Below, piece after piece: positions 1 to 64,000 of a stretch of DNA of 64,000 nt; the first letter of the stretch is position 1; every line of letters begins with the position of its first letter. A program made the translations under genes and the position numbers. Below the pieces are notes generated by a model. That model did no database searches. It saw only the letters and a list, made by a program, of their open reading frames with translations, and was not told where the DNA came from. Location of the stretch: assembly GCF_007744075.1 (NCBI RefSeq), contig NZ_CP036266.1:2368501-2432500 (forward strand), read 5' to 3'. The DNA comes from Gimesia chilikensis (GTDB lineage: Bacteria; Planctomycetota; Planctomycetia; Planctomycetales; Planctomycetaceae).

Positions 1-388
1 ATCCTCCGAGGAAGGGAATCGGCATTTCTCTGCGGATTCTTCTACTGCTGAGACCCAGGTTACGGGCCGCAATCGCCAGTCGGTCTGCGGTCAGTAATGC
101 TTCCTTGCTACGACAGAATAATAGTGCGAAATAACCGTTTCTGATGTCTTCTCTGCAGTCGCCAAATTTAGCACAGCGTGCGGCAAAGAGTTCGAGTGGT
201 TTTTCCAGAGAGGAGCCCAGGAGCTTTCGGGAAAGAGAAAGCTGTGCTGGCTGCTCCAGATCATCAAACTGTTCCAGCAGTTGGATACAGAAATGGTCCT
301 GGGCGTTGGGCCAATTGCTCTGACACCAGTTTGCCTCGTCGAAATCGTTGAGCCGCTGAAAGCTCTCGTAGAGGTTATTAGAATCCAT
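1..388 (-). CDS. Hypothetical protein, partial (C-terminal end beyond window)
   Basis: An open frame starts at ATG 388 (minus strand) and stays open for 129 codons to the left edge, so the C-terminus is missing. The visible protein begins MDSNNLYESFQRLNDF and is soluble-looking, with a Leu/Arg-rich helical stretch (LLTADRLAIAARNLGL). No signal peptide, membrane segment or known motif is visible. It lies 16 nt downstream of the 94-residue gene on the same strand and is probably in the same transcription unit of small unknown genes. Function unknown; coding potential is supported mainly by the long uninterrupted frame and co-orientation. Confidence 0.55.
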   Translation of the reverse strand, partial: MDSNNLYESFQRLNDFDEANWCQSNWPNAQDHFCIQLLEQFDDLEQPAQLSLSRKLLGSSLEKPLELFAARCAKFGDCREDIRNGYFALLFCRSKEALLTADRLAIAARNLGLSSRRIRREMPIPFLGG

Positions 389-404
389 AAGCGTTTCTAC
401 ATGA

Positions 405-689
405 TCAAAAAATGTCTGTCAGAGTCGTAGAGACTCCTGCAATCATGACGTGCTCTGTCTGTTCGATCGCTTTTAGCACCTGGCGATGAATGCCAGTCGC
501 GGCTTTCGAGTCTGCAAAATCCACCTGGAGATTAATGGCTGGTAAGTTACGAGTGCCTGTCTGTTCTACAGAGAGCACACCTGCCAGCAACGATAGTTTT
601 TGGACGAGCTGTTGAAGCGTGTCTGTCTGACCTGTTGCATCATCCGGCCCTGTGTATCTGAGATCAAATTTGAAAACGGTCTGTTTCAT
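405..689 (-). CDS. Small hypothetical protein (94 aa)
   Basis: Encodes a 94-residue protein starting MKQTVFKFDLRYTG. The pattern of short beta-like strands and two amphipathic helices (TLQQLVQKLSLLAGV and RQVLKAIEQTEHV) suggests a small alpha/beta fold, but no family is recognised. There is no signal peptide or Cys cluster. It lies between the partial gene at 1-388 and the frameshifted gene at 735-1168, all on the minus strand with gaps of only tens of bases, which suggests a shared transcript. No function is assigned. Confidence 0.5.
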   Translation of the reverse strand: MKQTVFKFDLRYTGPDDATGQTDTLQQLVQKLSLLAGVLSVEQTGTRNLPAINLQVDFADSKAATGIHRQVLKAIEQTEHVMIAGVSTTLTDIF

Positions 690-734
690 GATCCGATGTC
701 ACCAATCTGGGATTCGCTCTTCTGTTCTGGTGTT

Positions 735-1168
735 TTATTCATTACTGATGATAGTCAGTGGTATCTCATGAGTTCCCAGTTCTTTCATGAATGAAGGGGG
801 AAGTTCGAGTTCCAACTGATCTGCATCGATCCATGTTTCAATAATGTAAAACAGCTGAAGGCCGTTTGATTTCAACTCTTCAAATGCTGAGGCCGGAATG
901 GCTGCAGCCAGTCAGCGATCTCTTTCATTTTAAGCGCCAACTCGTGTTCGAGAATCTCATAAGGTTCCGCGTCGCTGATTTCGGAGATATTTCTTTCGTA
1001 GAAGACAATCAGCCCGCTTCTACCAGGTTCCCTGTCTGCTATACATTGAAAACCGGTTTGGCCGAGACTGGAAGCGCGATTCAGTGGTTCCAGGAAAATT
1101 TCAGATGTAACGATGCGTCTATCGCGAGACTGAGCCGAGAGTACCAGGTTGATAGCTTGGATTGACAT
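735..1168 (-). pseudogene. Hypothetical gene with apparent one-base frameshift
   Basis: A frame beginning at ATG 1168 (MSIQAINLVLSAQSRDRR) runs to about 898 and, uncorrected, stops at 872 after 98 codons. From about 899 a different minus-strand frame stays open to a TAA at 735-737 and reads as a sensible continuation: ...KMKEIADWLQ then IPASAFEELKSNGLQ, ending in TIISNE. Joining them with a -1 shift gives a protein of about 144 residues with a plausible C-terminal helix-strand pattern. No slippery heptamer is obvious at the junction. This could be a genuine mutation, a sequencing error, or two overlapping genes. The product is not recognised. Confidence 0.45.
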
Positions 1169-1307
1169 GGGGAATTACCTGATTTGTAGATAAGGTTCCA
1201 GGAGAGGCTCGCTGATTAAACTTCGTCAAGTCTGTAACTGTTCGCTGTTGACCGTTATTCATTTCTGCCGGTTCTACCCGAAATCCGTTGCCTTGATACA
1301 TGGCCAT
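1119..1307 (-). CDS. Small hypothetical protein (62 aa), weak
   Basis: A 62-codon frame starts at ATG 1307 and overlaps the start of the next gene (ATG 1168) by 50 nt. AGGGAG lies about 13 nt upstream, slightly far for a ribosome-binding site. The protein is hydrophilic, rich in Gln, Asn, Thr and Pro, with no recognisable motif. It would be the first gene of the minus-strand cluster at 1-1307. It could also be non-coding leader sequence. Confidence 0.3.
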   Translation of the reverse strand: MAMYQGNGFRVEPAEMNNGQQRTVTDLTKFNQRASPGTLSTNQVIPHVNPSYQPGTLGSVSR

Positions 1308-1465
1308 TTATCGCTTGATTCTCCCTGAAAGTGATCGATTTTCAGCTCGCCTGGCTGGTGCCGATCTGTAGGATGCGCTGGTTGTCTTTTTTTATGGAGT
1401 CTGACCGGCTATGGAAGCGTTTGTTTTCAATCTGTTCTGGATTCTCTGTTCTCGGGTGGACTGTC

Positions 1466-1500
1466 TGTTGGGGGCGAGTGTGTTGGGGGCGAGTGTGTTG
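1466..1500. repeat. 15-bp tandem direct repeat, 2.3 copies
   Basis: The unit TGTTGGGGGCGAGTG occurs at 1466-1480 and 1481-1495, followed by the first five bases of a third copy. The copies are identical, which suggests recent slippage duplication. Confidence 0.8.
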
Positions 1501-1881
1501 ACTGAGGACTCTGATTTTGTGGAAAGGCGCGGGGGTGTCAAGCGAAAATTGTGCTGTGGGCTGCGGGTGAGTGTGCCTGAGTTTTCGGTGAGTTGCATTT
1601 CAAATGCTCTGAAAGTGCTCCGAAATGATTTGAAAATGTACGAGACAGTTCGAACCGGTTCTGACTGTTCCGGTGAAAAACTGGAAAAATCGACGGCGAT
1701 TCAGGTGCATCTGAATGACTTGTGGGCGGTGTTCCAGTGCACGCATCGTCCGCCTCGCGCGCGAAGCACAATTGCAACACTTTATGGTTCGGGAAGTGGG
1801 AATCAAGTCTAGTTTGTGCACTGGAAGAGCGAGAACCGGGGGGCAAAAGAGCGGGTGCCTGATGCAGATTTGAAGCTGGGC

Positions 1882-1922
1882 GCAAAAAAAATGCGTCCGT
1901 CGAAGGAAGACACGGACGCATT
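1882..1922 (-). terminator. Rho-independent terminator, minus strand
   Basis: An 11-bp perfect inverted repeat (AATGCGTCCGT at 1890-1900, ACGGACGCATT at 1912-1922) has an 11-nt loop. On the minus strand the stem is followed by a run of eight T residues (1883-1890). It lies about 175 nt past the hmp stop codon, so it either ends the hmp transcript with a long 3' UTR or ends a separate small RNA encoded in that gap. Confidence 0.8.
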
Positions 1923-2090
1923 CCAACACTACGAGAAATATGTTAGCCCTGGTCGTCGAAACCGTAGTGTTAGCGCTCAATGGTACTCCGGAAATCCTGA
2001 AGAGCAGAGTACCACATAGACCAGTATCGTCATCAGGCATCCCGGGGGATGAGTGAGATAGTTAATTTCATTACCAATCAGATCAGGGAA
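1883..2090 (-). ncRNA. Possible structured 3' UTR or small RNA downstream of hmp
   Basis: Between the hmp stop (2097) and the terminator at 1890-1922 there is no good gene, but there is a second perfect inverted repeat (TGGTACTC at 1981-1988 and GAGTACCA at 2007-2014, 18-nt loop). The two hairpins in about 200 nt followed by a strong T-run resemble a small RNA or processed 3' UTR. No RNA family is recognised and no separate promoter was identified. Confidence 0.3.
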
Positions 2091-2096
2091 TGTGAA

Positions 2097-3362
2097 TCAG
2101 TGCGAGGCTGTAACCTCCGGTTCGCCTGCGAGTGGGGCCGATTCGATGTCCTGCCGGGGACCGAAAAATTCGAAATGAATTCGATCTGCGGGGACATTCA
2201 AGGCTTTCAGGCTCGCGTAGACGTTCTGCATAAATGGTTTCGGTCCACAGAAGTAGAAGTTGGCTTCGTTAAAGGGTGTCCATTCACGCAGGATGTTTTC
2301 ACTCAGGATTCCTGTTTCGTCGCAGTTCTGATTTTCCAGATCGTCTGCCAGCGGCTGATCGTAGAGTGTGAGCGTGCGGACGTTGGCACCCTGATTGCGG
2401 AGTTCCTGAATTTCTGCAGCAAATGCGTGGGACTGGCTGTTACGGGCTGCCTGCAGGAAATAGAGTGGGACTTCGGGCTGAGCCGCGATCAGCGACTGCG
2501 CCATCGAGAGCAGGGGGGTCACGCCGACGCCGCCGGCCAGCATGACGGTCGGTGTCTGGCGAGGTTCTGCGGGATCGAGGGTGAACTCACCACAGGGGGG
2601 ACCGATCTGCAGTGTATCACCCACCTGGACCTGATCGTGCAGGAAAGTAGAGATCAGACCGTCGGGAGCGGCCGCGGTGAGACCGGGTTCGCGTTTGACG
2701 CTGATGCGAAACGAGTCCTGTCCCGGCTGGTTGGAGAGACTGTAGTTGCGGGGCGAAGTAGGGGTAGTCGGGTGGTCGATTTTGACCGTGATGTATTGAC
2801 CCGGGAGCCAGGCAGGCAGCGGTTCGTCATCAGCGGGTTTCAGATAGAAGGAGGTAATGACATCGCTTTCAGGCTCTTTGCGATCGACAACAAAGGAACG
2901 ATAGCCATTCCAGCCGCCGGCAGCGGTGCGCTGTTCTTCGTAGATCTGCCGTTCGCGTTCGATACAGACGTCTGCGAGCAGCTGATAAGCTTCGCCCACG
3001 GCTGCCAGGATTTCGTCGGTGGCAGCGTCTCCCATGACTTCCTTGATGGCAGCCAGCAGGTGTTTGCCGACGATGGGATACTGTTCGGCCTGGATACCCA
3101 GCGAGCAGTGTTTCTGAGCGATCAGTTCGACGGCAGGGGTGAGGGCGGCGAGGTTGTCAATATGGGTGAAATAGGCACAGATGGCACCGGCGAGGGCTTT
3201 CTGCTGGCCGCCAGAATGCTGGTGGGCCTGGTTAAAAAAGGCTTTGACTTCGGGGTTCCCAGCAAACATCTTCTGATAGAAGACCCGTGTGACGGTTTCC
3301 GCGTTGGCGGCGACAACTGGTGTGATTTCCTTGACGATGGCGATGGTTTTGTCACTTAACAT
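2097..3362 (-). CDS. hmp: Flavohaemoglobin, nitric oxide dioxygenase
   Basis: A 421-residue flavohaemoprotein of normal length that oxidises NO to nitrate using O2 and NAD(P)H in the cytoplasm. The globin domain (1-140) has the expected residues at E. coli Hmp numbering: distal Tyr29 and Gln53, proximal His85, Tyr95 and Glu135. The reductase part has an FAD-binding RNYSLS motif (205-210), a nucleotide-binding GGVGVTPL motif (about 277-284), CGPKPFM near 375 and a C-terminal FEFFGP. Start ATG 3362 has AGGAG 8 nt upstream. It is divergent from an Rrf2-type regulator at 3492, and its promoter (TTGACG, 17 nt, TATACA on the minus strand) has a palindrome filling the spacer, so NO-responsive repression by that regulator is likely. 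Confidence 0.97.
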
Positions 3363-3420
3363 TTATGGTTCTCCTGAAGAGCGGCTTGATACCCAAGCGG
3401 AAACAGATATACTATACTTG

Positions 3421-3461
3421 GATGTATAGAATAGATAATTCTATACGTCAAGGTGTATAAT
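3421..3461. promoter_or_regulatory. Divergent hmp/Rrf2 promoter with 23-bp palindrome
   Basis: A perfect 9-bp inverted repeat (GTATAGAAT at 3424-3432, ATTCTATAC at 3438-3446, 5-nt spacer) sits between minus-strand -35 TTGACG (3447-3452) and -10 TATACA of hmp, spaced 17 nt. On the plus strand TATAAT at 3456-3461 is a likely -10 for the Rrf2 gene. The wider half-sites GATGTAT (3421-3427) and ATACGTC (3443-3449) match those upstream of the DUF3365 gene. Operator placement predicts repression of hmp and autoregulation. Confidence 0.75.
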
Positions 3462-3491
3462 TGGAGCTTTTCGTATTTTTTAGGAAAACAG

Positions 3492-3911
3492 ATGCTTTCA
3501 AAGACTCATGAATACGCTTTGCGGGCGGCGGCCTGCCTGGCGGGGCAGCCTGGCAAGCCTGCTTCAGCCGATTATCTGGCGGAAAAGACGAAGGTTCCCC
3601 GGCGTTATCTGACACGGGTTCTGCAGGATCTGGCGGCAGCGGGGATTGTGAAATCGCGGAGTGGTCCCAAGGGGGGCTATGAGCTGATTCACGATCCTGC
3701 AGAGTTGTCGATTCTGGATATTGTCAATGCGATCGCCCCGATGGAGCGGATCAATAGTTGTCCGTTAGGTTTGAAGTCGCATACCAGTCTGTGTCCGTTG
3801 CATGCGGAGCTGGATCGCGTGTATGCGGAAGCGGAAGCGGCGTTTGGCAGAGTGACCATTGGGCAGCTGCTGGAATCGACGACAACGATTGTGCCTTTGT
3901 GTGAGAGTTAA
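3492..3911 (+). CDS. Rrf2-family transcriptional regulator, probable NO sensor
   Basis: A 139-residue Rrf2 regulator beginning [13 protein letters not shown]. An N-terminal winged helix (residues 1-65, with [17 protein letters not shown] and the GPKGGYEL wing) is followed by a C-terminal segment with Cys90, Cys101 and His104 (SCPLG...LCPLH), likely ligands for an Fe-S cluster; the third Cys of classical NsrR/IscR is absent. The start at 3492 is chosen because AGGA lies 6 nt upstream and because an upstream in-frame start at 3453 would overlap the TATAAT promoter box. Divergent from hmp, it most likely represses hmp, itself and the downstream DUF3365 cytochrome. NsrR-like function is inferred from context. 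Confidence 0.9.
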
Positions 3912-3949
3912 AGTCTCTCAAGGACAGAGGGACACACTGCGAGGTGATG

Positions 3950-4162
3950 ATGCAGCAACCGATTACGGATTATCAGCAGGACGAATCAGGACACTGGGTG
4001 GCGCAGCTGGTTTGTGGTCACAATCAGCATGTTCGCCATGCGCCGCCTTTGGAATCGCGTCCATGGGTTCTGAGTGCAGCAGGACGGGCCGGGATGCTGG
4101 GATATCTGCTGGAGTGCAGGAAGTGTGACGAAGGGGCACCCACCGATGCGCGGCCGGGCTGA
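3950..4162 (+). CDS. DUF3565 family small protein
   Basis: A 70-residue protein starting MQQPITDYQQDESGHWVA and containing CGHNQHVRH, the PWVL segment and a C-terminal CRKC, the layout I recall for DUF3565 proteins, which often sit near oxidative or nitrosative stress genes. Paired Cys and His suggest metal binding. Three starts are adjacent in frame (GTG 3944, ATG 3947, ATG 3950); the last is best spaced from GAGG at 3941-3944. It lies 38 nt after the Rrf2 gene and probably shares its transcript. Molecular role unknown. Confidence 0.8.
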   Translation: MQQPITDYQQDESGHWVAQLVCGHNQHVRHAPPLESRPWVLSAAGRAGMLGYLLECRKCDEGAPTDARPG

Positions 4163-4194
4163 CGTCCCGGGTTTCTATTCCCATTGAAATATTG

Positions 4195-4223
4195 TTGACA
4201 AAATGGACAGGCAGGTCTATATT
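4195..4223 (+). promoter_or_regulatory. Near-consensus sigma-70 promoter of the DUF3365 gene
   Basis: TTGACA (4195-4200) and TATATT (4218-4223) are separated by exactly 17 nt. The predicted transcription start falls at about 4230, at the left edge of the palindrome, leaving a leader of roughly 195 nt before the gene at 4425. Confidence 0.8.
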
Positions 4224-4229
4224 CGGCAA

Positions 4230-4252
4230 AAGATGTATCACTTATGCATCTT
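4230..4252 (+). promoter_or_regulatory. NsrR-like operator
   Basis: Arms AAGATGTAT and ATGCATCTT flank a 5-nt spacer, with one mismatch between arms. This matches the published palindromic NsrR consensus (AAGATGYAT and its complement) except in the central bases. It covers the predicted transcription start of the DUF3365 gene, a position suited to repression. Confidence 0.75.
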
Positions 4253-4424
4253 TGTGAAAAGTATGTAAGAATGCGAAAAGCGACACAACTATGCGAACTT
4301 GTGTTAGTGGCTGATGTTACTCTTTCAATGCGCCAGTTGAAGCGGGTGATCTGATCAGGCCGTGGTTTTATGAGATCGACGATATCGTTGATCTCCCCGT
4401 TTTTATTTTCTGAAAGGAAACTTC

Positions 4425-4970
4425 ATGCTCAAGACAGGATTGGTTACCAGCCTCGCAGTGACTGCTCTGTTTCTGTTCAATCTGAATCTATCTGGCGCTG
4501 ACCCGCAGGGGGATAAGGGGGGAGCGGAACAGCCTTCCCCGGCAGCGGTCGAACGGACACGCGACACCGTCAAGATGCTGGATGACATCTACAAGAACGC
4601 GGTGGTGTTGATAACGGACAAGTACGTGAATGACGAGGAAGACTTCCCGGCAGGGAGTGCAGCGGTCGAGTTGTTCAGGCGGGTGGGGAAAACCGGTTTT
4701 CATCAGGTGCGTCTGATTGATGCGACGGGAGAGCCGTACGAACCCAAAAACGTTGCGAAGAGCAAATTTGAAAAGCAGGGGATCAAGCAGCTGAAAGCGG
4801 GCAAGTCTTACTATGAGGCGGTGGTGGTCAAGGATGGAAAACCATACCTGCAGGCGATGACGCCGATTCCGGTGGTGATGAAAAAATGCGTGATGTGTCA
4901 TCCGCATTATAAAGACGCCAAAGAAGGAGAAGCGATCGGTGCAATCAGTTACGAACTGCCGATCCGGTAA
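4425..4970 (+). CDS. DUF3365 (Tll0287-like) periplasmic c-type haem protein
   Basis: A 181-residue exported protein. Residues 1-25 form a signal peptide ending near SGA-DP. The mature part has the Tll0287-like fold seen in DUF3365 proteins (MLDDIYKNAV, AVELFRRVG, TGEPYEPKN, a PAS-like strand series) and one haem-binding site Cys155-x-x-Cys158-His159 near the C-terminus, followed by GAISYELPI typical of the family. Such domains are thought to bind haem as gas or redox sensors. GGAAA lies 8 nt before the start. The NsrR-like operator on its promoter ties it to the NO response started by hmp and the Rrf2 gene. A terminator-like hairpin follows. Confidence 0.88.
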   Translation: MLKTGLVTSLAVTALFLFNLNLSGADPQGDKGGAEQPSPAAVERTRDTVKMLDDIYKNAVVLITDKYVNDEEDFPAGSAAVELFRRVGKTGFHQVRLIDATGEPYEPKNVAKSKFEKQGIKQLKAGKSYYEAVVVKDGKPYLQAMTPIPVVMKKCVMCHPHYKDAKEGEAIGAISYELPIR

Positions 4971-5013
4971 TTGGATCGAGTGACACAACGGTTGTCATTC
5001 TGAGTGAATGAAC

Positions 5014-5054
5014 GCTGATCCCTGCTGGAAGGTAACAAGCGGGGATCAGCTTTA
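5014..5054 (+). terminator. Hairpin after DUF3365 gene
   Basis: GCTGATCCC (5014-5022) pairs with GGGATCAGC (5042-5050), followed by TTTATT. The T-run is short, so it is a weak intrinsic terminator between convergent genes. Confidence 0.55.
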
Positions 5055-5095
5055 TTCGGTGAAGCGCGGGAAGTGCGTGAAAAATAAGAAGCCGT

Positions 5096-5956
5096 TCATG
5101 TTTTTCTGTCAGCGGCCGCTTTGCGGATGGCGAGGGCTTCGGGAACTTCTTTTTTGGCCGGCAGGCGTACGGCGTGTCTCAAGACCCAGCGGCGATTTTT
5201 AATCTGTTCCGGTTTCTGCATGGCCTCAATTTCTGACAGCCATTTATGACAAACTTCGTAGGCGACTTCAGGATGATCTTTGGCGATATCAGCCAGATGA
5301 TTGGCTACCGAACGCCGCACATAGAGTTCGGAATCGTCCTTGAGACTTTCCAGCAGAGGCAGTGTGTAACCGGGGTCGTCCTGAAAGTCCCGTAACCGCA
5401 TCGCCCAGGGAAGCCGGGGCCGTGTCCCTTCACTGACGAGACGCCGCACATGGGGGTTGGCATCTTTCGCCCAGCGTTTGAGCTGTTTCAGACTCTTGTC
5501 GCGGTGTGCGATCAGAAACGGGCGAATACAGAATTCCGCGGTGAAGCGTTGCGTCAATTCGTAACAGACTTTCAAGCCGCTCTCCAGATGGTCGGCACCA
5601 TACTCGGCGATCAACTGTGAGTGAGGGAAATAAAAGAACGGCGCCAGCCCGTTTTGCTCGGTCGCCTGCAGCCGGGGACCGAGTGACTTGATGAGTAACG
5701 GTGCCAGCTCGTCAAAATCTTCCGGCAGCTGTTCGGCCATCGCGTGTGCGATGTTGAGGGCCCGTTCTTTCAGTTCCAGTTTGTTTAAATTACGTTTGGC
5801 GCGTTTCTGGAAAGTGGGGGTGTCGAAGCCCGGGGTTACGTCGGCCAGTGAGACGCCGATCAGCTTCACCAGCTGGCCGTTCATGATTTCTTTAAGAGGC
5901 GTACCCTTCATGATCGAGGGGCCGACAGCAAACTGTTGTGCGGGGTGCGGTTTCAT
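5096..5956 (-). CDS. AlkD-like DNA alkylation repair protein (HEAT-like repeats)
   Basis: A 286-residue, mostly helical protein resembling the AlkC/AlkD/AlkF family of HEAT-like-repeat DNA glycosylases that remove positively charged alkylated bases. Visible features are the helical repeats, the segment IRPFLIAHRDKSLKQLKRW, the conserved HVRRLVSEGTRPRLPW block and later DDSELYVRRSVANHLADIAKDHPE. The N-terminus (MKPHPAQQF) lacks a signal, consistent with a cytoplasmic DNA-repair role. It stands alone on the minus strand, convergent with the DUF3365 gene. Some relatives lack glycosylase activity, so catalysis is inferred only. Confidence 0.82.
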   Translation of the reverse strand: MKPHPAQQFAVGPSIMKGTPLKEIMNGQLVKLIGVSLADVTPGFDTPTFQKRAKRNLNKLELKERALNIAHAMAEQLPEDFDELAPLLIKSLGPRLQATEQNGLAPFFYFPHSQLIAEYGADHLESGLKVCYELTQRFTAEFCIRPFLIAHRDKSLKQLKRWAKDANPHVRRLVSEGTRPRLPWAMRLRDFQDDPGYTLPLLESLKDDSELYVRRSVANHLADIAKDHPEVAYEVCHKWLSEIEAMQKPEQIKNRRWVLRHAVRLPAKKEVPEALAIRKAAADRKT

Positions 5957-6051
5957 GCTGGATATTCTAGTTCAGGTTGCCTGACTGCTCAATCGTTCAA
6001 TCCGCGGTCTGTCTGTTCTGCTGAGGGAGGCCGCTATTCGTCCGGGGCCGA

Positions 6052-9000
6052 TTACTGTTTATCGTTTTTCTGCTTTTCATTCAGCCAGCGTTTCCCTTCC
6101 ATGAACTCCGTGTGAAAGGCGGCATAAGGAAACTCACGATCGATCTGCTTTCCTTTTTCGGGAGTTACTTTTGTTCCGGGAGCATTTACGTATCCGTCCG
6201 GATGATTGCGGAATAATGCTGTTAATCCCTGATCTGAAAGGTCCGAGTCGGGCAGTTTAATTCCACTGCAGAGTCGTAATACGGGAACATTCGCCAACAG
6301 GTCCGCGTTTCTGAGATTCGGTGCTTCTAATCCAGAAAAATCGGGCAGTCGCGACAGTGCCTCTGCATTTTCTGGTGTGATTTCGAAGTCACGCGGTAAG
6401 ATGACACGAATGGGACGAAACAGTTCGGTTTCTGAGGGCAGAAGAGACTTGTCATACATTTGGGCACTGATCTCGGATTTGTTAATGCTGGTGACAATTT
6501 TACATCCCTGCTCAAGCAGTTTGATGGCAGCCTCTCGCGCCACGGGGATTCCCAGGTAGCGATTCATTGAGCCGCCATCAGTATCGATTACCGTCATACC
6601 CGGCTGGATTTTTTGCAGTTTGGCAATCAGTTCCGGTTCAAATTTGAGGCCGAAAGAAGCTATGTATAGAAACCGCAGGTTCAATTTTGCAAAACCGGGC
6701 GCACGCGCCAGTCCTTCCAATTCCTGAGGAACGGGACTGTAAAGATGCAGTTCTCGCAATCGCGGCATTAATTCCAGAAAACGAAATTCATCATCGACCT
6801 GAGCGGCACCGAGTATGAAAGTATCAAGGTGTTCCAGTCCCATGTTGAGGTTCAGGTTTGACGTTTTCAGAGGAGTGCTGTAGATATTAAATTCAGTCGT
6901 GTTTTCATTAAAACGCAACCCTTCCAGAGCCTTGGGTTCCAGGTCACAGTTCATCAGATTGAGTGAATGCAGGGTCACCAGACGGCTTAACCGAGACAGA
7001 CTGGGAAATGTGATCTTCTGATTTGACCTGCTGAAATCAATATCGAGAAGCCGAAATGGTTCTTTCGGAAGTGGCCGTGGTTCCAGCCGACTTCTCAGAT
7101 ATTCAGTTCCTCTGGCTTTCTTGAAGCTGACTTTTCCACCCAGATTGATCACCCATTCTGCTGTTTCCCGTTCGAATGCCAGTTGTGCGTCATCTAAGCG
7201 GGGGGACGTCTCTGTTTCAGTCGGCTTGACCTGATTCGGTTTTGATAATTTGAGTTCTTCATAGACAATTTCCAGCCAGCGCCAACCTTTGCCGAAGTTG
7301 GAATAGAGCGACAGATAAGGCACATCCTGGTCAAGTTGCTGAGTCAGAGATTTTGTGACTTGAGTGTCCTTGATGTTGAAATATCCGTCGGGATCCTGTT
7401 CGGCCAGTTTCAGGAAGGCAGTATCCGTCAGATCTGAACTTTCCAGTTCCACTCCACTGGCGCGTCTTAAACCGGGAACCCCGGTCAGCAGGTCGGCGTT
7501 TCGAATTCCCTTCGCTATGAACTTATAATAAAAAGGAAGGGCAGCCAGATCCTCTACAATTTCAGGGGTCAGTTTCATCTCGGGAGTGAGAGAGACTCGA
7601 CTCAACGAGAAAGCGATCTCTTTCGAAGGCAGATTCTCCCTGGAAAATGTCTGGCTTCCTCGACCTGGTTCGTGACCTTCCATGGTACAACCCAGTTCCA
7701 GTAATCTGACAGCCGCGTGTTGAGCGACGGGTTTGCCAAGGTACTGTTCTTCTCTGCCGGAATGGTTTGAAGTAATCGTCATTTCAGGTCGTGCGGTCTG
7801 CAGACGTTGAACGATCTCGTCATTAATCTGACCAATTGGCCGCAGTCTCAAAAACCGCAATTTCGATTGTCGTAACAGAGGAGATTCGCCTAGTTCTTTC
7901 AGTTCCGCAGGTAAGATATCAACGATTTCCAGAGCTCTGAGGTTTGGCATCTGTTCCAGAAAGGCAAAGTGATCATCAATCTGGGAACCACCCAGTTCCA
8001 GTGTATCGACGAATTCAAGTCCCTGAATCTCTTTCAAGTCAGATACTTTTAATTCCGTTTGCAGGATGCGTAAGGTTTCAAATGCCTGTTTCAATACGAG
8101 CCCTTTGAGGGCAGCCGACGATACTTTTGCTTGATTCAGGTTCAGTTCCTCAAGTGTCATTAACTGACTGAGGCTGCTCAAATCTGTGAGTGGTTTATTC
8201 CGGGATCTTTCAAATGCGATTTCTTTCAGTCGGAATGGTTCATCAGGGAGTTCCTTGATGTCTTTGATGTTAAATTTGAAGTCATGTGCCATGTTGAAAC
8301 GCACGATGCCCCCCTGTTTGATCAGCCACTCTGTGACTGCCCGTTCCCGGGCAAAGGGTTCGGCAGGATCAGCGACCTGTGGTACAGGTGACCCGGTCTG
8401 GTCTGGGGCCGGACTGGTGACCTTTGCTGATTTATCCGGTGTCTGGGACGGCAGCCAGTTCAATCTGATTTCCGCTGATTGGATATCTGCGGGACTGATC
8501 TCAAAGCGACCGTTTTTGATGTGAAGACCATTGACTGACGCCAGCACTCTCTGTTCGCTGTCATTGACTTTGATGGTTGTCAGTTCTCCCCAGGGAAGCC
8601 GCTGTTCACCAATGCGGAGACTGAGTTCATGTGAACCCGCTTCCTGGGGCCCGTTCCAGCTTCCTGACTTCAGTTCCAGTGGTTGCCCGTCGAGCAGCAC
8701 CTGGGCCCGCTCGTCGTTTAGAGTTACATGCAGATTACCCTTTGAAGCTGTGGGTTTCAGAAAGGTGATTCCCAACAGTAGTACGGCGATCAGTGCCATG
8801 CCTGCGAGAACTCTTCCCGGACTCAGACCTTTTCGAGATGAGACCGCCTGATCGGTCTCAAGCCAGTTTGTGAGGACTTGAGTGACATCCTGCATTGTGG
8901 CGTAGCGTTGCTCAGCTGAGCGTGCCATCATTTTGCGACAGATCTGATCGAGCCGCGAATTGATGTCGGGCTGAATGTTAGAGACAGGCCGCGGATCTTT

Positions 9001-10059
9001 TGTCATGATCTGCGACAGGATCGATGCCGTCGTTCCCTGGAAAGGACGTTGTCCGGCGAGCAGTTCGTACATGATGACACCCAGCGCGTAGATATCGCTG
9101 GCCGGGCCAATCTTTTCCAGATCGCCCTCCACCTGTTCGGGTGACATGTAAGACGGGCTCCCCATGATCTGGCCATGTTGCGTAATCTGAGTTGCCTCTT
9201 CGTTCTGGCTCATCAATGCCAGTCCGAAATCGGTAATGATGGGCGTACCATCCTCGCGGATCATGACGTTGGCGGGCTTGAGGTCCCGATGCACAATTCC
9301 CTGCTGATGCGCGAGGCCCAGCGCCTGGGACAGCTGTTGAATCAGCTCGACGACTTCGACCTGATTGAATTTCTTCCCCTCCTGGAGCAGCGCTGCCAGA
9401 GATTCTCCTTCGATGAATTCCATCGTGATATAATGCACGTCATCAATTTCGTCGACGTCGTAGACCGAACAGAGATTGGGATGATTCAGATTGGCAGCCG
9501 CCCGTGCTTCGCGGTAAAAGCGGGCAATAAACTGGGTATCGGCGTGTTTGTCGATCTGGGGTAGTTTCAGTGCGACTTTGCGTTCAAGCTGTGTGTCACG
9601 GGCCAGGTAGACGCAGCCCATGCCTCCCTCACCCAGGCGGGAGAGGATCTGGTAGCGTCCGAAGGTTGCGGGGAACTGTTCGAAGTGCAGGCGTGATTCT
9701 TCCACCGTGCGCAGTCCGGAACTGTCTGCCTGGCCGGAATCGGATTCACCGGCGATCCGGGTTTTCGTTGCGTGCGTTCTGGCAAACAGCCGAGACAACT
9801 CGTCCGCGATTTCAGGATGCTCCTGAATCAGCTCCTGCTCACTGATGATTTTACCGGAATCCCGCAGGCGATAATAACGTTCGATCAGAATCAGTTCCTG
9901 CAGCAGGATTTCCCGCGTGGGCTGTGCGAAGTCGGCGATCGTGTCTTCCAGAGATGGAGTCTGTCCGCTCTGCCAGGAAAGTTCATATTCCTCGCAGGAT
10001 TCTTCGATGCGGATCTGGATCTCCGCGGTCAGGTTTTCCAGCTCTGATGGTTGATTCAT
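6052..10059 (-). CDS. Membrane Ser/Thr protein kinase with duplicated LRR-like sensor
   Basis: A 1,335-residue planctomycete-type kinase. Residues 1-110 form a helical N-terminal region; the kinase domain spans about 134-400 with GEGGMG (143-148), Lys165, HRD (257-259) and DFG (277-279). One transmembrane segment (about 417-434) separates it from an extracytoplasmic part. That part carries a PEGA-like segment (440-490) and two leucine-rich-repeat-like modules of about 400 residues, each opening with an AEWxIxxGG-type motif and containing PFRLxxIxFxRS, so the sensor arose by internal duplication. Start ATG 10059 has AAGGA about 10 nt upstream. The ECF sigma factor gene lies 117 nt upstream on the same strand; co-transcription suggests the two signal together. 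Confidence 0.93.
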   Translation of the reverse strand: MNQPSELENLTAEIQIRIEESCEEYELSWQSGQTPSLEDTIADFAQPTREILLQELILIERYYRLRDSGKIISEQELIQEHPEIADELSRLFARTHATKTRIAGESDSGQADSSGLRTVEESRLHFEQFPATFGRYQILSRLGEGGMGCVYLARDTQLERKVALKLPQIDKHADTQFIARFYREARAAANLNHPNLCSVYDVDEIDDVHYITMEFIEGESLAALLQEGKKFNQVEVVELIQQLSQALGLAHQQGIVHRDLKPANVMIREDGTPIITDFGLALMSQNEEATQITQHGQIMGSPSYMSPEQVEGDLEKIGPASDIYALGVIMYELLAGQRPFQGTTASILSQIMTKDPRPVSNIQPDINSRLDQICRKMMARSAEQRYATMQDVTQVLTNWLETDQAVSSRKGLSPGRVLAGMALIAVLLLGITFLKPTASKGNLHVTLNDERAQVLLDGQPLELKSGSWNGPQEAGSHELSLRIGEQRLPWGELTTIKVNDSEQRVLASVNGLHIKNGRFEISPADIQSAEIRLNWLPSQTPDKSAKVTSPAPDQTGSPVPQVADPAEPFARERAVTEWLIKQGGIVRFNMAHDFKFNIKDIKELPDEPFRLKEIAFERSRNKPLTDLSSLSQLMTLEELNLNQAKVSSAALKGLVLKQAFETLRILQTELKVSDLKEIQGLEFVDTLELGGSQIDDHFAFLEQMPNLRALEIVDILPAELKELGESPLLRQSKLRFLRLRPIGQINDEIVQRLQTARPEMTITSNHSGREEQYLGKPVAQHAAVRLLELGCTMEGHEPGRGSQTFSRENLPSKEIAFSLSRVSLTPEMKLTPEIVEDLAALPFYYKFIAKGIRNADLLTGVPGLRRASGVELESSDLTDTAFLKLAEQDPDGYFNIKDTQVTKSLTQQLDQDVPYLSLYSNFGKGWRWLEIVYEELKLSKPNQVKPTETETSPRLDDAQLAFERETAEWVINLGGKVSFKKARGTEYLRSRLEPRPLPKEPFRLLDIDFSRSNQKITFPSLSRLSRLVTLHSLNLMNCDLEPKALEGLRFNENTTEFNIYSTPLKTSNLNLNMGLEHLDTFILGAAQVDDEFRFLELMPRLRELHLYSPVPQELEGLARAPGFAKLNLRFLYIASFGLKFEPELIAKLQKIQPGMTVIDTDGGSMNRYLGIPVAREAAIKLLEQGCKIVTSINKSEISAQMYDKSLLPSETELFRPIRVILPRDFEITPENAEALSRLPDFSGLEAPNLRNADLLANVPVLRLCSGIKLPDSDLSDQGLTALFRNHPDGYVNAPGTKVTPEKGKQIDREFPYAAFHTEFMEGKRWLNEKQKNDKQ

Positions 10060-10176
10060 TTATCCAATCCTTAACTCGTACACTCCGAGTTATCAGCTGG
10101 ATCGCCTTTGGTTGCCTGTTCCCGACATGTTCTTCCCACAAAAATGAGAAACGAAACAAAAAAGTCGGGACTGGAC

Positions 10177-10797
10177 TCAGACCAGCTCTGATTCCACTTC
10201 TTCAGTCCAGATCTGACGTATCAGGACCAGACGCCGTTCCACGCTCCGCTCCATGACACCCACTTTGGCTGCAATCTCTGCATTGGTATAACCTTCCAGC
10301 TTCAGCCGGGCGACATCCCGCAGTGAATCTTTACCGAGTACCGCCAGCATCCGATTGGCTTCCTCGGCGGCTTCAACTGCAAGTTCCGGACTGGGGCTTT
10401 CCTGAGCCAGTTGATCCAGCCAGTTGTCGGACTCCTCGTTTGATGTACCGGAAACGGTGCGTCTGACGTCCCGTTTCTGTGCGCTCTGACGTCGGTACAG
10501 GTTTCGCGTTTTACAGAGAGTGATATTTACTAGTAGCGGCCAGAGGCTGGTGCGGTCATTCAGATTGGGGAACTGACCCGCTTTGAGCCTCACAAAAAAG
10601 CTGTTGAATGCGCTGAGGACGGCGTCCTCCTCATCTTCCACCCGACAGAGATCCTTCTGCAAATGCGATCGCGCCAGTTGGACCAGTTGCTCAAAATAGC
10701 GGTTCCAGAGCTGCTGCTGCAGGCTGTCTGCTTCACCCCGTTTGAGTTGATCCAGCCAGTTAGTGACAGATCCCTGATTCTCCATGCCCGCTGCCAT
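10177..10797 (-). CDS. ECF-type RNA polymerase sigma factor
   Basis: A 206-residue sigma factor of the planctomycete ECF type paired with Ser/Thr kinases. Region 2 is recognisable in LWNRYFEQLVQLARSHLQ and VEDEEDAVLSAFNSFF (about 28-70). Region 4, the -35-binding helix-turn-helix, is at 155-200 (LRDVARLKLEGYTNAEIAAKVGVMERSVERRL). No Shine-Dalgarno is obvious before ATG 10797; ATG 10785 (MENQG) is an alternative start. It precedes the kinase gene and probably forms a two-gene unit with it. No anti-sigma factor gene is adjacent, so the kinase may control its activity, as proposed for related ECF groups. Confidence 0.9.
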   Translation of the reverse strand: MAAGMENQGSVTNWLDQLKRGEADSLQQQLWNRYFEQLVQLARSHLQKDLCRVEDEEDAVLSAFNSFFVRLKAGQFPNLNDRTSLWPLLVNITLCKTRNLYRRQSAQKRDVRRTVSGTSNEESDNWLDQLAQESPSPELAVEAAEEANRMLAVLGKDSLRDVARLKLEGYTNAEIAAKVGVMERSVERRLVLIRQIWTEEVESELV

Positions 10798-11149
10798 CGT
10801 CTATTCTGAGTAAGGTCGTATTGTGTTGGTCAATTTCAATGCCATCGTCCGCAGACAGGCTGCGCTTTTCCCGGAAAATTCAATTCTTTCAGCTGTCATT
10901 CCCTGAATGCCGGGTAAAGCCGTTTTATACCAACTCTTTGACCTGGCGGGATTTGCGACAGCTGGTTTCGAGAATTATCTGATTTCATCAGAAAAAAGAA
11001 ATCTTCAGCGTCGGGATTGCTGTCGGCACTGCGATTGTACAGCAGGAGCAGAGCAGGCACAACATTTTGATCAGTAATTTACTCGTCAGAAGCAGTGCGG
11101 AATTTCACTCAAATCTTGGGTATGACACTTGAAAACGGGAGCTGATACG
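10798..11149. other. Divergent intergenic region, sigma factor / SHD1 gene
   Basis: These 350 bases separate the minus-strand sigma factor gene from the plus-strand SHD1 gene. No gene, strong promoter consensus or repeat was found. Confidence 0.5.
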
Positions 11150-14100
11150 ATGCAGACGGGACGAAGCGCACATTCGATCAAGAGACAGACAGGTTGTCGG
11201 GGTCTTCGCTGCTTACTTTTGCTGGTGGTCATCAGCCTGGTTCCCTCACTGGCGTGGGCTGAACATCGTCTCTGGACCAGTGCCGATGGAAAAAATCAGG
11301 TGCGGGGAGAACTCAAGGGAACCAATGGAAAGCTGGTCATCCTCGAAAAAGAGTCTGATGGCAAACTGCATCTGCTGCCACTCACAGAGCTCAGTCAGGC
11401 TGATCAGGATTTCGTAAGACAAAAATATCCCGATATCTTTGCCAAAGAGAATAATGGCTTACCGCAGGCGACACCTGAGGGGAAAGCAGCTCCTATGGCT
11501 CCCGCGATGAATGGAGAGAAACCGGTCCCGACGGGCACTGCACCAGTGGACGGTCGATTCAACTGGGCTCAAGTCCTGGAAGCGTTGCCTCAGTTTAAGC
11601 TCAAGCAGCTGGAGGGGGCAGCCATCCTCAGTGATAACGCAGGCCTTTATACACACGAAGAGCAACGTACGCTTCGCACCTCAGCCGATCACATTGGTGC
11701 CTTAATGAGTTACCTGGTTGATCGAGAAGGATATGAACTGCTGGCGAAAAAAATGGAAGAGAAAGGTTTTGAGGGGGCGTTCAATACCACAAATGGTAGA
11801 GAGCACCAGCGGATCGAGGATTGTTTTCACCTGTTCGAAGACGGCTATAAACTCTTTTATTCGAAAGATGATAAAAATCAGTACTACGATCTGCGTAGTT
11901 CACGCGTCAATGATTTTGACAAAGGCGTCCAGGTTGCCAGTGTAATTCGCAAGTATGCTCAGGATTTTCAGATAATCAAATATGCGGGAGAAGCTATTCC
12001 CCTGGCGGTCTTTTCACCCGCGACTCTGGATAACTATCTGGAAGATCGGGGAGAATTCCCGTTGCGAGTCAGAGGGAGTTTGAAGCATCTCAAGTTGCGA
12101 TCGATTTTGAGGGAAGTCTACCTGAACTCCCCTGAAATGCCCTCCGGAATTAAAAAGACTCCTGCAGAAGCACGGGAATTTGCCCGCCAGATCGAAGGCA
12201 AGAAGCTGGCATTCCGCAAAGATGTCCTGTTGTCGAATCTCCGCTTCGAGCAGCATCGTCGATTTCTTGGCATGCTCAGAGAAGACTACCTGGTGAATGT
12301 GCAGATTATCCGCCTCTCACTCGTAGACGCTGCAGATCCAACCCAGGTAATTCAATCATGGGATGTCAAACCAGCGATCGAAAAGCCGACTGCACCACCG
12401 GCTGAAGAAAATCAGGATCTCGCGCAGAAAATGCAACAGCTGGCCAAACAGCATGGCCTGGTAATGTGGAAAGGTTATCCTGCTGTTCGAGCTGATCTGA
12501 CTTTTTCAGATGAAGTTTATCTGGGTAGCGATCACCGGCGGTTTACCGGGTTTTTAGACCGGGTAGCTCTGGGCTTGAATCCAAAGCATGTGAGTCCGGT
12601 TCTCCTGGCGACTCATTTTCCGGAAACCATTGGAACACTCGTCAGTATTCAAAAAAATCGGGCTGGCGGAATACATTCTGCAGACTGGCTGGGAACCAAT
12701 GAATTCGACAGACGGGATATTCTTAAGCGTTTCGAGCAGAACTATACGGATAAGCTGAGCAAGTACGCGGTCGAGCTGCCGATCCGTTTTGTCGAGATTC
12801 GTAAAGTCCTGTTAGGGTTTAATCGCCGGTACGATTTCGAGCGGGAAGGGGTCTTGATAGATCTCCGCAGCGGCAATGAGAATTTTCCGGGGCTGACATC
12901 CGGCTCTTTTGACCAGCGGGATGATAAGATCAAGGAGTATTATAGACCCTGCTATGAACAGCAATTCCTGCCTCTGACTCCCGAGCAGGCACGTCCCATG
13001 TTCAGCCAGGCAGGGCCGGGAGGTTGTGAGGCCTATCTCACTCGCGTTGTGACCTGGGATCGTATGCAACTGAAAAATGATGATGAAAATAAGCTTCCGC
13101 CCGTATCAATTACCACCGAATCCCTTGAACTTTACCAGGACCCCTTTCTGAAAAATCAGCTGGCGACTCTGGAATTTAAGCAGCTGCCTCCTTCAATTTT
13201 GAGTGAAGCGAAAGGACAGCTTCTCCCCGGTCCCGATCAGCCGGGCAACCTGGATCAATATTCGCTCTTTCTACTCAAGCACGAATTAGACGGCAAAAAT
13301 GTCGATCAGGCAGAGCTGGAAAAACTGTTTGAAGATTACCGTTACAATTTTAAATCTCAGGCTCACTCCTTTGGCAGTGATCTGTATCAGCTCAAACAGG
13401 CGGAAGAGGCTTATTCAGCTCACGGCACGGCCGACTTGAATGCGGCTCCGCGAGATCCCGCAGAAAAAGCAAAAGACATCAAGGAATGGCAGGACGCGAA
13501 AAAGAAAGTGGAACAGCATTTTGTGAATCCCAGTTCGCCCTTCTTTCCTTTGAGTACTTCTCAGCGGAACCTCGATCAGAAACAGCTTCCCGAGTTGAGC
13601 AAAAAATGGCACGACTGGATGCGTCAGTGTCTCAAATCCACCGGGCGACGCTTGATCGTTCATGCCGGCATTAAAGTCGATCCTCAATTGCGCGATGTGC
13701 AACTCACGGTCTCCCACGGCGGCATACAGAACCCTTATACCTGGGGGCCGACCAGGCCGCTCATCGAACAGGGCATTCCCGCCGATCGGCTTGTAATCCT
13801 GCCTTCCCAGGACCATCTGAACCTGGTCAACCTGACTCCCTGTCTGCAACTTGAACAACCTCTGGAAACAACCTTCAAACAGATTCCCGACGACATTCGC
13901 GACCATATCCTCGAACGTCTTAATCAGACAGCTCGACTCGAAATGGTTGTCTCCATCGGCGAACCCAGATTGCTCCCAGATTCCTCAGGCAAAGGCCAGG
14001 ACGGGCTCCTGCTCCCAGCTCAGCTGCATGGGATCCAACTCTTCAACGATCAGAAACTGATTTTTGAATACCGCCTGCCTGAAACCGGTAAGCAGAACAA

Positions 14101-15271
14101 CACAGATCAAACCGCCTCCGTTTCCAAGACTCCTGCTTCAATGCCGGCTGAGAAGAACGCGGTCCCCGCCGACTCCGGTCAAATTGAAACCTTCACCCCC
14201 GCAACCAGCCTGCGCTTGATCGCCCGCTACCTGCCCGAATTCGCATCAGCGAATGGCGGCTCGCTGATGTTCAACCGCTGGCGACACGAATCCGATTTCC
14301 GTGCCGTCGGCGAACGCTCGAAGTTCGGTCTCAATCCACAGCGTGGCGTTTATTTTCGTCCGCAGGCACCGCGACCCGAAGTCGAGCAGCTCCAGGCCGA
14401 ATCCGCTGCGTTCGCCAAATGGCTCAGTCGCCCTGAATCCTTACCCGGGAACCGCTATACGCTGCAATTCCCCGCCCGCTTTCTCCCTCTCACCGAAGAC
14501 GTCAAAGGCCACCGTCGCGCGATGCCCAACGCGAGAGGTTTCACAGCCCTCTCCAACTATGGCAAAGTCCTCTCTTCCATCCGAAGCGAAATCAGCAGCC
14601 GCAAGCGAAGTATCGATACGGAAAACTTCATGAACGGCAACGGTTCCGGTCGTTCCAAATCCGGTGGCGGTGGTGGTGGCATCGGCGGCGGTCTCTATAT
14701 CGGTTCCCCCAATAACGGCACCACAAACACCAAAGAAAAACCGGAAGCGAAAAACAGTAAGCCCTCTGCAAAAGTACTCAAGTATCGTCAGGAAATTGAA
14801 GAACTGACGCGTCTCTTAAACTACGTTGAAAGTGCGCAACAGAACTTTTATCTGCACCATATCAGCAACGATTATGGCTTCACCAACCTGCAGGGCAATC
14901 TCCAGGCGTATGGCAACAACGATCTCGATGTCATCCGTTTACAGAAGATCTACGAACCCATCTTCCCCGTATTGAATCTGAGTCACCAGATCGTCCTTCC
15001 TCAGTCTCTCAACCTCGAACCCGGTCGACGCGACTGGCCCATCGAACTCGAATTCCATATCACAGGCGCCTCCTCCCAGGAGACACCGGTCCAACGCCTC
15101 GATCCTGAGATCACAGGCAAATACAGCGAACAGCTCAAACTAGAGGATCACGGCAAATACGTCGTCTTCAATGTCGAAGTCAAAGGGGCCTGGCTCATCG
15201 ACCAGAAAACAGGCCAGCGATCTCACGCACTGAACCTCGTTCCCCTTACCGAAAAACAAACAGCAAAATAA
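11150..15271 (+). CDS. Very large exported protein with N-terminal SHD1 domain
   Basis: A 1,373-residue protein. The start at ATG 11150 is preferred over an in-frame TTG at 11129 because GGGAG lies about 7 nt upstream. A signal peptide (hydrophobic LLLLVVISLVPSLAWA) precedes an SHD1-like domain (about 35-90; RLWTSADGKNQVRGEL...FVRQKYP), found in many exported planctomycete proteins. The remaining about 1,270 residues have no recognised domain; a Gly-rich linker (GGGGGGIGGG) near residue 1180 precedes a C-terminal domain. Base composition changes along the gene: the first half is A/T-richer, the last third C-rich. It is monocistronic, with a strong terminator at 15301-15345. Function unknown. 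Confidence 0.88.
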   Translation: MQTGRSAHSIKRQTGCRGLRCLLLLVVISLVPSLAWAEHRLWTSADGKNQVRGELKGTNGKLVILEKESDGKLHLLPLTELSQADQDFVRQKYPDIFAKENNGLPQATPEGKAAPMAPAMNGEKPVPTGTAPVDGRFNWAQVLEALPQFKLKQLEGAAILSDNAGLYTHEEQRTLRTSADHIGALMSYLVDREGYELLAKKMEEKGFEGAFNTTNGREHQRIEDCFHLFEDGYKLFYSKDDKNQYYDLRSSRVNDFDKGVQVASVIRKYAQDFQIIKYAGEAIPLAVFSPATLDNYLEDRGEFPLRVRGSLKHLKLRSILREVYLNSPEMPSGIKKTPAEAREFARQIEGKKLAFRKDVLLSNLRFEQHRRFLGMLREDYLVNVQIIRLSLVDAADPTQVIQSWDVKPAIEKPTAPPAEENQDLAQKMQQLAKQHGLVMWKGYPAVRADLTFSDEVYLGSDHRRFTGFLDRVALGLNPKHVSPVLLATHFPETIGTLVSIQKNRAGGIHSADWLGTNEFDRRDILKRFEQNYTDKLSKYAVELPIRFVEIRKVLLGFNRRYDFEREGVLIDLRSGNENFPGLTSGSFDQRDDKIKEYYRPCYEQQFLPLTPEQARPMFSQAGPGGCEAYLTRVVTWDRMQLKNDDENKLPPVSITTESLELYQDPFLKNQLATLEFKQLPPSILSEAKGQLLPGPDQPGNLDQYSLFLLKHELDGKNVDQAELEKLFEDYRYNFKSQAHSFGSDLYQLKQAEEAYSAHGTADLNAAPRDPAEKAKDIKEWQDAKKKVEQHFVNPSSPFFPLSTSQRNLDQKQLPELSKKWHDWMRQCLKSTGRRLIVHAGIKVDPQLRDVQLTVSHGGIQNPYTWGPTRPLIEQGIPADRLVILPSQDHLNLVNLTPCLQLEQPLETTFKQIPDDIRDHILERLNQTARLEMVVSIGEPRLLPDSSGKGQDGLLLPAQLHGIQLFNDQKLIFEYRLPETGKQNNTDQTASVSKTPASMPAEKNAVPADSGQIETFTPATSLRLIARYLPEFASANGGSLMFNRWRHESDFRAVGERSKFGLNPQRGVYFRPQAPRPEVEQLQAESAAFAKWLSRPESLPGNRYTLQFPARFLPLTEDVKGHRRAMPNARGFTALSNYGKVLSSIRSEISSRKRSIDTENFMNGNGSGRSKSGGGGGGIGGGLYIGSPNNGTTNTKEKPEAKNSKPSAKVLKYRQEIEELTRLLNYVESAQQNFYLHHISNDYGFTNLQGNLQAYGNNDLDVIRLQKIYEPIFPVLNLSHQIVLPQSLNLEPGRRDWPIELEFHITGASSQETPVQRLDPEITGKYSEQLKLEDHGKYVVFNVEVKGAWLIDQKTGQRSHALNLVPLTEKQTAK

Positions 15272-15300
15272 ACTCCGAAGCTGAAACTGCCTCAGCTTCC

Positions 15301-15345
15301 AATCGAGACGGGACCGTGAAGGGTGCCCCCGTCTCGATTTTTTTT
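15301..15345 (+). terminator. Rho-independent terminator after SHD1 gene
   Basis: A perfect 12-bp stem (AATCGAGACGGG at 15301-15312, CCCGTCTCGATT at 15328-15339) is followed by eight T residues. It separates the plus-strand SHD1 gene from the convergent PVC haem-protein gene. Confidence 0.92.
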
Positions 15346-15353
15346 CTCCTCGC

Positions 15354-18041
15354 TCAATCTGCTGTCTTTTCCCGCGAATGACTCTCCAGAAAAGCGATCA
15401 GGTCCCGCAACTCGCGATCCGTCAACGCATGCACGAGACCCTGAGGCATGAAGGAAACCGGCGACTCGACAATCGCTTCCACATCATCCCGATCAAACGT
15501 CTTGTTCTGACCGTGAGCATCACGAATCGTCTCCTTCACGTATGACCGCAGCCGGATCCCCGTAAACGTCCTCCCGTCCGTCAGAATGATTGTTCGCGGC
15601 TGATATTCCGGAGCCATCTCCCGGCTCGGTTCGAGAATCGAACGCAACAGCCACGCCCGATCCTGCCGATCACCCAGGCTGCTCAAGTCAGGCCCCACCA
15701 CGTTCCCGCGACCACTGTGTCGATGACAGTGCGCACAGTTCGTCAGCCGGGAATGATGAAACAGCCGCCGTCCGCTCTCCACATCTGCTGCCCCTTGAAC
15801 CCCTTCAACCGCTTTCAGCCACGCGCCGGTATCAGTCAAAGCAGGGCGGTCCGTTTTCAGTGCGCCCGGATTCACGGCCGCCTCGAACGCATCCTTTGAA
15901 TCGGGATACGCTTTCGCCAGCGTCTTGATTTGTTTCTTCTGCGCATCGGTCAGTTGGATCGAACGCAGACACCGCAGCGACTCTTCACGAACCACCTGGT
16001 CGGAAGAATCCGCCAGCTTCAGCATCAACCCGACCTGCTGTTCCGCCAGCGGCGCCAGGCCCGCAATCGCTTCGGCTCGCAGTACCGCATCCTGTTTTGG
16101 ATCCGCGGCCAGCTCCGCCAGAATCTTCTGTGACACAATCGGATTCCCCGACAGCGTCCGCACCGCTTCCAGCGACAACTCCGCATCATTCACCGCCAGC
16201 AGTTCTTCCAGCATCGCCAGCGTCAGCCCCTTGGGAAACTGTGTCACCACCTGCTGTCCCGCTTTCGGAGCAGACCGCGACTGCGTCGGCAGCATCCGCA
16301 AGGCGTACGCCCGAATCTGCGGGGCACTCTGTTTGTCCTTCACGCGGGCCAGCAGCATCTCCGGATTCCGCACGCCGTCCAATGCCTTGCCGTTCAACGT
16401 GTTCCACGCCTCAATCGCTGCTTCAAACCGCTGATAATCCAGATCACTCTGCGCCAGCACCTGTTCCACATCAGGCAGATACGCTTTCAAACCCATATCC
16501 GAAATCCAGCGGATCGTCTCGAACTGCACGTCCGCGTTCTTGTCCTTCAGGAAGACCGGAATCCACGTTTCCGGCTCCACCTGGGCCAGCTGCAGCGCCA
16601 GTACCGCCTGCACCCGTTCCGCCGGCGACCACTTCATGACCTCCGCGGGCGTCCACTTAGACGCTTTATGAGACAACGCCACCAATGCCGCCCGGGCGAC
16701 AAAAGGATCCTCGTTCTGCGCCAGCTTCAACAGTTCTTTCACAGACTGTGTCGCATGTCCGCTCCGCAGATCCGCTGCCAGCTTCGCCTCTTGCGTCGGC
16801 GGTTCCAGTTCCAGCGGCCCCACCCAGTCGGCTTTCGTCAGATCAATCTCAAGCTTCCACACCCGTCCGTAACCATGCGCCTGATACCGTCCATCAACCC
16901 AGTCACACAGATACCAGGTCATCACTTTCTGATTTTCTTTAGGAGAAGCCCCGTCCCGTGGGGCGGCCCCGACCTTCGGGGCGGCAGCGATACAACTCGG
17001 ACGAAAATATCGGCCCCCTTTCACAATCGTGATCGGCTTCGAGGTGAAACTCGCTCCCTGTTGCGTGAGCGGAAAAAAGTCAACGCTGTGATCGCCCCAC
17101 GAAGGGACCAGCAGACCTCGGCCCAGCGGTGCGATCCCACACGGTGCTTCACCCGAAGGATGAATCATCGGCAGCGTGCCCCGCAACTCACCATTCCAGG
17201 CCACAAACGGATGATGGGCTTCCGAACCGTAACCCCTGTCGTAACCATAATCGCCCCCTTCGACAATATGCAGCACGCGACACGGCGGCCGTTCTCCGGG
17301 ATCGTTCTCCGCAGCGAAGATCTCGCCATCCGCCCGCACACAGATGCCAAACGGATTCCAGAATCCCTCCGCAATCCGCTTCAGCTGTTTGCCGTCTGCA
17401 GTACAACGGAAGATGCCCCCTTTGCCCGCGCCGGTAATCTTCGTCCCGTCGGTCCCCGTCAGCGTCCAGTCCTTGGCGAAGTTTTCACCGATCGCAAAAA
17501 TCAGCTTCCCCCGGTTATCCCACGCCAACCCTTCCAGACCGTTGTGCGGATAGTCTGCTTCACTCTCGAGCACCGCGATGTTCTCTTCGACGTCCGCCTT
17601 CCCGTCGCCGTCAGTATCCTTGATCCGCAGAATCCGATCCCGCTCCGCCAGGTACACCCAGCCATCCGGCCCCAGTTCCAGGTCCATCGTCGCATCGGTT
17701 GCGTTGTAGAACACCTGTCGCTTCTGTGCCCGTCCCGCTTTGTCCAGATCGGAAAAGATGAGAATCTCATCGTGCTCCGGACCTTCATAATCGTCGGGCC
17801 GAAAATGCGTGTGCGTCGCCACCACCCAGACCCGCCCTTGTTCGTCCACATCCACGCCGGTCGGAGTCGACAACTGAGGCTGCTCAGCCACCAGCGACAA
17901 CGTCACTCCCGGCTGCACCGCTTTCACCTGGGGAGGACGGTCGTCTGCCGGACCTTTGTCCGCGGGACTCTTGTCCGCAGCTTGAGATGACGAGACCAGC
18001 ATAGACGTAACTAACAACACAAACAGCGACAGCGATTTCAT
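15354..18041 (-). CDS. PVC-type membrane-bound dehydrogenase-like haem protein
   Basis: An 895-residue exported protein. Start ATG 18041 is chosen because it opens a clear signal peptide (MKSLSLFVLLVTSMLVSSSQA) with AGAGAG upstream; the open frame extends further but through non-coding repeat sequence. After a short linker comes a beta-propeller dehydrogenase-like domain (PTGVDVDEQGRVWVV, LGPDGWVYLAERDRI, DTDGDGKADVEE), then HEAT-like repeats, then a C-terminal cytochrome c domain with CAHCH near residue 767 and the PVC-specific tail (LEPSREMAPEY...RTFTGIRL). Such proteins are periplasmic and presumed to oxidise sugars or alcohols; the substrate is unknown. An in-frame double-hairpin insertion (16948-16985) adds an Ala/Pro/Lys-rich loop. 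Confidence 0.9.
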   Translation of the reverse strand: MKSLSLFVLLVTSMLVSSSQAADKSPADKGPADDRPPQVKAVQPGVTLSLVAEQPQLSTPTGVDVDEQGRVWVVATHTHFRPDDYEGPEHDEILIFSDLDKAGRAQKRQVFYNATDATMDLELGPDGWVYLAERDRILRIKDTDGDGKADVEENIAVLESEADYPHNGLEGLAWDNRGKLIFAIGENFAKDWTLTGTDGTKITGAGKGGIFRCTADGKQLKRIAEGFWNPFGICVRADGEIFAAENDPGERPPCRVLHIVEGGDYGYDRGYGSEAHHPFVAWNGELRGTLPMIHPSGEAPCGIAPLGRGLLVPSWGDHSVDFFPLTQQGASFTSKPITIVKGGRYFRPSCIAAAPKVGAAPRDGASPKENQKVMTWYLCDWVDGRYQAHGYGRVWKLEIDLTKADWVGPLELEPPTQEAKLAADLRSGHATQSVKELLKLAQNEDPFVARAALVALSHKASKWTPAEVMKWSPAERVQAVLALQLAQVEPETWIPVFLKDKNADVQFETIRWISDMGLKAYLPDVEQVLAQSDLDYQRFEAAIEAWNTLNGKALDGVRNPEMLLARVKDKQSAPQIRAYALRMLPTQSRSAPKAGQQVVTQFPKGLTLAMLEELLAVNDAELSLEAVRTLSGNPIVSQKILAELAADPKQDAVLRAEAIAGLAPLAEQQVGLMLKLADSSDQVVREESLRCLRSIQLTDAQKKQIKTLAKAYPDSKDAFEAAVNPGALKTDRPALTDTGAWLKAVEGVQGAADVESGRRLFHHSRLTNCAHCHRHSGRGNVVGPDLSSLGDRQDRAWLLRSILEPSREMAPEYQPRTIILTDGRTFTGIRLRSYVKETIRDAHGQNKTFDRDDVEAIVESPVSFMPQGLVHALTDRELRDLIAFLESHSREKTAD
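16948..16985. repeat. In-frame double-hairpin insertion inside the haem-protein gene
   Basis: Two consecutive hairpins (GCCCC-GTCCCGT-GGGGC and GCCCCGA-CCTT-CGGGGC) lie inside the coding region between conserved segments. Their translation is a low-complexity loop (AAPKVGAAPRDGASPK). This looks like insertion of a small palindromic repeat that preserved the frame. Confidence 0.6.
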
Positions 18042-18419
18042 GATGATCTCTCTTTTGAGGGCAGGGGGTGGGCAGTATCTGCAGGCAGCCATCAACGGCT
18101 CCTTATAAGCTAACGCACCGCTCCACCCGAGGCAACCGATTCTCACCGCCCGGCGGATGATCATCGTCGCACCACTGACGAAACCCGCACTGCGCACCGG
18201 GCACATCTGCACTTGCTGCTGAAATTGAACTTGATCGGCCCCCACCGAAGCGTATGGTAGTTCCCTTCTGGCTCGCGCGCGAGGCACGTCCCCGAGCACC
18301 GAAACACGCCCCACCTCTGACCGAAGTTCACCTGCACCTCCGCCGATTTTCACCCCCTGTCTACCGAAACACACCGCACCACTTCGCAATGTCAACCTCG
18401 CCCAGTTCAGGGCACACCA

Positions 18420-18500
18420 GGACAAACCCCGGCCGAACAAGGACAAAATCCAGGCCACACCAGGACAAAATCCGGCCACATCGGGACAAAATTCTGTCTT
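18420..18500. repeat. Degenerate 21-22 bp tandem repeat, four units
   Basis: GGACAAA recurs at 18420, 18441, 18463 and 18484, each followed by A/T then a GGCC-type tail in the first three units. The spacing of 21, 22 and 21 bp is about two helical turns, so all copies face the same side of the helix. Confidence 0.8.
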
Positions 18501-18680
18501 GACCCCCTCACGCCGATGAAGAAGATAACAGCCAACACCCAGGCCAACCTCACCACATACCCGCACAGCCCAACCCCGTTTCAAATTACAGATCATGTCA
18601 ACCAACAATCCCATAACCAACTCCCTTCAGGATCAGAGGTTCAAACTGAAAGTTTCAAATCGCCTCATATCGTATTGACC

Positions 18681-18711
18681 CGTAGGGGCAGAGCCTGCGT
18701 GCCTGCCCGCC
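18681..18711. repeat. Hairpin repeat family C, copy 1
   Basis: Begins CGTAGGGGCAG and ends CTGCCCGCC; GGGCAG pairs with CTGCCC. A second copy is at 19738-19768. Confidence 0.6.
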
Positions 18712-18763
18712 TCGCGACATTGTCCAGCAACAAGCCTCCAATGGAACGACATCCAGTCCCCCC

Positions 18764-18842
18764 GTGAGCGGCAAGGCACAATCCGCCGGTAAAAACGGTC
18801 GACGCTGCATAAAACACCGGTGGCTAGTGCCATTCCGCTCAC
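18764..18842. repeat. Hairpin repeat family A, copy 1
   Basis: Outer arms GTGAGCGG (18764-18771) and CCGCTCAC (18835-18842) pair perfectly; inside them GGCAC pairs with GTGCC and CCGCCGGT pairs with ACCGGTGG through one G-U. The second copy at 19218-19294 differs but still pairs. Confidence 0.75.
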
Positions 18843-18862
18843 AGAAACGAAGTCATCAACCC

Positions 18863-18998
18863 GTGAGCGGCAAAGCGCTAGCTGCCGGTAACCAGGGTCA
18901 ACACCGAACACAACACCAGTCACAAAAGTTATCCCACCCACTCACAGCTCCACCCAAAACCGTTTCGTGCCTTTCGAAAATTTCGTGGTAAAAAAAAC
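18863..18998. repeat. Repeat family B, copy 1
   Basis: Starts GTGAGCGGCAAAGCG, continues with CCGGTAACCAGGG, ATCCCACCCACT and CAGCT, and ends in the TTTCGTGGTA-A-run motif. Related copies are at 19315-19438 and 19818-19948. Confidence 0.75.
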
Positions 18999-19143
18999 GG
19001 GTAAGTCCGAATACAATTCGGGCCGAGCGCAGCGAGCAGGAAATTGACAGTGTTGCGTACCTGAATAGAAATCCTGGTTTAAAGTCATCCCCTCAAATCA
19101 GCCACAACCAGATTCACCAACTCCCCACCCCCAAAAGAAAATC

Positions 19144-19173
19144 AGCCGCAGGGCCTTAGCCCCGGTTGAAACG
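19144..19173. repeat. Dispersed 30-bp repeat, copy 1
   Basis: Matches 36595-36624 at 28 of 30 positions; the shared core is TTAGCCCCGGTTGAAACG. Both copies lie in intergenic DNA. Confidence 0.8.
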
Positions 19174-19217
19174 TCTTAGTTAAAGCCCATGGAAAATCAG
19201 AACCACCACCAACTCCC

Positions 19218-19294
19218 GAGCGGAAAGGCACAACCCACCGGTAAACACGGTTGACGCTGCATAAATCACCGGTGGCTAGCGCCATTCCGCTCAC
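19218..19294. repeat. Hairpin repeat family A, copy 2
   Basis: Arms GAGCGG (19218-19223) and CCGCTC (19287-19292) pair, with inner CCACCGGT and ACCGGTGG pairing perfectly. Compared with copy 1 the left inner arm changed G to A so that a G-U pair becomes A-U, which keeps the hairpin. Confidence 0.75.
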
Positions 19295-19314
19295 AAAAAC
19301 GAAGCCACCAGCCC

Positions 19315-19438
19315 CTGAGCAGCAAGGCACAACCCGCCGGTAACCAGGGTCAACACCGAATATAACACCAGTCATAAAAGGTATCCCACCCACTGACAGC
19401 TCCAACCAGAATCGTTTCGAGAATTTCGTGGTAGAAAA
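19315..19438. repeat. Repeat family B, copy 2
   Basis: Shares the CCGGTAACCAGGGTC segment, ATCCCACCCACT and the terminal TTTCGTGGTAGAAAA motif with copies 1 and 3. The GTGAGCGG start has decayed to CTGAGCAG. Confidence 0.75.
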
Positions 19439-19498
19439 TCAAACTCCAAACACCCATTCTACCCAACGGCACCGCCCCACCAACGTGAACATCGCGCA

Positions 19499-19606
19499 TC
19501 ATTTCCGCCGCGACTGATACCGCACGGCCCCCGCCAGGCAGGCCAGCAACAACACCCCGGCCGTAATCACGGCCGTCATTTGAACCAGAGAAACCAGGCT
19601 ATTCAT
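19499..19606 (-). CDS. Tiny single-pass membrane protein (35 aa)
   Basis: A 35-residue frame starts at ATG 19606 with GGGAG 6 nt upstream, an ideal ribosome-binding site. The product starts MNSLVSLVQMTAV, has one transmembrane helix (about residues 9-27, ending LLLACLAGAV) and a basic tail RYQSRRK, so the C-terminus should be cytoplasmic by the positive-inside rule. It lies alone within repeat-rich DNA, flanked by repeat families B and C. No known family is recognised. Coding is supported by the RBS, clean hydrophobic pattern and charged tail; the short length leaves doubt. Confidence 0.55.
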   Translation of the reverse strand: MNSLVSLVQMTAVITAGVLLLACLAGAVRYQSRRK

Positions 19607-19737
19607 AATTCACTCCCGCGTGTCAAAAACCATCAAACAAGTCTGCAGACAGTATCGCCCCGACAGGTAAAACCACGCTGAAGCAAATCTAAAATATCCT
19701 TCATCTAAAAAAATAAGCCCCCAGACTGATTCCCAAA

Positions 19738-19768
19738 CGTAGGGGCAGCCCTATGTGGCTGCCCGCCG
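19738..19768. repeat. Hairpin repeat family C, copy 2
   Basis: GGGCAGCC and GGCTGCCC form a perfect 8-bp stem with a 6-nt loop; flanking CGTAGG and CGCC match copy 1 at 18681-18711. Confidence 0.65.
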
Positions 19769-19817
19769 AACGAAATGACCCGTATAACTCCCCCCACATC
19801 TCAATCAGACAACGCCT

Positions 19818-19948
19818 GTGAGCGGCAAAGCGCCAGCAGCCGGTAACCAGGGGCGACACTGAATACAACACCAGTCACAATAGTTATCCCACCCACTTAC
19901 AGCTGCAACCAATCGTTTCGTGCGTTTCGAGAATTTCGTGGTAGAAAA
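19818..19948. repeat. Repeat family B, copy 3
   Basis: Starts GTGAGCGGCAAAGCG like copy 1, carries CCGGTAACCAGGG and ATCCCACCCACT, and ends TTTCGTGGTAGAAAA like copy 2. Confidence 0.75.
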
Positions 19949-20013
19949 CAAACTCCAGGCCGCCGCATTCTACCCAATGGCATCTCACCACCAACGTGAA
20001 TATCGCGAACGAC

Positions 20014-20715
20014 TCAATCCCGCGTGATCTCTGCATAGATCCCGTAATGGTCAGAAAGACTCATGCCTTCGGCGGTTTTCCTGTCGAGCACTTCAATATT
20101 CGTCACCTGCAGATCAGGTGTGGCCGCGAGATGGTCAATTAGATGCTTCTCCGCGGGACCCAGCGGGCCGGCCGTATGCACCTTCAGTCCCAGTGACAGC
20201 ACTTCGTTTAATTTCTCATAAGCATACTTCGGCTGCCGTGCTTTCGGGATTCGTTGATTGAAATCGCCGGTAACGACGAGGGGCCCCTGGCTCAGCAGAT
20301 CACTCAACAGCTCCTTTAGGGCGTCCAGGTAGAGCAGGTGGTCTTCCCAGGTCTTTCGGTCCTTACGTCCGCCTGAAACATGAGCGGCACTCCAGGGGAT
20401 ACAGATACCCACAAACCGGACTCCGCCGGTTACTCCGCTCACAATGCGTCCCGAGGGAAAACTCAGGTCGTCATGAATCGAAACTTCATCCCAGGGCTGG
20501 GCACTCCACAGCAGCACCTTCCGGCGGCCTTCTTTGATGGGATAACCATAATCAGGCCCCGATTCAATCAGATGGCCACTCTCAGGTAACAGCCCCACTT
20601 TGGCTTCAGTTAGACAGATCATATCTGGAGAGCGACTCTGAATCAATTCCTGCAGTCGTCTCCCCCGTTTTATATGAGGGATCGCCCATGCTGTATTCCA
20701 GATCACACACCGCAT
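20014..20715 (-). CDS. Endonuclease/exonuclease/phosphatase (EEP) superfamily protein
   Basis: A 233-residue compact EEP-fold protein, last gene of a three-gene operon. Family motifs are in the expected order: RCVIWNTAW (N-terminal Asn strand), CLTEAK with the metal-binding Glu near residue 38, GDFN around 150 and the C-terminal SDHYGIYAEI with the catalytic Asp-His pair. No signal peptide, so a cytoplasmic metal-dependent phosphodiesterase is expected; the substrate (DNA, RNA or small phosphodiester) cannot be told. The start lies 2 nt beyond the stop of the DUF5655-like gene (20718), implying translational coupling. Confidence 0.88.
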   Translation of the reverse strand: MRCVIWNTAWAIPHIKRGRRLQELIQSRSPDMICLTEAKVGLLPESGHLIESGPDYGYPIKEGRRKVLLWSAQPWDEVSIHDDLSFPSGRIVSGVTGGVRFVGICIPWSAAHVSGGRKDRKTWEDHLLYLDALKELLSDLLSQGPLVVTGDFNQRIPKARQPKYAYEKLNEVLSLGLKVHTAGPLGPAEKHLIDHLAATPDLQVTNIEVLDRKTAEGMSLSDHYGIYAEITRD

Positions 20716-20717
20716 AG

Positions 20718-21641
20718 TTAACTCGCCTGATAACTCTCTTCGATCAGGGGCAACGCCCGTACCAAGTCTTCCTGAGAATGAAGTGTGATTTCCAAATTAC
20801 CAGTTCCAAAATGGGCGATATCCCGGACATCGCGTGTGAATCCTTCTTCCAAGTCGACAGTATCTGGATTCACCTTAACAAAAACGAGAAGTGTATTGAT
20901 TGTAGCACGTACATCTACACAAACGAAATTCTTGAGACGCTTAAATGCGATGTATCGTTTGGGTGTCTTTATCTGGACATCATCACCGAATCCCAGGCAG
21001 GTCTCTTTGAGAGTTTCGAAGACGTCACGGAGTTGAGGACTAGCCTGTTCAAGTTGTTCCACCACCGTTCTATCTTTGGATTTTGACTTTGATTTCTCAT
21101 TGTCTACAGCACTTGTGTTCTCAGACGCAGATGATGCTTGGACTGCATTTAGTAACTCCAGCAGTAGAAGTTCTTCATCGAATCGAATGTATCGTAGCAG
21201 TTCAATATTTCGGTTCATCTGCTGTACGGCGTGTGAATCGTATTTATTGAAATCCCCGGCTATACAGAGCAGACGGGGGTTCGACCATTCTATGTTTTCC
21301 GCCATTTCCTGGCCGAACTGCTTGATCACCATCAGTTCGAATTCCGCCCGGTGATCCATCAGCCAGTCCAGGTAAAACAGCCCCTGGTTGATCACGTTTT
21401 CATTACTGGTCCGCTTGTATTCGATAATACATGGGCAGCCGTTCTCATCGATCCCCAGCGTGTCAATCCGCCCAGCGTGCGTTTTACCGGTGGAATATTC
21501 ACTAGCCAGAAATTTTATTCCCAGCAGTGTCTCGAGATGATTTTCGATCAAGATCTGCAGCGATTTTTCCAACGCCACCGTCTTACCTTCCAGTTCGGTG
21601 ACGGCATCGCCCTGCGTACGAAATAATTTAATATCACTCAT
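20718..21641 (-). CDS. PD-(D/E)XK nuclease-like protein with C-terminal DUF5655
   Basis: A 307-residue protein. The N-terminal half has the PD-(D/E)XK-type core: LEKSLQILIENHLETLL helix, GRID with Asp60, EYK (Glu74 and Lys76) and Gln86 in the following helix, a layout like NucS/RecB-type endonucleases. After a charged linker (KSKSKSKD, about 185-195) the C-terminal part resembles DUF5655 (VFETLKETCLGFGDDVQIKTPKRYIAFKR...FVCVDV). All core catalytic residues are present, so activity on DNA is possible. It overlaps the upstream gene by 4 nt (ATGA at 21638-21641) and is followed within 2 nt by the EEP gene. Confidence 0.8.
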   Translation of the reverse strand: MSDIKLFRTQGDAVTELEGKTVALEKSLQILIENHLETLLGIKFLASEYSTGKTHAGRIDTLGIDENGCPCIIEYKRTSNENVINQGLFYLDWLMDHRAEFELMVIKQFGQEMAENIEWSNPRLLCIAGDFNKYDSHAVQQMNRNIELLRYIRFDEELLLLELLNAVQASSASENTSAVDNEKSKSKSKDRTVVEQLEQASPQLRDVFETLKETCLGFGDDVQIKTPKRYIAFKRLKNFVCVDVRATINTLLVFVKVNPDTVDLEEGFTRDVRDIAHFGTGNLEITLHSQEDLVRALPLIEESYQAS

Positions 21642-22501
21642 GAGGCTGCCCAGTATTCTCCGGAAATCGCGGTCAGTTTTTTAAATACGTCTTTGTGCTG
21701 TTCGATCGTCTTTTTATCCGAAGTAAAACGCAGGCGTTTGGATTTGGAGATATACGTAATACTGATCGAGTCCAGCAGCTCCTTAGCTTCCTCCAGTAAA
21801 TGATCGGGAATCCGGAACTCAAACAGACTCTTGCCGTCGCTCCGCTTATGCAGAAAGCAATAGCTGTTACTGTTTAACGTGATCGCGATATAGAACTTGG
21901 TATAGTTCAGTTCCGAATGCTCCAGGATCTCCTCGCTGACTTCCTGCAGCGCTTTCGCATTCTCAATCACCCACGAAGCCCGCTCCTTCCAGTAACTCAG
22001 ATCGTATGACTTATTATCCGGAGCGGCACCGTCGTCGATCTCTTCGTAAGTATCCAACACCTTCGTGAAATGCAGAGAACGCACCCCGCACACCTCGATG
22101 ATATTGGCCTGAATCGCAATGATCGGGATCGAATGGCTCAGCAGATGAATCACGTTGAAAAACCGACGCGTGATTGACTCCGCTACCAGCACCGCCGTAT
22201 GCTGTCGCTGCGGCCAGCGTCGTTTTTCGTTATCCCAGTATTCGATCGTGCGGATGATATGCGATTCATCGGTATCCCCGAGCATGATTTCGACTTCATA
22301 CATCGCATCATCCTCGGCGTTTTTCATCAACAGATCCAGCCGCCCGCCGCTCGACTGCCGACGTTCCTTGTCGATGGCATCCAACTCACCCAGACCGAGA
22401 CAACTAGGGTTTTCATAGATCTGATCCTGCAGCCAGTATTCGTTATAGCCACACTCACGAATCGAAAGCTTGCTGGCAATCGGTAGCGGCGTCGGTTCCA
22501 T
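21638..22501 (-). CDS. PD-(D/E)XK-like protein of unknown function
   Basis: A 287-residue cytoplasmic protein, first gene of the operon. Residues 15-75 show a nuclease-like core: helix NEYWLQDQIYENPS, GGRLDLL with Asp56, then YEVEIMLG with Glu69 and Glu71 in place of the usual E-x-K, followed by ESHIIRTIEYW. Replacement of Lys by Glu occurs in some active members but also in inactive ones. The C-terminal half (about 170-287) contains a helical segment and a strand-rich FYIAITLNSNSYCFLHKR part without a recognised family. No methyltransferase or helicase is nearby, so this is not a standard restriction system. Confidence 0.72.
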   Translation of the reverse strand: MEPTPLPIASKLSIRECGYNEYWLQDQIYENPSCLGLGELDAIDKERRQSSGGRLDLLMKNAEDDAMYEVEIMLGDTDESHIIRTIEYWDNEKRRWPQRQHTAVLVAESITRRFFNVIHLLSHSIPIIAIQANIIEVCGVRSLHFTKVLDTYEEIDDGAAPDNKSYDLSYWKERASWVIENAKALQEVSEEILEHSELNYTKFYIAITLNSNSYCFLHKRSDGKSLFEFRIPDHLLEEAKELLDSISITYISKSKRLRFTSDKKTIEQHKDVFKKLTAISGEYWAAS

Positions 22502-22900
22502 TCAGGTTCTCCTAGAGATTGTCTTCTGACTTCACTTCGATTTTTCCAGGGCTGAATGTCCCTGTTTTACCTAACTTGTTTTCCTGCCATCATTTGGTAC
22601 ACTTAATGACTGTACACTCATCCTACTCGGACGACATTCAAAAGTCGATCATGAGAAACCATTGATTTGAAATTCGAACACTCCAGGAACCAGCCGGCAC
22701 TGTCTGACTCAATCGCACCATCCAGACCTTTCGTGCTTTTCGCGTCTTTCGATGTAGAAAAAAACAAACGAGTCGACCTCAGCCGGATCTTATAAGATCT
22801 GCGGATGAAACTCTCTTGCTTAGTTCTTACTTGAATACTGCACTGACGTTCGCTATTTTTAGAAGTGTTACTCGGTGATCGCAATTCTTTTTCAATACAT
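22502..22900. other. Intergenic region upstream of nuclease operon and TPR gene
   Basis: About 400 bases between divergent genes. It contains a diverged TTTCGTG...GTAGAAA motif related to repeat family B (22729-22765) and a perfect 14-bp palindrome GATCTTATAAGATC at 22786-22799. No gene is seen. Confidence 0.55.
22786..22799. promoter_or_regulatory. 14-bp perfect palindrome
   Basis: GATCTTATAAGATC is fully self-complementary and lies about 100 nt before the TPR gene; it could be a protein-binding site. No regulator is assigned. Confidence 0.35.
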
Positions 22901-25900
22901 ATGATGGATTCTGAGATGCCCTTTGCTTACTGCCTGGATCTTTTTCGTCCGTGTCTTGCCTGTGGTGGTGTTCGTGTACTGCTGGTCTGTCTGCTGATTG
23001 TGTCCGCATTGGGGACATCCCCGGTCGAGGCCAGCCAGAAACGCAGTGCTGCCGTGCAGCCGACGGTCTACCTGGATCTGCAGAAGCAGGATACGAACGT
23101 TCGCGTTCCTGGCGTTCTCATTCGCGAACTGTTTCGGCAGGCCTTTCTGATCGCCGCCCGCGAAGAGTTTGGCGCCCGCACACGCGATGCCTCTCTGGGC
23201 GAACCGCTTCCGGCTCTGAAAGACAAAGATGTGCCGGTCTTCAATATCCATGTCACCATCACTCGTCGTGGGCGGTATGTCGTTCAGGTCATGCAGCGGG
23301 ACGGTGAAAAATTAAAGCAGATTGAAAAGCGGGATCTGAAACTGACCAATCGGAGTTCCGCCACCGAGGCCGTCCAGTTGGCAGAGGAGTACTCGCGTAC
23401 CTGGTTTAAGGATCTGCTGCAGCAGGCCGGTTACGTCCCGCAGAAAAGGAAAGCCACCAAAGAGGCGATTCCCACCGAGCCGCTCCGTTTTATCAAGGTG
23501 GACGATCTGAACTTCCGGCAGCAGTACGGGCAACTGATCGATGCGCACGCCGCGATAGCGAAGCAGGGGGAGTCTCCCGCACTTTTGGCGCAACTGGCTC
23601 GAAGCTATGCTCTGTTTGGAACACTGACCGAACAGTACTGGAGCCTGATTCCCCTGGCGACCAAAGCCCGCGGACTGCTGTATGCAGAACGCCTGCAGCA
23701 GAAGCATCCCGACACCGCCTACGCCCTTTCCAATCGGGCCCTGGTGCGGGGGCTGCTGGGACTGGATCGGATGGCACTCAAGGACATCGAAACGATTGCG
23801 GGTCTGAAGTCACAAACGAATGTGCCCGCAGAATGGCTGCCGGTCGTCGAAGCCCACTGTCGGTACGACACCCGGAAACTGAAGGACCAGAAGCTGACTC
23901 CGGAAAATGAACTGCTGCGGGACTATCTCGCTCTGCTGCAGGTCACTTATTTCGGCACGCCTCAACAGCAGAACGATATCGCCGATGTGCTGCTGGCCCG
24001 GGACACCCGCTCGGTGCGGGCCTTTTATACCAGGCCCCGAACGCTCGACGACCGTCAGAGCCTGGTGATGATTCATGATGTGAACATCAGGCTGCTGCAT
24101 TTTTGTCAGCCTCGTCTCAAAGGGAAAAATGTCCGCAAACTGCTTCCCGAATTCGCCGGCACCAGACTGCAGAACCTGGTTGAAAGCCGCGATGCCCTCG
24201 TGGCGGTGCTCAAGGACCGGGGAATGGATCCGGCTGAGAAAACCGAGCCTTCCTTTTCGATGCTGGCCAGCACGGTGCAGGATCTGACCATGCTGCAGGC
24301 CTGGGATTTGGTCAGTCGCAGACAGGAACTCAGGTCCGTGAATGCGGACCAGGAACTCAATCTGTTTTTGAAATCGCTGGACAAGCATCCCTTCAAGCCG
24401 TTCCTGCAGACCTTCGGCTGGCAGCAGGCGATCGCACTCGAGGCGTTTAACGAATTGGGCCAGGTCCCGGGAGAGTACTGGACCACGGCGACGCATCAGA
24501 TTCTGGCCCGCGACCGCGAAATCGGTCTGCCCAACGAACCGCTGGAAACGGTCCGCGATACCACCTATATCCGTAACGGCAGTCATGTGATTTCCGAGCT
24601 GGCCTTCGTAATCGACTACGCAGTTCCCGAAGAGGAAAAGCCGCAATGGGTCCCTCACTTGACAGCCGTCAGTCCGGATTCCCCTTACACCATCATTCAG
24701 GAACTGACTTTTAACTGGAAGCAGAACGAGCCGCGCGTCCCCGAACTGCTCAAGAGATATGCCGATGTCGATCAACTGACCCATGCGATTGCCTACCAGT
24801 ATTCACTGCGATTCGATTATCCCCGCGCGGAAACGATCTATCAGCAAGTCTTCAACCAGCGTCCGACTTACGAGAACATCTACCCCCTGATTAAAATCGC
24901 CCAGCTGCAGGGGAAAGACGAACAGGAACTGAGGCTGCGTAACGAAGCTCTGGCGCTGGTACAGAGCGTGATGGAACGCGCGGGAGTGGAGGCTGAGATC
25001 GCCCGCTATTACATTAAGAAGAAAGACTACAAAGAGGCTTTAAAGCATGCCAAAGTGGCTGCGAAAACGTACTCTGGCTGGGGCCTGAGACTTGAGGCGG
25101 AGTGCCATGAACTTCTGGGCGATCTGGACAGTGCCCTGGAACTGCGCAAACAGGAAGCGGTCCGTTATAACAATCAATTTGATTTCCATACCTGGTGCCG
25201 TTCGCGGGGACTCGAACCGCCCGCGGAAATACAGACGTTTCTCAAGCCTTATGTGGATTATTATTCCAAAGTGCCACTGTCCGATGACCGGTATCTTGTT
25301 TCTGATCAGCTGATGTACAAACAGCTTTCTGTGGTTGGCTGTTATCAGTATCTCGAAGGAAATCCGCAGGCAGCCATGAAAGTCTGGGACTACACTGCGG
25401 ATGAGTACCATTTTGTAGCCGAAGCGTTTCCGGCAATCATGGCGGCACTGATTGCCGATGAACTGGGTATGACGAAAGAACGGGATGAGTATCTCTCGCA
25501 GGCGATTAACATCGAATTTCTCTCCCGGGGCAAGAAATATCATCTGCCGCAGCTCAATCAGATCCTGCTCTGCAAACGGATTCTCACCGGGAAAGATGCT
25601 CAGGCCCTCTCACCCGAGGTGATCGACTGGTATCTGCAGGAACCGGAAAGTCACCAGGCTCGCATTTTTTATCAGTATTTCGTCGGCAAGGCACTGCTGC
25701 AGAAAAAACAGAACAAACTGGCAATCCGCTATCTACAGCAGGCTGCCGAATCGGAAGAGATGACAGGCCTGCTGGCAGCAGCGGTGCTCCGTAAACTGAA
25801 ACACAAACCGGAACCTGTCGAAACACAGGCTGCGGAGCAGAGTACAACAGACTTACATGAACTGTTAGATCAGGTTTACGCTTACGAATATCACAAACGT

Positions 25901-26458
25901 CGCGAACTGCAACTGGTGACGTTAAATCGGGCGGCAGAACTGTTTCCTGAATCCAGTCTCGTTTTCATCAGACGAGGCAAGCTGCAGGCGCTCCTGAAAC
26001 AGCGGGATCGCGCCCGACAGGATTTTGATAAAGCCATCGAACTGACACCAGAGGTGCCGGAGGTTTGGATTAGCCGCGGTGAGTATCTTGAGTCCACAGG
26101 TCAGGATCAGGCTGCTGTCAAAGACTTCGAAGAGGTGGTACAACGCGATCCCCAGAACAGCTTCGCACCGCAGGCTGCCGCTAAACTGCTCGCCTCCAGC
26201 CCGGACGACAAGGTGCGTGACGGCAAACGGGCACTCGAATATGCACAGCAGGCAACCCGGCTCATCCCCGAACAGAAATCTCTAAACATGGCGCTGCTGG
26301 CAGCCGCGTATGCTGAACTAGGGCAGTTCGATAAAGCGAAAGAATATAATCAAAATGCGATCAAATACGAACAAAATTATCGCAGCAAAAAATCTTACCA
26401 GAGTCGACAGAAGCTCTATGATGCTGGGAAGCCCTATCGATTAAAGAAGCGTTCCTGA
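22901..26458 (+). CDS. Large exported TPR-repeat protein
   Basis: About 1,185 residues from ATG 22901 (MMDSEMPFAY); an in-frame GTG at 22865 is less likely, and no strong ribosome-binding site marks either. A hydrophobic segment (VRVLLVCLLIVSALGTSPVEA) acts as signal peptide or anchor. The body is helical with tetratricopeptide-like repeats, clearest near the C-terminus (FIRRGKLQALLKQRDRARQDF, VWISRGEYLESTGQDQAAVKDF, LAAAYAELGQFDKAKEY). A short beta-rich domain (DVPVFNIHVTITRRGRYVV) follows the N-terminus. It lies directly upstream of the MoxR operon and may belong to the same function; TPR proteins often accompany Bat clusters. Its partner is unknown. Confidence 0.85.
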   Translation: MMDSEMPFAYCLDLFRPCLACGGVRVLLVCLLIVSALGTSPVEASQKRSAAVQPTVYLDLQKQDTNVRVPGVLIRELFRQAFLIAAREEFGARTRDASLGEPLPALKDKDVPVFNIHVTITRRGRYVVQVMQRDGEKLKQIEKRDLKLTNRSSATEAVQLAEEYSRTWFKDLLQQAGYVPQKRKATKEAIPTEPLRFIKVDDLNFRQQYGQLIDAHAAIAKQGESPALLAQLARSYALFGTLTEQYWSLIPLATKARGLLYAERLQQKHPDTAYALSNRALVRGLLGLDRMALKDIETIAGLKSQTNVPAEWLPVVEAHCRYDTRKLKDQKLTPENELLRDYLALLQVTYFGTPQQQNDIADVLLARDTRSVRAFYTRPRTLDDRQSLVMIHDVNIRLLHFCQPRLKGKNVRKLLPEFAGTRLQNLVESRDALVAVLKDRGMDPAEKTEPSFSMLASTVQDLTMLQAWDLVSRRQELRSVNADQELNLFLKSLDKHPFKPFLQTFGWQQAIALEAFNELGQVPGEYWTTATHQILARDREIGLPNEPLETVRDTTYIRNGSHVISELAFVIDYAVPEEEKPQWVPHLTAVSPDSPYTIIQELTFNWKQNEPRVPELLKRYADVDQLTHAIAYQYSLRFDYPRAETIYQQVFNQRPTYENIYPLIKIAQLQGKDEQELRLRNEALALVQSVMERAGVEAEIARYYIKKKDYKEALKHAKVAAKTYSGWGLRLEAECHELLGDLDSALELRKQEAVRYNNQFDFHTWCRSRGLEPPAEIQTFLKPYVDYYSKVPLSDDRYLVSDQLMYKQLSVVGCYQYLEGNPQAAMKVWDYTADEYHFVAEAFPAIMAALIADELGMTKERDEYLSQAINIEFLSRGKKYHLPQLNQILLCKRILTGKDAQALSPEVIDWYLQEPESHQARIFYQYFVGKALLQKKQNKLAIRYLQQAAESEEMTGLLAAAVLRKLKHKPEPVETQAAEQSTTDLHELLDQVYAYEYHKRRELQLVTLNRAAELFPESSLVFIRRGKLQALLKQRDRARQDFDKAIELTPEVPEVWISRGEYLESTGQDQAAVKDFEEVVQRDPQNSFAPQAAAKLLASSPDDKVRDGKRALEYAQQATRLIPEQKSLNMALLAAAYAELGQFDKAKEYNQNAIKYEQNYRSKKSYQSRQKLYDAGKPYRLKKRS

Positions 26459-26562
26459 AAAACTGTTTTCAGAAGACCAGCAATCCGGAGTTAAATTCCC
26501 GGGAACTCTGCACTCCGCCGGCGCGTCAGGAAATTGCTGTGAAAGTTGTTGACAGTCGCTGA

Positions 26563-26598
26563 GGGGCACTTTTAAGATATACTGTGCCCCTGTTTATT
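26563..26598 (+). terminator. Hairpin between TPR gene and moxR-like gene
   Basis: GGGGCAC (26563-26569) pairs with GTGCCCC (26584-26590), followed by TGTTTATTT. It may terminate the TPR transcript; a TTGACA at 26549-26554 close by could be part of a promoter for the next gene. Confidence 0.4.
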
Positions 26599-26741
26599 TG
26601 TGGGCACTTTTGTCTAGATCGCCAGCGCCATTCGGTGACAGGCAGCATTTCGCCCTGCTGCCCGCGGTTTCTGCAACTGAGTTTCTACCTACTCTGCCCC
26701 AGACACAATCGATTTCCCGTCAGCATGGAACGATATCATCT

Positions 26742-27782
26742 ATGAACAGCTCCGCTGCCAGCCAACATGAGGTTTCGGAAGAAGTCCTCAAGAATGCCCA
26801 GTTCATCCAAGCCGTCCGCGACCAGGTCGCCACGGTCGTCGTCGGTCAGGATGAGGTCGTCGAACGCCTGTTGATCTCGCTGTTTACCGGCGGTCATATT
26901 CTGCTCCAGGGGGTGCCGGGACTGGCGAAAACGCTGCTCGTGTCGGTTCTCTCCAAATCGATCGACCTCGATTTCTCCCGCATTCAGTTCACCATCGACC
27001 TGCTGCCCTCCGATATTCTGGGTTCGCAGATCCTCGATCAGAAAACCAACGAGTTCGTCACCCGCACCGGGCCGATCTTCACCAACCTGCTGCTGGCCGA
27101 CGAAATCAACCGGGCCGCTCCCAAGGTGCAGGGGGCGCTGCTGGAAGCGATGCAGGAACGCAAAGTGACCATCGGCAACGAAACCTTCTCACTCCCCGCG
27201 CCGTTCCTGGTGATCGCCACGCAGAACCCGGTGGAGCAGGCCGGAACCTTTGAACTGCCCGAGGCCCAACTCGACCGCTTCATGCTTTGTCACCGCCTGG
27301 ACTATCCCGATCCGAGTGAGGAACGCGAAGTCCTCAAACGCAACATGGCACTCGGCATTCGTCGCGAAGACCGCGGGGCTGTGGTGAATACCGAATTCGA
27401 CGTGATGCAGCAACAGCCCGTCGGCACAGCCGATGACCTGGTCGCCTGCATGCAGGCCGTCAACGACATTCACGTCAGCGATACCTTCGTGGAACACGTG
27501 ATCGAAGTCATCAACCGCACACGCAATCATCCCAACATCGAACTGGGCTGCAGCCCGCGTGCCGGCATCGCGCTGGTCAAGGCCTCCCGCGCCCGGGCTC
27601 TGATCCAGGGACGCAACTACGTGATTCCCGAAGATCTGTTCGTGCTGGCCGAAGATGTCATCCTGCACCGCATCCGGCTGAATTACGAAGCGCTCGCCGA
27701 CGGACTCACCGGCAAAGGAGTGCTGCAGGATATGCTCCGCGACCTGGGGGCGACGCCATCCCTGGTCGGGCGGGAGGACTAA
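26742..27782 (+). CDS. moxR: MoxR-family AAA+ ATPase
   Basis: A 346-residue ATPase from ATG 26742 (MNSSAASQHE); the open frame extends 48 codons upstream but that part is not conserved-looking. Walker A GVPGLAKT is at 57-64 and Walker B LLLADE at 117-121, with a sensor-type TQNP motif (near 161) and the MoxR-typical DRFMLCHRLDYP. MoxR ATPases act as chaperones that mature partner proteins and are encoded with VWA-domain proteins. Here it heads an operon with DUF58, two BatA/BatB-type VWA proteins and membrane or TPR proteins, the standard arrangement of aerotolerance-type (Bat) clusters. Confidence 0.96.
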   Translation: MNSSAASQHEVSEEVLKNAQFIQAVRDQVATVVVGQDEVVERLLISLFTGGHILLQGVPGLAKTLLVSVLSKSIDLDFSRIQFTIDLLPSDILGSQILDQKTNEFVTRTGPIFTNLLLADEINRAAPKVQGALLEAMQERKVTIGNETFSLPAPFLVIATQNPVEQAGTFELPEAQLDRFMLCHRLDYPDPSEEREVLKRNMALGIRREDRGAVVNTEFDVMQQQPVGTADDLVACMQAVNDIHVSDTFVEHVIEVINRTRNHPNIELGCSPRAGIALVKASRARALIQGRNYVIPEDLFVLAEDVILHRIRLNYEALADGLTGKGVLQDMLRDLGATPSLVGRED

Positions 27783-27840
27783 TCGCCGCTGTCTCGAATC
27801 ACGTTATCGAATACTCTCACAGATTTAAAACAGGTGCTGC

Positions 27841-28701
27841 ATGGAAGGCTTACTGGAACAGATTGATCCGCTGGACGCGCGGCAGTTCTACATTGCCGTC
27901 AAGCGACTCGCGGACAGCCTGAGTTACGGGACCGACAAGTCGCCGTTTCTCGGTTCCGGGCTCGAGTTCTTTCAGTCGCGACCCTACCAGGAAGGGGACC
28001 CGATTAAAAGCATCGACTGGCGGGTTACCGCCCGCACCGGGAAGCTGTTTATTAAGGAATACGAGACGCCCAAGCGGCTCCCCTGTTATCTGCTCATCGA
28101 CACCTCTGCTTCGATGATGATCAGCTCCACCGCGAAAAGTAAATACGGTCTGGCCCTGCACATCGCGGGCGGACTCGCCTTTGCCTGCCTGGAACGCGTC
28201 AGTCCCGTCGGCGTTCTCGGCGTCGGCGAAACCGATCTGCGGATTCATCCCAGCCTTTCCAAAGACCAGGTCATGCAGTGGCTGGTCCGCCTGAGACGTT
28301 TCCGCTACGACGAACAGACCACCATCGGTCAGCGGGTGGCCGAGTTCAGCCCCAGCCTCAAGAGCCGGGCGCTGATTATCGTCCTCTCCGACCTGCACGA
28401 TCCCAAAGCGGTTCCCGCCCTCAAGCAACTCGCCCAACGGCACGACACCGTGGTGATCCAGTTTCGCGATCCGGCTGAGACCGGGCTGCGCGGAGCCGGA
28501 CTGATGCGGGCCCGCGAAGCAGAGACCGGCAGCGACTTCGTCACACACGGACGCAAGGTCTGGCTCGACCAGGAGCAGATCGACTTCCAGCTGAAACGCA
28601 GCGGCATCGATCATCTGTTGATCGAAACGGACGAGCCGTTCGTCCCCCATTTAAGGCAGTTCTTTTCTTCCCGCGATATTCTCTCACGAGGGAGCCGTTA
28701 A
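27841..28701 (+). CDS. DUF58 domain protein
   Basis: A 286-residue protein with the DUF58 signature: GLEFFQSRPYQEGDPIKSIDWRVTAR around residues 40-66, and a degenerate VWA-like DTSAS site at 87-91. No membrane segment, so it is cytoplasmic, as most DUF58 partners of MoxR. It starts 58 nt after the MoxR gene, and its TAA overlaps the ATG of the next gene (TAATG at 28699-28703), showing translational coupling. Confidence 0.93.
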   Translation: MEGLLEQIDPLDARQFYIAVKRLADSLSYGTDKSPFLGSGLEFFQSRPYQEGDPIKSIDWRVTARTGKLFIKEYETPKRLPCYLLIDTSASMMISSTAKSKYGLALHIAGGLAFACLERVSPVGVLGVGETDLRIHPSLSKDQVMQWLVRLRRFRYDEQTTIGQRVAEFSPSLKSRALIIVLSDLHDPKAVPALKQLAQRHDTVVIQFRDPAETGLRGAGLMRAREAETGSDFVTHGRKVWLDQEQIDFQLKRSGIDHLLIETDEPFVPHLRQFFSSRDILSRGSR

Positions 28702-29579
28702 TGAGAGACCGGCAGGCATTTTATCGAACTCTGATTCTGCAGCCACTCGCGCTGGTCCTGCTGACCTGCGTCTACGGAGCCGCGCCGTCTCCCTCCGCCG
28801 CAGCAGAGGAGCCCTCCAGTGCGTCGGTCGGCATGTCGCAACGCATCGAGGACATCATCCTCCCCGGTTCCGAACTGCAGGTCAAACAGATCGCCGACGA
28901 CGATCCGATCATCTTAAGGATTGTCAGCCTCCACCCGCACGGCCCGGACATGTTCCGCTATGAACTGGAATACTACGGCCTGAAACCCGGTGAATATAAT
29001 CTGGCAGACTTCCTCGAACGCAAAGACAAGAGTGCATTGGGCGAACTGCCCGCGATCCCGGTGAGTATCAAGTCGATTCTCCCCGCCAGTCGCGTGGAAC
29101 CCAACAGCCCCTCGGCCACGTCGATCCCCCGGATCGGCGGCTACCAGTTCTGGATGACCATCATCTTCCTGCTCTGGGCAGTGGGCGCCTTTCTGATTGT
29201 CTTCGTCAAACGTAAATCAGCCACCGAGAGCGACGAATCACAACAGCCGCCTCCGTCGCTATCAGATCGTCTGCAGCCCATGGTCGAAAAAGCGATCGCG
29301 GGGAAACTGACTCAGACACAGATGGCGGAACTGGAAATGATGCTGGTTGCGTTCTGGCGAAAACGACTGCATCTGGAGCAGACCGACGTCGCCGAGGTGA
29401 CCCGGATTTTAAGACAGCACGAGGAAGCCGGTCCGCTGCTGCAACAGCTGGAAATTCTGCTGCATCGCCCCGACGCAGATCCGCAGTTGAACAGCCCGCA
29501 GATCGCGCAGATTCTGGAACCGTATCAAAATCTGCCCGCCGATGCCCTCGACGAGGAGCTGGCGTCACTCGCTACCTGA
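28701..29579 (+). CDS. Bat-operon membrane protein, one central TM helix
   Basis: A 292-residue protein in the position often held by a DUF4381 or BatD-like gene. It has an N-terminal signal peptide (to about AAAEE, residue 37), a short periplasmic domain with the beta-rich IILRIVSLHPHGPDMFRYELEYYGL, a transmembrane helix at about 150-170 (FWMTIIFLLWAVGAFLIVFV), and a cytoplasmic helical tail that includes MVAFWRKRLHLEQ, reminiscent of DUF4381-type sequences. The start overlaps the previous stop by one base. Family assignment is tentative. Confidence 0.75.
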   Translation: MRDRQAFYRTLILQPLALVLLTCVYGAAPSPSAAAEEPSSASVGMSQRIEDIILPGSELQVKQIADDDPIILRIVSLHPHGPDMFRYELEYYGLKPGEYNLADFLERKDKSALGELPAIPVSIKSILPASRVEPNSPSATSIPRIGGYQFWMTIIFLLWAVGAFLIVFVKRKSATESDESQQPPPSLSDRLQPMVEKAIAGKLTQTQMAELEMMLVAFWRKRLHLEQTDVAEVTRILRQHEEAGPLLQQLEILLHRPDADPQLNSPQIAQILEPYQNLPADALDEELASLAT

Positions 29580-29649
29580 ATACAGACTGAGTTGGAATTT
29601 ACTGAAACCGAAATCAATACAACCAAAGGCAAACTGGTAAATCGACGTT

Positions 29650-30570
29650 ATGAGTTTTTCACATCCCTGGGTACTCCTGTTCTTAATCGTGCCGATCGCG
29701 CTGCTGGTCTGGATCTGGCGGCGTGACGGGGGACACGTCGTGCTCCCCTTCGACCACGGAGTTCAGACGCGCGGACGTGCCTGGGGAACGCTGGTCAATC
29801 TCGCGCAGTCACTGCCCGCGTTGATCCTCGCGGTCGTCGTACTGATTCTCGCCGGTCCGCAACAACTGAGTGCTCCCAAAACCAGGCGGGTGCTGACCAA
29901 CATCGAATTCTGCGTCGACGTCTCCGGCAGTATGACCGCCTCCTTCGGTGAAGGCACACGCTACGATGCCTCGATGGCGGCCATCAACAAGTTTCTCGAT
30001 TACCGTGAAGGCGACGCCTTCGGCCTGACGTTCTTCGGCAACGAAGTCCTGCACTGGGTTCCCCTGACGACCGATGTCTCCGCGATCAAATGCGCGCCCC
30101 CGTTCATGGATCCCATGAGCCCCGGGCATCCGCACTGGCTGGGAGGCACCGAAATCGGTAAGGCCCTCCGCGCGTGCCGGGAAGTACTCATCTCGCGCGA
30201 GCAGGGGGACCGGATGATTGTCCTCGTCTCCGACGGCTACAGCTTCGATCTGGGCAACGGACAGGATGTGGAGATTGCCGAAAAACTCAAGGCGGATGGC
30301 ATCGTGGTTTACGCGATTCACATCGCAGCCAGTGAAGTGCCCGGTCCGGTTGTGAACATCACCGGTCTCACGGGGGGCGAGGTCTTCGAGCCCGAAAGCC
30401 CGCAGGCACTGGAAACCGTGTTCAAGCACATCGACGATATGCAGGAGACGCGTCTGGAACGGACGGCGGCGGAATCGATGGACAACTTTTATCCCTACAG
30501 CCTGGCAGGTCTGATCCTGCTGGGGAGCAGCACACTTTCACTCTTTGGATTGAGGTTTACACCGTGGTAG
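29650..30570 (+). CDS. VWA-domain membrane protein, BatA-type
   Basis: A 306-residue protein with two N-terminal transmembrane helices (about 6-24 and 52-69), a von Willebrand A domain with a complete MIDAS motif (DVSGSM, Asp90-Met95; GGTEIG; SDGYS) and a C-terminal helix (about 284-300). This is the BatA topology: the VWA domain exposed between membrane anchors, where it is thought to interact with the MoxR ATPase. The coding region ends in GTGGTAG, where the GTG starts the next gene. Confidence 0.94.
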   Translation: MSFSHPWVLLFLIVPIALLVWIWRRDGGHVVLPFDHGVQTRGRAWGTLVNLAQSLPALILAVVVLILAGPQQLSAPKTRRVLTNIEFCVDVSGSMTASFGEGTRYDASMAAINKFLDYREGDAFGLTFFGNEVLHWVPLTTDVSAIKCAPPFMDPMSPGHPHWLGGTEIGKALRACREVLISREQGDRMIVLVSDGYSFDLGNGQDVEIAEKLKADGIVVYAIHIAASEVPGPVVNITGLTGGEVFEPESPQALETVFKHIDDMQETRLERTAAESMDNFYPYSLAGLILLGSSTLSLFGLRFTPW

Positions 30571-31601
30571 CAGGACTGGCGGCAATTGTGATCCTGGTGG
30601 TAGCCACCGGTGCGGAAATGCTCCACGCCCGGCGCATCAGGCGGATTGCGCCCCTCGTCTTCGGTCCCTCCGCCCAACCCGCGGCCTGGGCCCGTATCGT
30701 GCCTGCACTCCGCGTGCTCTCACTGACCGGGCTCTGCTGGGGACTGATCACCCTGCTGCTGCTCCCTCCCAAAATTCATGCTGCCCAGGCCATTCCCGAT
30801 AACGAAATGAAACACCTGCTGATCGTACTCGACGTCTCGCCCAGTATGCGGCTCGAAGACGCCGGTCAGAACAAGGATCAGTCCCGCATGCAACGCGCCG
30901 CGCGGTTGATGGAATCCTTTTTCGAACGGGCCAATATGAACCGCTACCAGACCAGCGTGATCGCCGTCTATAACGCGGCCAAGCGGGTCGTGGAAGATAC
31001 CCGCGACCTGGAAGTGATTCACAATATCTTCAATGATCTCCCCATGCACCACGCGTTTGTCTCCGGCGAAACCGATCTGTTCTCGGGACTGGAAGAAGCC
31101 GCAGAGCTGGCGAAACCCTGGAATCCACGCAGCACCACGCTTCTGCTCATCAGTGACGGCGATACCGTGCCCGGCGTCTGCATGCCCAAAATGCCCGTCT
31201 CGGTCGCCAATGCGGTGGTGATCGGCGTGGGAGATTCCGTCAAAGGCTCCTTCATCAATGGACACCATTCCCGCCAGGATGTCTCTACGCTGCGACAGCT
31301 GGCCATTCGTCTGAACGGCACTTATCACAACGGCAACGAAAAACATCTCAGTACCGACCTGATCGATCAACTGGCGGTAGGCGGTGAAGAGAACCCCTTT
31401 GAGAAACTGACCCGCCGCGAATACGCCCTGGCGATCTGTGGTCTCTCGGCCTTGATCTACGCCCTGATTCCCTGGCTGCTCCATTACTGGGGCACCGGCT
31501 GGAAACCGGGAGTCTTCACCAGTCGCAAAGAACGGGCACGGGCCCGGCGGGAAGCGGAACGAAAACAGAAGTCAACACATCTGCATCCGACGGTTTCATG
31601 A
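30564..31601 (+). CDS. VWA-domain membrane protein, BatB-type
   Basis: A 345-residue paralogue of the upstream VWA protein. It begins at GTG 30564, inside the end of the preceding gene (7-nt overlap), which indicates translational coupling. Two N-terminal membrane helices (about 3-20 and 50-67) precede a VWA domain with MIDAS DVSPSM (Asp90-Met95), GETDL and SDGDT; a C-terminal helix (about 292-310) is followed by a basic tail ERARARREAERKQK. Matches BatB in order and topology. Confidence 0.93.
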   Translation: MVAGLAAIVILVVATGAEMLHARRIRRIAPLVFGPSAQPAAWARIVPALRVLSLTGLCWGLITLLLLPPKIHAAQAIPDNEMKHLLIVLDVSPSMRLEDAGQNKDQSRMQRAARLMESFFERANMNRYQTSVIAVYNAAKRVVEDTRDLEVIHNIFNDLPMHHAFVSGETDLFSGLEEAAELAKPWNPRSTTLLLISDGDTVPGVCMPKMPVSVANAVVIGVGDSVKGSFINGHHSRQDVSTLRQLAIRLNGTYHNGNEKHLSTDLIDQLAVGGEENPFEKLTRREYALAICGLSALIYALIPWLLHYWGTGWKPGVFTSRKERARARREAERKQKSTHLHPTVS

Positions 31602-31676
31602 CCGACGGATAACGGAATACAGGAAACCAGTTTTGTCACTTGTGCAATGGAAACTGATTGCAGGAAGGAAAGTCCA

Positions 31677-32408
31677 ATGAGAATTATGCTGCTACTTTGC
31701 TGGGGGCTGGTCCCGCTCTTTCTGGGCGCCTATCATTACGGACCAGGACAGGCACAGCTGAAGCTCGATGATGTGGACCGGAGAGTCAAAGTCGCTCAGA
31801 CCGCCGAAGAGCACGGCAACTGGAGTCGGGCCGTCGCGCTCTACAACGAAGCTCTGCCGCTGGTTCCTGCAGAGAATGTGAAGGAATCACGCAAAATCCG
31901 TCTCGCACGCGACAAAGCGATGATGTTCTCCGGAGAACTACCCGAAGCCTACCTCGATCTGCAGGCCCTTCTGGGAGAACTTCAGTCCGATGAGAAACCC
32001 GATGCGGAACTGTTGAAAGAAACACGCTCCGCGATGGCCAATGCGGAATATTACGTCACCTGGACGCTGCGACTCGAAGGGGTTGGCAAAGATGGCTGGG
32101 AACCCATCATCGAGTCATCGCGTCAGAACTATCGTCTGCTCGCAGAAAACGCAGAGAAAACCGGCGACAAAGGTGACCTCAAAGAACAGCAGGAGAATCT
32201 CGAAGCTGTCATCCGGCTCGCGAATCTTGATCTGACCGATCTGCAGGGCATGCCGATTCCCAGGCAGTGCAAGTGCAAAGGCTGCTGTAACGGCGTCTGT
32301 AACGGCAAGAAGCCGGGGAAGAAGCCAGGAAAAGGCAAGGGAAAGAAAAAGGAAAAGGACCATCGTGGCGCCAGTGCCGGACCACCGCCGGATAAAAGTG
32401 GTTCGTAA
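31677..32408 (+). CDS. Small TPR-like exported protein with Cys/Lys-rich tail
   Basis: 243 residues from ATG 31677, chosen for its AGGAAGGA 8 nt upstream (an ATG at 31647 is in frame but lacks it). A signal peptide (MLLLCWGLVPLFLGAY) precedes TPR-like helices (WSRAVALYNEALPLVP, MFSGELPEAYLDLQAL), so it sits where BatC would be. The C-terminus is unusual: four Cys residues in CKCKGCCNGVC then a Lys/Gly-rich stretch (KKPGKKPGKGKGKKK), suggesting metal or polyanion binding. Function unknown. Confidence 0.83.
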   Translation: MRIMLLLCWGLVPLFLGAYHYGPGQAQLKLDDVDRRVKVAQTAEEHGNWSRAVALYNEALPLVPAENVKESRKIRLARDKAMMFSGELPEAYLDLQALLGELQSDEKPDAELLKETRSAMANAEYYVTWTLRLEGVGKDGWEPIIESSRQNYRLLAENAEKTGDKGDLKEQQENLEAVIRLANLDLTDLQGMPIPRQCKCKGCCNGVCNGKKPGKKPGKGKGKKKEKDHRGASAGPPPDKSGS

Positions 32409-32499
32409 TGTCTGACGGAGAAGGGGGGATTCGTCGGTGAATCCCCCGGACGACTGCTGAAACGTAATTGATTCTAAATTCAAGTAAAGGTGACTTCCG

Positions 32500-35400
32500 A
32501 TGCAGCGACTGCAACTCGCTCTTTCGATCACAATCGCGACTCTGCTCTGTGCAGCTGACGACCACTCCAGCCTGGCGCAATCTAGCGCGCGAACTTCGTC
32601 GGGACAGGTTTCAAAACTTTTAGCGGTCCCGGTCCAGGCACCCGTCCCAGTGTCGGGCAGTCTCACGGTCACGACCGCACCTGCCAGTGTGCAGACCAGT
32701 TCCGCAGCCGCAACACAGAGTGCCTCGTCCTCCAGCACGGACGCCCAGCAGAAAGCCTACGAACAGAAACGGCTGGCCGCGATCAAAAAACTGAAGTTCG
32801 ATCGACGTCCTTCTGCTCGCATCCAGGCCTGGGCTGCACCGGAAAAAACAGACAAACAGCAGCCGGAAGAGAAACAGCAGCCGACCGAACAGCCCCTCGT
32901 CGCACAGAAACCGCTGACTCCCGAGCAGCAGGCTGCCGCCGATAAAAAGGCACAGCAGGCGAAACTGGATGCCGAACTGAAAGCCTTCGAAAAACAACTC
33001 GCAACGTTGCAAAGCGATGTCACTAAAGGGAACTGGAAGGCCGTCAAAACGTTTTTCAAGACCCTGCCACAGGATGAGTATCAAGCCCTCTACCTGCAGT
33101 TGCTGACTTCTCTGCAGAATCCGGAACGTCCCTCGGGAACCCGTTATCCCCAGTTCGCCGAGAAAAATGTGATCTCCATCGACGACTTCTTCCAGCTCGC
33201 AGCGCTCCTGCCCGAAGATGCCACGGAAAAGATCGATGCGAAAAATCTGCCTTCAGGCTCGGTCAGTTCCGCACAGCTTCAGCAGATGATTCAACAGAAT
33301 CCGCAGCTCGCGGCACAGCTTCAGCAGAAAATGAATCAGAAAAACACGTACTTCGGTCAGCTGACAGGCATCTTCCGCATCTCGCTGGGGAACGGGTACG
33401 CGATTCAGGAGTATCTCAAAGCGTTTAACGAACAGTTGCAGAATAAAGAGCCCGTTCTGAGCAAACGCCAGGTCGCACAGTTACTGGCCGATTCCGGACA
33501 GGCGCAATATATGGCCGAGTACTTGCCTGCATTGGCAGATGCGATCAAAGAAGATGACCGCGAAGCCTTAAACCTGTTGTCGCGTTATTATCTGGCGCTC
33601 CCCTCCCACGAGAAAAAGAACGAACATCTGGAGAAAGCCTGGGAGGCCCTGCAGGCGGTGCTGGCGGTCGGCGAAATTTCCACCGAAGAAAAAGAAGAAG
33701 CCCTCAAGCGGGCCGTCGAACTCACACCCCGTATCAAGGATGAACTGGGGCAGGCCTGGCTCAAGGAAAGTTTCAGCAAGCGTCCCGAACGGGGGAAGGA
33801 AATTCTCTCCACCATCGGCTCCGCGGTGGCTACGGGGATGTCGACCCAGATCAGTAACAGTTCCTTCCGTCAGCGGAGTCTGGAACTGCAGAAAATCGCC
33901 GTCGAAGCGCTGCTGACTGCGGCTCCCGAACAGGCGCAGGAATGGCAGTCGACACTGCAAATGCTGGCGACCAACTGGCTGCGGGAAGCAGAAATTTCAC
34001 AGACCTATGACTACTCTACCCGTCGCGGACGCACCATGCAGCGCGATTATTACGGCAACTTCTACTACACCGAAAGCAGTATGATGCAGCCGCAGATGGC
34101 GCGGCAGAACCGCATCCAGGCCATCTCGACCGGCAAAATCCTGGAGATGATTCCGGACGAAAAATGGATGAAGCTCGTCGATCCGCCTCTGCACCAGGAT
34201 TTCATGACCACCATCGCCCGGCTCTATCTCAAAGTCGAAGAGGAAGACGAAGCCTTCCCGTACATTGAGAAGCTGGCTCCCCTCGATCCGCGGGAAGCGA
34301 AATCTCTGGCCGAACAGTTCCTGCAGGTCTGGACGAAAAATCACAATCCGAATTCCGAGCAGCAGCGGACCAATATCTATATGTTCGCCTGGGGCTTCAA
34401 TCAGCGGGCCCAGGGAATTCCGCTCACCCGTTCCAAGCAGGTTCGTAACCTCGAAGAACTCGCTAACTGGATCAAGCGAATCAACGATCTTCCTATTGAG
34501 CCGATCAACGAAAGATTGATCACACAGGCTTTTACCCAGGTGCACAGTGCCGCCGAGGTATACCAGCTGGATGCGATCGAAAAAATCTACGGCACCGTCG
34601 ATGGCCTGAATCCCGAAACCCTGGCTTCTCTGATTGAGACCATGCGGACGAACCTCGCTAAGGTCTGGCGGATGCCCGCGACTCAGAAGGCGGCCAAAAC
34701 CAATCGCAAACAGAAAGACATCGAACGCGAAGTCATCAAAGGCTACGCGACGGCCCAGCAGGTGCTGGAGAAAGCGATTCAGAAATATCCGAAGTCCTGG
34801 GCGGTGCAACTCGCGAAAGCAGCCCTCGATCATGATGCCAACGAGTTCCGGCAGGAGCTCAACCGCACGACCGAATTCTCCGAGCGCCGTCAGCATTCAC
34901 TGGATGGATTTCAGAAGGCGGCCGAACTCTACGCCGCTGAGGTCGAATCGCTCGAAGAGGACAAGCAGGAGTCGACCGTCTACGAGACCTGGTTCTACGC
35001 CAGCCTTGGGGCTCCCGATTTAGGCAAGATCTCGGATACCACCGTCTCAGATCCCACACAGTATCCCCTCATCCGCAAGGCGATTGAAGAACTGCCCGGC
35101 GAACTCGCCAAACGACATATGGACAAGTTTGCCAACTCCCTGTTCGTCCGGCTGAGTGCCCTCAATCCGGGAGTCAAATTCCGTTACCTGAAAGCGGGCT
35201 TTGAAATCGTGGGCGACCATGAACAGGCGCGGGAAGCGAAAAAAGTTTACGACTACTACAAAGACCTCGTGACCGAAATCAAACTGGAAACTGAAATCGA
35301 CGGTTCGGATGTCGTCGGTCATGGCGAGCCGTTCGGCCTGTTCGTCAATCTGCGACACACGAAGGAGATTGAACGCGAATCGGGCGGGTTCTCCAAGTAC

Positions 35401-36456
35401 CTGCAGAATCAGAAGCAGGGGAACTACTTCTATTACAACTACGGTCGTCCGCTGGAAAACTACCGTGAGAAGTTCGAGGAATCGGCCCGTCTGGCGCTGG
35501 AAGAACATTTCGAAATCCGTTCGATTACTTTCCAGAGCGAAGATGTGAACTCCCGCGCCGCCGAAACCTACGGCTGGCGGGTTACTCCCTACGCTTACCT
35601 GTTATTGAAGCCTAAGGGGCCTGAGGTCGACAAGATCCCCAGCCTTACACTCGACATGGATTTCATGGACACTTCCGGCTACGCCGTGATTCCCGTGGAA
35701 TCGGCGCCGCTGCCTATTGATGCTTCGCCAGAGCAGGGCGATCCGCGTCCCTATGAAAAAGTGACCATCACCCAGACTCTCGATGAACGCGAATCAAAAG
35801 AGGGCAAACTCAAGCTGGAAATTCGTGCCACCGGGATCGGCCTGATGCCCGACCTGGATCAACTGGTCGATCTGAAACCCAAAGAATTCAACATCACCTC
35901 GATTGAAAACGAAGGCGTTTCGGTCTCACAGTTTGATAAGACAGCCCCCGGAAATGCCATCGATTCCGAACGGATCTGGATGGTCTCCATGGAGGCCCGT
36001 CCCGATCTCACCAAACATCCGGAAGCATTTACGTTCGGCTTACCGAAAGACGAGGCCCACGAAGTCACCTACCAGCGGTTCGACGATGCCGACCTTGTCT
36101 CCGTTGATCCGGAGATCATGCTCCAACAGGAGTACGGCACTCCCGAACAGTCCTGGGTGATGCCCATCCTCGGCGGGATTGCATTGCTGTTGCTGCTCGG
36201 AATCGGTTTTAAGCTGGTGACGCGGGAAACACAGTCCGTCAGCACGGCCCGTTACCAGATGCCTGAGCACGTCACTCCCTTTACTGTTCTAGGTCTGCTC
36301 AAGGACATCGAACGTAACAACGGACTCAGCCCCGCAGGCAAAGCCGAGCTCGACACGTCCATTTCTCGTCTGGAACACTACTACTTCGAAGCCCCCACGG
36401 GAGAAGAGCCCGACCTCACCGAGGAAGCCCGTCGCTGGGTCAACCGGACGAACTGA
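32500..36456 (+). CDS. 1,318-residue membrane-anchored periplasmic protein of Bat operon
   Basis: The last gene of the MoxR operon. It has a signal peptide (to about residue 26), an Ala/Ser/Gln-rich low-complexity part (35-150), a very long helical-repeat region with TPR-like character, a beta-rich segment from about 925 (LETEIDGSDVVGHGEPFGLFVNLRH), and a single transmembrane helix near 1,220-1,240 (MPILGGIALLLLLGIGF) followed by a short cytoplasmic tail. The topology (large periplasmic part, C-terminal TM) resembles an enlarged BatD. It follows the TPR gene by about 90 nt. No catalytic motif is recognised. Confidence 0.85.
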   Translation: MQRLQLALSITIATLLCAADDHSSLAQSSARTSSGQVSKLLAVPVQAPVPVSGSLTVTTAPASVQTSSAAATQSASSSSTDAQQKAYEQKRLAAIKKLKFDRRPSARIQAWAAPEKTDKQQPEEKQQPTEQPLVAQKPLTPEQQAAADKKAQQAKLDAELKAFEKQLATLQSDVTKGNWKAVKTFFKTLPQDEYQALYLQLLTSLQNPERPSGTRYPQFAEKNVISIDDFFQLAALLPEDATEKIDAKNLPSGSVSSAQLQQMIQQNPQLAAQLQQKMNQKNTYFGQLTGIFRISLGNGYAIQEYLKAFNEQLQNKEPVLSKRQVAQLLADSGQAQYMAEYLPALADAIKEDDREALNLLSRYYLALPSHEKKNEHLEKAWEALQAVLAVGEISTEEKEEALKRAVELTPRIKDELGQAWLKESFSKRPERGKEILSTIGSAVATGMSTQISNSSFRQRSLELQKIAVEALLTAAPEQAQEWQSTLQMLATNWLREAEISQTYDYSTRRGRTMQRDYYGNFYYTESSMMQPQMARQNRIQAISTGKILEMIPDEKWMKLVDPPLHQDFMTTIARLYLKVEEEDEAFPYIEKLAPLDPREAKSLAEQFLQVWTKNHNPNSEQQRTNIYMFAWGFNQRAQGIPLTRSKQVRNLEELANWIKRINDLPIEPINERLITQAFTQVHSAAEVYQLDAIEKIYGTVDGLNPETLASLIETMRTNLAKVWRMPATQKAAKTNRKQKDIEREVIKGYATAQQVLEKAIQKYPKSWAVQLAKAALDHDANEFRQELNRTTEFSERRQHSLDGFQKAAELYAAEVESLEEDKQESTVYETWFYASLGAPDLGKISDTTVSDPTQYPLIRKAIEELPGELAKRHMDKFANSLFVRLSALNPGVKFRYLKAGFEIVGDHEQAREAKKVYDYYKDLVTEIKLETEIDGSDVVGHGEPFGLFVNLRHTKEIERESGGFSKYLQNQKQGNYFYYNYGRPLENYREKFEESARLALEEHFEIRSITFQSEDVNSRAAETYGWRVTPYAYLLLKPKGPEVDKIPSLTLDMDFMDTSGYAVIPVESAPLPIDASPEQGDPRPYEKVTITQTLDERESKEGKLKLEIRATGIGLMPDLDQLVDLKPKEFNITSIENEGVSVSQFDKTAPGNAIDSERIWMVSMEARPDLTKHPEAFTFGLPKDEAHEVTYQRFDDADLVSVDPEIMLQQEYGTPEQSWVMPILGGIALLLLLGIGFKLVTRETQSVSTARYQMPEHVTPFTVLGLLKDIERNNGLSPAGKAELDTSISRLEHYYFEAPTGEEPDLTEEARRWVNRTN

Positions 36457-36594
36457 GACCGGCCAGGAAGAGTATATTTAATAGAGTTCGGTGTGATCGT
36501 AAGGTCGACAGCGTCAACTCTATAATGATTCATTGTAGCCGATGGTATGCTGTTACCCTTGTGATCAGGACTTCAACAACAGAGAAGCCAAATT

Positions 36595-36624
36595 AGCCGT
36601 AGGGCATTAGCCCCGGTTGAAACG
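36595..36624. repeat. Dispersed 30-bp repeat, copy 2
   Basis: Matches 19144-19173 at 28 of 30 bases (AGCCGTAGGGCATTAG and the CCCCGGTTGAAACG core). It lies in the 220-base gap after the MoxR operon. Confidence 0.8.
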
Positions 36625-36676
36625 ACTTTGGTATAGACCATCCAGATTCTCAAACACTAACTGGTACTAGAGACGA

Positions 36677-37420
36677 TCAGGAATCCGCCTCTGACGGTGC
36701 GATCATCGTTTTCAGTTCGCGCTTCAGTTCCGCCAGGCGGGCCAGCATCTCGCGGATCGTCTCCTGGTGATGTTCCAGGTTGGCCCGTCCCTCGCGAAGT
36801 GGATCTAAAACGATCGCTTCGTACTTGAGATACTCGGCACAGGCGTAAGGCACTGCCGCTGCGATTTCTCGCGGGATCGTTACAACACCATTACAGTCGC
36901 CGTGCAGCAGATCACCGGGCTGGATGGTCAAGCCGCCGACCTCCACGGGAATACCGGTCTCTTCGAAGTGACAGTAACCGTGTCCACACATGATCCCGTG
37001 ACTGAAACAGGGGAAGTCGAGTAGTCTGACATTATCGATATCCCGGGCGGCTCCCGACGTGATCAGACCGACGGCTCCAAAGGTTTTGTACGTCAGGCAC
37101 ATTCCGTCACCGAACGTGGCTCCCGCGGGGGGATCGTCCAGATCCTGGAAGACAACAACCGCCGGTCCAGGCAGTTCTGCGAACGAACTGATCAGCCGCG
37201 CAGACACGCCGGGATCGATGTCCGCTGCAGGCGGCGCGGAAGAGCGAAAGGTCGCAGTCGCCGCATAACCGACCATGGGAGGCAACTCCGGAAAGCAGGC
37301 TGCGATCTCCCGTTGCATGTAACCCGCGGTCCGCGGTCGCACCTCAAACAGCTCAATCGCGTTGCAGATCGTCGGCGTATCAAACTGCTGTAACTCAGTC
37401 AGGTCAGGTAATGCAGACAT
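36677..37420 (-). CDS. RraA / HMG-aldolase family protein
   Basis: A 247-residue protein of the RraA-like fold, which includes 4-hydroxy-4-methyl-2-oxoglutarate aldolases and oxaloacetate decarboxylases. Visible family features: FDTPTICNAI at the N-terminus, a GAVGLITSGAARDIDNVR block carrying the Arg-Asp pair that binds pyruvate and metal, and PGDLLHGDCNGVVTIP. It is divergent from a GntR/FCD regulator and near genes for exported polysaccharide-active proteins, so a role in sugar-acid catabolism is plausible. True RNase E inhibition is unlikely outside gammaproteobacteria. Confidence 0.88.
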   Translation of the reverse strand: MSALPDLTELQQFDTPTICNAIELFEVRPRTAGYMQREIAACFPELPPMVGYAATATFRSSAPPAADIDPGVSARLISSFAELPGPAVVVFQDLDDPPAGATFGDGMCLTYKTFGAVGLITSGAARDIDNVRLLDFPCFSHGIMCGHGYCHFEETGIPVEVGGLTIQPGDLLHGDCNGVVTIPREIAAAVPYACAEYLKYEAIVLDPLREGRANLEHHQETIREMLARLAELKRELKTMIAPSEADS

Positions 37421-37460
37421 CAGAGATTTCCCAAATAAGGTTTGACATCAGGAATTGAAT

Positions 37461-37533
37461 AGATACTATTTAATCAGAAAAAGACACGGTGTAAATCAAT
37501 AATGTGACCAAATATGTTTAATAAGTAGTATCT
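37461..37533. promoter_or_regulatory. Divergent RraA/GntR control region with spaced inverted repeat
   Basis: AGATACTA (37461-37468) and TAGTATCT (37526-37533) are perfect inverted repeats 57 bp apart, the second ending right before the GntR start codon. They could be two operators bound cooperatively by the regulator. No Shine-Dalgarno precedes ATG 37534, so the regulator mRNA may be leaderless. Confidence 0.45.
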
Positions 37534-38235
37534 ATGGCCGCCGAAACCAGTATTCAGTTGACCCAGTCTGACGAGCTTGCCGAGCGGATTCGGGCCCGTA
37601 TTCAGGACGAACGGCTCACCGACGGGGCTTTTTTCATGACCGAAGCGGACCTCGCGGAAGAGTATGACGTTTCGCGAACCGTTGCCCGGGAAGCCGTCAG
37701 TCGACTGGTGGCCATCGGTCTGCTCGAAGCCCGCAAACGGCTGGGGCTGATTGTCCGGCGTCCCGATCCGCTCCGTCTGCTGCAACTGGGGCTCCCCTCC
37801 TTATTCGACTCCGACCAGGATATCGCCGAACTGTCGATGCTGCGTTACGTGGTGGAAATGGGGGCCGTCGACCTGGCCATCCGCAACGGCAGCGACGAAC
37901 AGTGCCAGCTGCTTTGTGAACTGGCTCAGGAAATGGAAACCGCCATTCGCAGTCACCGGCCCGAGAAGATTTCCGAACTGGATATCGCCTTTCACTCACT
38001 GCTGCTGCAGATGACATCGTCCACATTGATCGCCGGCATGCAGCGGGTGCTGGTCAACTTCTTCGATACGGCCTATCAGGATTACCAGTCCGACGCGGCG
38101 ACCGGCGAACGGATGATCTGGGAGCACCAGGAACTCGCCGCCGCCATCCGTGATCGTGATTCGAACCGGGCCCGCACCATGATGCAGATGCAGTCCCGCT
38201 TCTGGCTGGATCAGAAACCAACAGACTCAAAATAA
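37534..38235 (+). CDS. GntR-family regulator, FadR/FCD type
   Basis: A 233-residue transcriptional regulator. The N-terminal winged helix (about 12-75) has ERIRARIQDERLTDG and the recognition segment ADLAEEYDVSRTVAREAVSRLVAIGLLEAR. The C-terminal FCD ligand domain (about 100-225) has MLRYVVEMGAVDLAI, DIAFHSLLL and the metal-ligand histidine in WEHQELAAAI. FCD regulators bind carboxylic or sugar acids. Divergent orientation indicates control of the RraA-like gene, and possibly of the exported proteins downstream. Confidence 0.93.
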   Translation: MAAETSIQLTQSDELAERIRARIQDERLTDGAFFMTEADLAEEYDVSRTVAREAVSRLVAIGLLEARKRLGLIVRRPDPLRLLQLGLPSLFDSDQDIAELSMLRYVVEMGAVDLAIRNGSDEQCQLLCELAQEMETAIRSHRPEKISELDIAFHSLLLQMTSSTLIAGMQRVLVNFFDTAYQDYQSDAATGERMIWEHQELAAAIRDRDSNRARTMMQMQSRFWLDQKPTDSK

Positions 38236-38266
38236 ATCATCCGCGCTCAAATCAGGAAGCAGCCTT

Positions 38267-39832
38267 ATGCAGGGGAAGTCAGACAACGCTCAAACACAGC
38301 CGTCAATCGGCACGCATCATGTCAGTCCTGAGAGCAGGGCAGGGACATGGTGTTATGCACTGTTCATGCTCTTGCTGTTTACAGGCACCAGTCTGGCCCG
38401 CGACATTCACGTTGACCCGGATAACGGAAATGATGCTGCCCAGGAAGGGCCGCTCAAAACAATCCGCCAGGCGATCCGCAACGCACAACCGGGCGACACG
38501 ATTCATCTGCAGCCCAAAGTCTATCACGAATACGCCGGCTTTTACGGCAAGCGCGGAGAACCGGGCAAACCGATCACACTCGACGGGCACGGCGCCACGC
38601 TGGAAGGTTCCGACCCGCTCGACATTACTCAATGGAACGAAGTCAAACCTGACCTCTATCGTAGTGAGCAACTCCTGCCTGCGGTCAGTGATGCCATCCT
38701 GCAACGCTGGTTTTTCGTCTGGAACGGCAAGATGGTTCACATGGGCCGGACCTCCAAAGGACCCAGTCAGGAACTCAAACAGCCGGAGGAACTCAAAGCG
38801 GGAGAATGGACGTTTGTGAAAGCAGGGCCCGCCGATGAAAAGTCATCCCAGATCAAGGGGGCCTTTTATTTGAAAGTCTCTCCTGGTGCCCAGCTCAGCG
38901 AACAGCAGATAAGCGTTCCCGTCCGTTCCGCGGGAGTACAGTTTGGCGGTTCGAAAGACAACTACAATGCGCACCTGGTAATTCGCAACCTGACCTGCAC
39001 GCATCCCTATAACGATGGTTTCAATATCCACGGACATTGTGAAGACGTACTGTTCGAAAATATCCAGGCCATCGAATGCGGCGATGACGGCATCAGTGCT
39101 CACGAGACGGCCGAGTACAAAGTCGATGGCTTTGTTTCGATCGGAAATTCGACCGGCATCTGTGACACGGGAGCCAGTCGGACCAGTTACAATCGGGTCT
39201 ATATTCGCGACTGTCTCGGTTTTGATCTCTTTTTTCTCGATACGGGACGCTACGAATTGACCAACGCGGTCGTGCTTTCTTCCGCTGTCCGCACGCTGAT
39301 GCTCACCGGTCGTGCGGAAGAGACTGAACCCTGCACGCTCACGATGAAGAATGTCTTTATCCGGCGGGTCAGGGGAAAGAACGAAGTCCGTGTCTCCCGC
39401 AATTCGATTCTGGATGCCAGTCATGTCACGCTGATGGGACTCAACTTTCAGGCGACCGGCGGCGAAGTCCGTCTGTTCGATTCCCTGATTGCCGGCGCGA
39501 CGGCTCGACAGATCGAGGAAGCGGAGTACGAATATCTGAATGTCTCCCGTTCTGCCGATCCCCTGACAACAGAGATGTCGATCTGGAAAGACGTCAAATG
39601 GACGGGCGACCGCAACCGCTATCAATTGCAGAGTCTGCGCCTGGATCGTACCTTTTTCGCTCCCCAGGACTTCGCCACATTCCAGCAGCAGATCGGCCAG
39701 GAACAGGAGTCCCAGTGGTTGTCCGACGTCTCCCGCGTTACCGGCTGTGGTGCCGACCTGTCGAAACTGAAACAGACCGTGATCCCCGAACGTGAACTGA
39801 AATCTCCGCGAATCCAGTCACTCCTCCCCTGA
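38267..39832 (+). CDS. Exported right-handed beta-helix protein
   Basis: A 521-residue protein. A signal peptide-like segment (CYALFMLLLFTGTSLA, about 30-45) precedes DIHVDPDNGNDAAQEGPLKTIRQAI, the typical opening of pectate-lyase-like beta-helix proteins (DUF1565), and repeated strand turns such as HLVIRNLTCTHPYNDGFNIHG and EDVLFENIQAIECGDDGISAH. This fold occurs in polysaccharide lyases, epimerases and hydrolases. The stop overlaps the start of the next gene (TGATG), so the two exported proteins are translationally coupled and probably act on the same glycan. Substrate unknown. Confidence 0.88.
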   Translation: MQGKSDNAQTQPSIGTHHVSPESRAGTWCYALFMLLLFTGTSLARDIHVDPDNGNDAAQEGPLKTIRQAIRNAQPGDTIHLQPKVYHEYAGFYGKRGEPGKPITLDGHGATLEGSDPLDITQWNEVKPDLYRSEQLLPAVSDAILQRWFFVWNGKMVHMGRTSKGPSQELKQPEELKAGEWTFVKAGPADEKSSQIKGAFYLKVSPGAQLSEQQISVPVRSAGVQFGGSKDNYNAHLVIRNLTCTHPYNDGFNIHGHCEDVLFENIQAIECGDDGISAHETAEYKVDGFVSIGNSTGICDTGASRTSYNRVYIRDCLGFDLFFLDTGRYELTNAVVLSSAVRTLMLTGRAEETEPCTLTMKNVFIRRVRGKNEVRVSRNSILDASHVTLMGLNFQATGGEVRLFDSLIAGATARQIEEAEYEYLNVSRSADPLTTEMSIWKDVKWTGDRNRYQLQSLRLDRTFFAPQDFATFQQQIGQEQESQWLSDVSRVTGCGADLSKLKQTVIPERELKSPRIQSLLP

Positions 39833-41490
39833 TGAATGTCCTTGAACACGAAAGAACCAGCATGCACGCCCCTCATTCCCGTCAACTGTCAGGACTCCTC
39901 GCCTGCTCCCTGATCCTGGTCTGTATTGTTACTCTGAATGGACAGCTCGCGGCACAAACGCCGGGTCTGGTCTCTGTCGACCGGGGACCGGCTGTTGAAG
40001 AAGCGGTCTTTTTCTCATTCGATGACCACGCGATTCCCTGGCGTCACAATCTGGCACTGACGCCGCAGACGGCAAAAAAACATCCCGCCAATCCGGTGCT
40101 CCGCCGGGGACCGGAAGGCGCCCCCGATCACGGACATGCGATTCTGTATGGCAGTGTGCTGTATCTGGATGGGAAGTTCCGCATGTGGTACCTGGGCATG
40201 TTCGAGACCGCGATTAAAAGCGGCCAGGCGCCCGGCTGGTGGCGGCCCATGTGTTACGCTGAGAGTGACGATGGCATTCACTGGACCAAACCGAAACTGA
40301 ACCTGGTCGAATTCAACGGTAACAAACAGAACAACATCTGCCTGATCAAGTCGCAGGTCCCCTCGCTGGCCAAGGTCAATGATTTTCTGACGGTCCTGTA
40401 TGACGCCAACGATCCCGATCCTCAGCGGCGTTATAAGTGTGCCTACATCGCGCATCCCCCGTTCGCCGACGTACGCGGCGGACGCAGTCAGATCGGTCCG
40501 GATGAACGTCGCTGGGGGGCCTTCATCTGCGCGACCAGTGCAGACGGCCTGACCTGGAATGTTGTCGGAGACCGGCCGATGAATGCGGGAGGCGAACGTT
40601 TTGAAGTTTCCAGTCTCTACCGATACGGCAACTTCTATTATGCCAGCGGTCAGTTGATTTCCCCCTGGACCTGGCGGATGGATGGTTCGAAAATTGGTCG
40701 CGTGATGCTCACTTACCGTTCGCCCGACTTCGAGCACTGGTCCGGTGCGAAAGCACTCTCATTTGCCCGCCCGGGACAACTGACGGCCACACCCGTACCC
40801 GGTCAACAGACCCACATGGGGGCTGGGATCTGGAATCGCGGCAACGTGCTGGTCGGCCTGTACGGCATGTGGCAGGATGCGCCTGAGAAACCCAAGGATG
40901 GCCGCTACTGGAATACCGGCGTCAGTGTCGATCTGGGGCTGATCGTCAGTGACGATGGCGTCCATTTCCGCGAACCGGTGCCCGATCATCCGGTTATCGC
41001 CCGAGGGCAAAAAGGGGAGTGGGATGATATCGCCCTCCTGCAGGGACACGCGTTCGTCAACAAGGGGGACCAGACCATGATCTGGTATTCTCACTGGGAC
41101 ACCGGCGGTAAGCTCAAGAACATGGAGATCGGTCTGGCCACCCTCCGCCGAGACGGCTTTGGTTATCTCTCCCGCAAACTCGAAAAGAACGCCGCCCACT
41201 TTGTGACCGCTCCTTTTACAACCGAGGGAAAGCTACAACTCTCCGTGAACCTGGAAGGGGTCAGCCAGGACAGGCCGCTGACCGTCGAGCTGCTGGATGA
41301 ATTCGATCGACCGCTGCCCGGATACTCGGGAGATCAGGCAGCCCAGGTGACACAACCCGGCACACGGACGCCCGTCGTCTTTCCAGGTCAGCAGAACAGC
41401 ACACTGCCCGCAGGGAAACCGCTGGGGTTACGCGTCACATTCCCGGATTCCGAGGAAGTCAAAGTCTACGCCCTGTATGTGGGGCAATAA
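39832..41490 (+). CDS. Exported glycoside-hydrolase-like beta-propeller protein
   Basis: A 552-residue protein resembling the five-bladed propeller hydrolases of the GH32/GH43/GH130-like group. An N-terminal signal (about residues 19-41, ending LAAQT) is followed by NPVLRRGPEGAPDHGHAI, FRMWYLGM, YAESDDGIHWTKPKL, VYDANDPDP-type segments and repeated SxDGxxW motifs typical of these propellers. Two starts are possible: ATG 39832 (coupled to the preceding stop) or ATG 39862. It is encoded with the beta-helix protein, suggesting joint polysaccharide degradation. Confidence 0.82.
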   Translation: MNVLEHERTSMHAPHSRQLSGLLACSLILVCIVTLNGQLAAQTPGLVSVDRGPAVEEAVFFSFDDHAIPWRHNLALTPQTAKKHPANPVLRRGPEGAPDHGHAILYGSVLYLDGKFRMWYLGMFETAIKSGQAPGWWRPMCYAESDDGIHWTKPKLNLVEFNGNKQNNICLIKSQVPSLAKVNDFLTVLYDANDPDPQRRYKCAYIAHPPFADVRGGRSQIGPDERRWGAFICATSADGLTWNVVGDRPMNAGGERFEVSSLYRYGNFYYASGQLISPWTWRMDGSKIGRVMLTYRSPDFEHWSGAKALSFARPGQLTATPVPGQQTHMGAGIWNRGNVLVGLYGMWQDAPEKPKDGRYWNTGVSVDLGLIVSDDGVHFREPVPDHPVIARGQKGEWDDIALLQGHAFVNKGDQTMIWYSHWDTGGKLKNMEIGLATLRRDGFGYLSRKLEKNAAHFVTAPFTTEGKLQLSVNLEGVSQDRPLTVELLDEFDRPLPGYSGDQAAQVTQPGTRTPVVFPGQQNSTLPAGKPLGLRVTFPDSEEVKVYALYVGQ

Positions 41491-41560
41491 GGGAGTCATG
41501 GCTTCACCGCTCTCACTGGAAAAGCCTGTTCCTCTGTTGAGCGGAAACCTGAATCCAATT

Positions 41561-41589
41561 TGCGGGCGCCCCCGGGTCTATGATATAAT
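41561..41589 (+). promoter_or_regulatory. Promoter of the DUF1549/DUF1553 gene with GC-rich spacer element
   Basis: TTGCGG (41561-41566), 17 nt, TATAAT (41584-41589). The spacer contains CGCCCCCGGGT (41568-41578) ending 5 nt before the -10. The same 11-mer at the same distance precedes TAGAAT at 57285-57290. Confidence 0.65.
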
Positions 41590-41637
41590 CAAGCTTTGAT
41601 TCATAGACGAATTTCCCACCTGCAGCAGGCTCGCCCG

Positions 41638-44058
41638 ATGAAATTACGTTTTGTTCTTCCCCTGGTAGTCGTGTTCCAGATCACGATGGCCTCCGCCGTT
41701 CAGGCAAAGCCCATCGATTTTGCACATGATGTGGTACCGATTCTGAAACAGCATTGCGTCGCCTGTCATGGGGGCCGCGAAGCGAAGGGCTCGTTTTCAC
41801 TGAATACCCGCACGCTCTGGATGGAGTCCGGCTTTGTCGATGTGAAAGACCCCGCCGCGTCCTATCTGCTGGAACTGGTCACCTCCCAGGATCCGGAAAT
41901 GCAGATGCCTCCCAAAGGGAAACCGCGTCTTTCAGCGAAAGAAGTTGCGACGCTCAAACAGTGGATCAGCGAAGATCTGCCCTGGGAAGCCGGTTTCACA
42001 TTCGGGAAAAAGGCATACGAGCCTCCACTCAAACCGCGGCGTCCTGAGCTCCCAGCCGCCGTCGATAATCGCACGCATCCCATCGATCGCCTGATCGATC
42101 ACTACCTGGCCGAACACCAGCTGCCCCGGCCCGGTCCGATCGACGATGCGACCTTTCTGAGACGCGTTCGTCTCGACCTGACGGGCCTGCTCCCTACGCC
42201 GGAAGAGTTAAATGCGTTTCTGGAAGATCCGTCCTCCGATAAACGGACACGCAAAATTCAGGAACTGCTCGCCGATGACACCGCTTACGCCGATCACTGG
42301 CTGTCGTTCTTCAACGACCTGCTTCGTAACGATTACAGCGGAACCGGTTTCATCACCGGGGGCCGCAAACAGGTTTCCGCCTGGCTGTATGAATCGCTGC
42401 TCTATAACAAGCCCTTCGACCAGTTGACACGCGAACTGATCGCGCCGCCCACCGATGCCAGCCGCGGGTTCATCGATGGCATCAAGTGGCGAGGCAATGT
42501 CTCAGCCGGACAGACTGTCGAGATTCAGTTCGCCCAGAGCCTGGGGCAGGCCTTTCTGGGGATTAACCTCAAGTGTGCCTCCTGTCACGACAGTTTCATC
42601 GATCGCTGGACGCTGGAAGAATCGTACGGGCTGGCCGCCATTTACTCGGAACGTGCACTGGAAATCCATCGCTGTGACAAACCGATCGGCAAGACAGCGA
42701 AAGCCAGCTGGCTCTTTCCGGAGTTGGGGACCATCGATGCAGGCGCTTCCCGCGCAGCACGTCTGCAGCAGCTGGCCCAGTTGATGACCCATCCGGACAA
42801 CGGGCGGTTTACCCGCACAATTGCGAATCGGCTCTGGCATCGTCTGCAGGGCAGGGGGATCGTGCATCCGCTCGACGCCATGCAGACCAAACCCTGGAAC
42901 GAAGACCTGCTGGATTATCTGGCCGTTTACCTGAGCGACAACAAGTACGACCTCAAAAAAGTCCTGGAACTGATCGCGACCTCCGAGGCGTACCAGTCGC
43001 AGGTGGAAATTGTCGAAGGCGGAGAAGACGCCGATTACCTGTATCGCGGTCCCCGCTCGCGTCGTCTGACGGCAGAGCAGTTTCTGGATGGCGTCTGGCA
43101 GATCACGGGTACCGCTCCGGCCAAGTTCGATGCCCCCATTTTCCGCACGCGGATTGAACCGGATCAGAAGCAGGATTTTGACCTCAAAGCCAAATGGATC
43201 TGGGGCGATTCCGCGAAGCAAGTGCCCCCCGCGGATGAGACGATTGTGGTCCGCAAAATCATCGAGCTGCCCGCTGCAGTCAAACGGGGAGGCGCGGTTC
43301 TGACCTGCGACAATTCGCACGTCCTGTTTATCAATCGCAGGGAAGTCGACAAAGGTGACAACTGGGCCCAGGTTCGCACGCTCCCCCTGCATACTTTATT
43401 AAAACCGGGCAAGAATGAAATCACAGCCATCGTACATAACGGGGGAGGGGCTCCCAATCCGGCAGGCTTCTTCTTTGACGCACGACTGGAACTCGAGAAC
43501 GGGGAACAGCGCGAAATCTCTTCTGACGCTTCGTGGGAGTGGAATCCGAACGCACCTGCGACGAAGGAAGGTCGCCTGGGAGGCATTTCCGGAAAGTGGG
43601 CTCCCGTCACCATCGTCAAGCCGGTCGGCAGCTGGACGAACGCAGTCGACTCGCAGGCCCGCAGTCTGCTGGCAGTCGCCGCGGAAGGCAAACAACCGAT
43701 GGTCCGGGCTTCCTTGCTCAAAAATACCGCGTTGATGAAATCACTGGGACGGCCGATGCGGGAGCAGATTGTTTCGATGCGACCTGGCCAGCTGACGACG
43801 CTGGAAGCCATCGATCTTTCCAATGAAGCGACCCTGGCCCAGGCGTTTGCCCAGGGGGCACAGCGTCTGATCACACAGACCGACGGCGATCCCCAGCGGC
43901 TGACCGAGCATCTGTACCAGTTCGCGCTTTCCCGCAAACCGACGACCGCCGAGACCGAAATCATCACACAGATCCTGGGCGAACAACCCCAGCCGGCCCA
44001 GGTCGAGGACCTGCTCTGGTCGGTCTGTATGCTGCCCGAGTTTTTCCTGATCCGTTGA
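41638..44058 (+). CDS. PSCyt1/DUF1549/DUF1553 exported cytochrome protein
   Basis: 806 residues from ATG 41638; the in-frame ATG at 41596 is too close to the predicted transcription start. A signal peptide (FVLPLVVVFQITMASAVQA) is followed by a planctomycete cytochrome C domain with CVACH, then DUF1549 (IDRLIDHYLAEHQLP...RRVRLDLTGLLPTPEEL) with a second CASCH site, then a segment with lectin-like strands, and DUF1553 (RTIANRLWHRLQGRGIVHPLD). It is shorter than many family members. The family is always paired with a DUF1501 protein, encoded next. Role unknown; presumed exported oxidation of a polymer or sugar. Confidence 0.95.
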   Translation: MKLRFVLPLVVVFQITMASAVQAKPIDFAHDVVPILKQHCVACHGGREAKGSFSLNTRTLWMESGFVDVKDPAASYLLELVTSQDPEMQMPPKGKPRLSAKEVATLKQWISEDLPWEAGFTFGKKAYEPPLKPRRPELPAAVDNRTHPIDRLIDHYLAEHQLPRPGPIDDATFLRRVRLDLTGLLPTPEELNAFLEDPSSDKRTRKIQELLADDTAYADHWLSFFNDLLRNDYSGTGFITGGRKQVSAWLYESLLYNKPFDQLTRELIAPPTDASRGFIDGIKWRGNVSAGQTVEIQFAQSLGQAFLGINLKCASCHDSFIDRWTLEESYGLAAIYSERALEIHRCDKPIGKTAKASWLFPELGTIDAGASRAARLQQLAQLMTHPDNGRFTRTIANRLWHRLQGRGIVHPLDAMQTKPWNEDLLDYLAVYLSDNKYDLKKVLELIATSEAYQSQVEIVEGGEDADYLYRGPRSRRLTAEQFLDGVWQITGTAPAKFDAPIFRTRIEPDQKQDFDLKAKWIWGDSAKQVPPADETIVVRKIIELPAAVKRGGAVLTCDNSHVLFINRREVDKGDNWAQVRTLPLHTLLKPGKNEITAIVHNGGGAPNPAGFFFDARLELENGEQREISSDASWEWNPNAPATKEGRLGGISGKWAPVTIVKPVGSWTNAVDSQARSLLAVAAEGKQPMVRASLLKNTALMKSLGRPMREQIVSMRPGQLTTLEAIDLSNEATLAQAFAQGAQRLITQTDGDPQRLTEHLYQFALSRKPTTAETEIITQILGEQPQPAQVEDLLWSVCMLPEFFLIR

Positions 44059-44118
44059 CGACTGTTATAATACCTGTATTACGCGTCTTTAATGCACCTC
44101 TCACAGTGAGAACGACCG

Positions 44119-45576
44119 ATGACATTTGAAATCGATCCCACCGCACCCGAACAGATTGTCCGCCGCGATTTCCTCAAGCATCTGAGTGCCGCCGGCGCTG
44201 CGGCACTGATGTCGGGGACGCCACGTCTGCTCTCCGCGAATGAAACAGAGCCGGTCAAACAACCCGAGGCTACTGCAGACAGTTGCATTCTGCTCTGGAT
44301 GGGAGGCGGGATGGCGGCACCGGATACTTTCGATCCCAAACGCTATCTGCCGTTCAAAAAAGGGCTCAAAGTCGCCGATATGCTGAGCACCTTCCCGGCA
44401 ATCCACACTGCCGTCGATGGACTGGAAATCTGTGAGGGACTGGAAGGCATCGCTTCGGTGATGGACCGTGCGACGCTGATCCGCTCGGCCGTACAACCCG
44501 ACCTGGGCAGCATCCTGCATTCGCGACATCAGTATCACTGGCACACCGGTTATGTTCCTCCACAGACCGTCGCCGCTCCGCATTTAGGCGCCTGGATGGC
44601 CCGGGTGATCGGCCCCCGTAATCCTGTGATGCCGGCCTTCATCAATGTAGGCCAGCGACTCGAAGGCGTCGGGGAGAGCGAAGAGCTCAAAGCCTTCACC
44701 ACGGCCGGATTTTTCGGCAGCGAGTTTGGACCGCTCAACCTGCCTTATCCCGAGGAAGCCGCCAAGTCGGTGCGCCCGCCTCAGGGAATGACGGGGCAAC
44801 GGTTCGTCAACCGAAACAAGCTTTATCGGAAGCTCATCGATCAGAGCCCGCAGCGGGAACTGATGAGCGACTATCATCAGGAATCGATGCTGCGGTCGAT
44901 GGACAAGGCGTATCGCCTGCTCAGTTCCAAAGAACGCGATGCCTTCGACATCACGCTGGAAAAGGAAGACGTCCGCCAGAAGTACGGCGACAGTCGCTTC
45001 GGTCGCGGCTGTCTGCTGGCCCGACGCCTGGTGGAATCGGGAGCCCGGTTTGTCGAAGTCACCACCGAGTACGTTCCCTTCCTGCACTGGGACACACACG
45101 CCGACGGTCATACCACGATGGACCGCATGCACAAGGAAATCGACCCGCCGATCACGCAACTGATTCTCGATCTCGAAGCACGGGGACTGCTGGACCGAAC
45201 CCTGGTGATTATCGCTTCAGAATTCAGCCGCGATGCACTGATCGAAGGTCAGCCCGGCTCCAACGCCCGGGACCAGGCCCGCGAGAAGGTCGATGAAATC
45301 TCCGAGATGAAGCACTTTGGTCTGCATCGTCATTTCACTGGAGGTACCAGCGTTGTGATGTTTGGCGGTGGAATGAAACGCGGCTTTGTCTACGGCAAAA
45401 CAGCAGACGAACGCCCTTTGATGGCGATTGAAAATCCGGTCTCCATCGAAGATCTACACGCTACTATTATGACTGTCATGGGCATCAGCCCCAAAACCGG
45501 CTTCGACATTGAAGGCCGTCCGTTCTATGTTACCAAAGACGCCAAGGGACAGGCGGTACAGGAACTCTTTGCGTAA
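44119..45576 (+). CDS. DUF1501 family exported protein
   Basis: A 485-residue sulfatase-fold-like DUF1501 protein. The N-terminus carries RRDFLKHLSAAGAAALMSGTPRLLSA, a probable twin-arginine export signal. Conserved family features include CILLWMGGGMAAPDTFDPK, the HSRHQYHWHTGY metal-site-like histidines, HWDTHAD and ASEFSRDA. It lies 60 nt downstream of the DUF1549/DUF1553 gene, the standard PVC pairing, and the two should be co-transcribed. Catalytic function unproven in the family. Confidence 0.95.
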   Translation: MTFEIDPTAPEQIVRRDFLKHLSAAGAAALMSGTPRLLSANETEPVKQPEATADSCILLWMGGGMAAPDTFDPKRYLPFKKGLKVADMLSTFPAIHTAVDGLEICEGLEGIASVMDRATLIRSAVQPDLGSILHSRHQYHWHTGYVPPQTVAAPHLGAWMARVIGPRNPVMPAFINVGQRLEGVGESEELKAFTTAGFFGSEFGPLNLPYPEEAAKSVRPPQGMTGQRFVNRNKLYRKLIDQSPQRELMSDYHQESMLRSMDKAYRLLSSKERDAFDITLEKEDVRQKYGDSRFGRGCLLARRLVESGARFVEVTTEYVPFLHWDTHADGHTTMDRMHKEIDPPITQLILDLEARGLLDRTLVIIASEFSRDALIEGQPGSNARDQAREKVDEISEMKHFGLHRHFTGGTSVVMFGGGMKRGFVYGKTADERPLMAIENPVSIEDLHATIMTVMGISPKTGFDIEGRPFYVTKDAKGQAVQELFA

Positions 45577-45615
45577 ACCAGAGTCTGTTTGCTTGAATGA
45601 CAGTTCTGCAAGCCT

Positions 45616-46011
45616 CTAGTCCAGCGCCACCAGGTTCAGCAGGTCCCCGATCGATTTGTGTTTTTCGATCGGGTGCCGTAACGCCTGATCCGTGAGTACC
45701 TGGTAATGGTTCTGACGTCCGATTTTCTCTCGCTGCAGAAACCCCTCTTCTTCCAGGTCCTGGATAATCCGCTGCACTGCACGCTCGGTAATTCCCACTT
45801 CGAGGGCCACCTCTCGCAGCACAATCGTGGGATTCCGGTGCAGGACGATCAGTACATGCGCGTGGTTCGTCAGGAACGTCCAGCGATGTCCCGATTCAGA
45901 GCCCGTCTTTCGGGATGAGGCAGAGTCGATCGCAGAATCCGCTGCTGCTTTCCCCGTCTCCTTCGGAGTTTCCGTTCTACGTGACTGACGTTTACTAGAC
46001 GCTTTACCCAT
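45616..46011 (-). CDS. Winged-helix regulator next to dabBA
   Basis: A 131-residue DNA-binding protein. A charged, probably disordered N-terminus ([15 protein letters not shown], about 1-40) precedes a MarR/ArsR-like winged helix (45-108: [50 protein letters not shown]) and a C-terminal [13 protein letters not shown]. It is divergent from the inorganic-carbon transporter dabB and is the obvious candidate to control it. Candidate binding sites (CCAGA-containing repeats and a palindrome over the dabB -10) lie in the 312-nt gap. Confidence 0.85.
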
Positions 46012-46028
46012 GATTCAAACTCCGTCTC

Positions 46029-46067
46029 AGTTCTGGCATTTAAATCAAGATGCCAGAACTTTTTTTA
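46029..46067 (+). terminator. Strong plus-strand intrinsic terminator
   Basis: AGTTCTGGCAT (46029-46039) and ATGCCAGAACT (46050-46060) form a perfect 11-bp stem with a 10-nt loop, followed by eight T residues on the plus strand. The nearest plus-strand gene upstream is the DUF1501 gene ending at 45576, so its transcript may run antisense through the winged-helix gene before stopping here. The arms also resemble CCAGA boxes further downstream. Confidence 0.8.
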
Positions 46068-46149
46068 TTGCGTGACTGTTCCCGGAGAAAGGGGACTGGA
46101 AATGACCATATCTTATTATAGCGACTGATGATACGAAATGCTATTCGTG

Positions 46150-46187
46150 AATGCCAGATCGTTTGATGGTCTGGAAATTTGCCAGAA
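46150..46187. promoter_or_regulatory. Cluster of CCAGA/TCTGG boxes upstream of dabB
   Basis: ATGCCAGA (46151-46158), TCTGG (46170-46174) and CCAGA (46182-46186) are alternately oriented copies of the motif found in the terminator arms at 46032-46057. They may be operators for the divergent winged-helix regulator. Confidence 0.35.
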
Positions 46188-46244
46188 AACACGCTTTCTG
46201 ATCAGTTTTGCTCATAAAAATTCCCCGTTAATGGCGAAGTACTA

Positions 46245-46281
46245 TTGACGAAAAGAAATTCGTGTATCACAATACGCGAAT
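46245..46281 (+). promoter_or_regulatory. dabB promoter with overlapping palindrome
   Basis: TTGACG (46245-46250), 17 nt, CACAAT (46268-46273). ATTCGTGTAT (46258-46267) and ATACGCGAAT (46272-46281) form a 9-of-10 inverted repeat around the -10, a typical repressor position. A wider inverted repeat, GCGAAGTA (46234-46241) and TACTTCGC (46298-46305), brackets the promoter. Confidence 0.65.
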
Positions 46282-46323
46282 AGTTAAGCGCAAAAAATAC
46301 TTCGCAAAAAAAGGGAGAGAATT

Positions 46324-47913
46324 GTGTATCTGTTGGCAGAGACATTGATCGTTTCCGCAGGATTATTGATGGCAACGGGACTGGTGCCAGGTCGCTGGTG
46401 CAAAAAGCTGCAGTTCAAGCTGCGTGATGGCGTGACGCTGCTGGCGGGTTTACAGACCCTGCTGGCACTGGCAATTACCCTGATGAACGTGACGGGAGCC
46501 TGGTGGGGAACGGGGCCGTTCACCGAACCAGTTCGCATCGACGTTGGCGGAGTGCAGTGGCTGCTGCTGGATGGCACCTCCAGCCTGATGTTTGCCCTGG
46601 TCTCGTTCGTGGGCTGGGTTATCTGTCGCTATTCCGTCCGGTTCCTGGATGGCGAGCCCGAACTCGGCAATTACTATCGCTGGACCGCGCTGACGATTGG
46701 AGCCGTCTCCCTGATGGCTCTGTCAGGGAATCTGCTGCTGTTCATAGCCGCCTGGGCACTTTCCAGTCTGGGGCTGCATCATCTGCTCCTGTTCTACCGT
46801 GAACGACCCGCGGCCCGACGGGCTGCCTGGAATAAGTTCATCGCCAGTCGAACCGGTGACCTCTGTCTGCTGATCGCTGCGGTGCTGATCTACCTGGAAT
46901 GCCAGACTCTGAACTTCACCCCTCTGTTCGAGCAACTGGCAGGCACCGGTTCAACGATCAGCATGTCTTTGATGTGCGGCGTCTGGCTGCTGGTGATCGG
47001 GGCTGCGATCAAAACGGCACAGTTCCCCTTTCACTCCTGGTTGCCTCAGACCCTGGAGACACCGACGCCGGTCTCCGCCCTGATGCACGCCGGTATTGTG
47101 AACGCAGGCGGCTATCTGCTGATTCGCACGAGTCCACTGGTCCAACTGGTTCCCGCAGCGTTGGCCTGCCTGGTACTGATCGGAACCCTCACGGTCTGTA
47201 TTGCCGCCACTTCGATGCTGGCTCAGAACAGTGTCAAAAAGAGACTCGCTTATTCCACCGTCGCCCAGATGGGCTTCATGATGTTGCAGTGCGGACTGGG
47301 AGCCTTCTCGGCAGCGATGCTGCATCTGCTGGCGCACTCCTTCTATAAAGCGTATGCCTTCCTCAGCAGTGGAAGTGTGCTTGAACAGAAACGGGCGCTC
47401 GGCAGGGGGCCGGAACCGAAGCAGACGGTGCCTGTCTCATCCTTCAAACTCCTGCTGACAACAGGCTTCGTTGTCCTCGGATTTCTGGCAGTGCTGGCCC
47501 TGTTCGGAATCAATCCAGCCACCAAGCCCGGGGGGATGCTACTGGGACTGGTTGTCTGTCTCGCGCTGACGGGCTGGCTGAAACAGGCCTGGCAGACCGG
47601 CGATTACCTGCTGGTACTCCGCACGGCCTGTGCCGCCGGGGGCGTCTGTCTGCTCTACTGTCTTGCCTTTCTCACCATCGATCGCCTGGTGACGCCGACT
47701 CCGGTGACGGCTTTTGCCGATCCCTCGCTGCTGATGATTGGGGGACCTGCGGTTCTGGTAGTTCTCGGATTTACCAGCCTGCTGCTGCTGAATGACCGGC
47801 TGACATTGTCGCGAAGACCAGACTGGATGAATGCCCTCTACATCCACGCGCTGAACGGGTTTTACGTCGAAGCCTGGTTTCGTCAGCGACTGGGGCACCT
47901 TTTGAAACAGTGA
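46324..47913 (+). CDS. dabB: Inorganic carbon transporter subunit DabB (NuoL-like)
   Basis: A 529-residue polytopic membrane protein of the proton-conducting NuoL/MrpA family. Conserved helices include LLLFIAAWALSSLGLHHLL, ARRAAWNKFIASRTGD, and KTAQFPFHSWLPQTLETPTPVSALMHAGIVNAGGYL, the hallmark of this family. Start is GTG 46324 with GGGAG 6 nt upstream. It lies 57 nt upstream of a DUF2309 gene; the NuoL-like plus DUF2309 pair is the DAB CO2/bicarbonate accumulation complex, where DabB is thought to couple proton flux to CO2 hydration by DabA. Isolated from any Nuo cluster, so not respiratory complex I. Confidence 0.93.
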   Translation: MYLLAETLIVSAGLLMATGLVPGRWCKKLQFKLRDGVTLLAGLQTLLALAITLMNVTGAWWGTGPFTEPVRIDVGGVQWLLLDGTSSLMFALVSFVGWVICRYSVRFLDGEPELGNYYRWTALTIGAVSLMALSGNLLLFIAAWALSSLGLHHLLLFYRERPAARRAAWNKFIASRTGDLCLLIAAVLIYLECQTLNFTPLFEQLAGTGSTISMSLMCGVWLLVIGAAIKTAQFPFHSWLPQTLETPTPVSALMHAGIVNAGGYLLIRTSPLVQLVPAALACLVLIGTLTVCIAATSMLAQNSVKKRLAYSTVAQMGFMMLQCGLGAFSAAMLHLLAHSFYKAYAFLSSGSVLEQKRALGRGPEPKQTVPVSSFKLLLTTGFVVLGFLAVLALFGINPATKPGGMLLGLVVCLALTGWLKQAWQTGDYLLVLRTACAAGGVCLLYCLAFLTIDRLVTPTPVTAFADPSLLMIGGPAVLVVLGFTSLLLLNDRLTLSRRPDWMNALYIHALNGFYVEAWFRQRLGHLLKQ

Positions 47914-47970
47914 ATCTGTCCGGTTTTGTCGCTCTGAATCAATCTCAAATATCCCAGTAAGGTTAATCTC

Positions 47971-50523
47971 ATGTCACAAGTACAGTCTGCTGTCATCAAC
48001 AAACAACCGCTGGAGGTCTGGCGAGGACTTTCATCCCGGCAGTTGCCCGAACGGGAACTGCTGCAGGAGGCCCTGCAGAGCGTGCATCAGTGCATCGCCC
48101 CGGTCTGGCCGTTAAAAGATTATGTCGCCGTTAATCCCTACCACGGGATCACCGACCGCTCCTTTCTCAATGTCCGAAAATATCTGCGGATCTTTTCGGA
48201 CTCGGAAACCCTGATGCCGCTAACGCACTACGCCGCCGCCTTCCGGGCCGGACAGTTTGAGCTCAGTGATATAGAGTCGGCCCTGGCAGAACTGCAGGCT
48301 GAGAATCTGGTAGCCGAGTCTCTTCCCAGTGCCGCCCAGTTGGTAGCCTGTCTGGGGGCACTGGAATCAGTGACTGCAGAGCCGGATACGCCCGACAAAA
48401 CACCCCGCAAACGACAGATGCGTGCCTTCTCAGAAATCCTGGATGCACAGACGGGCGGTGACTGGACGCAAACGATCGGCGATGAACTTTCTAAATTCTG
48501 TGCCCAGCATTACGACCAGGGCGAGGCTGCCTGGAAAAGCCCCTGGCAGCATCTCTCACTCTTCGACAACTGGCGAAGCGCAGCGCAACATGATCGCAGC
48601 ATGGAGATCATGGGCGTCAGCTGTTTCCGTCAACTGGTCCAGCAGTTACCTGACTCCGCAGAAACGACGCTGGCTGTGATGCTGGAAGAACTGAAAGTGC
48701 CGCGGGCACTCTGGGAGACCTATCTGCTCTGTCAGGCCTGTCAGACTCCCGGCTGGAGCGCCTGGGCGAAATACCAGTTCGAGCAGGGAACCTCCGAGGA
48801 ACTCGATAGCAGCGATCTCACTGCACTGCTGGCAATCCGACTCGTTTACGAAGCAGTCCTCTCTGAAGCGAAATCGTTCGAAGTCGACTGGAGCAAACTG
48901 GCCGGAGCTACGCCTGTCCGATTCAAGGTTCCCTTCGATTCTGAAGAGCAGGTCATCGAACGCTACATTCTGCTGCGGGCCTCTGAAATTGCCTACCGCA
49001 ACAAACTGCTCAACAGCCTGCGGAACAATGTTTCAAACTGCGGTCAGTCGACCGAGCAAAAGCTGGCCCAAATGGTATTCTGTATCGACGTGCGATCCGA
49101 ACGCATCCGACGTCAGCTGGAACAGACGTCCGCAGCGATCGAAACACTCGGCTTTGCCGGTTTCTTCGGAATCCCCATGGAATATATCCGCTGGGGCGAT
49201 CAGGGGGGAGACAACCAGCTTCCGGTTCTGCTCCAGCCTCAGTTCCAGGTAACTGAAGAACTCCCGTCGAAAGATCAGGGACAACAGGAGCAACTGCTGG
49301 AGCAGCAGGGAATCAGCAGGTCGTTCCGCAAACTCTGGAAGCGATTTCAACAGTCAGCAGTCGGGAGCTTCCCCTTCGTAGAAACGATGGGCCTGTTTTA
49401 CGGGCTTTTGCTGGGCAAGCGCGCCTGGGGAACCAGAGTCAGCGCTGGTATGGAGTCTAAGGGATCGCATTCACAGCATCGGAAGCCAGTGCCACGTCCG
49501 AGTCTGAACGGCCTGGATGCGCAGGGGATTACCGTTGAAAAACTGACTGAGATGGCTGAGACGATTCTGAAGAACATGAGCCTCACAGCAGGATTTGCCC
49601 GGCTGGTGGTCTTCTGCGGTCACGAAAGTCAGACTGCGAATAATCCTCTCAAGGCGGGGCTGGACTGCGGTGCTTGTGGCGGTCATTCCGGTGCCTCTAA
49701 TGCCCAGGTAGCTGCTGAGATTATGAATCTGGCTGCAGTGCGACGGGGACTCAAACGAAAAGGTATCGAGATTCCAGAGGATACGGTCTTTATTGCAGGC
49801 GTGCACAACACGACGACAGACCAGATCCGCTTTTTCGAACCGGACCAGCTCTCCGCTTCACACCGAGAGCAGTTGGACTCACTGCAGCAACTGACGCTGC
49901 AGGCAACACATCTGACTCGGGCGGAGCGAATGACGTCACTCAACAGTGAATCTGTCAGTGAACTCTTACAACGGGCCGGCGACTGGTCCGAGGTGCGACC
50001 GGAATGGGGGCTGTCCAATAATGCGGCCCTGGTGGTTGGACCTCGGCAATTGACACGCGCGGTCGACCTCGATGGTCGTACCTTTCTGCACAATTATGAT
50101 CCCGACCAGGATCCGGAAGGAACCGTGCTGGAGAATATCATGACCGCTCCCATGATCGTGGCCCACTGGATCAACATGCAATATTACGCGTCCACTGTCG
50201 ATCAACGTTACTGCGGTAGTGGGAATAAAACCGTACATAACGTGACCGGCGGTTTCGGCATCCTCTCCGGCAATGGAGGCGATCTGATGACCGGGTTGCC
50301 CTGGCAGTCTCTGCACGACGGTCAGAACCTGCAGCATCAACCGCAGCGACTGCAGGTCGTGATTAACGCATCGCGACAGGCCATTGAAAACGTGATTGCC
50401 CGACACACGCTGGTCGCCAATCTTCTGCAGGGAAGCTGGCTCTACCTGATCGCCTGCGAAGCAGGAGAGTTCTATCAATATCGCGCGGGCAATCAGTGGA
50501 AGCACCTTGATCGCGCTGAATAA
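47971..50523 (+). CDS. dabA: Inorganic carbon transporter subunit DabA (DUF2309)
   Basis: An 850-residue DUF2309 (UPF0753) protein with a beta-carbonic-anhydrase-like active site. The predicted zinc and catalytic residues are in place: Cys371 and Asp373 in FCIDVRSE, His551 in FCGHES and Cys566 in GLDCGACGG; spacing between the last two (15) equals that in the characterised Halothiobacillus protein. The N-terminus has AVNPYHGITDRSF. Start has AAGG upstream. Together with DabB it forms an energy-coupled CO2-trapping complex at the inner membrane. In a presumably heterotrophic planctomycete it would supply bicarbonate for carboxylation. Confidence 0.95.
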   Translation: MSQVQSAVINKQPLEVWRGLSSRQLPERELLQEALQSVHQCIAPVWPLKDYVAVNPYHGITDRSFLNVRKYLRIFSDSETLMPLTHYAAAFRAGQFELSDIESALAELQAENLVAESLPSAAQLVACLGALESVTAEPDTPDKTPRKRQMRAFSEILDAQTGGDWTQTIGDELSKFCAQHYDQGEAAWKSPWQHLSLFDNWRSAAQHDRSMEIMGVSCFRQLVQQLPDSAETTLAVMLEELKVPRALWETYLLCQACQTPGWSAWAKYQFEQGTSEELDSSDLTALLAIRLVYEAVLSEAKSFEVDWSKLAGATPVRFKVPFDSEEQVIERYILLRASEIAYRNKLLNSLRNNVSNCGQSTEQKLAQMVFCIDVRSERIRRQLEQTSAAIETLGFAGFFGIPMEYIRWGDQGGDNQLPVLLQPQFQVTEELPSKDQGQQEQLLEQQGISRSFRKLWKRFQQSAVGSFPFVETMGLFYGLLLGKRAWGTRVSAGMESKGSHSQHRKPVPRPSLNGLDAQGITVEKLTEMAETILKNMSLTAGFARLVVFCGHESQTANNPLKAGLDCGACGGHSGASNAQVAAEIMNLAAVRRGLKRKGIEIPEDTVFIAGVHNTTTDQIRFFEPDQLSASHREQLDSLQQLTLQATHLTRAERMTSLNSESVSELLQRAGDWSEVRPEWGLSNNAALVVGPRQLTRAVDLDGRTFLHNYDPDQDPEGTVLENIMTAPMIVAHWINMQYYASTVDQRYCGSGNKTVHNVTGGFGILSGNGGDLMTGLPWQSLHDGQNLQHQPQRLQVVINASRQAIENVIARHTLVANLLQGSWLYLIACEAGEFYQYRAGNQWKHLDRAE

Positions 50524-50603
50524 AGCCAGTCACCGTGTATCGAATTCGCTGTGACATCAACTTTTTTAATACTAACCCGAGGACTTGAAAAGGAGAATTG
50601 TAG

Positions 50604-50923
50604 ATGACTCTGACATTGACCGACAAAGCCCAGTCCGGGGAAATACCGGAAACGAGTTCTGCGAGCAGCAGCCTTACGAGGCGCTGTCACGCTATCATTC
50701 AATGCTGTGTTCCATCGATGTGACGATTCAGAACCCGCGCAGCTCACGAGGTCGCAGGCAGAAAACATTTCGCGTGCAGATTCGGCATGAATCGGGAGAG
50801 ATTATGTTGATCCATCGCGGCGAAGAATTCGTTAGCGCACTGACGGCTATCGTGAAGAGAGCCGAAAAAGCAGTCTCCCGCACACGCGTTCCTTATCTGA
50901 CGCGATTGAGTGGAGAAATCTGA
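50604..50923 (+). pseudogene. HPF/RaiA-like small gene, apparently with two frameshifts
   Basis: The region downstream of dabA resembles the next gene (51012-51359) only if reading changes frame twice. From ATG 50604 the frame gives MTLTLTDKAQ; a +1 frame then gives SPGKYRKRVLRAAALR; another +1 frame gives YEALSRYHSMLCSIDVTIQNP and stays open to the stop at 50923. Joined, the product (about 107 residues) aligns end to end with the 115-residue neighbour. As it stands the gene is broken, unless translation starts at the in-frame TTG 50585 or ATG 50702. AAGGAG lies at 50590-50595. Family: ribosome-hibernation (HPF/RaiA, sigma-54-modulation) type, tentative. Confidence 0.5.
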
Positions 50924-51011
50924 GTTTAGAGCCAGAGAGTCCAGTTGGTTTGGACAGGTTTGAATCTGGTGTACGAAATAACCTGGTTTTTTCAGCTGAA
51001 GGAGTCTCGTA

Positions 51012-51359
51012 ATGACGATATCATATACAGATCGAAATGGTTTATTGAACTTTCGATTGAAACAATTGTGTAAACGCAGGTTAGAGTACGCACTTTCACG
51101 CTTTCAGAACCGGATCAGATCGATTGACCTTTGTGTCAGCGATCTGAATGGACCCCGGGGAGGCATAGATAAAGCCTGTCGAGTACGAATTGTACATGAG
51201 AAGGGATCGGTAATCGTCAATCAGAAGAGCGAGGACCTTGCTGTCTGTATTTCACGTGTAGCGGAAAAGGCGGCCCGGGCCCTGTCTCGCTCGTTGGGGC
51301 GTTCACTGAAATTCAGACGTGAAAGACTTAACATCCCACTGGATAACGAGATGGAATAG
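51012..51359 (+). CDS. HPF/RaiA-like small protein
   Basis: A 115-residue basic protein with the helix-strand order of short ribosome-associated HPF/RaiA proteins: RLKQLCKRRLEYALSRFQNRIRSIDLCVSDLNGPRGGIDKACRV, then VIVNQKSEDLAVCISRVAEKAARALSR. The core SIDLxVSDxNGPRGGxDKxCRV is typical of planctomycete members. GGAG lies 8 nt before the start. It is the second of two tandem paralogues after dabA; why hibernation-type proteins follow a CO2 transporter is unknown. Confidence 0.78.
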   Translation: MTISYTDRNGLLNFRLKQLCKRRLEYALSRFQNRIRSIDLCVSDLNGPRGGIDKACRVRIVHEKGSVIVNQKSEDLAVCISRVAEKAARALSRSLGRSLKFRRERLNIPLDNEME

Positions 51360-51431
51360 TTCTGAATTAAAACATTCCTTTAAAAATGGGACGATGTCTC
51401 TATGATTATCTGGGAAAAGAACCTATCTTGC

Positions 51432-51535
51432 GATTCCTGTAAGTATCAGGAAATCAAGGGGTAGCAGGATCCCTCAGGGCTGATGGTGCTACTTGATTTC
51501 CACCATAGAAAAGGTCAGCACGCTGATTCTTTTCT
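51432..51535 (+). ncRNA. Leader with mutually exclusive hairpins before the ABC exporter gene
   Basis: Hairpin 1 pairs GATTCCTG (51432-51439) with CAGGAAATC (51447-51455). Hairpin 2 pairs GAAATCAAG (51450-51458) with CTTGATTTC (51492-51500), extended by TAGCA/TGCTA. They share bases 51450-51455, so only one can form. Hairpin 3 pairs AGAAAAG (51507-51513) with CTTTTCT (51529-51535). The layout resembles an attenuator or thermosensor-type leader; no known riboswitch class fits. Confidence 0.45.
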
Positions 51536-51574
51536 AACCCGCCTGGTAATCTGATTACTTCTACAGAGACTGAT

Positions 51575-53716
51575 ATGAATCTGGATCGCTCCGATATCAA
51601 AGCGGCCGCCTGGTTGTTTGAACAACTCTCAATTGAGGCTGGTCACTCTGCTGATCGATCGCGTATACAACGTACGTTGATCGAATCCGCTGCCGCTACA
51701 TCATCAGAACACGACGAACACTGGTGGAGCTGGCTCATTGAAGCCAGCCGCAGCCTGGGGCTGAAGTTCAAATTAATGGACTGTACCTTCCGTGAAGTGC
51801 GCAATATCACCCGGGAAGGGGGGCGTCTGATCACCCGCGTGGGTGATAAACCCAGCTGGATGGCCCTCATGGGCAGTAAGCGTCAGCGGTTTCAGTTGCT
51901 GCAACCCGATGAGGAGCAAAAACAGCAATGGGTCAGTTCTCGCAGGTTGAGAAGACTGCTCGAACTTTCTGAACGTGATCAGGTGGTCCGCTGCCTGGTC
52001 ATCAAGCCCGATCTGGCTGCCGGCGGCGATGGTGCTCACGAAACGCATCATCTGCCTCCCCTGGACCGTGTGCTGACGTTAATGAAACCCGAGGCGTCCG
52101 ACATCTGGACGGTGACCGTGTTTGCTCTGATTACCGGTCTGCTCGCACTGGCGACACCGCTGGCCGTGGAATCGCTGGTGAATACGGTGGCCTTCGGACG
52201 ACTCCTCCAGCCGGTGGTGGTCCTCGCTTTAATGTTGCTGGCGTTCCTCTCCTTTTCAGCGGCCCTGTTGGGGTTACAGACGTACGTCGTCGAAATTATT
52301 CAACGCCGGATCTTTGCGCGCGTGTCTGCGGACCTTTCCTATCGTCTGCCGCGTGTCATCCCCTCTTCAATGGAGGGACAGTCGGCCCGGGAACTGGTCA
52401 ACCGCTTTTTCGATGTGATCACAGTACAGAAAGCGTCCTCCGCGCTGATGCTCGACGGTATTTCGCTGGTGCTGAATACCCTGATCGGTATGACCGTGCT
52501 GGCCTTTTATCATCCCTGGTTGCTGGGCTTCGACATTGTATTGCTGGCACTGATTCTGTTTATCATTTTTGTACTCGGACGTGGTGCCGTGAATACAAGC
52601 ATCAAAGAGTCGAAAGCCAAGTATGTCGTAGCCAGCTGGCTGGAAGACCTGGTCAACTGTCCGACCGCGTTCCGCTATCGGGGAGCTGCCGAGTTTGCCC
52701 TCGATCAGGCTGACCATTACACTTATGAATATCTCAATGCCCGGAAAAAACACTTCCGCATTGTCATGCGTCAGATCATTTTTGCCCTCGGATTGCAGGC
52801 GGCCGCAAGCACCACGCTGTTGGGGCTGGGGGGCTGGCTGGTGATTGCCGGACAGCTGACACTGGGGGAACTCGTGGCTGCTGAGCTGATTGTGACCGTG
52901 ATCGTCGGCTCGTTCGCCAAAATGGGAAAACATCTGCAGAGTTACTACGACCTGCTCGCTTCGGTCGATAAACTGGGGATGTTGTTTGACCTGCCCATGG
53001 AACGTCAGGATGGTCTGCTGCAATTTTCCCAGAGCGACCCGGCTGAAGTCAGTATCAACGGCGTCGGTTTTATCGATTTCCACGGCCATTCCAGTGAGCA
53101 TCACATTGACCTGTTCGTAGAAAGCGGCGCGCGACTGATGCTGACGGGGCCGAGTGGCAGTGGCAAAAGCCGTCTGCTGGACCTGCTTTTTGGACTGACG
53201 CCTGTATCGAAGGGACACGTCTCCATCAACGAGATCGATCCCCGCGACATGCGACCCGATGCACTGCGGAAACATGTCGCTCTGGTGCGGAATATCGAAA
53301 TCTTCAATGGTTCCCTGGAAGAAAATATTCACCTGGAACGCCCTTACGTCTCGACAAGTGATGTGCGCGAAGCCCTGGAATGGGTCGGACTGTATGAACA
53401 GGTCTTGAAACTGCCTCACGGTTTGCAGACAGAGCTGGTCGACACCGGATATCCATTAACCGAGAATCAGGCTCGCAAGCTGATGCTGGCCCGGGCTATC
53501 GTCGGACGGCCGCGTCTGCTGCTGGTGGATGGTCTGCTCGATGCACTTCCCGATGACGAGTCGGAGGAGTTGACCCGCATGCTGGTTGACTCCGACCGTC
53601 TCTGGACACTGATCATGGTAACAGGCAGACGAAATCTAATTGAGCTGGGGAACAGCACTCACACCCTGAGCGGTTCGGAAGCAATGCTTTCGGGAGGATC
53701 TGCAGATGTCAGTTGA
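51575..53716 (+). CDS. Type I secretion-type ABC transporter with degenerate ATPase
   Basis: A 713-residue fused ABC exporter. Residues 1-150 resemble a C39-like domain without catalytic Cys. A six-helix membrane domain (about 180-470) follows. The ATPase domain has Walker A GPSGSGKS (about 524-531), but the signature is LTENQ instead of LSGGQ, Walker B is LLLVDG with Gly in place of the catalytic Glu, and the switch His is replaced in VTGRR. ATP may bind but hydrolysis looks impaired. The HlyD-like gene overlaps its end by 11 nt and a TolC-like gene follows, the layout of a type I secretion or efflux system; no substrate with a leader is seen nearby. Confidence 0.88.
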   Translation: MNLDRSDIKAAAWLFEQLSIEAGHSADRSRIQRTLIESAAATSSEHDEHWWSWLIEASRSLGLKFKLMDCTFREVRNITREGGRLITRVGDKPSWMALMGSKRQRFQLLQPDEEQKQQWVSSRRLRRLLELSERDQVVRCLVIKPDLAAGGDGAHETHHLPPLDRVLTLMKPEASDIWTVTVFALITGLLALATPLAVESLVNTVAFGRLLQPVVVLALMLLAFLSFSAALLGLQTYVVEIIQRRIFARVSADLSYRLPRVIPSSMEGQSARELVNRFFDVITVQKASSALMLDGISLVLNTLIGMTVLAFYHPWLLGFDIVLLALILFIIFVLGRGAVNTSIKESKAKYVVASWLEDLVNCPTAFRYRGAAEFALDQADHYTYEYLNARKKHFRIVMRQIIFALGLQAAASTTLLGLGGWLVIAGQLTLGELVAAELIVTVIVGSFAKMGKHLQSYYDLLASVDKLGMLFDLPMERQDGLLQFSQSDPAEVSINGVGFIDFHGHSSEHHIDLFVESGARLMLTGPSGSGKSRLLDLLFGLTPVSKGHVSINEIDPRDMRPDALRKHVALVRNIEIFNGSLEENIHLERPYVSTSDVREALEWVGLYEQVLKLPHGLQTELVDTGYPLTENQARKLMLARAIVGRPRLLLVDGLLDALPDDESEELTRMLVDSDRLWTLIMVTGRRNLIELGNSTHTLSGSEAMLSGGSADVS

Positions 53717-55190
53717 ACCATCCCTTGATGTACCCGCTTCAAAAGCGGAAGAGCAACGGCTCTCGATGCTGACGCCGGTAGCCTACAGCGAATCGAGCAT
53801 GCCCTCCCTGCGCCTGGTCCGTTCTTCACGTCTGGCCCGGCGGATCGCGAAAATTCTGTTTCTGCTGCTGATCCTGACGATCCTGTTGATGATGTTCGCC
53901 CCCTGGCAGCAGTCGGTGACCGGCACGGGGAATGTCCTCGCCTATTCTCCCGATCAGCGACAGCAGGTGATTCAGGCGACCATCAAGGGGAAACTTTCCC
54001 GTTGGGGCGATGAGATTTATGAAAATGCCAAGGTCAAAAAGGGACAGGTGATTGCCGAGATCAGCGACCTGGACGAATCGTACTCGGCCCGGCTCGAAAT
54101 GCAGCTTCTGAATTCCCGACAGGCGGTCACCGCCGCGGAACAGCATCTGGAAGCCAGTCAGCGGGCGCTTGAAGCGGCCAAAACGATTGTGCATTCCTAT
54201 CAGGATCAGGTGCAGGCTTACGAAACCGTCAAACGGGAAACGATCGCCGCCCAGGATTCCTATATTGAAGTTGCGGATAAAAAGGTCAAAGCCGAACAGC
54301 AGAAACTGCTCGAACTGGAAGCCGCTATCCCCCAGTTACAGGCCGAATATGATCGCATGAAAACTCTGTACGGAGAAAATAATATCTCGCTCCAGAAAGT
54401 GCAGGAAGTTCAGCGCAAACTGAAAGAGGCACAGAGTAAAGTAAAAGGGGCCGAATTCTATTATGCCGCCGCCAAAGATGAACTGGCGGGCAAACAGAGT
54501 GAGCGAAATGCCAAAGTTCAAAAAGCCCAGGCGGATATTGATAAAACCAAAGCCATGCTGAAAAAGGCGAACGGCGATGTCTCCAAAGCGGAAAGCGATA
54601 TTGCCAAGTCACGTCAGGAGCTGAATAAAGCGCAAAAAGACGTGCTGGATATGCAGGTTAAGGTTTCACGCCAGGAGAGCCAGGTCATCAAGGCTCCTTT
54701 CGACGGCTATATTGTGCAGATTACCCCCAACCTGGGGACCGCAATCCTGAAACAGGGGGATCCAATCTGTACGATCGTCCCCTTTACCACCGATCGTTCC
54801 GTGCAGATCTGGCTCGACGGCAACGATGCGCCCCTGGTAGAGCCCGGCAGGCATGTGCGTCTGCAGTTCGAAGGCTGGCCCGCCATTCAGTTCGCTGGCT
54901 GGCCCTCGGTTGCCGTCGGAACCTTCGGAGGCGAAGTCATTTCCGTAGACTCCATCGACGATGGTCGCGGCAAATTCCGGATCTTGGTTCGCCCTGATCC
55001 AGACGATCAACCCTGGCCCCAGGATCGCTTCCTCCGACAGGGAGTGCGGGCAAATGCCTGGGTGCTGCTCAACAAGGTCCCGCTCTGGTACGAAGTCTGG
55101 CGAAAGCTCAACGGCTTTCCTCCATCGATTTCGCTGGATGAATCGGGGCAGAAAGACAGTAAAAACAAGCCTCCCAAGCTTCCCAAGTAA
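53706..55190 (+). CDS. HlyD-family membrane-fusion adaptor
   Basis: A 494-residue periplasmic adaptor. One transmembrane helix (about 50-68, ILFLLLILTILLMMF) is followed by a biotinyl-lipoyl-like half (GTGNVLAYSPDQRQQVI, VKKGQVIAEISDLD), a long coiled coil (about 125-320) and the second half with VIKAPFDGYIVQITPNLGTAI. It connects the inner-membrane ABC transporter (gene overlaps by 11 nt) to the TolC-like channel encoded 211 nt downstream. Confidence 0.94.
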   Translation: MSVEPSLDVPASKAEEQRLSMLTPVAYSESSMPSLRLVRSSRLARRIAKILFLLLILTILLMMFAPWQQSVTGTGNVLAYSPDQRQQVIQATIKGKLSRWGDEIYENAKVKKGQVIAEISDLDESYSARLEMQLLNSRQAVTAAEQHLEASQRALEAAKTIVHSYQDQVQAYETVKRETIAAQDSYIEVADKKVKAEQQKLLELEAAIPQLQAEYDRMKTLYGENNISLQKVQEVQRKLKEAQSKVKGAEFYYAAAKDELAGKQSERNAKVQKAQADIDKTKAMLKKANGDVSKAESDIAKSRQELNKAQKDVLDMQVKVSRQESQVIKAPFDGYIVQITPNLGTAILKQGDPICTIVPFTTDRSVQIWLDGNDAPLVEPGRHVRLQFEGWPAIQFAGWPSVAVGTFGGEVISVDSIDDGRGKFRILVRPDPDDQPWPQDRFLRQGVRANAWVLLNKVPLWYEVWRKLNGFPPSISLDESGQKDSKNKPPKLPK

Positions 55191-55401
55191 AACTGGGTTG
55201 TCTGCGCTGAGTTTTCTGCCTTGGTTGTCTCTTTCGGTAAAGCAGAATTGTTCTGTAATAACCGTCGTACGGCCTGAGGTTACGGTCAATTCTCCGATCC
55301 AGCACTGCCGAATTGTTAAACAGTTCGTGTTATTACTTCTTTAGCGACTGTGCTAGACAACCGGACCATGGTTAATGACCCGCCAAAATAAGTAAGAAAC
55401 C

Positions 55402-57180
55402 ATGTTGAGAGTTTGGATCATCCTGATCGCGGTCTGCTTTGAAGGCTGTGCCGCTACCAGACAGGCATTGACTGATTCCACACCGGAACCAGAAGCGTCC
55501 GTCGTCAAAATCAAACCGGCTGAAGATTCCAGTAAACTTCAGCCCCGGTCAACTGCTGCGCCAGTAATTTACCCTGAAAGTCTGGCTGTGGCCGTCGATC
55601 GTGTCTCACCGGAAGCGGAAGCTTCTGCAGTACAACAGGTCGCCTCCGTCTCTACTTCCGTGGACGATCTGTTTTCCGGCAAAGGCACGACCCCGGAAGA
55701 GGCTGTCGCCGGTGAATTCTCAGTGAGTAAACAGCTTGGCAGTGAGTTCGCAGCCAGCGAACAGGCAACAAACGAACTGACCGCCGAAGAATTCGCGATG
55801 GCGCCGCATCTGCCGCCGTTGCCCGGAATGGACTTCAAACCCACTGCGCGGGGCCTTGTTCTGGATGAGGTTATCAACTCGGTCTATGCCAGCTATCCGC
55901 TTCTGGAAGCCGCCATTTATTCGCGTGATGTCGCAGCAGGTCAACAGCTCGAGAGCATGGGCGAGTTCGACCATAAGCTGAAAGCAGGCAGTGAAAATCA
56001 GCCCATGGGTTATTACCAGACTTATCGCCAGCACGTCGGCCTGGTGAAACCGCTCTACCAGGGGGGGGAAGCGTTCGCCGGATACCGGATCGGGCGGGGT
56101 AGTTTCGAACCCTGGTACCTGGGACGCCAGACCAACGAGGGTGGGGAATTCAAAGCGGGCTTTATGGTTCCTTTAGCCAAGAACCGTGAAATCGATCAGC
56201 GTCGCGCCGCTTTGTGGCGCGCCACGTATGGCGTTGATGCTGTCGAACCGGAAATCCAGGCGCAGTTGATCGACTTCGTTCAACAGGGAAGTTATGCCTA
56301 CTGGGACTGGGTGGCTGCGGGAGCGAAACTGGTCATCGCTGACCGGATTCTCAAGCTGGCCGAAGACCGTACCGACCGGATTCGCAGCCAGGTGGAAAAT
56401 GGTTTCCTCGATCCACCTGAGCTGACGGATAACCTGCGTCTGGTCGCCGAACGTCGAGGCAAGCGGGCACTGGCCGAACGTAAGCTGCAGCAGACTGCAG
56501 TCAAGCTTTCCCTTTATTATCGTGACGCGAACGGCGATCCCGTCATTCCGGAAGCCAGTCAGGTGCCTGATTTTCCCCTGTTGAAACAGATGGATGAAGC
56601 ACAGGTCGCCATGGATGCGGCACGAGCGTTAGAGCAGCGTCCTGAAATCTACAGTCTCGATCTCTTACAGCGTCAGCTGGATATTGATTACTCCGAGGCG
56701 GAGAATGACTGTCTGCCCGCAGTGGATCTGCTGATGGCAGGTTCCAAGGACATGGGGTACCCCAGCAGCTACCAGAACTACAAAGGCCCCTTTGAGCTGG
56801 ATGCCCACTTGCTGGTCGAAGTTCCCCTCGAACGTCGCAAAGCTCGCGGTAAAATGCAGTCGGTCGGCGGTAAGCTCGCCCAGCTGAATGCCAAGCGTCA
56901 GTTGACTGAGAATAAGATTGTAGCCGAAGTCGAGGCAGCATACGCCGGTCTGATTGGTGCTTTCAAGCAGGCCAAACAGGCTGACGAAGCCGTCGGTTAT
57001 GCAGAAGACCTGGCCCGGCGAGAACGCCGTAACTTTGAAGAAGGTCTGTCCGACCTGTTGAAAGTGACTCTCCGCGAACAATACGCCTTCGAATCTGCGG
57101 AGAAGGCTGTCGACGCCAAACTGCTCTACTTCCAGGAACAGGCCGACTACCGGGCCGCACTGGCTGAAGATCAACTCTGA
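55402..57180 (+). CDS. TolC-family outer-membrane channel (lipoprotein)
   Basis: A 592-residue outer-membrane efflux protein. The first 16 residues (MLRVWIILIAVCFEGC) look like a lipoprotein signal with Cys16 as the lipid site. A low-complexity Ala/Glu/Ser-rich part (20-140) precedes the TolC-type helical and beta regions (VINSVYASYPLLEAAIYSRD, LNAKRQLTENKIVAEVEAAYAGLIGAFKQAK, REQYAFESAEKAVDAKLLYFQEQADYRAAL). It completes the ABC/HlyD/TolC export assembly. The extended N-terminal linker is longer than in proteobacterial TolC. Confidence 0.9.
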   Translation: MLRVWIILIAVCFEGCAATRQALTDSTPEPEASVVKIKPAEDSSKLQPRSTAAPVIYPESLAVAVDRVSPEAEASAVQQVASVSTSVDDLFSGKGTTPEEAVAGEFSVSKQLGSEFAASEQATNELTAEEFAMAPHLPPLPGMDFKPTARGLVLDEVINSVYASYPLLEAAIYSRDVAAGQQLESMGEFDHKLKAGSENQPMGYYQTYRQHVGLVKPLYQGGEAFAGYRIGRGSFEPWYLGRQTNEGGEFKAGFMVPLAKNREIDQRRAALWRATYGVDAVEPEIQAQLIDFVQQGSYAYWDWVAAGAKLVIADRILKLAEDRTDRIRSQVENGFLDPPELTDNLRLVAERRGKRALAERKLQQTAVKLSLYYRDANGDPVIPEASQVPDFPLLKQMDEAQVAMDAARALEQRPEIYSLDLLQRQLDIDYSEAENDCLPAVDLLMAGSKDMGYPSSYQNYKGPFELDAHLLVEVPLERRKARGKMQSVGGKLAQLNAKRQLTENKIVAEVEAAYAGLIGAFKQAKQADEAVGYAEDLARRERRNFEEGLSDLLKVTLREQYAFESAEKAVDAKLLYFQEQADYRAALAEDQL

Positions 57181-57268
57181 TCTTCAATTCGGTTGTTGAA
57201 CTCCGATTTTCTCTCAGCGCAACGACCTCAGAGATTCAAACGAAAATCAGAACTTCGCGCTGGTGAAA

Positions 57269-57290
57269 CGCCCCCGGGTTGTATTAGAAT
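57269..57290 (+). promoter_or_regulatory. Probable promoter of Cys-rich/DUF1559/DUF4198 genes
   Basis: CGCCCCCGGGT (57269-57279) ends 5 nt before a -10-like TAGAAT (57285-57290), exactly as at 41568-41589. A -35 is poorly conserved (TGGTGA at 57261-57266). Confidence 0.5.
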
Positions 57291-57362
57291 GATGGTTCGT
57301 CCCGGAGGCAGAGTCGCTGTCATCCGGAATCTACCGCTGACCCGCCCACCTGAACCGCGATC

Positions 57363-57863
57363 ATGTTTCACCAGACTGGCCCATTATGGAATCAAGTGCG
57401 ATCCCCGCGCTTTTTGTGCCGACTGATTACGCTGTTCAGTTTCTGCCTGACTTCAACAGGAGTACCCCTCGATTTTCTGCATGCAGCCCAGTCAGGCTGC
57501 CGCTGTGGTGATGAACTCCAGCAGTCCGGCCAATGCTGTTGTGCCCAAGCAGGACGTTCGCGCTGTCAGCAGCAGGTCAGGTCCTGCTGTCAGCAGAAAA
57601 CCACCTCCAGTTGCTGTAGCGACAAAGGCTGTGATTCTGTGGAAGAAGCGTCAACCGAATGCCCGCGCATCATGGCACTCTGTGGTTGTGGCAGTAAATC
57701 CCCCGGCGGTTCGTTGCTGAACAGCGAACCCCGAATTCTGGTCGCTCCGGTGTTGCTCACCGGACCTGCACCTGTGCGAAACTGTACCGCTCAGCGGTCT
57801 CCACTCTTTGACGGCCACATTACCGTGCCGGATACACCCCCTCCCGAATTGACTCTGATCTGA
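57363..57863 (+). CDS. Cysteine-rich exported protein, probable metal binder
   Basis: A 166-residue protein. After an N-terminal hydrophobic segment (FLCRLITLFSFCLTSTGVPLDFLHAA, about 18-43), residues 45-110 hold 15 or more Cys, many in pairs (CRCGDE, CCCAQAG, SCCQQK, SCCSDKGC), followed by a CGCG motif and a Pro-rich tail. Short Cys-rich proteins like this accompany copper/heavy-metal efflux genes in planctomycetes, which fits the adjacent RND system. The start lacks a clear RBS. No named family is recognised. Confidence 0.68.
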   Translation: MFHQTGPLWNQVRSPRFLCRLITLFSFCLTSTGVPLDFLHAAQSGCRCGDELQQSGQCCCAQAGRSRCQQQVRSCCQQKTTSSCCSDKGCDSVEEASTECPRIMALCGCGSKSPGGSLLNSEPRILVAPVLLTGPAPVRNCTAQRSPLFDGHITVPDTPPPELTLI

Positions 57864-57941
57864 AAACGCAACGGTTTTTCTAATCAGCTGCGCTGTCTCG
57901 CATGATGCTGCGCAGATTCCAATTCAACGGGAGTTACCCAC

Positions 57942-58940
57942 ATGAAATTGACGTCTCATTCCCGCGCCCAAGATACGCGCGGATTCACCCTCATCGAATT
58001 ACTGGTCGTGATCGCGATTATTGCGATTCTGATCGCACTACTGCTGCCTGCCGTCCAGCAGGCACGTGAAGCAGCGCGGCGGAGTCAGTGTAAAAATAAC
58101 CTCAAGCAGCTGGCACTGGCGCTGCATAATTATGAATCGGCACATCGTGTCTTTCCTCCCGGAAGTCTTGGGTATCCTTATGTCTGGTCTGCGCATGCAC
58201 AACTGCTGCCCTTCGTCGACCAGGGAAACCTGCAGGGCCTGCTCAATTACGATGTCCCCCCACTCAATGCCTTTAACTCGGGATCGTTTGATGCCACCGA
58301 GGTGGGCAATAACGATACGGCTGCCCGCACCAGGCTGCCTTTGATGGTTTGTCCCAGTGACAAAGACGCCGTTCCCGGATCCGATTACGCCGGGATCAGT
58401 TATCCCGCCTGTCTCGGATCCGGCTTGAATGGATCGGGGACAGCAGACGACGGCTCGAACAGTAACGCGGATGGCGTTATCTTTCAGAGATCAAAAGTTC
58501 GCTTTCGAGATGTCACCGATGGAACCACGAATACGGTTCTGTTTAGTGAGCAACTGCTCGGCGATGGACAGAACGCGGCACCTGCTACCGGCGATTATCG
58601 TCACCGGGTGATCGAGCTATCCATGGGAACACAAACCACGCCCGCCGCCTGTACGGCAGCTTCCGCACCCGCCTGGTCCGGTCAGCGTGGCGCCAAATGG
58701 GTGAACGGTCACCTGGCGGACTCGATGTACAATCACTGGTATGGTCCCAACGCGAATGTCCCCGACTGTCAGAACGGCTTTCATAACTTTGCCCTGGTCA
58801 GTGCCCGTAGCGCACATACCGGCGGAGTTCAGATCGCTCTGGTCGATGGCAGTTGCCGATTCGTCAGCGAGAATATCAATCTCGATATCTGGCGTGCCCT
58901 GGCTACGCGTGCCGGCGGTGAAGTTATCGGAGAATATTAA
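57942..58940 (+). CDS. DUF1559 protein with prepilin-type N-terminus
   Basis: A 332-residue protein of the large planctomycete DUF1559 family. The prepilin cleavage and methylation signal GFTLIELLVVIAIIAILIALL is at about 11-33, followed by the family motif QQAREAARRSQCKNNLKQLALALHNYE and FPPGS. The C-terminal half has FSEQLL and ends with the DG segment (LVDGSCRFVSENINLDIWRALATRAGGEVIGE). GGGAG lies about 10 nt upstream of the start. It is likely exported by a type II/IV pilus-like machine and may form surface pseudopili. It lies within the metal-related gene cluster. Confidence 0.96.
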   Translation: MKLTSHSRAQDTRGFTLIELLVVIAIIAILIALLLPAVQQAREAARRSQCKNNLKQLALALHNYESAHRVFPPGSLGYPYVWSAHAQLLPFVDQGNLQGLLNYDVPPLNAFNSGSFDATEVGNNDTAARTRLPLMVCPSDKDAVPGSDYAGISYPACLGSGLNGSGTADDGSNSNADGVIFQRSKVRFRDVTDGTTNTVLFSEQLLGDGQNAAPATGDYRHRVIELSMGTQTTPAACTAASAPAWSGQRGAKWVNGHLADSMYNHWYGPNANVPDCQNGFHNFALVSARSAHTGGVQIALVDGSCRFVSENINLDIWRALATRAGGEVIGEY

Positions 58941-59000
58941 TCAGCCTTTTCACTTCATCCGGGCCTGGTTTTCCAGGTCCGGGCTGTTTCAGGAGTTCTT

Positions 59001-59807
59001 ATGAAAATCACATTCCTTACCGCTTTGCTGCTCTGCTGCACATGGCAATTCGCCCCGGTGCAGGCACATGATACCTGGGTGGAATCCAATACCAGTCTGA
59101 TCCGTTCCGGCGATGCGATTTATATTGACCTCAAACTGGGCAATCATGGAAATCATCACCGTGATTTCAAGCTCGCCAGTAAGATTGACCTGGAGGGTTG
59201 CACACTCGACGTGCTCGATCCCGCCGGTAAAGCATACGATCTGAAAAGCACCGTCATCGATACCGGTTACGCCCCTAAAGAAGGATACTGGAAGGCGAAG
59301 TTCGTACCCGCTCAGAAAGGATTATACCTGGTTTCGCATTCACTCGACCGGGTTGTCAATCACGGTAAGCCGGTACGTGCGATTAAAAGTGCCAAAACGT
59401 TTTTCGTCGTCAGTCCCCAACTGGATCAGGTTTCTCTGGAGAATCCCGGCTTTGACCGCGTGCTGGGACATCCCCTCGAAATTGTTCCCGTTGTAAATCC
59501 CGTGACACCCATGGGACCGGGGAAGCCGCTTCAGGTCCGTGTTCTGTTCAAAGGCAAGCCCCTGGCGGATACGACCGTCTCCTTTGTACCCCGTGGAGAA
59601 ACTCTCAAAGGTGATTTTGACGATCGCTATGAACGTCATACCGATTCAGAGGGACTGGCTGAATTCACTCCGCGGACGGGCAATCAGTATCTCGTCGTTG
59701 TGCATCACACCGCGGCGGATGAAAAGACCGAACAGTACGAGCAAACCGCGTACGCAGCCACACTCACAGTGCTGGTTCCTGAGCTCTGTCCCTGTTGCGG
59801 CGAGTAA
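59001..59807 (+). CDS. DUF4198-family exported protein (NikM-like)
   Basis: A 268-residue periplasmic protein. A signal peptide (about 1-22, ending VQA-HD) is followed by HDTWVESNTSLIRSGD, and HDxW is the DUF4198 hallmark where His is the predicted metal ligand of NikM-like nickel/cobalt components. The body is beta-rich (IYIDLKLGNHGNHHRDFKLAS). The C-terminus ends ELCPCCGE, with extra Cys for metal binding. AGGAG lies 6 nt upstream. It follows DUF1559 by 60 nt, and convergent RND genes support a heavy-metal role. Confidence 0.85.
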   Translation: MKITFLTALLLCCTWQFAPVQAHDTWVESNTSLIRSGDAIYIDLKLGNHGNHHRDFKLASKIDLEGCTLDVLDPAGKAYDLKSTVIDTGYAPKEGYWKAKFVPAQKGLYLVSHSLDRVVNHGKPVRAIKSAKTFFVVSPQLDQVSLENPGFDRVLGHPLEIVPVVNPVTPMGPGKPLQVRVLFKGKPLADTTVSFVPRGETLKGDFDDRYERHTDSEGLAEFTPRTGNQYLVVVHHTAADEKTEQYEQTAYAATLTVLVPELCPCCGE

Positions 59808-59835
59808 TCGCTGACAGACCGGAGTGACATTGATA

Positions 59836-59863
59836 GAGGCGGGAGACCTCGTTCCCCCGCCTC
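59836..59863. terminator. Hairpin between convergent DUF4198 and RND genes
   Basis: GAGGCGGG (59836-59843) pairs with CCCGCCTC (59856-59863). The following bases are only modestly T-rich on the plus strand (TTGGAGTATTGTTATT). It may end both converging transcripts. Confidence 0.5.
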
Positions 59864-59893
59864 TTGGAGTATTGTTATTGAAGAACTGGTATC

Positions 59894-62800
59894 TCAGTGC
59901 TCGAACTCCTTCATGTCAACCGGTTCTGGAGTGACATCCTTCGGTTCGAACCAGCGGTAAATCGTCGGCAGTACCAGCAGCGTCAATGCCGTCGAGGTCA
60001 CCAGTCCCCCGATCACCACGGTTGCCAGAGGTCGTTGCACTTCCGCACCCGAACTGCCGGACAGGGCCATGGGAATGAATCCCAGGGCACCACAGGACGC
60101 GGTCATCAATACGGGCCGCAACCGGTCCATCGCGCCGTTGACCACCGCATCCCGCTGGCTGTCTCCCGAATGCCTCAGGTGACGTACGTGCTCGATCAGC
60201 ACCACGCCGTTCATGACCGCGATCCCGAACAGCGCGATAAAGCCGACCCCGGCCGAGATCGAGAACGGCATATCGCGGACCCACAGAAACAGGATGCCCC
60301 CGGTCGCCGCAATCGGCACGTTCAGATAGATCAGCATCGCCAGCTTGACTGAATTGAAGGTCATGTAGAGCAGGGCGAAAATCAGGAACAGCGCCACGGG
60401 AACCGCGATTGCCAGTCGCTGACTGGCCTGCTGCAGGTTTTCAAACTGGCCACCCCAGCGCAGAGTATAACCGGCGGGCAATTCCACATCCCGATCGACC
60501 ACCTGCTGCGCTTCGGCCACAAAGCCTGCCAGGTCCCTGCCACGCACGTTACTCTGAATTAAGAGGCGACGACGAATGGAATCCCGGCTGATTTCCACCG
60601 GTCCCTCTTCCACCTTGATCTCCGCGAGTTGCGAAATCGGAATCTGTCGTCCCTGGGGATCTTCGATTTTGAGCTCCGCGAGCTGCTTGGCCTCTTTCCG
60701 CCAGTCCGGACTCAGGCGAACCTGCAGCGGAAACCGGCGTTGTCCTTCGAAAACCTGTCCTGCAGACACGCCACCAACGGTCGCGACAGCATTCAGCACA
60801 TCACGGGCATTGATTCCGTAGCGGGCCAGCTGCTCGCGGCGAATGATGACCCGCAGGTAAGGCAGACCCGCGATCTGTTGTGCCTGAACGTCCGCAGCTC
60901 CCGGGACCTTATTCAACGCGACGACGATCTCGTCTCCCTTCCGCTTCAGTTCATCCAGGTCATCCCCGTAAAGGCTGATCCCGATATCGGAGCGAACCCC
61001 GGCCACCAGCTCCTGCACGCGCAGTTCGATCGGCTGTGTGAAACTGTAACTGTTACCGGGAACCTGGTCCTCCAATTTCTGCTGCATCTCTTCAATGAGC
61101 TTGAGCTTCGTGACTCCTTCCCTCCATTCCGATACCGGTCTCATCCGTACCAGGATATCGGTCTGATAAACGCCCATCGGGTCGTTAGCAATTTCCGGAC
61201 GACCTGTTTTACAGACCACCGTTTCTACTTCGGGAAATTCCAGCAGCGTCCGCTCCATCGCCTTGGTCATTTCGATGGATGTCTCCAGCGAAATACTGGG
61301 GAGTCGGGCGGCCTGGATCGCAATGTCGCCTTCATCCAGTTTGGGAACGAATTCCATACCGAAGCCGGCAGCCAGGACCACACTGACAACGAATAAGGCG
61401 ATCGAACTGACAAACATCAGCACCGGTCGCAGCATGGCAAAGCTCAGTAGCGGCTGATAAGCCTGTTTGATCCAGCGGACCAGGAATGTTTCGCGTTCCT
61501 TCATCTGACGCGCCAGGAACAGGGATGCCATCACAGGCATCACCGTGACCGACATGATCAGGGCCGAGGAGAGCGCCGTCATAAATACAAACGCCATCGG
61601 GCGGAACATCTTACCTTCCATTCCCTGGAGGCTCAGGATCGGAATGAATACGATGATCACAATGATGCCGGCAAACAGAATCGGCTTGCCCACTTCCTTG
61701 GCGGATTCGCGATAGACGCCCAGCGGAATGTGGTCACTCCCATGCTCTTTCTGGTAGTGTGACGCCCGGCGTACGCAGTTTTCAATCATCACCACGGCAC
61801 CATCGACGATCACGCCGAAGTCGACCGCTCCCATACTCATCAGGTTGGCTGAGACGCCCGCGTAACGCATCGCGATCAGGGCGCTCATTGCCGAGAGCGG
61901 AATCGCCGCCGCCACGATCAGTCCAGCTCGCACATCTCCCAACAGCAGGAACAGCATGATGATAACCAGCAGCACGCCCAGACCGATATTCTCCGCAACC
62001 GTGTGGATTGTCTTTTCCACCAGTTCGGTGCGGTCGTAGAATGTTTCGATCACGACCCCTTTGGGAAGTGTCTTTTGGATTTCGGCTATCTTTTCTTTGA
62101 CGTCCGCGACCACCTGGCGAGAGTTTCCACCCATGATCATCATGACCATCCCGATTACGGCCTCGCGGTCACCATCGCGGGTGACCGCTCCCTGACGCAG
62201 CATTGGGGCAAAGCGAACTTCCGCCACATCGCGGACCCGGATTGGGGTCCCTTCGCGGCTGTCCAGCACAATCGTGCGGATGTCATCCAGCGAACCGACC
62301 AGACCTTCGCCGCGAATCAACCTTTGTTCGGCTCCATGCGTGATGTAACCACCGCCGGCATTTCCGTTATTTTCTTCGAGTGCCTGAAAGACATCGCTGA
62401 GTGAAATTTCGTAATTCTGCAGTTTGGCGGGATCAATCTGAACTTCATAGGTTTTGAGTTCACCGCCGAACGTGTTGACTTCGATCACGCCCGGTACACT
62501 CCGCAGCTGAAACGCGATCTGCCAGTCGAGGATCGTCCGCAATTCGCTGAGTGAATACTGATCTTCCACTTCGCTACGGACTTCAAACTGGTAGATTTCA
62601 CTCATCCCCGTAGCGATAGGGCCCAGTTCGGGCGTTCCCATTCCCGGGGGAATGTTCTCGCGTGCCTGCAGCAGGCGTTCGTTGAGGAGATTTCGCGCCC
62701 AGTAGATGTCGGTACCATCTTTAAAGGCCACGGTCACGGCGCTCAAACCGAAGCGGCTGATCGAACGGATTTCTTCCACGTTCGGCACACCGCTCATCGC

Positions 62801-63013
62801 GTTTTCCACGGGGAAGGTAATGAACTGTTCCACTTCGACCGGTCCCAGGGCAGGGGAGTTTGTCAGAATCTGCACCTGCACGTTCGTCAAATCGGGGACG
62901 GCATCCAGGGGAATCGTTGAAGCAGAGAAGACCCCCAGCCCCAGGATGACCAGGGCCAGCAGCATCACGATAAATCGATTGTTTAAAGACCATTCAATGA
63001 TATGGTTGACCAT
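59894..63013 (-). CDS. Heavy-metal efflux RND pump (CusA/CzcA family)
   Basis: A 1,039-residue inner-membrane RND pump of the HME group, of full length. It has twelve predicted membrane helices in the usual places and the HME hallmark GAVDFGVIVDGAVVMIEN (TM4, proton-relay Asp), plus PLDAVPDLTNVQVQILTNSPALGPVEVE at the N-terminal pore region and GRPEIANDPMGVYQTDI in the periplasmic cleft. HME pumps export Cu(I)/Ag(I) or divalent ions such as Zn, Co and Cd; a specific ion cannot be assigned. The adaptor gene lies 5 nt upstream on the same strand; together they form a tripartite efflux operon. Confidence 0.95.
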   Translation of the reverse strand: MVNHIIEWSLNNRFIVMLLALVILGLGVFSASTIPLDAVPDLTNVQVQILTNSPALGPVEVEQFITFPVENAMSGVPNVEEIRSISRFGLSAVTVAFKDGTDIYWARNLLNERLLQARENIPPGMGTPELGPIATGMSEIYQFEVRSEVEDQYSLSELRTILDWQIAFQLRSVPGVIEVNTFGGELKTYEVQIDPAKLQNYEISLSDVFQALEENNGNAGGGYITHGAEQRLIRGEGLVGSLDDIRTIVLDSREGTPIRVRDVAEVRFAPMLRQGAVTRDGDREAVIGMVMMIMGGNSRQVVADVKEKIAEIQKTLPKGVVIETFYDRTELVEKTIHTVAENIGLGVLLVIIMLFLLLGDVRAGLIVAAAIPLSAMSALIAMRYAGVSANLMSMGAVDFGVIVDGAVVMIENCVRRASHYQKEHGSDHIPLGVYRESAKEVGKPILFAGIIVIIVFIPILSLQGMEGKMFRPMAFVFMTALSSALIMSVTVMPVMASLFLARQMKERETFLVRWIKQAYQPLLSFAMLRPVLMFVSSIALFVVSVVLAAGFGMEFVPKLDEGDIAIQAARLPSISLETSIEMTKAMERTLLEFPEVETVVCKTGRPEIANDPMGVYQTDILVRMRPVSEWREGVTKLKLIEEMQQKLEDQVPGNSYSFTQPIELRVQELVAGVRSDIGISLYGDDLDELKRKGDEIVVALNKVPGAADVQAQQIAGLPYLRVIIRREQLARYGINARDVLNAVATVGGVSAGQVFEGQRRFPLQVRLSPDWRKEAKQLAELKIEDPQGRQIPISQLAEIKVEEGPVEISRDSIRRRLLIQSNVRGRDLAGFVAEAQQVVDRDVELPAGYTLRWGGQFENLQQASQRLAIAVPVALFLIFALLYMTFNSVKLAMLIYLNVPIAATGGILFLWVRDMPFSISAGVGFIALFGIAVMNGVVLIEHVRHLRHSGDSQRDAVVNGAMDRLRPVLMTASCGALGFIPMALSGSSGAEVQRPLATVVIGGLVTSTALTLLVLPTIYRWFEPKDVTPEPVDMKEFEH

Positions 63014-63018
63014 GTATG

Positions 63019-64000
63019 TTACTCCTCACCCATTAAGTCTTCGAGCATCTTCGACTTCAGGATGAAGCCCCCCTGCAGCACCACACGTTCGCCCGGCTTC
63101 AGACCTTCCAGAATGACCGCGGTGGTTTCATTCTGTTTGCCCGGCTTAATCAGGCGCTTTTCGAACTCGCCCTCACCCGTGTGCACAAATACAAAGTCCT
63201 GGCCCTCGTGTTCCTGCAGTGCAGAGCGGGGCACGATGACCAGTTCCTGCTCGGAGCCCGATTCGAACTCAATGTTGACGAACATACCCGGCTTGAGCAG
63301 ATGATCTGGATTGTCTGCAATGGCCCGCATCGCGACGGTCCGTGTCTTTTCATCCATGATTTCCCCGGTGTAAAAGATCCGGGCCTGGAAGGAGCGGTCC
63401 GGCCACGCTTCGTTGAAGACCCGTACCGGTTTTCCCGACAAACTGGCGAGTAGCGGCAGATTCTTTTCATAAATGTCGGCAGTGATCCAGACCGTGGACA
63501 GATCGGCGATACTGAAAATCTGGCTCTGGGGGCGAATCTGTTCTTTAAGGGTCACGTCTTTGGAAATGATCGTTCCGTTAATCGGGGCCCGGACAAAATA
63601 ATGCGAAATCGCAGCTCCCTGTTGTTCCGGATTGATGGTTTGAATCTCCTGCTCGTCACAGCCCAGAATTCGCAGGCTGGTGGCAGCCACAGCCACCCGG
63701 GTAGATGCTTCCTTGACCGACTGCGAGGACAGCAGCAGAGACGTTTTGAGTTCATACTCAATCTGTTCGATTCGTGCCTGGAACGCAGCCAGGTCGGCAT
63801 TGCGGCTGGACTTGGCGGCATGCAGCTGTTTGAAAGCGACTGCTCCGGATTTGGTCGGTTCTTCCAGACGTTCGACATCGGCATCGGATTTGAGATAACC
63901 GGCATACGCCATTAACAGTCGTTCCCGATAATCGCCCATGCTGCGGCTGCGAAACCGTTCTTCAATTTCGTTGATCGGCTCCCGCTTGCGTAATGCCGCC
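63019..64000 (-). CDS. RND periplasmic adaptor (CusB-like), partial
   Basis: The frame stays open to the right edge, so the N-terminus is missing; 327 codons are visible. The visible part contains a coiled-coil region (GYLKSDADVERLEEPTKSGAVAFKQLHAAKSSRNADLAAFQARIEQ), the lipoyl-like half (YFVRAPINGTIISKDVTLKEQIRPQSQIFSIADLSTVWITADIYEKNL) and beta-barrel domains (GKPVRVFNEAWPDRSF, MKPGMFVNIEFE-type strand) as in CusB/CzcB. It links the pump encoded 5 nt downstream to an outer-membrane channel that should lie beyond this window. Confidence 0.93.
   Translation of the reverse strand, partial: AALRKREPINEIEERFRSRSMGDYRERLLMAYAGYLKSDADVERLEEPTKSGAVAFKQLHAAKSSRNADLAAFQARIEQIEYELKTSLLLSSQSVKEASTRVAVAATSLRILGCDEQEIQTINPEQQGAAISHYFVRAPINGTIISKDVTLKEQIRPQSQIFSIADLSTVWITADIYEKNLPLLASLSGKPVRVFNEAWPDRSFQARIFYTGEIMDEKTRTVAMRAIADNPDHLLKPGMFVNIEFESGSEQELVIVPRSALQEHEGQDFVFVHTGEGEFEKRLIKPGKQNETTAVILEGLKPGERVVLQGGFILKSKMLEDLMGEE

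What the first reader, a model, noticed from the sequence alone, without database searches (positions are those of the whole stretch)
20014..22501. Tightly coupled operon of two PD-(D/E)XK-like proteins and an EEP-fold nuclease
Three minus-strand genes overlap or abut (ATGA overlap at 21638-21641, 2-nt gap at 20716-20717) and each encodes a nuclease-type fold: a D-ExE variant, a D-ExK plus DUF5655 protein, and an EEP protein with all catalytic motifs. No methyltransferase, helicase or integrase is nearby, so this is not a known restriction system. It sits beside an unusually repeat-rich spacer. A role in phage or plasmid defence, or nucleic-acid turnover, is a hypothesis only.
Basis: partly seen in the sequence, partly recalled or inferred. 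Interest (0 to 1): 0.75.

Follow-up and report, generated by a model that had tools for sequence, protein, structure and literature searches.

The report
Swappable nuclease genes in bacterial hotspot
Three overlapping nuclease-type genes in a planctomycete sit at a spot in the chromosome where close relatives carry other anti-virus or candidate anti-virus genes; they look like local, interchangeable defence cargo rather than a conserved three-part system.

Summary
The three genes are real and coupled as described. C is an EEP nuclease; B is the PADLOC candidate PDC-S18; A matches no family searched. Predicted structures support both cores and give A and B one architecture without a BLAST cross-hit: an EndoMS/NucS-type nuclease domain followed by a YjbR/YdhG/MotA-CTD-like domain. 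The 'D-ExE' reading of A fails: in 18 of 18 family members D56 and E71 are invariant and the lysine position is Gln or Met. The set does not recur: A lies beside B only in this genome and its nearest relative (2 of 14 A-carrying genomes among 392), and C joins them only here. B's relatives often sit with type I restriction genes (16 of 35 loci), yet this genome has no PF02384 methylase. Between the same flanks, four genomes hold A-B-C, A with truncated B, two PDC-S11 genes, or a type I RM with Septu: a strain-variable defence hotspot, resting on three independent contents. Most likely B is a DNA-cutting anti-phage effector, A a lysine-less look-alike, C an accessory nuclease. No activity was tested.

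The parts
21638..22501 (-). Gene A, 287 aa: unnamed family; EndoMS/NucS-type nuclease fold (about residues 16-150) with invariant D56 and E71, catalytic-lysine position Met73 (Q/M in the family), R84xxxY88; C-terminal YdhG/YjbR/MotA-CTD-like domain (about 166-287)
20718..21641 (-). Gene B, 307 aa: PADLOC PDC-S18; NucS-type nuclease domain (about 22-165) with D60, E74-Y-K76, Q86xxxY90; C-terminal DUF5655 domain (195-306), YjbR/YdhG-like fold
20014..20715 (-). Gene C, 233 aa: endonuclease/exonuclease/phosphatase (EEP) protein with the conserved motif residues
21638..21641 (-). ATGA overlap of A stop and B start
20716..20717 (-). 2-nt gap between B stop and C start
18621..20013 (.). Repeat-rich spacer in which colinear homology to relatives ends (about 19.9 kb for G005 and G001; G009's contig ends at about 19.8-20.0 kb); further matches up to 20007 are to other repeat copies
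19901..21201 (.). Segment (all of C and the 3' half of B; left edge approximate, inside repeats) replaced by unrelated DNA in the nearest relative G005
19896..26494 (.). Segment (A, B, C and the TPR gene; left edge approximate) replaced in G001 by two PDC-S11 genes
15354..18620 (-). Left flanking conserved gene (DUF7133/HEAT/cytochrome c protein)
22865..26458 (+). TPR protein gene, also inside the variable interval (not detected at this site in G001 and G010)
26598..30570 (+). Right flanking conserved MoxR ATPase - DUF58 - (28701-29579, no family) - VWA genes

Best explanation
The three genes are defence-type cargo at a strain-variable chromosomal hotspot between a conserved DUF7133/cytochrome c gene and a conserved MoxR-VWA gene group. 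SHOWN: the site's content differs among close relatives, and in each of the four genomes with both flanks found it includes a known or candidate defence gene (G000 and G005 share the A-B content, so there are three independent contents); A and B have the same predicted two-domain architecture; B keeps a complete NucS/RecB-type set of active-site residues while A's family lacks the lysine; the three genes do not travel together. INFERRED: B is the effector, a DNA endonuclease steered to invading DNA by its C-terminal MotA/YjbR-like domain, working here without a type I RM system; A is a same-fold protein that binds DNA and either cuts poorly or serves as a partner or regulator of B where both are made; C trims or repairs the DNA ends, or helps degrade the DNA.
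For: Hotspot: homologues of window 15354-18620 and 26598-30570 flank different contents in G000 (A-B-C), G005 (A and truncated B), G001 (two PDC-S11 proteins, E 2.5e-165 and 9.6e-115) and G010 (HsdM, HsdS, PtuA, PtuB, HsdR). B = PDC-S18, E 9.4e-148; type I RM genes in 16 of 35 B loci outside this lineage, five of them in the order hsdM-hsdS-B-hsdR (L027, L112, L114, L117, L143; in L114 and L117 about 1.5 kb lies between B and hsdR; L027-L029 supplied seed sequences). Fold: best VIA-align match of both A (Z 13.4, rmsd 1.9, 108 aligned) and B (Z 11.3, rmsd 2.5, 106 aligned) is P. abyssi NucS 2vld; C-terminal halves match 2oc6 (Z 9.2 and 8.7) and DUF419/YjbR and MotA entries. Profile alignment places A E71/M73/R84/Y88 on B E74/K76/Q86/Y90. 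C neighbours in the genus: PDC-S18 here, PDC-S11 in G008, a McrC (PF10117) locus in G008, GajA-GajB in G009, an MTase_II beside a fragment in G009. Purifying selection.
Against: No phage or nuclease assay exists here. The hotspot rests on four genomes; in G009 the contig ends before the variable part, and in 8 more distant same-genus genomes the MoxR gene is not within the fetched 8-12 kb beside the left flank gene. PDC-S18 and PDC-S11 are only candidate families in PADLOC. A's relatives mostly show no defence neighbour: I scanned 59 hand-picked nearest neighbours of 155 listed, from 21 loci, and could name BREX (L138) and type III RM (L094) plus a few hits that the tally does not assign to a protein. 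C's distant relatives mostly sit among unrelated genes by eye, and G001's copy has no PADLOC hit among the two neighbours tested. hhalign of A versus B is weak (probability 42% and 27%), so common descent is unproven; fold Z of 8-9 for the C-terminal domains is middling. A's model has pTM 0.49 (8 sequences).
Confidence: 0.6

Rival explanations
1. A dedicated three-gene defence system: A and B form a heteromeric NucS-like nuclease (A the lysine-less subunit, B the cutting one) and C processes the product; all three are needed.
For: ATGA overlap and 2-nt spacing; A and B share one predicted architecture; NucS works as a dimer (PMC8228993, passages seen); A and the N-terminal part of B are both conserved in G005.
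Against: The set does not recur: 2 of 14 A genomes, one lineage. A keeps Q/M at the lysine position in all 18 family members, nearly all without a B nearby, so the loss is not an adaptation to B. G005 keeps A with a truncated B and no C.
Confidence: 0.12
2. Orphan remnants: B is a type I RM accessory stranded without its operon, A and C unrelated passengers; none has a present joint function.
For: B's relatives often lie with hsd genes; no PF02384 in this genome; B truncated in G005; a decayed C copy in G008.
Against: A dN/dS 0.047 and B 5' part 0 nonsynonymous to 16 synonymous changes; intact active-site residues in B and C; 19 of 35 B loci show no detectable type I gene, some of them short contigs, so B may act alone.
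Confidence: 0.18
3. DNA repair or housekeeping nucleases: NucS-like mismatch or break repair plus an ExoIII-like EEP enzyme.
For: Best structural match is the repair enzyme EndoMS/NucS; best solved sequence relative of C is an exodeoxyribonuclease III (6lpm, E 8.4e-7).
Against: Patchy: A in 14, B in 26 of 392 phylum genomes; site content swaps between strains; no NucS N-terminal dimerisation domain ahead of the nuclease domain; B fails the NucS equivalog scores.
Confidence: 0.1

Closest known systems
PDC-S18 (PADLOC phage defence candidate)
   Same: B matches PDLC04946 over residues 1-306, E 9.4e-148
   Different: B here is coupled to A and C; in the 35 other loci it stands with type I RM genes (16) or without them (19) and never with A or C
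PDC-S11 / DUF4268 NucS-like proteins
   Same: two of the three I scanned match NucS_C weakly, all three DUF4268; occupy the same site in G001; one precedes a C relative in G008
   Different: C-terminal domain is DUF4268, not DUF5655; window B matches PDC-S11 only weakly (E 8.2e-8)
EndoMS/NucS mismatch endonuclease
   Same: predicted fold of the nuclease domain; B keeps the D-ExK-QxxxY residues
   Different: no N-terminal beta-barrel DNA-binding/dimerisation domain; nuclease domain comes first; A lacks the lysine
Core defence hotspots (P. aeruginosa cDHS1/2, PMC10250203, passages seen)
   Same: conserved flanking genes with interchangeable immune genes between them
   Different: seen in four genomes only; flank linkage not found in the fetched stretches of 8 more distant same-genus genomes; no tRNA or tmRNA found in the window
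Type I restriction-modification operons with a DUF5655 gene
   Same: B family gene lies between hsdS and hsdR in five loci
   Different: no hsd genes found in the 28 kb around B and no PF02384 methylase in the genome

Membership tests
PDC-S18 (B) | full-length match to the PADLOC profile | tested here: met
   PDLC04946 E 9.4e-148, residues 1-306
PDC-S18 (B) | shown anti-phage activity | not testable with these tools
   candidate family; no paper holding 'PDC-S18' or 'DUF5655' in the searched library
EndoMS/NucS (B) | RecB-type catalytic residues D, E-x-K, QxxxY | tested here: met
   31 distinct rows: D60 31, E74 30, K76 31, Q86 31, Y90 31 (motif naming partly recalled)
EndoMS/NucS (A) | RecB-type catalytic residues D, E-x-K, QxxxY | tested here: not met
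   18 distinct rows: D56 and E71 in 18, but position 73 is Q (13) or M (5), and R84 stands at the Q position in 18
EndoMS/NucS (A and B) | N-terminal half-closed beta-barrel DNA-binding and dimerisation domain | tested here: not met
   the nuclease domain is N-terminal in both models; feature as described in PMC8228993
EndoMS/NucS (B) | NCBIfam NucS equivalog cut-offs (216 and 252 bits) | tested here: not met
   21.2 and 16.1 bits
EEP superfamily (C) | Pfam Exo_endo_phos above curated cut-off and conserved motif residues | tested here: met
   42.9 bits vs 24.5; residues (motif assignment recalled)
Type I RM accessory (B) | hsdM/hsdS/hsdR beside the gene | tested here: not met
   none found in the 28 kb around B; PF02384 0 matches in the genome, control positive in 13 of 14; two HSDR_N matches exist elsewhere
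Conserved three-gene defence system | A, B and C recur together | tested here: not met
   only G000 (all three) and G005 (A, truncated B) among the loci gathered
Core defence hotspot | conserved flanks with different defence genes between them | tested here: met
   G000, G001, G005, G010: 4 of 4 genomes in which I found both flanks; three independent contents, two of them known or candidate systems other than B
Core defence hotspot | present in nearly all isolates of the species | tested here: inconclusive
   one genome per species is held; flanks not linked within the fetched stretches in 8 more distant same-genus genomes; G009 ends at a contig edge

The most novel reading that the evidence does not exclude
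A and B are same-fold partners: a lysine-less NucS-type subunit (A) and an active one (B) form a heteromeric nuclease, with one recognising and one cutting half, to which C is an end-processing add-on; and A's family is an unnamed NucS-like class that works with Gln/Met in place of the catalytic lysine, perhaps using the invariant R84.
Probability: 0.12. Interest if true: 0.7.

Novelty: new variant of a known kind. Interest (0 to 1): 0.45.

Why it matters
It gives a flank-defined site in which to look for new defence genes in planctomycetes, an unnamed nuclease-fold family (A, also on phage contigs) whose sampled members all lack the catalytic lysine, and a repeated link between the DUF5655/PDC-S18 nuclease and type I restriction genes that makes an accessory role directly testable. 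It also shows a case where overlap and tight spacing did not mark a conserved system.

Tried and rejected
(1) Three-gene conserved system: rejected on adjacency. (2) A as a D-ExE enzyme: rejected on family conservation. (3) B acting with a type I RM in trans: no PF02384 match in the genome, though two HSDR_N matches exist. (4) C as an obligatory defence gene: the genome-contig scan gave 7 loci (one, L123, is the G356 contig already seen) and plasmids 5 records (four fetched); by eye most lie among unrelated genes, with exceptions L122 (NERD-helicase) and L130 (YhcG nuclease) confirmed by PADLOC. No relative of C was found in the phage collection or in viral contigs. (5) Profiles A2 and A3 against solved structures by sequence gave nothing useful. 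(6) tRNA or Rfam family as a landing site: none found in the window. (7) Promoter and terminator scan at chance level. (8) PADLOC and Pfam tallies on 59 of 155 listed neighbours of A: capped lists without assignment to proteins, so only a rough view. (9) Literature: 'DUF5655' and 'PDC-S18' 0 papers; 'PDC-S11' 2 papers, listing only; listings only; passages seen of PMC11514479, PMC8228993, PMC10250203; no paper read whole. No library of predicted cellular structures was on hand; the viral structure library was not searched.

Full report
WHAT IS THERE. The window lies at G000:C1:2368501-2432500 of an 8.29 Mb single-contig genome. The phylum is taken to be Planctomycetota: the same-phylum genome G356 holds a contig that matches the one titled 'uncultured planctomycete' in length and match position. 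The genus looks like Gimesia to me, which is recall and comes from no call.

IDENTITIES. C matches Pfam Exo_endo_phos (E 6.4e-11); its closest solved relative by sequence is an exodeoxyribonuclease III (6lpm, E 8.4e-7). B matches DUF5655 (E 3.4e-12) and, full length, the PADLOC candidate PDC-S18 (E 9.4e-148). A has no significant match in Pfam and none in NCBIfam, PADLOC or PHROGs.

STRUCTURE. AlphaFold2 models (A: pLDDT 82.6, pTM 0.49, 8 sequences; B: 85.3, 0.78, 17 sequences) both match P. abyssi NucS 2vld best by VIA-align (A Z 13.4, rmsd 1.9, 108 aligned, model 20-143; B Z 11.3, rmsd 2.5, 106 aligned, model 24-159). EndoMS/NucS entries also lead the Foldseek lists. The C-terminal parts (A 166-287, B 192-307) match the same group: 2oc6 YdhG/DUF1801 (Z 9.2 and 8.7), DUF419 2a1v (8.5 and 8.9) and the MotA C-terminal domain (8.2 and 6.5). 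So the neighbours A and B share a predicted architecture. They do not cross-hit in the BLAST screens, and profile comparison is weak (hhalign probability 42% and 27%). I therefore claim likeness, not proven common descent.

ACTIVE SITES. Census of distinct rows: B, 31 rows: D60 31, E74 30, K76 31, Q86 31, Y90 31. A, 18 rows: D56 18, E71 18, R84 18, Y88 18, position 73 Q 13 / M 5 / K 0, position 69 E 14. The hhalign register pairs E71 with E74, M73 with K76, R84 with Q86, Y88 with Y90, and the positions within the predicted strands agree. A is thus a lysine-less relative in fold, not a D-ExE enzyme. Whether it cuts DNA is unknown.

SPREAD. In 392 Planctomycetota genomes A is found in 14, B in 26 and C in 24 (E <= 0.001). 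For C only G000, G008 and G356 match strongly; the 59-genome search adds G001 and G009. A and B share a genome in G000, G005 and G353 (different contigs in G353). They are adjacent only in G000 and G005; all three genes stand together only in G000. Among the loci gathered by then, no other holds two of the three. Of 17 viral-contig loci of B and 7 of A none holds the other.

COMPANY OF EACH GENE. B: of 35 loci outside this lineage (L147 and L148 near-identical), 16 hold hsdM, hsdS or hsdR; in five the order is hsdM-hsdS-B-hsdR (seeds came from L027-L029 and L190, so L027-L029 match by construction, but they are annotated type I genes). One, in same-class G378 (L117), is 64% identical to B. This genome has no PF02384 match (control positive in 13 of 14) though it has two HSDR_N matches elsewhere. 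A: mostly solitary, on chromosomes, plasmids and (pro)phage contigs; one relative directly follows PglZ-BrxL (L138) and one lies near a type III restriction gene (L094, by eye, supported by the tally). C: five other places in the same genus were examined and four have a defence-type neighbour: PDC-S11, with PglW and PglX beyond it (G008); a 201-aa ORF without family match, then an EVE/McrB-like protein (named by eye; weak PADLOC REase_II match) and McrC (PF10117, E 3.8e-40) (G008); GajA-GajB (G009); an MTase_II beside a C fragment (G009). G001's copy has no PADLOC hit among the two neighbours tested; the G011 fragment was not examined. The PDC-S11-linked G008 copy is decayed. Distant relatives are mostly outside recognisable defence contexts, by eye.

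THE SITE. The conserved left gene (15354-18620) and right MoxR-DUF58-VWA genes are found together in G000, G005, G001 and G010. Between them: A, B, C and a TPR gene (G000); TPR, A and a B cut after its nuclease domain, with C gone (G005; 95.8% identical DNA from 21202 rightwards, unrelated DNA to its left, colinear homology again from about 19.9 kb); two PDC-S11 genes and no TPR gene (G001); HsdM, a transposase (by eye), HsdS, PtuA, PtuB and HsdR (G010; the stretches L190 and L202 overlap by 1 kb). G000 and G005 are the same content in two states, so the independent contents are three. G009 has the left flank but its contig ends there. In 8 more distant same-genus genomes the MoxR gene is not in the 8-12 kb beside the left gene. 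The left edge of exchange lies in the repeat-rich spacer; the repeat has three copies there and three partial matches elsewhere in the genome. Between G000 and G005 A has dS 0.096 and dN/dS 0.047, while the first 100 codons of B have dS 0.28 with no amino-acid change: a step that would fit recombination within the operon with selection keeping the protein (inference).

READING. The most parsimonious account is a core-defence-hotspot-like site (concept: PMC10250203, passages) carrying interchangeable nuclease genes. I infer B as the DNA-cutting effector, A as a lysine-less same-fold protein and C as an accessory nuclease. The boldest reading that stands is an A-B heteromeric NucS-like nuclease, kept at 12%.

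Noticed in passing
L033:4903-9295 (G009) and L034:5291-8873 (G001): A second variable site: with similar flanking genes, G009 has GajA-GajB (Gabija) followed by a C relative, while G001 has a transposase-like ORF (by eye) and a 233-aa protein before its C relative.
   Followed up: partly
L138:3565-8810: A relative of gene A starts a few nt after BrxL in a PglZ-BrxL (BREX) cluster on a viral contig.
   Followed up: partly
L190:71-11254 (G010): Septu genes PtuA-PtuB sit inside a type I RM locus between hsdR and hsdS, with a transposase-like ORF between hsdS and hsdM.
   Followed up: partly
L030:10293-10610 (G005): The DNA replacing C and the end of B holds a small opposite-strand ORF that reads like a winged-helix domain (by eye only).
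   Followed up: no
window 18621-20013: Spacer of repeated blocks (units of 98-211 nt) present at this site in G005, G009 and G001; partial matches at three other genome places.
   Followed up: partly
G000:C1:2684402-2684854 and 2940218-2940442: Two HSDR_N matches in a genome without any PF02384 match.
   Followed up: no
L031:8278-9001 (G008): The similarity between the window and the G008 copy of C runs about 20 nt beyond the start of C, into what is the end of B in the window although the upstream gene in G008 is a PDC-S11; possibly a scar of module exchange.
   Followed up: no
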